A stretch of DNA of 10,000 nt. Source: Flavobacterium sp. GTDB taxonomy: Bacteria; Bacteroidota; Bacteroidia; Flavobacteriales; Flavobacteriaceae. Positions 1 through 10,000 of the stretch are shown here, one piece after another (position 1 is the first letter of the stretch; each line of letters begins with the position of its first letter). The stretch is taken from contig NZ_JAIWOF010000003.1 of NCBI RefSeq assembly GCF_020217025.1, positions 1-10,000 of the forward strand. The letters run 5' to 3'. Made by a program: the position numbers and the translations under genes. The notes below the pieces were generated by a model, which saw only the letters and a list, made by a program, of their open reading frames with translations, did not search any database and had not been told where the DNA came from.

Positions 1-332
1 CCCGTTGTTGAATAAGAAGTCCCTGAAGCATTATCACATCTATATCTAAAATAATATGTTGTATTAGGAGTTAATCCTGTCAAGTTTTTTGGCGAAACCC
101 AAGTACCGGCAGTACTTCCTCCAGCTCCCGAAAGCGGCGAAAGAGCTACATTTCCAGCATTATCTGTAGCCAATTGAGAATAAAGAGTTGTTGTAGAACT
201 TGATGTTACTTGGAAGCTAATAGTTGCCGAAGTTGCAGTAATATTATAAGAACTTGGCGCAGAGAACGTAGCAACCTGCGCATTTCCAAATGTAAATGGA
301 AATAATAAAAGAAATAGTAATCTTGTTTTCAT
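1..332 (-). CDS. Secreted fibronectin-III-like protein, N-terminal fragment
   Basis: The gene is read from an ATG at 332-330 down to the window edge, so only about 110 residues are visible and the C-terminus is missing. Residues 1-19 form a clear signal peptide: Lys and Arg at 2-4, a Leu/Phe-rich core, and a probable signal peptidase I cut after Ala18-Gln19. The mature part is rich in Ser, Thr, Gly and Tyr and looks like a beta-sandwich. Near residues 86-110 it has the LTPNTTYYFRYR pattern followed by an N-x-SG-T-x-Y strand, typical of fibronectin type III domains in extracellular Bacteroidota proteins. Such proteins are often long adhesins or enzymes exported by the type IX system, but the C-terminal sorting domain that would prove this is outside the window. 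It diverges from the kinase gene at 538. The specific function is unknown. Confidence 0.8.
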   Translation of the reverse strand, partial: MKTRLLFLLLFPFTFGNAQVATFSAPSSYNITATSATISFQVTSSSTTTLYSQLATDNAGNVALSPLSGAGGSTAGTWVSPKNLTGLTPNTTYYFRYRCDNASGTSYSTT

Positions 333-356
333 AAGAGGATATTTTAAAATTTGATT

Positions 357-390
357 CAAAAGTATTCTCAATCACATCTTAAATTTTCAA
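357..390 (-). promoter_or_regulatory. Candidate Bacteroidota promoter for the secreted protein gene
   Basis: On the minus strand a TACTTTTG box (364-357) matches the Bacteroidota -7 consensus TAnnTTTG. A TTG (390-388) lies 23 bases upstream of it, at the long end of the accepted -33 spacing. Transcription would start near 350, giving a leader of roughly 20 bases before the ATG at 332. The match is by eye; in such AT-rich DNA a chance hit is possible. Confidence 0.4.
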
Positions 391-512
391 TGAGTTTACC
401 AAACCCTATTTTCCGTTAACGAAAAAACAAGACTAAAAATAATTAAAATCGATTTCGTTAATCTAAAACCTAGTTTCATAAACTGAACAAAAATCCAAAC
501 CTTATTATTTCT

Positions 513-520
513 TATATTTG
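513..520 (+). promoter_or_regulatory. Candidate -7 promoter box for the kinase-regulator pair
   Basis: TATATTTG is an exact match to the Bacteroidota -7 element TAnnTTTG. No TTG or TTTG is present 17-23 bases upstream, so the -33 element is missing or weak, which would fit a promoter that needs an activator. The predicted start of transcription falls around 524-528, only about ten bases before the kinase start codon. Confidence 0.45.
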
Positions 521-526
521 TTATAA

Positions 527-541
527 ATGAATTCAAATTGA
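527..541 (+). other. Four-codon upstream ORF overlapping the kinase start
   Basis: An ATG at 527-529 opens a four-residue reading frame (MNSN) that ends in TGA at 539-541. This stop overlaps the TTG start of the kinase (538-540) in the string TTGA. The ATG also lies almost at the predicted transcription start, so it could be read as a leaderless start whose termination places a ribosome on the kinase TTG. This is arrangement seen in the sequence; the coupling is inference. Confidence 0.3.
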
Positions 542-3396
542 AATTTTTTCAAACGATACTACTCTTTTTATTTACTCAAATCTTTTTTGGGCAAAACCCT
601 TATTATTATACGTTGGACAAAACTAACGGGCTACCATCCAATAGTGTATATGATATTTTTCAAGACAGTAAAGGTTTCATGTGGTTTGCAACGGGAAAAG
701 GATTGTGCCGATATGACGGAAGTACGTTTAAAACTTATTCATCGGACAACCAAACTTCTAAATCAGGCTCTTGTATTAATGAAGATTCGTTTGGTCGAAT
801 TTGGTACATCAACTTTGATGGCTATTTATATTATGTTGAAGATGGTGAATTAAAAAATTTACCCCAAAAAGAATCTGTTGGATACATGAAATATGGTGTA
901 ATTAAAGACAAACTATACTTAATGCAATCTAAAAGTATTGCCATTTATGATTTGAAAAAGGTGCAATTTATACAATCGATTCCAATTCCAGAAGCCAATG
1001 TTTTAAGCACCTTTGTAACCGAGTCTAAATTTTGTTTCATAAGTGATAAGTTGTATGAAATTGAATTTTCAAAACCTATAAAATCACATGAATTAACTGA
1101 AGATTTTAAAAAGTATTTAAATGTTCCTATTGTTCAAGCAAACAAAGATGAACTTTTTATTGTTTCAAAATTTACAAATCAATATTATAACTACAAAAAC
1201 AATCAGTTTACTCAAAAAAAATTTACTTGTCTGTTTGACTTTGTACAAAATTTAGCCATTATTGATAATACACCTTGGTTGTGCACACCAAACGGAGTTA
1301 TTAAATACGAAAAAGAAAAAGGCACTACTTACTTTTCTGAATATAATATCTCATACATATTCAAAGACAAACAAAAAAATTATTGGATTTCTACTATTAA
1401 CAACGGTCTTCTTTTTATTCAGGATTTTGAAAACAACTTTATTAAGTTAGATCCAAAACCTACCATATTATCACCTTATAATAATCAAATTTTAATTGGA
1501 ACCGAAAACGAAGTTATCTACGGTTTACAATTAGATAATTTAAACATTAAAACCATATATAAAAGCAATAGTAATCATCCCATTTATCAAATTGAGGCAA
1601 ACGAAAAAGAAAAAACCATTTATTTTACATCGTTGAAATTTAAAATTTTAAATCAAAATTATAAGCTTATCAACGAAACTGCCGTTGCAATTAAAGACAT
1701 AAAAAAAGTGGATGAAAGTTATTATTCTTTTGCCGGAAGCGGATTGTGTGGTTTAATAAAAGTAGGAAGCAAAAAAAGTATTTGGGACAAACTATACCAG
1801 AAAAACATTCAAAAAGATCCAAAATTCAAAGAATGCCAATTACTCAATTTAAAAGGAAAATCAACGGTGTATAATTCACATAATAATTGTATTTATTATG
1901 CTACTAATATGGGATTAAAATTTATTGATTTGAATGGTTTGAAAGAATTAAAATTCAACAACAAAACACTTTATATTACCAATTTACAATCCTATAATAA
2001 TGTCGTTTACGCTTTGTCAACAAGTGAAGAATTATATAAGATTGATTCTAATAATAAAGTAACAAAAGTTTCTGTGTTTGAAAAACACTTAAAAGAACGC
2101 TTTACTAAGTTTAAAATTCAAGAGAACTCCATTTTTATTTTTACCACAAACGGAATAATTGAATACAATTTAATTAAAAACTACTATCGTAAAATTTTAC
2201 CTTTAACTAGCGATCTAGAAGTTACCGACGTTGCTGTAATTGGGAATAAAATTTATTTTGCTACCTCAAAAGGGATTATTGTAAAAAATAAATTCAAGAA
2301 CAAAGAATTTGCCAAACCTGAATTAATCATCAACGAAATAAAAGTTAATGGCACTCTTCAAAAAGAGAATAACTTAAATGAATTAGAATACAATCAAAAC
2401 AACATTACTGTTAATTTTTCTGTACTCTCTTTTAATCCAAATGAAAAAAATAGTGTTTTATACAAAATAAACAATGGAAACTGGAATCGCTTGGATATTG
2501 ATAACAAGAATCTGATTTTATCTTCTATTTCTCCTGGAGATTATAACGTATATTTAAAAATAGATGCTAATTATGAAACACCTATTCAACAAATCCATTT
2601 TAAAATCAATAATCCCTTTTGGTTAAATCCTTTTTTCTTAATTTATTTAGGATTGATTATCATTGCTTTAGCTTATACTTTTTACAAATATCAGATTCAA
2701 AAAATCGAAAAGAAAAACCAACTTTTATTAGATAAAGTCAATTTAGAAAAGAATTTAAATCAATCGAAGCTGAAAGCGATTAAATCACAAATGAATCCGC
2801 ATTTCTTTTACAACGCTTTAAATACAATTCAATCTTTTATTTTATCTAACGATAAAAAACAAGCGGTTTCCTATTTATCAAAATTCTCTACACTTACTCG
2901 AACAATTTTGGAAATGAGTGAAAAAGAAAACATCACCCTTTCGGAAGAAATTAAAACTTTAGGATTGTATTTAGACATTGAAAAAGCTCGTTTTGATGAA
3001 GATTTTAGTTACGATATCAATATTGGTTATGGTATTGACATTGAAAACATTAAAATTCCATCTATGCTGTTACAACCTTATGTTGAAAACGCGGTAAAAC
3101 ATGGTTTGCTGCACAAAAAAGGAGAGAAAAAAGTAACCATAGATTTCGAAAGAATATTTGATTCTTTAAAAATAACTATTGATGATAACGGAATTGGACG
3201 ACAAAAAAGCGCCGAACTAAAAGCTATTAAAAACAAAGATCATCTATCATTTGCTACTGAAGCCATGCAGAATCGTATCGAATTACTCAATCAATATAAA
3301 CAACAAAATATTACCATTAATTTTGAAGACAAAATAAACAAAAATGGTCAATCTTCTGGAACAAAAGTTATTATAGAAATTCCAATTACCTACTAA
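538..3396 (+). CDS. LytS-type sensor histidine kinase with beta-propeller sensor
   Basis: This 952-residue membrane sensor should autophosphorylate and pass phosphate to the regulator encoded next door. Residues 1-19 are a signal peptide. A Reg_prop-type beta-propeller follows, clearest at 25-61 (NGLPSNSVYDIFQD, then W-F-A-T-x-x-G-L-x-R-Y-D-G), with further blades such as 237-300 and others to about 600. A Y_Y_Y domain spans about 618-691, a membrane helix 698-718, and a charged coiled-coil linker runs to about 750. The His_kinase domain has phospho-acceptor His755 in MNPHFFYNALN, an N-box at 841-856 with Asn851, and a G-box DDNGIGR at 882-888. Domain order places the sensor in the periplasm and the kinase in the cytoplasm. 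The start is TTG: there is no in-frame ATG before residue 48, a TGA lies in frame at 484, and TTG begins the signal peptide correctly. The ligand is unknown; this is not a one-piece hybrid because receiver and output are on a separate protein. Confidence 0.92.
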   Translation: MKFFQTILLFLFTQIFFGQNPYYYTLDKTNGLPSNSVYDIFQDSKGFMWFATGKGLCRYDGSTFKTYSSDNQTSKSGSCINEDSFGRIWYINFDGYLYYVEDGELKNLPQKESVGYMKYGVIKDKLYLMQSKSIAIYDLKKVQFIQSIPIPEANVLSTFVTESKFCFISDKLYEIEFSKPIKSHELTEDFKKYLNVPIVQANKDELFIVSKFTNQYYNYKNNQFTQKKFTCLFDFVQNLAIIDNTPWLCTPNGVIKYEKEKGTTYFSEYNISYIFKDKQKNYWISTINNGLLFIQDFENNFIKLDPKPTILSPYNNQILIGTENEVIYGLQLDNLNIKTIYKSNSNHPIYQIEANEKEKTIYFTSLKFKILNQNYKLINETAVAIKDIKKVDESYYSFAGSGLCGLIKVGSKKSIWDKLYQKNIQKDPKFKECQLLNLKGKSTVYNSHNNCIYYATNMGLKFIDLNGLKELKFNNKTLYITNLQSYNNVVYALSTSEELYKIDSNNKVTKVSVFEKHLKERFTKFKIQENSIFIFTTNGIIEYNLIKNYYRKILPLTSDLEVTDVAVIGNKIYFATSKGIIVKNKFKNKEFAKPELIINEIKVNGTLQKENNLNELEYNQNNITVNFSVLSFNPNEKNSVLYKINNGNWNRLDIDNKNLILSSISPGDYNVYLKIDANYETPIQQIHFKINNPFWLNPFFLIYLGLIIIALAYTFYKYQIQKIEKKNQLLLDKVNLEKNLNQSKLKAIKSQMNPHFFYNALNTIQSFILSNDKKQAVSYLSKFSTLTRTILEMSEKENITLSEEIKTLGLYLDIEKARFDEDFSYDINIGYGIDIENIKIPSMLLQPYVENAVKHGLLHKKGEKKVTIDFERIFDSLKITIDDNGIGRQKSAELKAIKNKDHLSFATEAMQNRIELLNQYKQQNITINFEDKINKNGQSSGTKVIIEIPITY

Positions 3397-3397
3397 A

Positions 3398-4144
3398 ATG
3401 AAAGCCATTATTATAGACGACGAAAAGAGAGCACGAATTTCGCTTGCCTTACTTTTACAAGAATATTGTCCAGAAGTTACCGTAGTAGCCGAATGTGAAA
3501 ATCTACCAGAAGGCATAAAAGCCATCAGAAAGCAACAACCTGATATTGTTTTATTAGACATTGAAATGCCAGGTCATAGCGGCTTAGAGTTATTGGACTT
3601 TTTTGATGAAAACGAAATTAATTTTTCAATTATTTTTACTACTGCTTATAATGAATACGCCTTAAAAGCATTCAAATTTTCGGCAGTCGATTACTTATTG
3701 AAACCAATAATCCCAGAAGAATTAGCTGAAGCCATTCAACGCGTTGCCAAACAAAAACAGCGTTTTGAAAATTTTATAACCTTTAAAGAAAACTTACAAC
3801 AAGAAAGCTTAACTAAAATAGCGGTCCCGTCAGGGAATACATTGTTATTTTTAGACACCAATAAAATCATGTACATTAAAGGAGAAGGCGCTTATTCAGA
3901 AGTATTTTGCAATGATGGAAACAAACAATTGGTTAGCCGAAACTTAAAGAATTTCGAAGATATTTTATGTTCTGATTCCCGATTTTTACGTATTCACAAA
4001 TCTTATATCGTAAACTTCAACTTTGTAACAGCTTTCAACAAATCAGATGGTGGAAGTATTGAATTAGAAAACAAAATACAAATTCCGGTTTCTCCTGATA
4101 AATCGCAAACTATTCTAAATCAAATTCAGATTATAAAACGTTAG
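3398..4144 (+). CDS. LytTR-family response regulator
   Basis: This 248-residue cytoplasmic transcription regulator is the likely partner of the upstream kinase. Residues 1-120 are a receiver domain: acidic pocket Asp7-Asp8, phospho-acceptor Asp54 in LLDIEMPGHSGLEL, the conserved TTA at 81-83, and Lys102 in the LLKP motif. Residues 140-245 are a LytTR DNA-binding domain, recognisable by the strand around IMYIKGEGAYSEV (157-169) and by FLRIHKSYIVNFNFV (196-210). The ATG lies one base after the kinase TAA (TAAAATG), implying cotranscription and coupled translation. Its TAG stop overlaps the aroA stop on the other strand. All receiver residues are intact, so phosphorylation-dependent control is expected. 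Target genes cannot be read from the sequence, although the repeated CGTTAA cores upstream of the kinase could indicate autoregulation. Confidence 0.94.
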   Translation: MKAIIIDDEKRARISLALLLQEYCPEVTVVAECENLPEGIKAIRKQQPDIVLLDIEMPGHSGLELLDFFDENEINFSIIFTTAYNEYALKAFKFSAVDYLLKPIIPEELAEAIQRVAKQKQRFENFITFKENLQQESLTKIAVPSGNTLLFLDTNKIMYIKGEGAYSEVFCNDGNKQLVSRNLKNFEDILCSDSRFLRIHKSYIVNFNFVTAFNKSDGGSIELENKIQIPVSPDKSQTILNQIQIIKR

Positions 4145-5394
4145 TTTATTTCAGAGTTTTCAATTCCAACTAGCTTCAAATCTTTCCAAAAATCTGGATA
4201 GGATTTAGAAACCACCTCAGCTTGATTAATTGCAATTGGAACTTCCAAAGCTAAAGGCGCAAAAGCCATGGCCATTCTGTGGTCTTGATAAGTTGAGATT
4301 GAAATATTTTCCTTAATTCCAGAAGAAGATTTCAAATGTAAAGAATCATTAGTTACTGAAATTTCAGCTCCTAATTTTGTTAGTTCTATTTTTAAAGCTT
4401 CTAATCGATCCGTTTCTTTGATTTTTAGCGTATGTAATCCTGTTAAATCGCAACCTATTCCTAATCCAAAACAGGTTACCGCAATGGTTTGAGCAATATC
4501 AGGACAATTATTTAATTGGTAATTGACAATTGACAATTGACAATTTTTTGTTTTAGAAATCGTAATTGAATTATCACTATTAAAAGTAGTTTCAACTCCA
4601 AAATCTTTATAAATATCAATCAAAGCACTATCGCCTTGAAGACTATTCTTTTTATAACTTGAAAGTGTAACTTGAAAACCTATTTCAGACAAGGCAACAA
4701 TAGAATACCAATAAGAAGCAGATGACCAATCGGATTCAATGGTTAAAGGAGTTGGGTGTTGGGTGTTGGGTGTTGGATTTACTTTAATTACATTATTTTC
4801 AAAAGAAGTCATCACTCCAATTTCATTCAATAACGCTAAAGTCATTTTGATGTATGGAATTGAGGTGATTTCGCCTTCAAGTGTTAACTCTAAACCATTT
4901 TCAAGCTTTGGAGCAATTAATAAAAGTGCCGAAATATACTGGCTACTCACATTAGCTGGAAGCGAAACTTTATTCTGTTTTATTTTTTTTCCTTTAATAC
5001 GGATTGGCGGGAAACCTTCGTTTTCTTCATAAGTAATTTCGGCTCCTAATTCATTTAAAGCGTCAACTAAAATTTTTATCGGACGCTCTTTCATTCTTGA
5101 CGAGCCTGTTAAAACCACTTCTTTTCCTTCTTGAATAGAAAAATAAGCGGTAAGAAATCGCATAGCTGTTCCTGCGTGGTGAACGTCAATGAGTTGTGAA
5201 TGGTGAATAGTGAATAGTGAATTTAGTGCTTTTTGCATCACTTCCGAATCATCAGAATTGGAGGTGTTTTCTAAAGTTAAATTTGGATACAAAGCCTGCA
5301 ACAACAACAATCTATTGGTTTCAGATTTTGAACCCGTGATTGTTACTTTTCCCTTTTCCCTTTTCCCTTTTCCCTTTTCTAAATGTAAATTCAT
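4141..5394 (-). CDS. aroA: 3-phosphoshikimate 1-carboxyvinyltransferase (EPSP synthase)
   Basis: This cytoplasmic enzyme of the shikimate pathway joins phosphoenolpyruvate to shikimate-3-phosphate. From the ATG at 5394 it has 417 residues, a normal family length. Active-site motifs are present in order: GSKSETNR (Lys23, Ser24, Arg28), HAGTAMR (73-79), RMKERP (100-105), SSQ (150-152), the catalytic Asp299 in CPDIAQ, KETDR with Glu327 and Arg330, QDHR (370-373) and Lys397 in SKSYPDFW. Compared with the E. coli NAGTAMRP segment, Asn is His73 and Pro is Phe80, while the glyphosate-related Gly is kept (Gly75). A longer in-frame start at 5460 would overlap the exporter gene by 67 bases and add a non-family leader, so I chose 5394, where TAATG overlaps the exporter stop by one base. 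Four heptanucleotide arrays interrupt low-conservation segments (residues 6-16, 58-66, 206-216, 284-294). All key residues are intact, so the enzyme is probably functional. Confidence 0.95.
   Translation of the reverse strand: MNLHLEKGKGKREKGKVTITGSKSETNRLLLLQALYPNLTLENTSNSDDSEVMQKALNSLFTIHHSQLIDVHHAGTAMRFLTAYFSIQEGKEVVLTGSSRMKERPIKILVDALNELGAEITYEENEGFPPIRIKGKKIKQNKVSLPANVSSQYISALLLIAPKLENGLELTLEGEITSIPYIKMTLALLNEIGVMTSFENNVIKVNPTPNTQHPTPLTIESDWSSASYWYSIVALSEIGFQVTLSSYKKNSLQGDSALIDIYKDFGVETTFNSDNSITISKTKNCQLSIVNYQLNNCPDIAQTIAVTCFGLGIGCDLTGLHTLKIKETDRLEALKIELTKLGAEISVTNDSLHLKSSSGIKENISISTYQDHRMAMAFAPLALEVPIAINQAEVVSKSYPDFWKDLKLVGIENSEIN
4514..4545 (-). repeat. Heptamer array AATTGAC inside aroA
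   Basis: On the plus strand there is one variant unit AATTGGT (4514-4520), three perfect AATTGAC units (4521-4541) and a partial AATT (4542-4545). Read on the coding strand as GTCAATT it encodes aroA residues 284-294, NCQLSIVNYQL, immediately before the catalytic CPD motif (Asp299). The coding orientation is open in all three phases, whereas the opposite orientation contains TGA. Confidence 0.9.
4751..4778 (-). repeat. Heptamer array GTTGGGT inside aroA
   Basis: Three perfect GTTGGGT units (4751-4771) are followed by one unit with a single change, GTTGGAT (4772-4778). On the coding strand (ACCCAAC) they encode aroA residues 206-216, NPTPNTQHPTP, in the loop before the ESDWSSASYW motif. Both strand orientations are free of stops, which also creates a spurious plus-strand ORF here. 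Confidence 0.9.
5196..5223 (-). repeat. Heptamer array GTGAATA inside aroA
   Basis: Four consecutive units lie here on the plus strand: GTGAATG, GTGAATA, GTGAATA and GTGAATT. The coding strand encodes aroA residues 58-66, NSLFTIHHS, just before the HHAGTAMR motif. The coding orientation (TATTCAC) is stop-free in every phase; the opposite orientation contains TAG. Confidence 0.88.
5351..5379 (-). repeat. Heptamer array CCCTTTT at the 5' end of aroA
   Basis: Four perfect CCCTTTT units (5351-5378) plus one base, preceded by a degenerate unit (5344-5350). On the coding strand they encode the basic stretch EKGKGKREKGK at aroA residues 6-16, directly before the VTITGSKS strand that carries the substrate-binding Lys23 and Ser24. 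The first units begin only about 15 bases after the start codon. Confidence 0.92.
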
Positions 5395-5720
5395 TATTTG
5401 GTAACCATTTTTAATCCAACTATGGATAAAATTAATGTGGAAATGAAAAACACACGCCAAAACGTTGCCGGTTCTTTAAAAACAATAATTCCTACTAAAA
5501 CACTTCCTACAGCACCAATTCCTGTCCAAACGGCATAAGCAGTTCCGATGGGTAATTCTTTGGTGGCTTTTACTAACAATATCATACTGATTGAAAGACA
5601 TACCAAAAAACCACCGTACCAAATTAAAGAAGTGTTTCCTGTTGATTCTTTTGCTTTTCCTAAACAGGTTGCAAAACCTACTTCGAATAATCCTGCTATG
5701 ATGAGTAAAATCCAGTTCAT
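5394..5720 (-). CDS. Small multidrug resistance (SMR) family exporter, SugE/Gdx-like
   Basis: This is a 108-residue inner-membrane protein with four predicted helices (about 2-21, 31-50, 58-78 and 85-104), exactly the SMR size. The essential membrane carboxylate is Glu13 in AGLFEVGFA. The third helix carries GTAYAVWTGIGAVG (59-72), characteristic of SMR proteins and close to SugE. In the SugE/Gdx branch the substrate is usually guanidinium; the Trp found there after the Glu is Phe16 here, so substrate assignment is tentative. SMR transporters work as dimers driven by proton exchange; a single gene implies a homodimer. Its TAA shares one base with the aroA ATG (TAATG), so the two are almost certainly cotranscribed and translationally coupled. 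I see no guanidine riboswitch in the 92 bases upstream, which hold an inverted repeat of heptamers instead. Confidence 0.88.
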   Translation of the reverse strand: MNWILLIIAGLFEVGFATCLGKAKESTGNTSLIWYGGFLVCLSISMILLVKATKELPIGTAYAVWTGIGAVGSVLVGIIVFKEPATFWRVFFISTLILSIVGLKMVTK

Positions 5721-5728
5721 ATTTTTAT

Positions 5729-5815
5729 TAAGGTAAAAGGAAAAGGGTGAAGGGTGAAAGGAAATTCAAAATCAACAAGTGACCTTTTACCTTTAACCCT
5801 TTACCATTAACCTTA
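5729..5815. repeat. 33-base inverted repeat built of heptamers
   Basis: The arms are 5729-5761 and 5783-5815, each 33 bases, with a 21-base loop; 27 of 33 positions are complementary. Each arm has a seven-base rhythm: the left reads TAAGGTA, AAAGGAA, AAGGGTG, AAGGGTG, AAAGG, and the right reads CCTTTTA, CCTTTAA, CCCTTTA, CCATTAA, CCTTA. It fills most of the gap between the exporter start (5720) and the pyrophosphohydrolase stop, and the right arm includes that stop codon. The transcript could fold into a long hairpin, but there is no U-tract after it, so a standard intrinsic terminator is not supported. It may protect an mRNA end or be a remnant of the repeat process seen in aroA. Confidence 0.75.
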
Positions 5816-6139
5816 TTTAAGTTTCTCGTTATTATGATGTCTATCGTGATCGCGTTTGGTTTTTAAATCCATTTTTTTATCAAAAGCGGCTTGTAAATCT
5901 ACACCTGTTTGATTCGCCAAACACAAAACTACAAAAACTACATCAGCAAGCTCTTCTCCTAAGTCTTTGTTTTTATCGGATTCTTTTTCGGATTGCTCGC
6001 CATAACGACGAGCTATAATTCGGGCTACTTCACCTACTTCTTCAGTAAGTTGAGCCATATTAGTTAATTCATTGAAATAACGAACACCATGTTCTTTAAT
6101 CCAATTATCTACTTCTTGTTGGGAATTTTTTATGTTCAT
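5813..6139 (-). CDS. MazG-like nucleotide pyrophosphohydrolase
   Basis: A 108-residue, all-alpha cytoplasmic protein of the single-domain MazG-like family, which hydrolyses nucleoside triphosphates to monophosphate and pyrophosphate, often as a house-cleaning function. The metal-binding signature is complete: Glu33, Glu34 and Glu37 in LTEEVGEVARII, and Glu63 with Asp66 in GEELADVVFVVLCLANQTG. The length is normal for single-domain members and shorter than the double-domain MazG of E. coli. The C-terminus is charged and His-rich (RDHDRHHNN). The ATG at 6139 lies one base after the stop of the upstream secreted protein gene, so they share a transcript despite unrelated locations. The exact nucleotide substrate cannot be read from sequence; dUTPase-like or canonical/non-canonical NTP activity are both possible. 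Confidence 0.9.
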   Translation of the reverse strand: MNIKNSQQEVDNWIKEHGVRYFNELTNMAQLTEEVGEVARIIARRYGEQSEKESDKNKDLGEELADVVFVVLCLANQTGVDLQAAFDKKMDLKTKRDHDRHHNNEKLK

Positions 6140-6140
6140 A

Positions 6141-8075
6141 TTATTTCTTAATTAAAATAATTTTATCAGTTTGCTTACTAATCATTTCTTTAAAAAGTGA
6201 TTTTAAAATTTCGTAGTCTTCTGGAGTAATAATTGTGCTATTAATCTCTATACTTGATGATATTTGAATTAAATCATTGGTTACTGAAGTATTAAAATTA
6301 TAAACAAGTTCTCCTTTAGGTGTTTTATATATAATTGAAGAAGGAAAATATTCAATTTTATAATTTTCTGGCACTTTAAGAGAAATATTATAATTTATTT
6401 TTTGAAGAAAATCAAATTCAATTGGATAACTTCTTTTTTCAGATTTAAAAGGATTTTTATTCATTTCCATAAATAATAATGGTGAAATATATAATTTTTC
6501 CCCTATTATTTCTACTAAATTATCACTAAAAAATGAATAGGTTAAATTAATTGGCTTAGAATTTTCATTTTTTATTGTTAAATCTTCTATTTCAGTTCCA
6601 TCGTAATCTTTTTCAATTTTTTCAATCAATGATTGATTACTTAAATTTGCATACTTCTCTCTAAACAAAAAAGCTAAATATTCCGTTGAGACTTCTCGTA
6701 CTTTTCCTTTAATATTTGTATCATCGACTATATCAGCTAGAATTGTAATGTTTTTTATTGAATATTTATTCGGCTCTAAACTTATTTCTTTACTAGTACC
6801 ATTTGGCATAAGCATTCTACCTGACCAGTTTAAAACTTTTAAAGGAAGAATATTAGGCAAAGAATTTTTATTTGTTGCATCTAAAAGAACTACATTTTCA
6901 TCGCCACTTAATTTTACTCCTACAATTACATAGTTGAAAGCCGATCGACTTGGAAATATAGCAATACCATTTGATCTTGTACTAACTATTATTGGATTCG
7001 CATCAAGACCTGCATATCGTAACATTGCAACCAACATTAAATTAATATCCGCACTATTTCCAACTTTTTCTTTAAATGCTTTTTTTACACCTTTTTCACA
7101 ATTATAACTATTGTTCTCGTTCCATACCATTTTATTTTGAACATATTGGAATATTTTATCTAACCTATCTTTTGGTGAAGCAATATCTTTTATCAAAACT
7201 TGAATCTCTTCTTCAAAATAAGACTTAAAATTTAATTCTCTACCAAAATTATCATTATCATAAATAGATTTTGAAACGTCATCCCAACTGAGTGACATGT
7301 TTTGAAATGGTTTATTTGGATAGTTAATAGATGCTAATTCATATTTTAAAACTGACGTATAATTATTGATATTTCTAACAAATTCTTCACCTTTAATAGG
7401 CATAATATCTTGCGCTGAATATGAATATTTTGTGCTATTGAAGTCTAACGAAGTAATAATTTTTTCCTCCGTAGAAATTTTTTCAAATCCAGCAATAACA
7501 GTTCTATATCTAAAATATTCAGGAATATATACTTCGTATCTAACACTATTTACAGGAATTTCATGCTGAAAATGCCAATCATTAAAATTTGATATATAAG
7601 GAGAAACTATTTTGTAGCTAAATTCGATAATGGAACCCTCTCTTACAGCTGGAAATGTTATTTTCTTTAAATTCCATTTATCATTTACTTCTTCTTTAAA
7701 CTCACTTTCAGACTTCAACTTGGTTTTTTCAACTTTACTACCCACTAAATTGTAAGTATATGCATCATAAACATAAACTTCTTCTTTTCCATTGCCTCCC
7801 ACAAAATAGGGTATTTCTTGATTTGCAAATTTAAAACCTTCTTTCTTATATATTTTAATTTTTACTTCAACCTCAGTAGTTATTTCCCAAAAACCATCTC
7901 GGGTTAAAGTAAAATTTGTTTTTCCTTTTTTAAAAAGATATGCAGCAGATGATGATGAGTCAATTGGATGCACACTTTGTTTTAATTCATCTACAGTTAC
8001 TTCACCTAATTTTAATTTTTGTGTAAAACCTAATTGAAAAATCAGTAATAGAGAGATAATCGAAATATTTTTCAC
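6141..8075 (-). CDS. DUF3857 protein with degenerate transglutaminase domain
   Basis: A 644-residue secreted protein. Residues 1-19 are a signal peptide ending GFTQ. An N-terminal beta-rich DUF3857 region (about 50-220) contains VREGSIIEFSYKI (144-156). A transglutaminase-like core follows (about 300-400), including IFQYVQNKMVW, and a beta-rich C-terminal domain (about 430-615). In the core, the position of the nucleophilic Cys is Ser341 (GNSADINLMLVAMLRYAGL), the His position is Asn381 (FNYVIVGV), and only the acid Asp399 (LLDAT) remains. It is therefore probably not a protease or transglutaminase and may act as a binding or scaffold partner. The start is GTG (8075-8073); it puts the signal peptide in the right place and follows the upstream gene's stop by five bases. 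The function of the DUF3857 family is not established. Confidence 0.85.
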   Translation of the reverse strand: MKNISIISLLLIFQLGFTQKLKLGEVTVDELKQSVHPIDSSSSAAYLFKKGKTNFTLTRDGFWEITTEVEVKIKIYKKEGFKFANQEIPYFVGGNGKEEVYVYDAYTYNLVGSKVEKTKLKSESEFKEEVNDKWNLKKITFPAVREGSIIEFSYKIVSPYISNFNDWHFQHEIPVNSVRYEVYIPEYFRYRTVIAGFEKISTEEKIITSLDFNSTKYSYSAQDIMPIKGEEFVRNINNYTSVLKYELASINYPNKPFQNMSLSWDDVSKSIYDNDNFGRELNFKSYFEEEIQVLIKDIASPKDRLDKIFQYVQNKMVWNENNSYNCEKGVKKAFKEKVGNSADINLMLVAMLRYAGLDANPIIVSTRSNGIAIFPSRSAFNYVIVGVKLSGDENVVLLDATNKNSLPNILPLKVLNWSGRMLMPNGTSKEISLEPNKYSIKNITILADIVDDTNIKGKVREVSTEYLAFLFREKYANLSNQSLIEKIEKDYDGTEIEDLTIKNENSKPINLTYSFFSDNLVEIIGEKLYISPLLFMEMNKNPFKSEKRSYPIEFDFLQKINYNISLKVPENYKIEYFPSSIIYKTPKGELVYNFNTSVTNDLIQISSSIEINSTIITPEDYEILKSLFKEMISKQTDKIILIKK

Positions 8076-8080
8076 TTTTT

Positions 8081-9970
8081 TTATTTTAAAATTAATAACA
8101 TCTTATTGTTTTCACTTCTGGCAACTAACTCTCTAAATTTTCTGTAACTTTCATATTTATCTGCAGCATAATATCCACTTTTTATTAAAAGTTTACGTTT
8201 ATAAATTACATTGTTACCATTTACTTCTATTTTACAAATATAATTTCCAAACTCATTGCTTACATTTTGCTCATTAGGTACTGAATCTACTTTGTAATTA
8301 CTAGGAATTGTTATAATTGATTCATCTTCATAACAAAAGCCTCTTTCTATTTCAAAAGGAATTTTTCTATCCTTATGTTTTTTAGGAACGAATGAAAATT
8401 GATTGATACAATTTACCGCCACAATTATTTTATCTTGATTTGGTTTTACAAAATCGTTTGATTCAAATTCAACAATTTCGTTTAACTCTAAATTTTTACT
8501 ATCATCTTCAATTATAGCTTTGGTTATTTTTTTTTCGCTAATTACATTAAAATAATCGGCATAGTATTTTTTTATATTATCATTATTAGACTTTTTTAAA
8601 ACCAACTTATTATCATAAATAATTCCTTTTGAATTAATTACAACACTACACTTAACACTATTATCATCATTTAGAGTTACTTTTGAAGTTGTTTTTTGGT
8701 AATTTTGCTCATTTAAAAATGCTTTTGTTTTAACAATTTTAGAAGCTTCACCAGACACTAATAACACCTTTCTATCATCTGTAAAATCACCTTGAAAGCC
8801 AAAAGGAAGAGTTTGACTAGTACACTCAAGCCATGTAATATTATCATTTACATCTGGAATACCTAGTATTACGTGATTCCCTTGCATAGAAACAAAATCC
8901 TCAACTATATCTCGCTTTTGATCATCACCATAAACCACAGCGTAATAAGACGGGATATTAAATTTTTTTAATAACGATCTTGTATAATTAGTTAGTGCTT
9001 TACAATCTCCATAACCTAATCGATCAACATCTCTTGCTAGCATGGGTTTCCAACCTCCTATTCCTAATTGTATACTTACGTATCGTGTTTTATTTTGTAC
9101 ATATTCATAAATTATTTTAGCCTTTTTCAAATTATCACTTTCATTACCAATCAATTTTGCTAATGCTAATTGAGTGGTCACTGGAATTTCCTCTGTATCG
9201 CTTAACAATACATCATGCATCCATTTTCCAAATACTTCCCAACTCTCTGCGCTACCTTCTACACCCTCAATCTGAAATTTATTAAGTCCAAAAATTACAT
9301 ATGGTGTAAACTTACTTAAAGATGGTGCTAATTCTTCCTTACGAAATGCTTTAAAATTTTTTATGGAATACAAAAGACTCCCTTTAGATTCTATTTTTAG
9401 TACTTTATCATCAAAATTAAATTCCTTAGACTTTAATTTCACATCAGATGCATATTGTATATTTATTGAAGAATTTAGTATGCTAACATAAAAATCTTCA
9501 ATTGGATTCCAACTAGGAACAAAAGCTGTATTCGAAGTGGAAATTTCACTTTGATAAACCATTGTAAAAGGGAATTTTACAGGAGTATAATCTAAATATA
9601 AAACTCTATTATCAGTTATTATAGAACCTTCACTTACAGAATTTTCTTTAAAATCTTTTCGTTTTATTTTTTTAATTTCTGAACCAAAAGCATCATAAAT
9701 CGTCGCTTCTATATTTATTATAGAAGTAGAATTATCCATATACTCATAGGCGTTCATATTCTTTAAACCTAATTCATTAAATACAGTTATTACTCGATAT
9801 TTTCTGACAACCATTGAATTATAGCTCGAAAAAATAATTACGGTTTTATTATTTTTTATAACAGCATTTGCATTCTCTTTAATACTATCTGGAAAAACAG
9901 CAAAAAGATTTTCTTGAGAATAAATTGAAAATGAAAATAAAAAAAGGATTAGTAAGAATATTTTTTTCAT
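8081..9970 (-). CDS. DUF3857 protein with intact transglutaminase-like triad
   Basis: A 629-residue secreted protein. Residues 1-19 form a signal peptide with cleavage after SQ. DUF3857 spans about 45-225, with a transglutaminase-like domain at about 265-390 and a beta-rich C-terminal domain from about 425. The core reads YVQNKTRYVSIQLGIGGW (290-307) then DRLGYGDCKALTNY, giving the nucleophile Cys323. His366 lies in QGNHVILG and the acid is Glu382 in WLECTSQ. The triad thus appears complete, with Glu in place of the usual Asp. Such domains can be cysteine peptidases or acyl-transferring enzymes; the substrate is unknown. The ATG at 9970 is supported by the signal peptide. Only 30 bases of upstream sequence are in the window and no TAnnTTTG box is visible there, so the operon promoter probably lies outside. 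Confidence 0.88.
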   Translation of the reverse strand: MKKIFLLILFLFSFSIYSQENLFAVFPDSIKENANAVIKNNKTVIIFSSYNSMVVRKYRVITVFNELGLKNMNAYEYMDNSTSIINIEATIYDAFGSEIKKIKRKDFKENSVSEGSIITDNRVLYLDYTPVKFPFTMVYQSEISTSNTAFVPSWNPIEDFYVSILNSSINIQYASDVKLKSKEFNFDDKVLKIESKGSLLYSIKNFKAFRKEELAPSLSKFTPYVIFGLNKFQIEGVEGSAESWEVFGKWMHDVLLSDTEEIPVTTQLALAKLIGNESDNLKKAKIIYEYVQNKTRYVSIQLGIGGWKPMLARDVDRLGYGDCKALTNYTRSLLKKFNIPSYYAVVYGDDQKRDIVEDFVSMQGNHVILGIPDVNDNITWLECTSQTLPFGFQGDFTDDRKVLLVSGEASKIVKTKAFLNEQNYQKTTSKVTLNDDNSVKCSVVINSKGIIYDNKLVLKKSNNDNIKKYYADYFNVISEKKITKAIIEDDSKNLELNEIVEFESNDFVKPNQDKIIVAVNCINQFSFVPKKHKDRKIPFEIERGFCYEDESIITIPSNYKVDSVPNEQNVSNEFGNYICKIEVNGNNVIYKRKLLIKSGYYAADKYESYRKFRELVARSENNKMLLILK

Positions 9971-10000
9971 TGTGTTTACTCTTTATTTTTTGTGTCTATA

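Follow-up and report, generated by a model that had tools for sequence, protein, structure and literature searches.

Short heptanucleotide arrays recur in four loops of Flavobacterium AroA, where they appear to be replaceable

Tandem arrays of seven-base units have been described in several bacterial groups. The available text of PMC4692102 reports GGGAATC arrays in Xanthomonas and GGGGA(T/C)T arrays in Nostoc that prefer four units and are mainly intergenic, that of PMC4679880 reports TAACTGA arrays in Beggiatoaceae, cyanobacteria and five Bacteroidetes, a few of them in open reading frames (ORFs), and the accessible part of PMC2700814 places four-unit GGGACCG elements of Geobacter metallireducens both within and between genes. 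Coding heptanucleotide repeats are described for neuO of E. coli K1, where, in the portion of PMC13001214 available, copy number runs from 3 to 53, 20 is the commonest and 42 of 64 genomes are in the off state. Other repeats in genes are palindromic: the Rickettsia palindromic elements are dispersed palindromes of 105-146 bp found in frame in conserved protein genes (PMC2229807, in part), and REP elements are short palindromes that, in the accessible text of PMC3733652, also lie in ORFs, at about the same recB site in two Xanthomonas species. Seven-base repeats should be hard to keep in genes, because each one-unit slip breaks the frame.

Here we analyse a 10,000-nt stretch of Flavobacterium DNA (the window) whose aroA gene, identified by profile matches to TIGR01356 (302.5 bits against a cut-off of 287.25) and PF00275 (269.4 against 22.8), carries heptamer arrays in four of its loops. 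The features, by position in the window, are as follows.

4141-5394, minus strand: aroA, EPSP synthase, 417 aa (TIGR01356 and PF00275); holds all four arrays
5346-5379, minus strand: array A, coding-strand unit GAAAAGG, 4.9 units
residues 6-16: loop A, EKGKGKREKGK, then VTITGSKSETNR
5188-5223, minus strand: loop B, residues 58-69, NSLFTIHHSQLI, then DVHHAGTA
5196-5222, minus strand: array B, units CACTATT, CACTATT, CACCATT, then CACAACT
4741-4779, minus strand: loop C, residues 206-218, NPTPNTQHPTPLT, then IESDWSSAS
4751-4776, minus strand: array C, coding-strand unit AACACCC
4510-4551, minus strand: loop D, residues 282-295, TKNCQLSIVNYQLN, then NCPDIAQT
4521-4545 (to 4513 with an imperfect unit counted), minus strand: array D, coding-strand unit AATTGTC
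5724-5820, no strand: imperfect inverted repeat, 38-nt arms, 79%, with heptamer-like units AAGGGTG and ACCTTTA; mostly intergenic

Tandem Repeats Finder places AATTGAC at 4521-4545 (3.6 copies), GTTGGGT at 4751-4776 (3.7), GTGAATA at 5196-5222 (3.9, with one mismatch) and CTTTTCC at 5346-5379 (4.9). Its other period-7 rows in the window, 5743-5758 and 5782-5814, are intergenic save for the last two bases, and weaker rows at other periods (scores 30-48) also occur, some of them coding. When periods 2-15 were scanned for exact arrays (minimum 16 nt and two units plus 2 nt), no period but 7 gave any, and period 7 gave the four in aroA and 5743-5758; segments scoring at least 10 at a lag of seven bases were the same four and one intergenic segment (5730-5758); at that score, lags 5 and 8-12 gave no segment in the window and lag 6 gave one. 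Dinucleotide-shuffled versions of aroA (500 trials) held a mean of 0.008 segments and a maximum of one, against the four observed. The first-pass annotation, made from the letters of the window, was therefore right that aroA holds four heptamer arrays and that the other coding regions of the window hold none of that period; the arrays have 3.6-4.9 units, and their number is far above the shuffles. It was also right that reverse strands of the AATTGAC-type and GTGAATA-type arrays carry stops while those of the other two, read off the sequence, have none, and that each array precedes a conserved motif (GSKSETNR, VHHAGTAMR, ESDWSSAS and PDIAQT, whose columns vary little or not at all across 44 aligned sequences). 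The inverted repeat at 5724-5820 has a REP-like shape and lies between a gene for a small multidrug-resistance-type protein and a MazG-like gene, upstream of the gene that precedes aroA.

The same four loops recur as array sites within the genus. Among the best 80 of 569 confirmed aroA loci, a sample for which the query loops themselves hold arrays and the search word VNYQLNNC spans loop D, 45 loci carry exact arrays of at least 19 nt within aroA, and all 78 such arrays map to loops A (19), B (23), C (15) and D (21). With mismatches allowed (lag 7, score at least 10), 63 of these best 80 loci carry 137 segments, 132 of which, from 58 genes, fall in loops A (38), B (37), C (26) and D (31); the remaining five are just upstream of the start codon and elsewhere in aroA there is none. 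Control lags of 5, 6, 8, 10, 11 and 13 gave only 0-4 segments in the same 80 genes, 15 of which have no lag-7 segment even at the laxer score of 9. Fifty-two segments are four units long and 52 are five units long (104 of 137), and the units found at one loop differ from species to species. The flanks of the 80 loci (747,402 bases) hold 22 exact arrays of at least 19 nt: 18 intergenic, one at an edge and three in ORFs. About 1.5 kb downstream of one aroA gene, an intergenic cluster of GTTTCAA/GTTTCAG heptamer arrays (L094:7682-7813) was noted; L084, L109 and L111 have related units at similar positions.

Searches at family and class level added 57 aligned aroA loci, 55 of them outside the genus, with 12 segments in total. 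One further genome of the genus Flavobacterium (L241) accounts for two of these, one of which is upstream of the start codon. All ten segments outside the genus lie at A-D; most of the 55 genes have no segment, and other lags gave 0-1 segments in the 57 loci.

In a predicted AroA model (mean pLDDT 69) a strand, a turn and a helix are repeated six times, with strands at residues 16-20, 66-70, 142-146, 217-220, 289-293 and 364-366. The arrays lead into predicted strands 1, 2, 4 and 5, array D running into strand 5 itself, and pLDDT is below 50 for the whole of loop A, five of the 12 residues of loop B and nine of the 13 of loop C, though not for loop D. On this model we propose that the arrays target a single type of position used four times, the lead-in to a beta-strand that is followed by an active-site motif; the loops would lie on the side far from the active site. 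A fifth aroA loop, near residue 357 and before TYQDHRMAM (that is, before strand 6), carries a long insert without a frame break in the alignment of L306, and L307 probably has one as well, because its partial match stops at residue 357 and its complete match exceeds the window's gene in length.

This concentration departs from the genomic background, where such segments are mainly intergenic. In 1.79 Mb from six genus genomes (the window's contig and the six aroA genes left out, N excluded), 21 lag-7 segments were counted inside the 1,451 ORFs that reach 100 codons (1,640 kb) and 62 in the roughly 145 kb outside ORFs. Several of the 21 are probably due to chance, because control lags give segments in these ORFs too (40 at lag 6 and 4-12 at the others), and some sit in 5' extensions. 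Compared with this coding sequence, aroA is about 100 times denser, with 137 segments (132 without those upstream) in the 102,867 bases (102.9 kb, measured from the upstream stop) of the 80 loci. Against flank ORFs of at least 250 codons from those loci the excess at score 9 is about 70 times (145 in 102.9 kb compared with 11 in 547.5 kb). Coding matches elsewhere include MnmE, a YggS-family protein, a GSCFA protein and a family-2 glycosyltransferase.

We think it fairly probable that heptamer arrays and small palindromes settle in, and replace one another within, permissive loops that precede active-site motifs, with selection keeping the frame and the hydrophilic orientation and with no phase switching. 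The four arrays of the window would then be part of a wider population of short heptamer arrays, mostly of four or five units, that together with palindromic repeats repeatedly occupy and displace each other in the permissive loops of core enzymes. Content might move between arrays through ectopic template switching or gene conversion, homologous recombination between strains may shift it as well, and variant units would spread locally; purifying selection would remove frameshifts, while the change of a loop would itself be near neutral. The sequences analysed revealed neither an enzyme for such movement nor a recombination tract.

The loops are mostly refilled rather than lengthened. In 81 sequences, loop A has 10-12 residues in 78, loop C 12-13 in 72 and loop D 14 in 67, and loop B has seven residues in 29, 12-14 in 44 and other lengths in eight; over all loops and relatives the span is 18-111 nt. 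The first-pass annotation had each array apparently replacing a variable loop, and the AroA alignment agrees for A, C and D, with their mostly constant length, and only in part for B, which has also been lengthened. Content alternates between heptamers and palindromic repeats with the length mostly held. Loop C is built from AACACCC units in the window, AATTCAC in L035 and AACCCGC in L038, always with 12-13 residues, and in F. sasangense (L032), L034, L039, L040 and L072 the same 12-13 residues are encoded by a palindrome that reads CHAELVSAS. A search with words picked by eye from the aligned loops found palindrome-type peptides at A-D in 3, 6, 15 and 6 of the 81 loops, and the palindrome core, with one mismatch allowed, occurs at seven places including aroA in the genome of L032 (G412), at one in G066 and at none in G413.

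These observations bear on purely local slippage, in which each loop would hold an old heptamer microsatellite whose variants spread by slippage and point mutation and never move between loci. Between the window and L032 the sole difference in loop A is the same G-to-C change in all four units, a concerted change as judged from the sequences; loop B is a mosaic of units, and the unit of loop D is common to the window, L032, L033 and L034, all of which local slippage would explain. In L052, loop B has 21 residues against 14 with similar units, which matches an in-frame gain of three units. The genome scan proposed by the first-pass annotation for its four units had a divided outcome: GTTGGGT is present at three places, and AATTGAC, GTGAATA and CCCTTTT occur as exact dimers in aroA only, so that these three are possibly local in origin, again as slippage would have it. 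Slippage should nevertheless change length in steps of 7 nt, yet A, C and D are mostly constant, and palindromic repeats fill these loops with little or no difference in length. AACCCGC, moreover, fills loops A, B and C of the L038 aroA and occurs at 11 other places in that genome. Slippage by itself accounts for loop A but not for units common across loci or for palindromes in loops, and we consider it a rather unlikely account of the whole.

The AACCCGC unit is dispersed within one genome. Two exact units match the L038 genome 25 times with overlaps, at 14 places, and are absent from G000, G066 and G412. Thirteen of the 14 places were read: three are intergenic, two are in short, doubtful ORFs and eight are clearly coding (three in aroA, two in a 2-oxoacid dehydrogenase acyltransferase and one each in methionine synthase (MetH), a family-2 glycosyltransferase and a BioF-like enzyme). 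In all eight the unit is on the coding strand. The four AACCCGC species may share ancestry. Within single aroA genes, a unit is common to two sites in 16 of 133 cases, against 3.2 in permutations that ignore phylogeny (maximum 12 in 5,000). The BioF-like protein of the L038 genome (L348:528-1739) also has a 73-nt imperfect heptamer stretch and a second array with AACCCGC units.

A stronger form of movement would be an active array-copying process in Bacteroidia that writes one currently favoured unit into permissive loops genome-wide, so that essential enzymes gain interchangeable cassettes that reassort between strains; we hold this to be unlikely. A putative dedicated writer that inserts arrays of a lineage-specific unit, perhaps a templated polymerase or a tyrosine transposase of the REP-associated kind, would fit a single genome-specific unit at the 14 places of L038 and the narrow size range of the aroA segments, yet several different units coexist in one gene, and of these two proposals it is distinctly the more doubtful.

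Cassettes also vary between strains. Among the window's AroA and 74 of the 120 proteins nearest to it (core at least 90% identical to the window; P0001 omitted as near-identical), clustering of the 75 sequences at 0.7 similarity gives 8, 6, 9 and 3 cassettes at A-D, which combine into 34 four-site haplotypes with four-gamete violations in all six pairs of sites. On a core tree of 121 proteins the minimum numbers of changes are 24, 22, 23 and 5 for 8, 10, 9 and 3 states, although metagenome chimeras and weakly supported branches may inflate both the haplotype and the change counts. Outside the loops, 51 further 12-residue windows were scored: 38 show one state only, 12 show between 2 and 5, and that at the C-terminus shows 10. 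At the level of protein sequence we read this as cassettes reassorting between strains, with many of the proteins coming from metagenome contigs and possibly chimeric.

Such a pattern, few discrete cassettes per site in many haplotypes beside a mostly single-state remainder, would be expected under diversifying selection, with the loops as exposed targets of an agent that binds AroA and the repeats as raw material for variants. Similar inserts are, however, carried by PrmC, MnmE, the BioF-like enzyme, MetH and the 2-oxoacid dehydrogenase acyltransferase; their presence in unrelated proteins points to tolerance rather than to a property specific to AroA, and this explanation is improbable. In prmC (best 30 loci, from 100 genomes with a match), segments occur in 20 of 30 loci, in 19 of which they lie in loops before ILDIGTG or NPPY, with varied units, and in one near the C-terminus only. 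In the bioF-like gene (TIGR00858 345 bits, under the cut-off of 426), 11 of 31 sequences have segments, ten in the loop before IYIVTESVF and one outside that loop only; in L380 the loop has an asparagine-rich stretch (NFNGNFNGNFNSNFNSND) that yields no lag-7 segment.

In the window's own genome, GTTGGGT is found in aroA, in prmC (PrmC_N match) and in a third gene that has neither a Pfam nor an NCBIfam match; the relative of this third gene in G066 has a different heptamer at the same site. A search for orthologues of array genes among related sequence gave two matches, of which the first carries a different heptamer at the corresponding site and the second has no segment. Two proteins that are 87% identical, L209:10494-11177 and L272:1260-1943 (the latter with no Pfam or NCBIfam match), have TPNSQLQTPNS and TPNTQHPTPNT at the same site. 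The suggestion that a heptamer-seeding process is confined to the aroA locus is thus not supported, given GTTGGGT in prmC and a third gene and the prmC and bioF-like loops of relatives. That aroA is the sole such gene was rejected on the prmC and bioF-like loops; aroA is extreme but not unique.

Under replacement within permissive loops, copies that persist should be those that translation tolerates, as the first-pass annotation had also supposed, and counts of orientation, stops and hydrophilicity agree. The 115 aroA segments examined comprise 48 units: if reversed, 24 of these would meet a stop in some phase, and six would do so in the coding orientation but for segments short enough to avoid it; of 20 units that are stop-free both ways, 18 are more hydrophilic in the coding orientation. 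The reading frame is likewise kept: each of the best 80 aroA loci (of 569) gives its match in a single frame, as do 11 of 12 suspect loci that were re-read (four of them cut by a contig end). The single frame break, in L312, a draft of about 590 contigs, is near residue 337 and off the arrays; an internal stop flagged in L014 (G126) is the terminal codon, and the aligned frame of L308 (G077) has no stop. Assembly artefact as the source of the arrays was considered and is thought unlikely, since the arrays are short and the same picture emerges from isolates and drafts of many origins.

The idea that one-unit slips toggle aroA off and on, which the first-pass annotation raised as phase-variable auxotrophy and which a unit length that is not a multiple of three and the coding heptamer switch of neuO (PMC13001214) would favour, is rejected as extremely improbable on this frame evidence, on the mostly constant lengths of A, C and D, and on arrays of mostly four or five units against the 3 to 53, with 20 commonest and 42 of 64 genomes off, given in the available text for neuO.

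Heptamers are thus a frequent filling of four loops of an essential enzyme, apparently exchanged with little change in length, and repeats of the genome appear to remodel the loops of core enzymes. The in-frame constraint allows the way in which repeats move, whether by slippage, conversion or insertion, to be read off, and heptamer loops provide a natural chart of where core enzymes are permissive; similarity between AroA loops in Flavobacterium says little about descent. Among the open-licence papers listed by literature searches, none reports repeats in Flavobacterium AroA, and heptamer arrays that recur in, and can be replaced within, fixed loops of an essential enzyme appear to be new.

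Set against the known systems, as far as the available texts describe them, the aroA arrays resemble the dispersed heptanucleotide arrays (PMC4692102, PMC4679880, PMC2700814) in having 7-nt units and few copies. The known arrays also stand at many places per genome, which holds for AACCCGC in L038 and, with three places, for GTTGGGT in the window's genome, whereas the other three units of the window occur as exact dimers in its aroA only. Those arrays are described as mostly intergenic and possibly regulatory, whereas the arrays of aroA fill fixed loops of an essential enzyme, and one loop holds different units or elements across species. With neuO, in the part of PMC13001214 available, they share heptanucleotide tandem repeats in a coding region, but neuO has off states and aroA has mostly four or five units and no off state seen at the arrays. 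The short palindromes in the aroA loops can be likened by shape and location to REP elements as described in the accessible portion of PMC3733652, being likewise short and inside an ORF. Like the Rickettsia palindromic elements in the accessible account of PMC2229807, the aroA repeats are dispersed and in frame within conserved protein genes; unlike those palindromes of 105-146 bp, the main inserts of aroA are heptamers in tandem, which span about 20-35 nt (in the window, 25-34 nt) and take the place of a loop of similar length.
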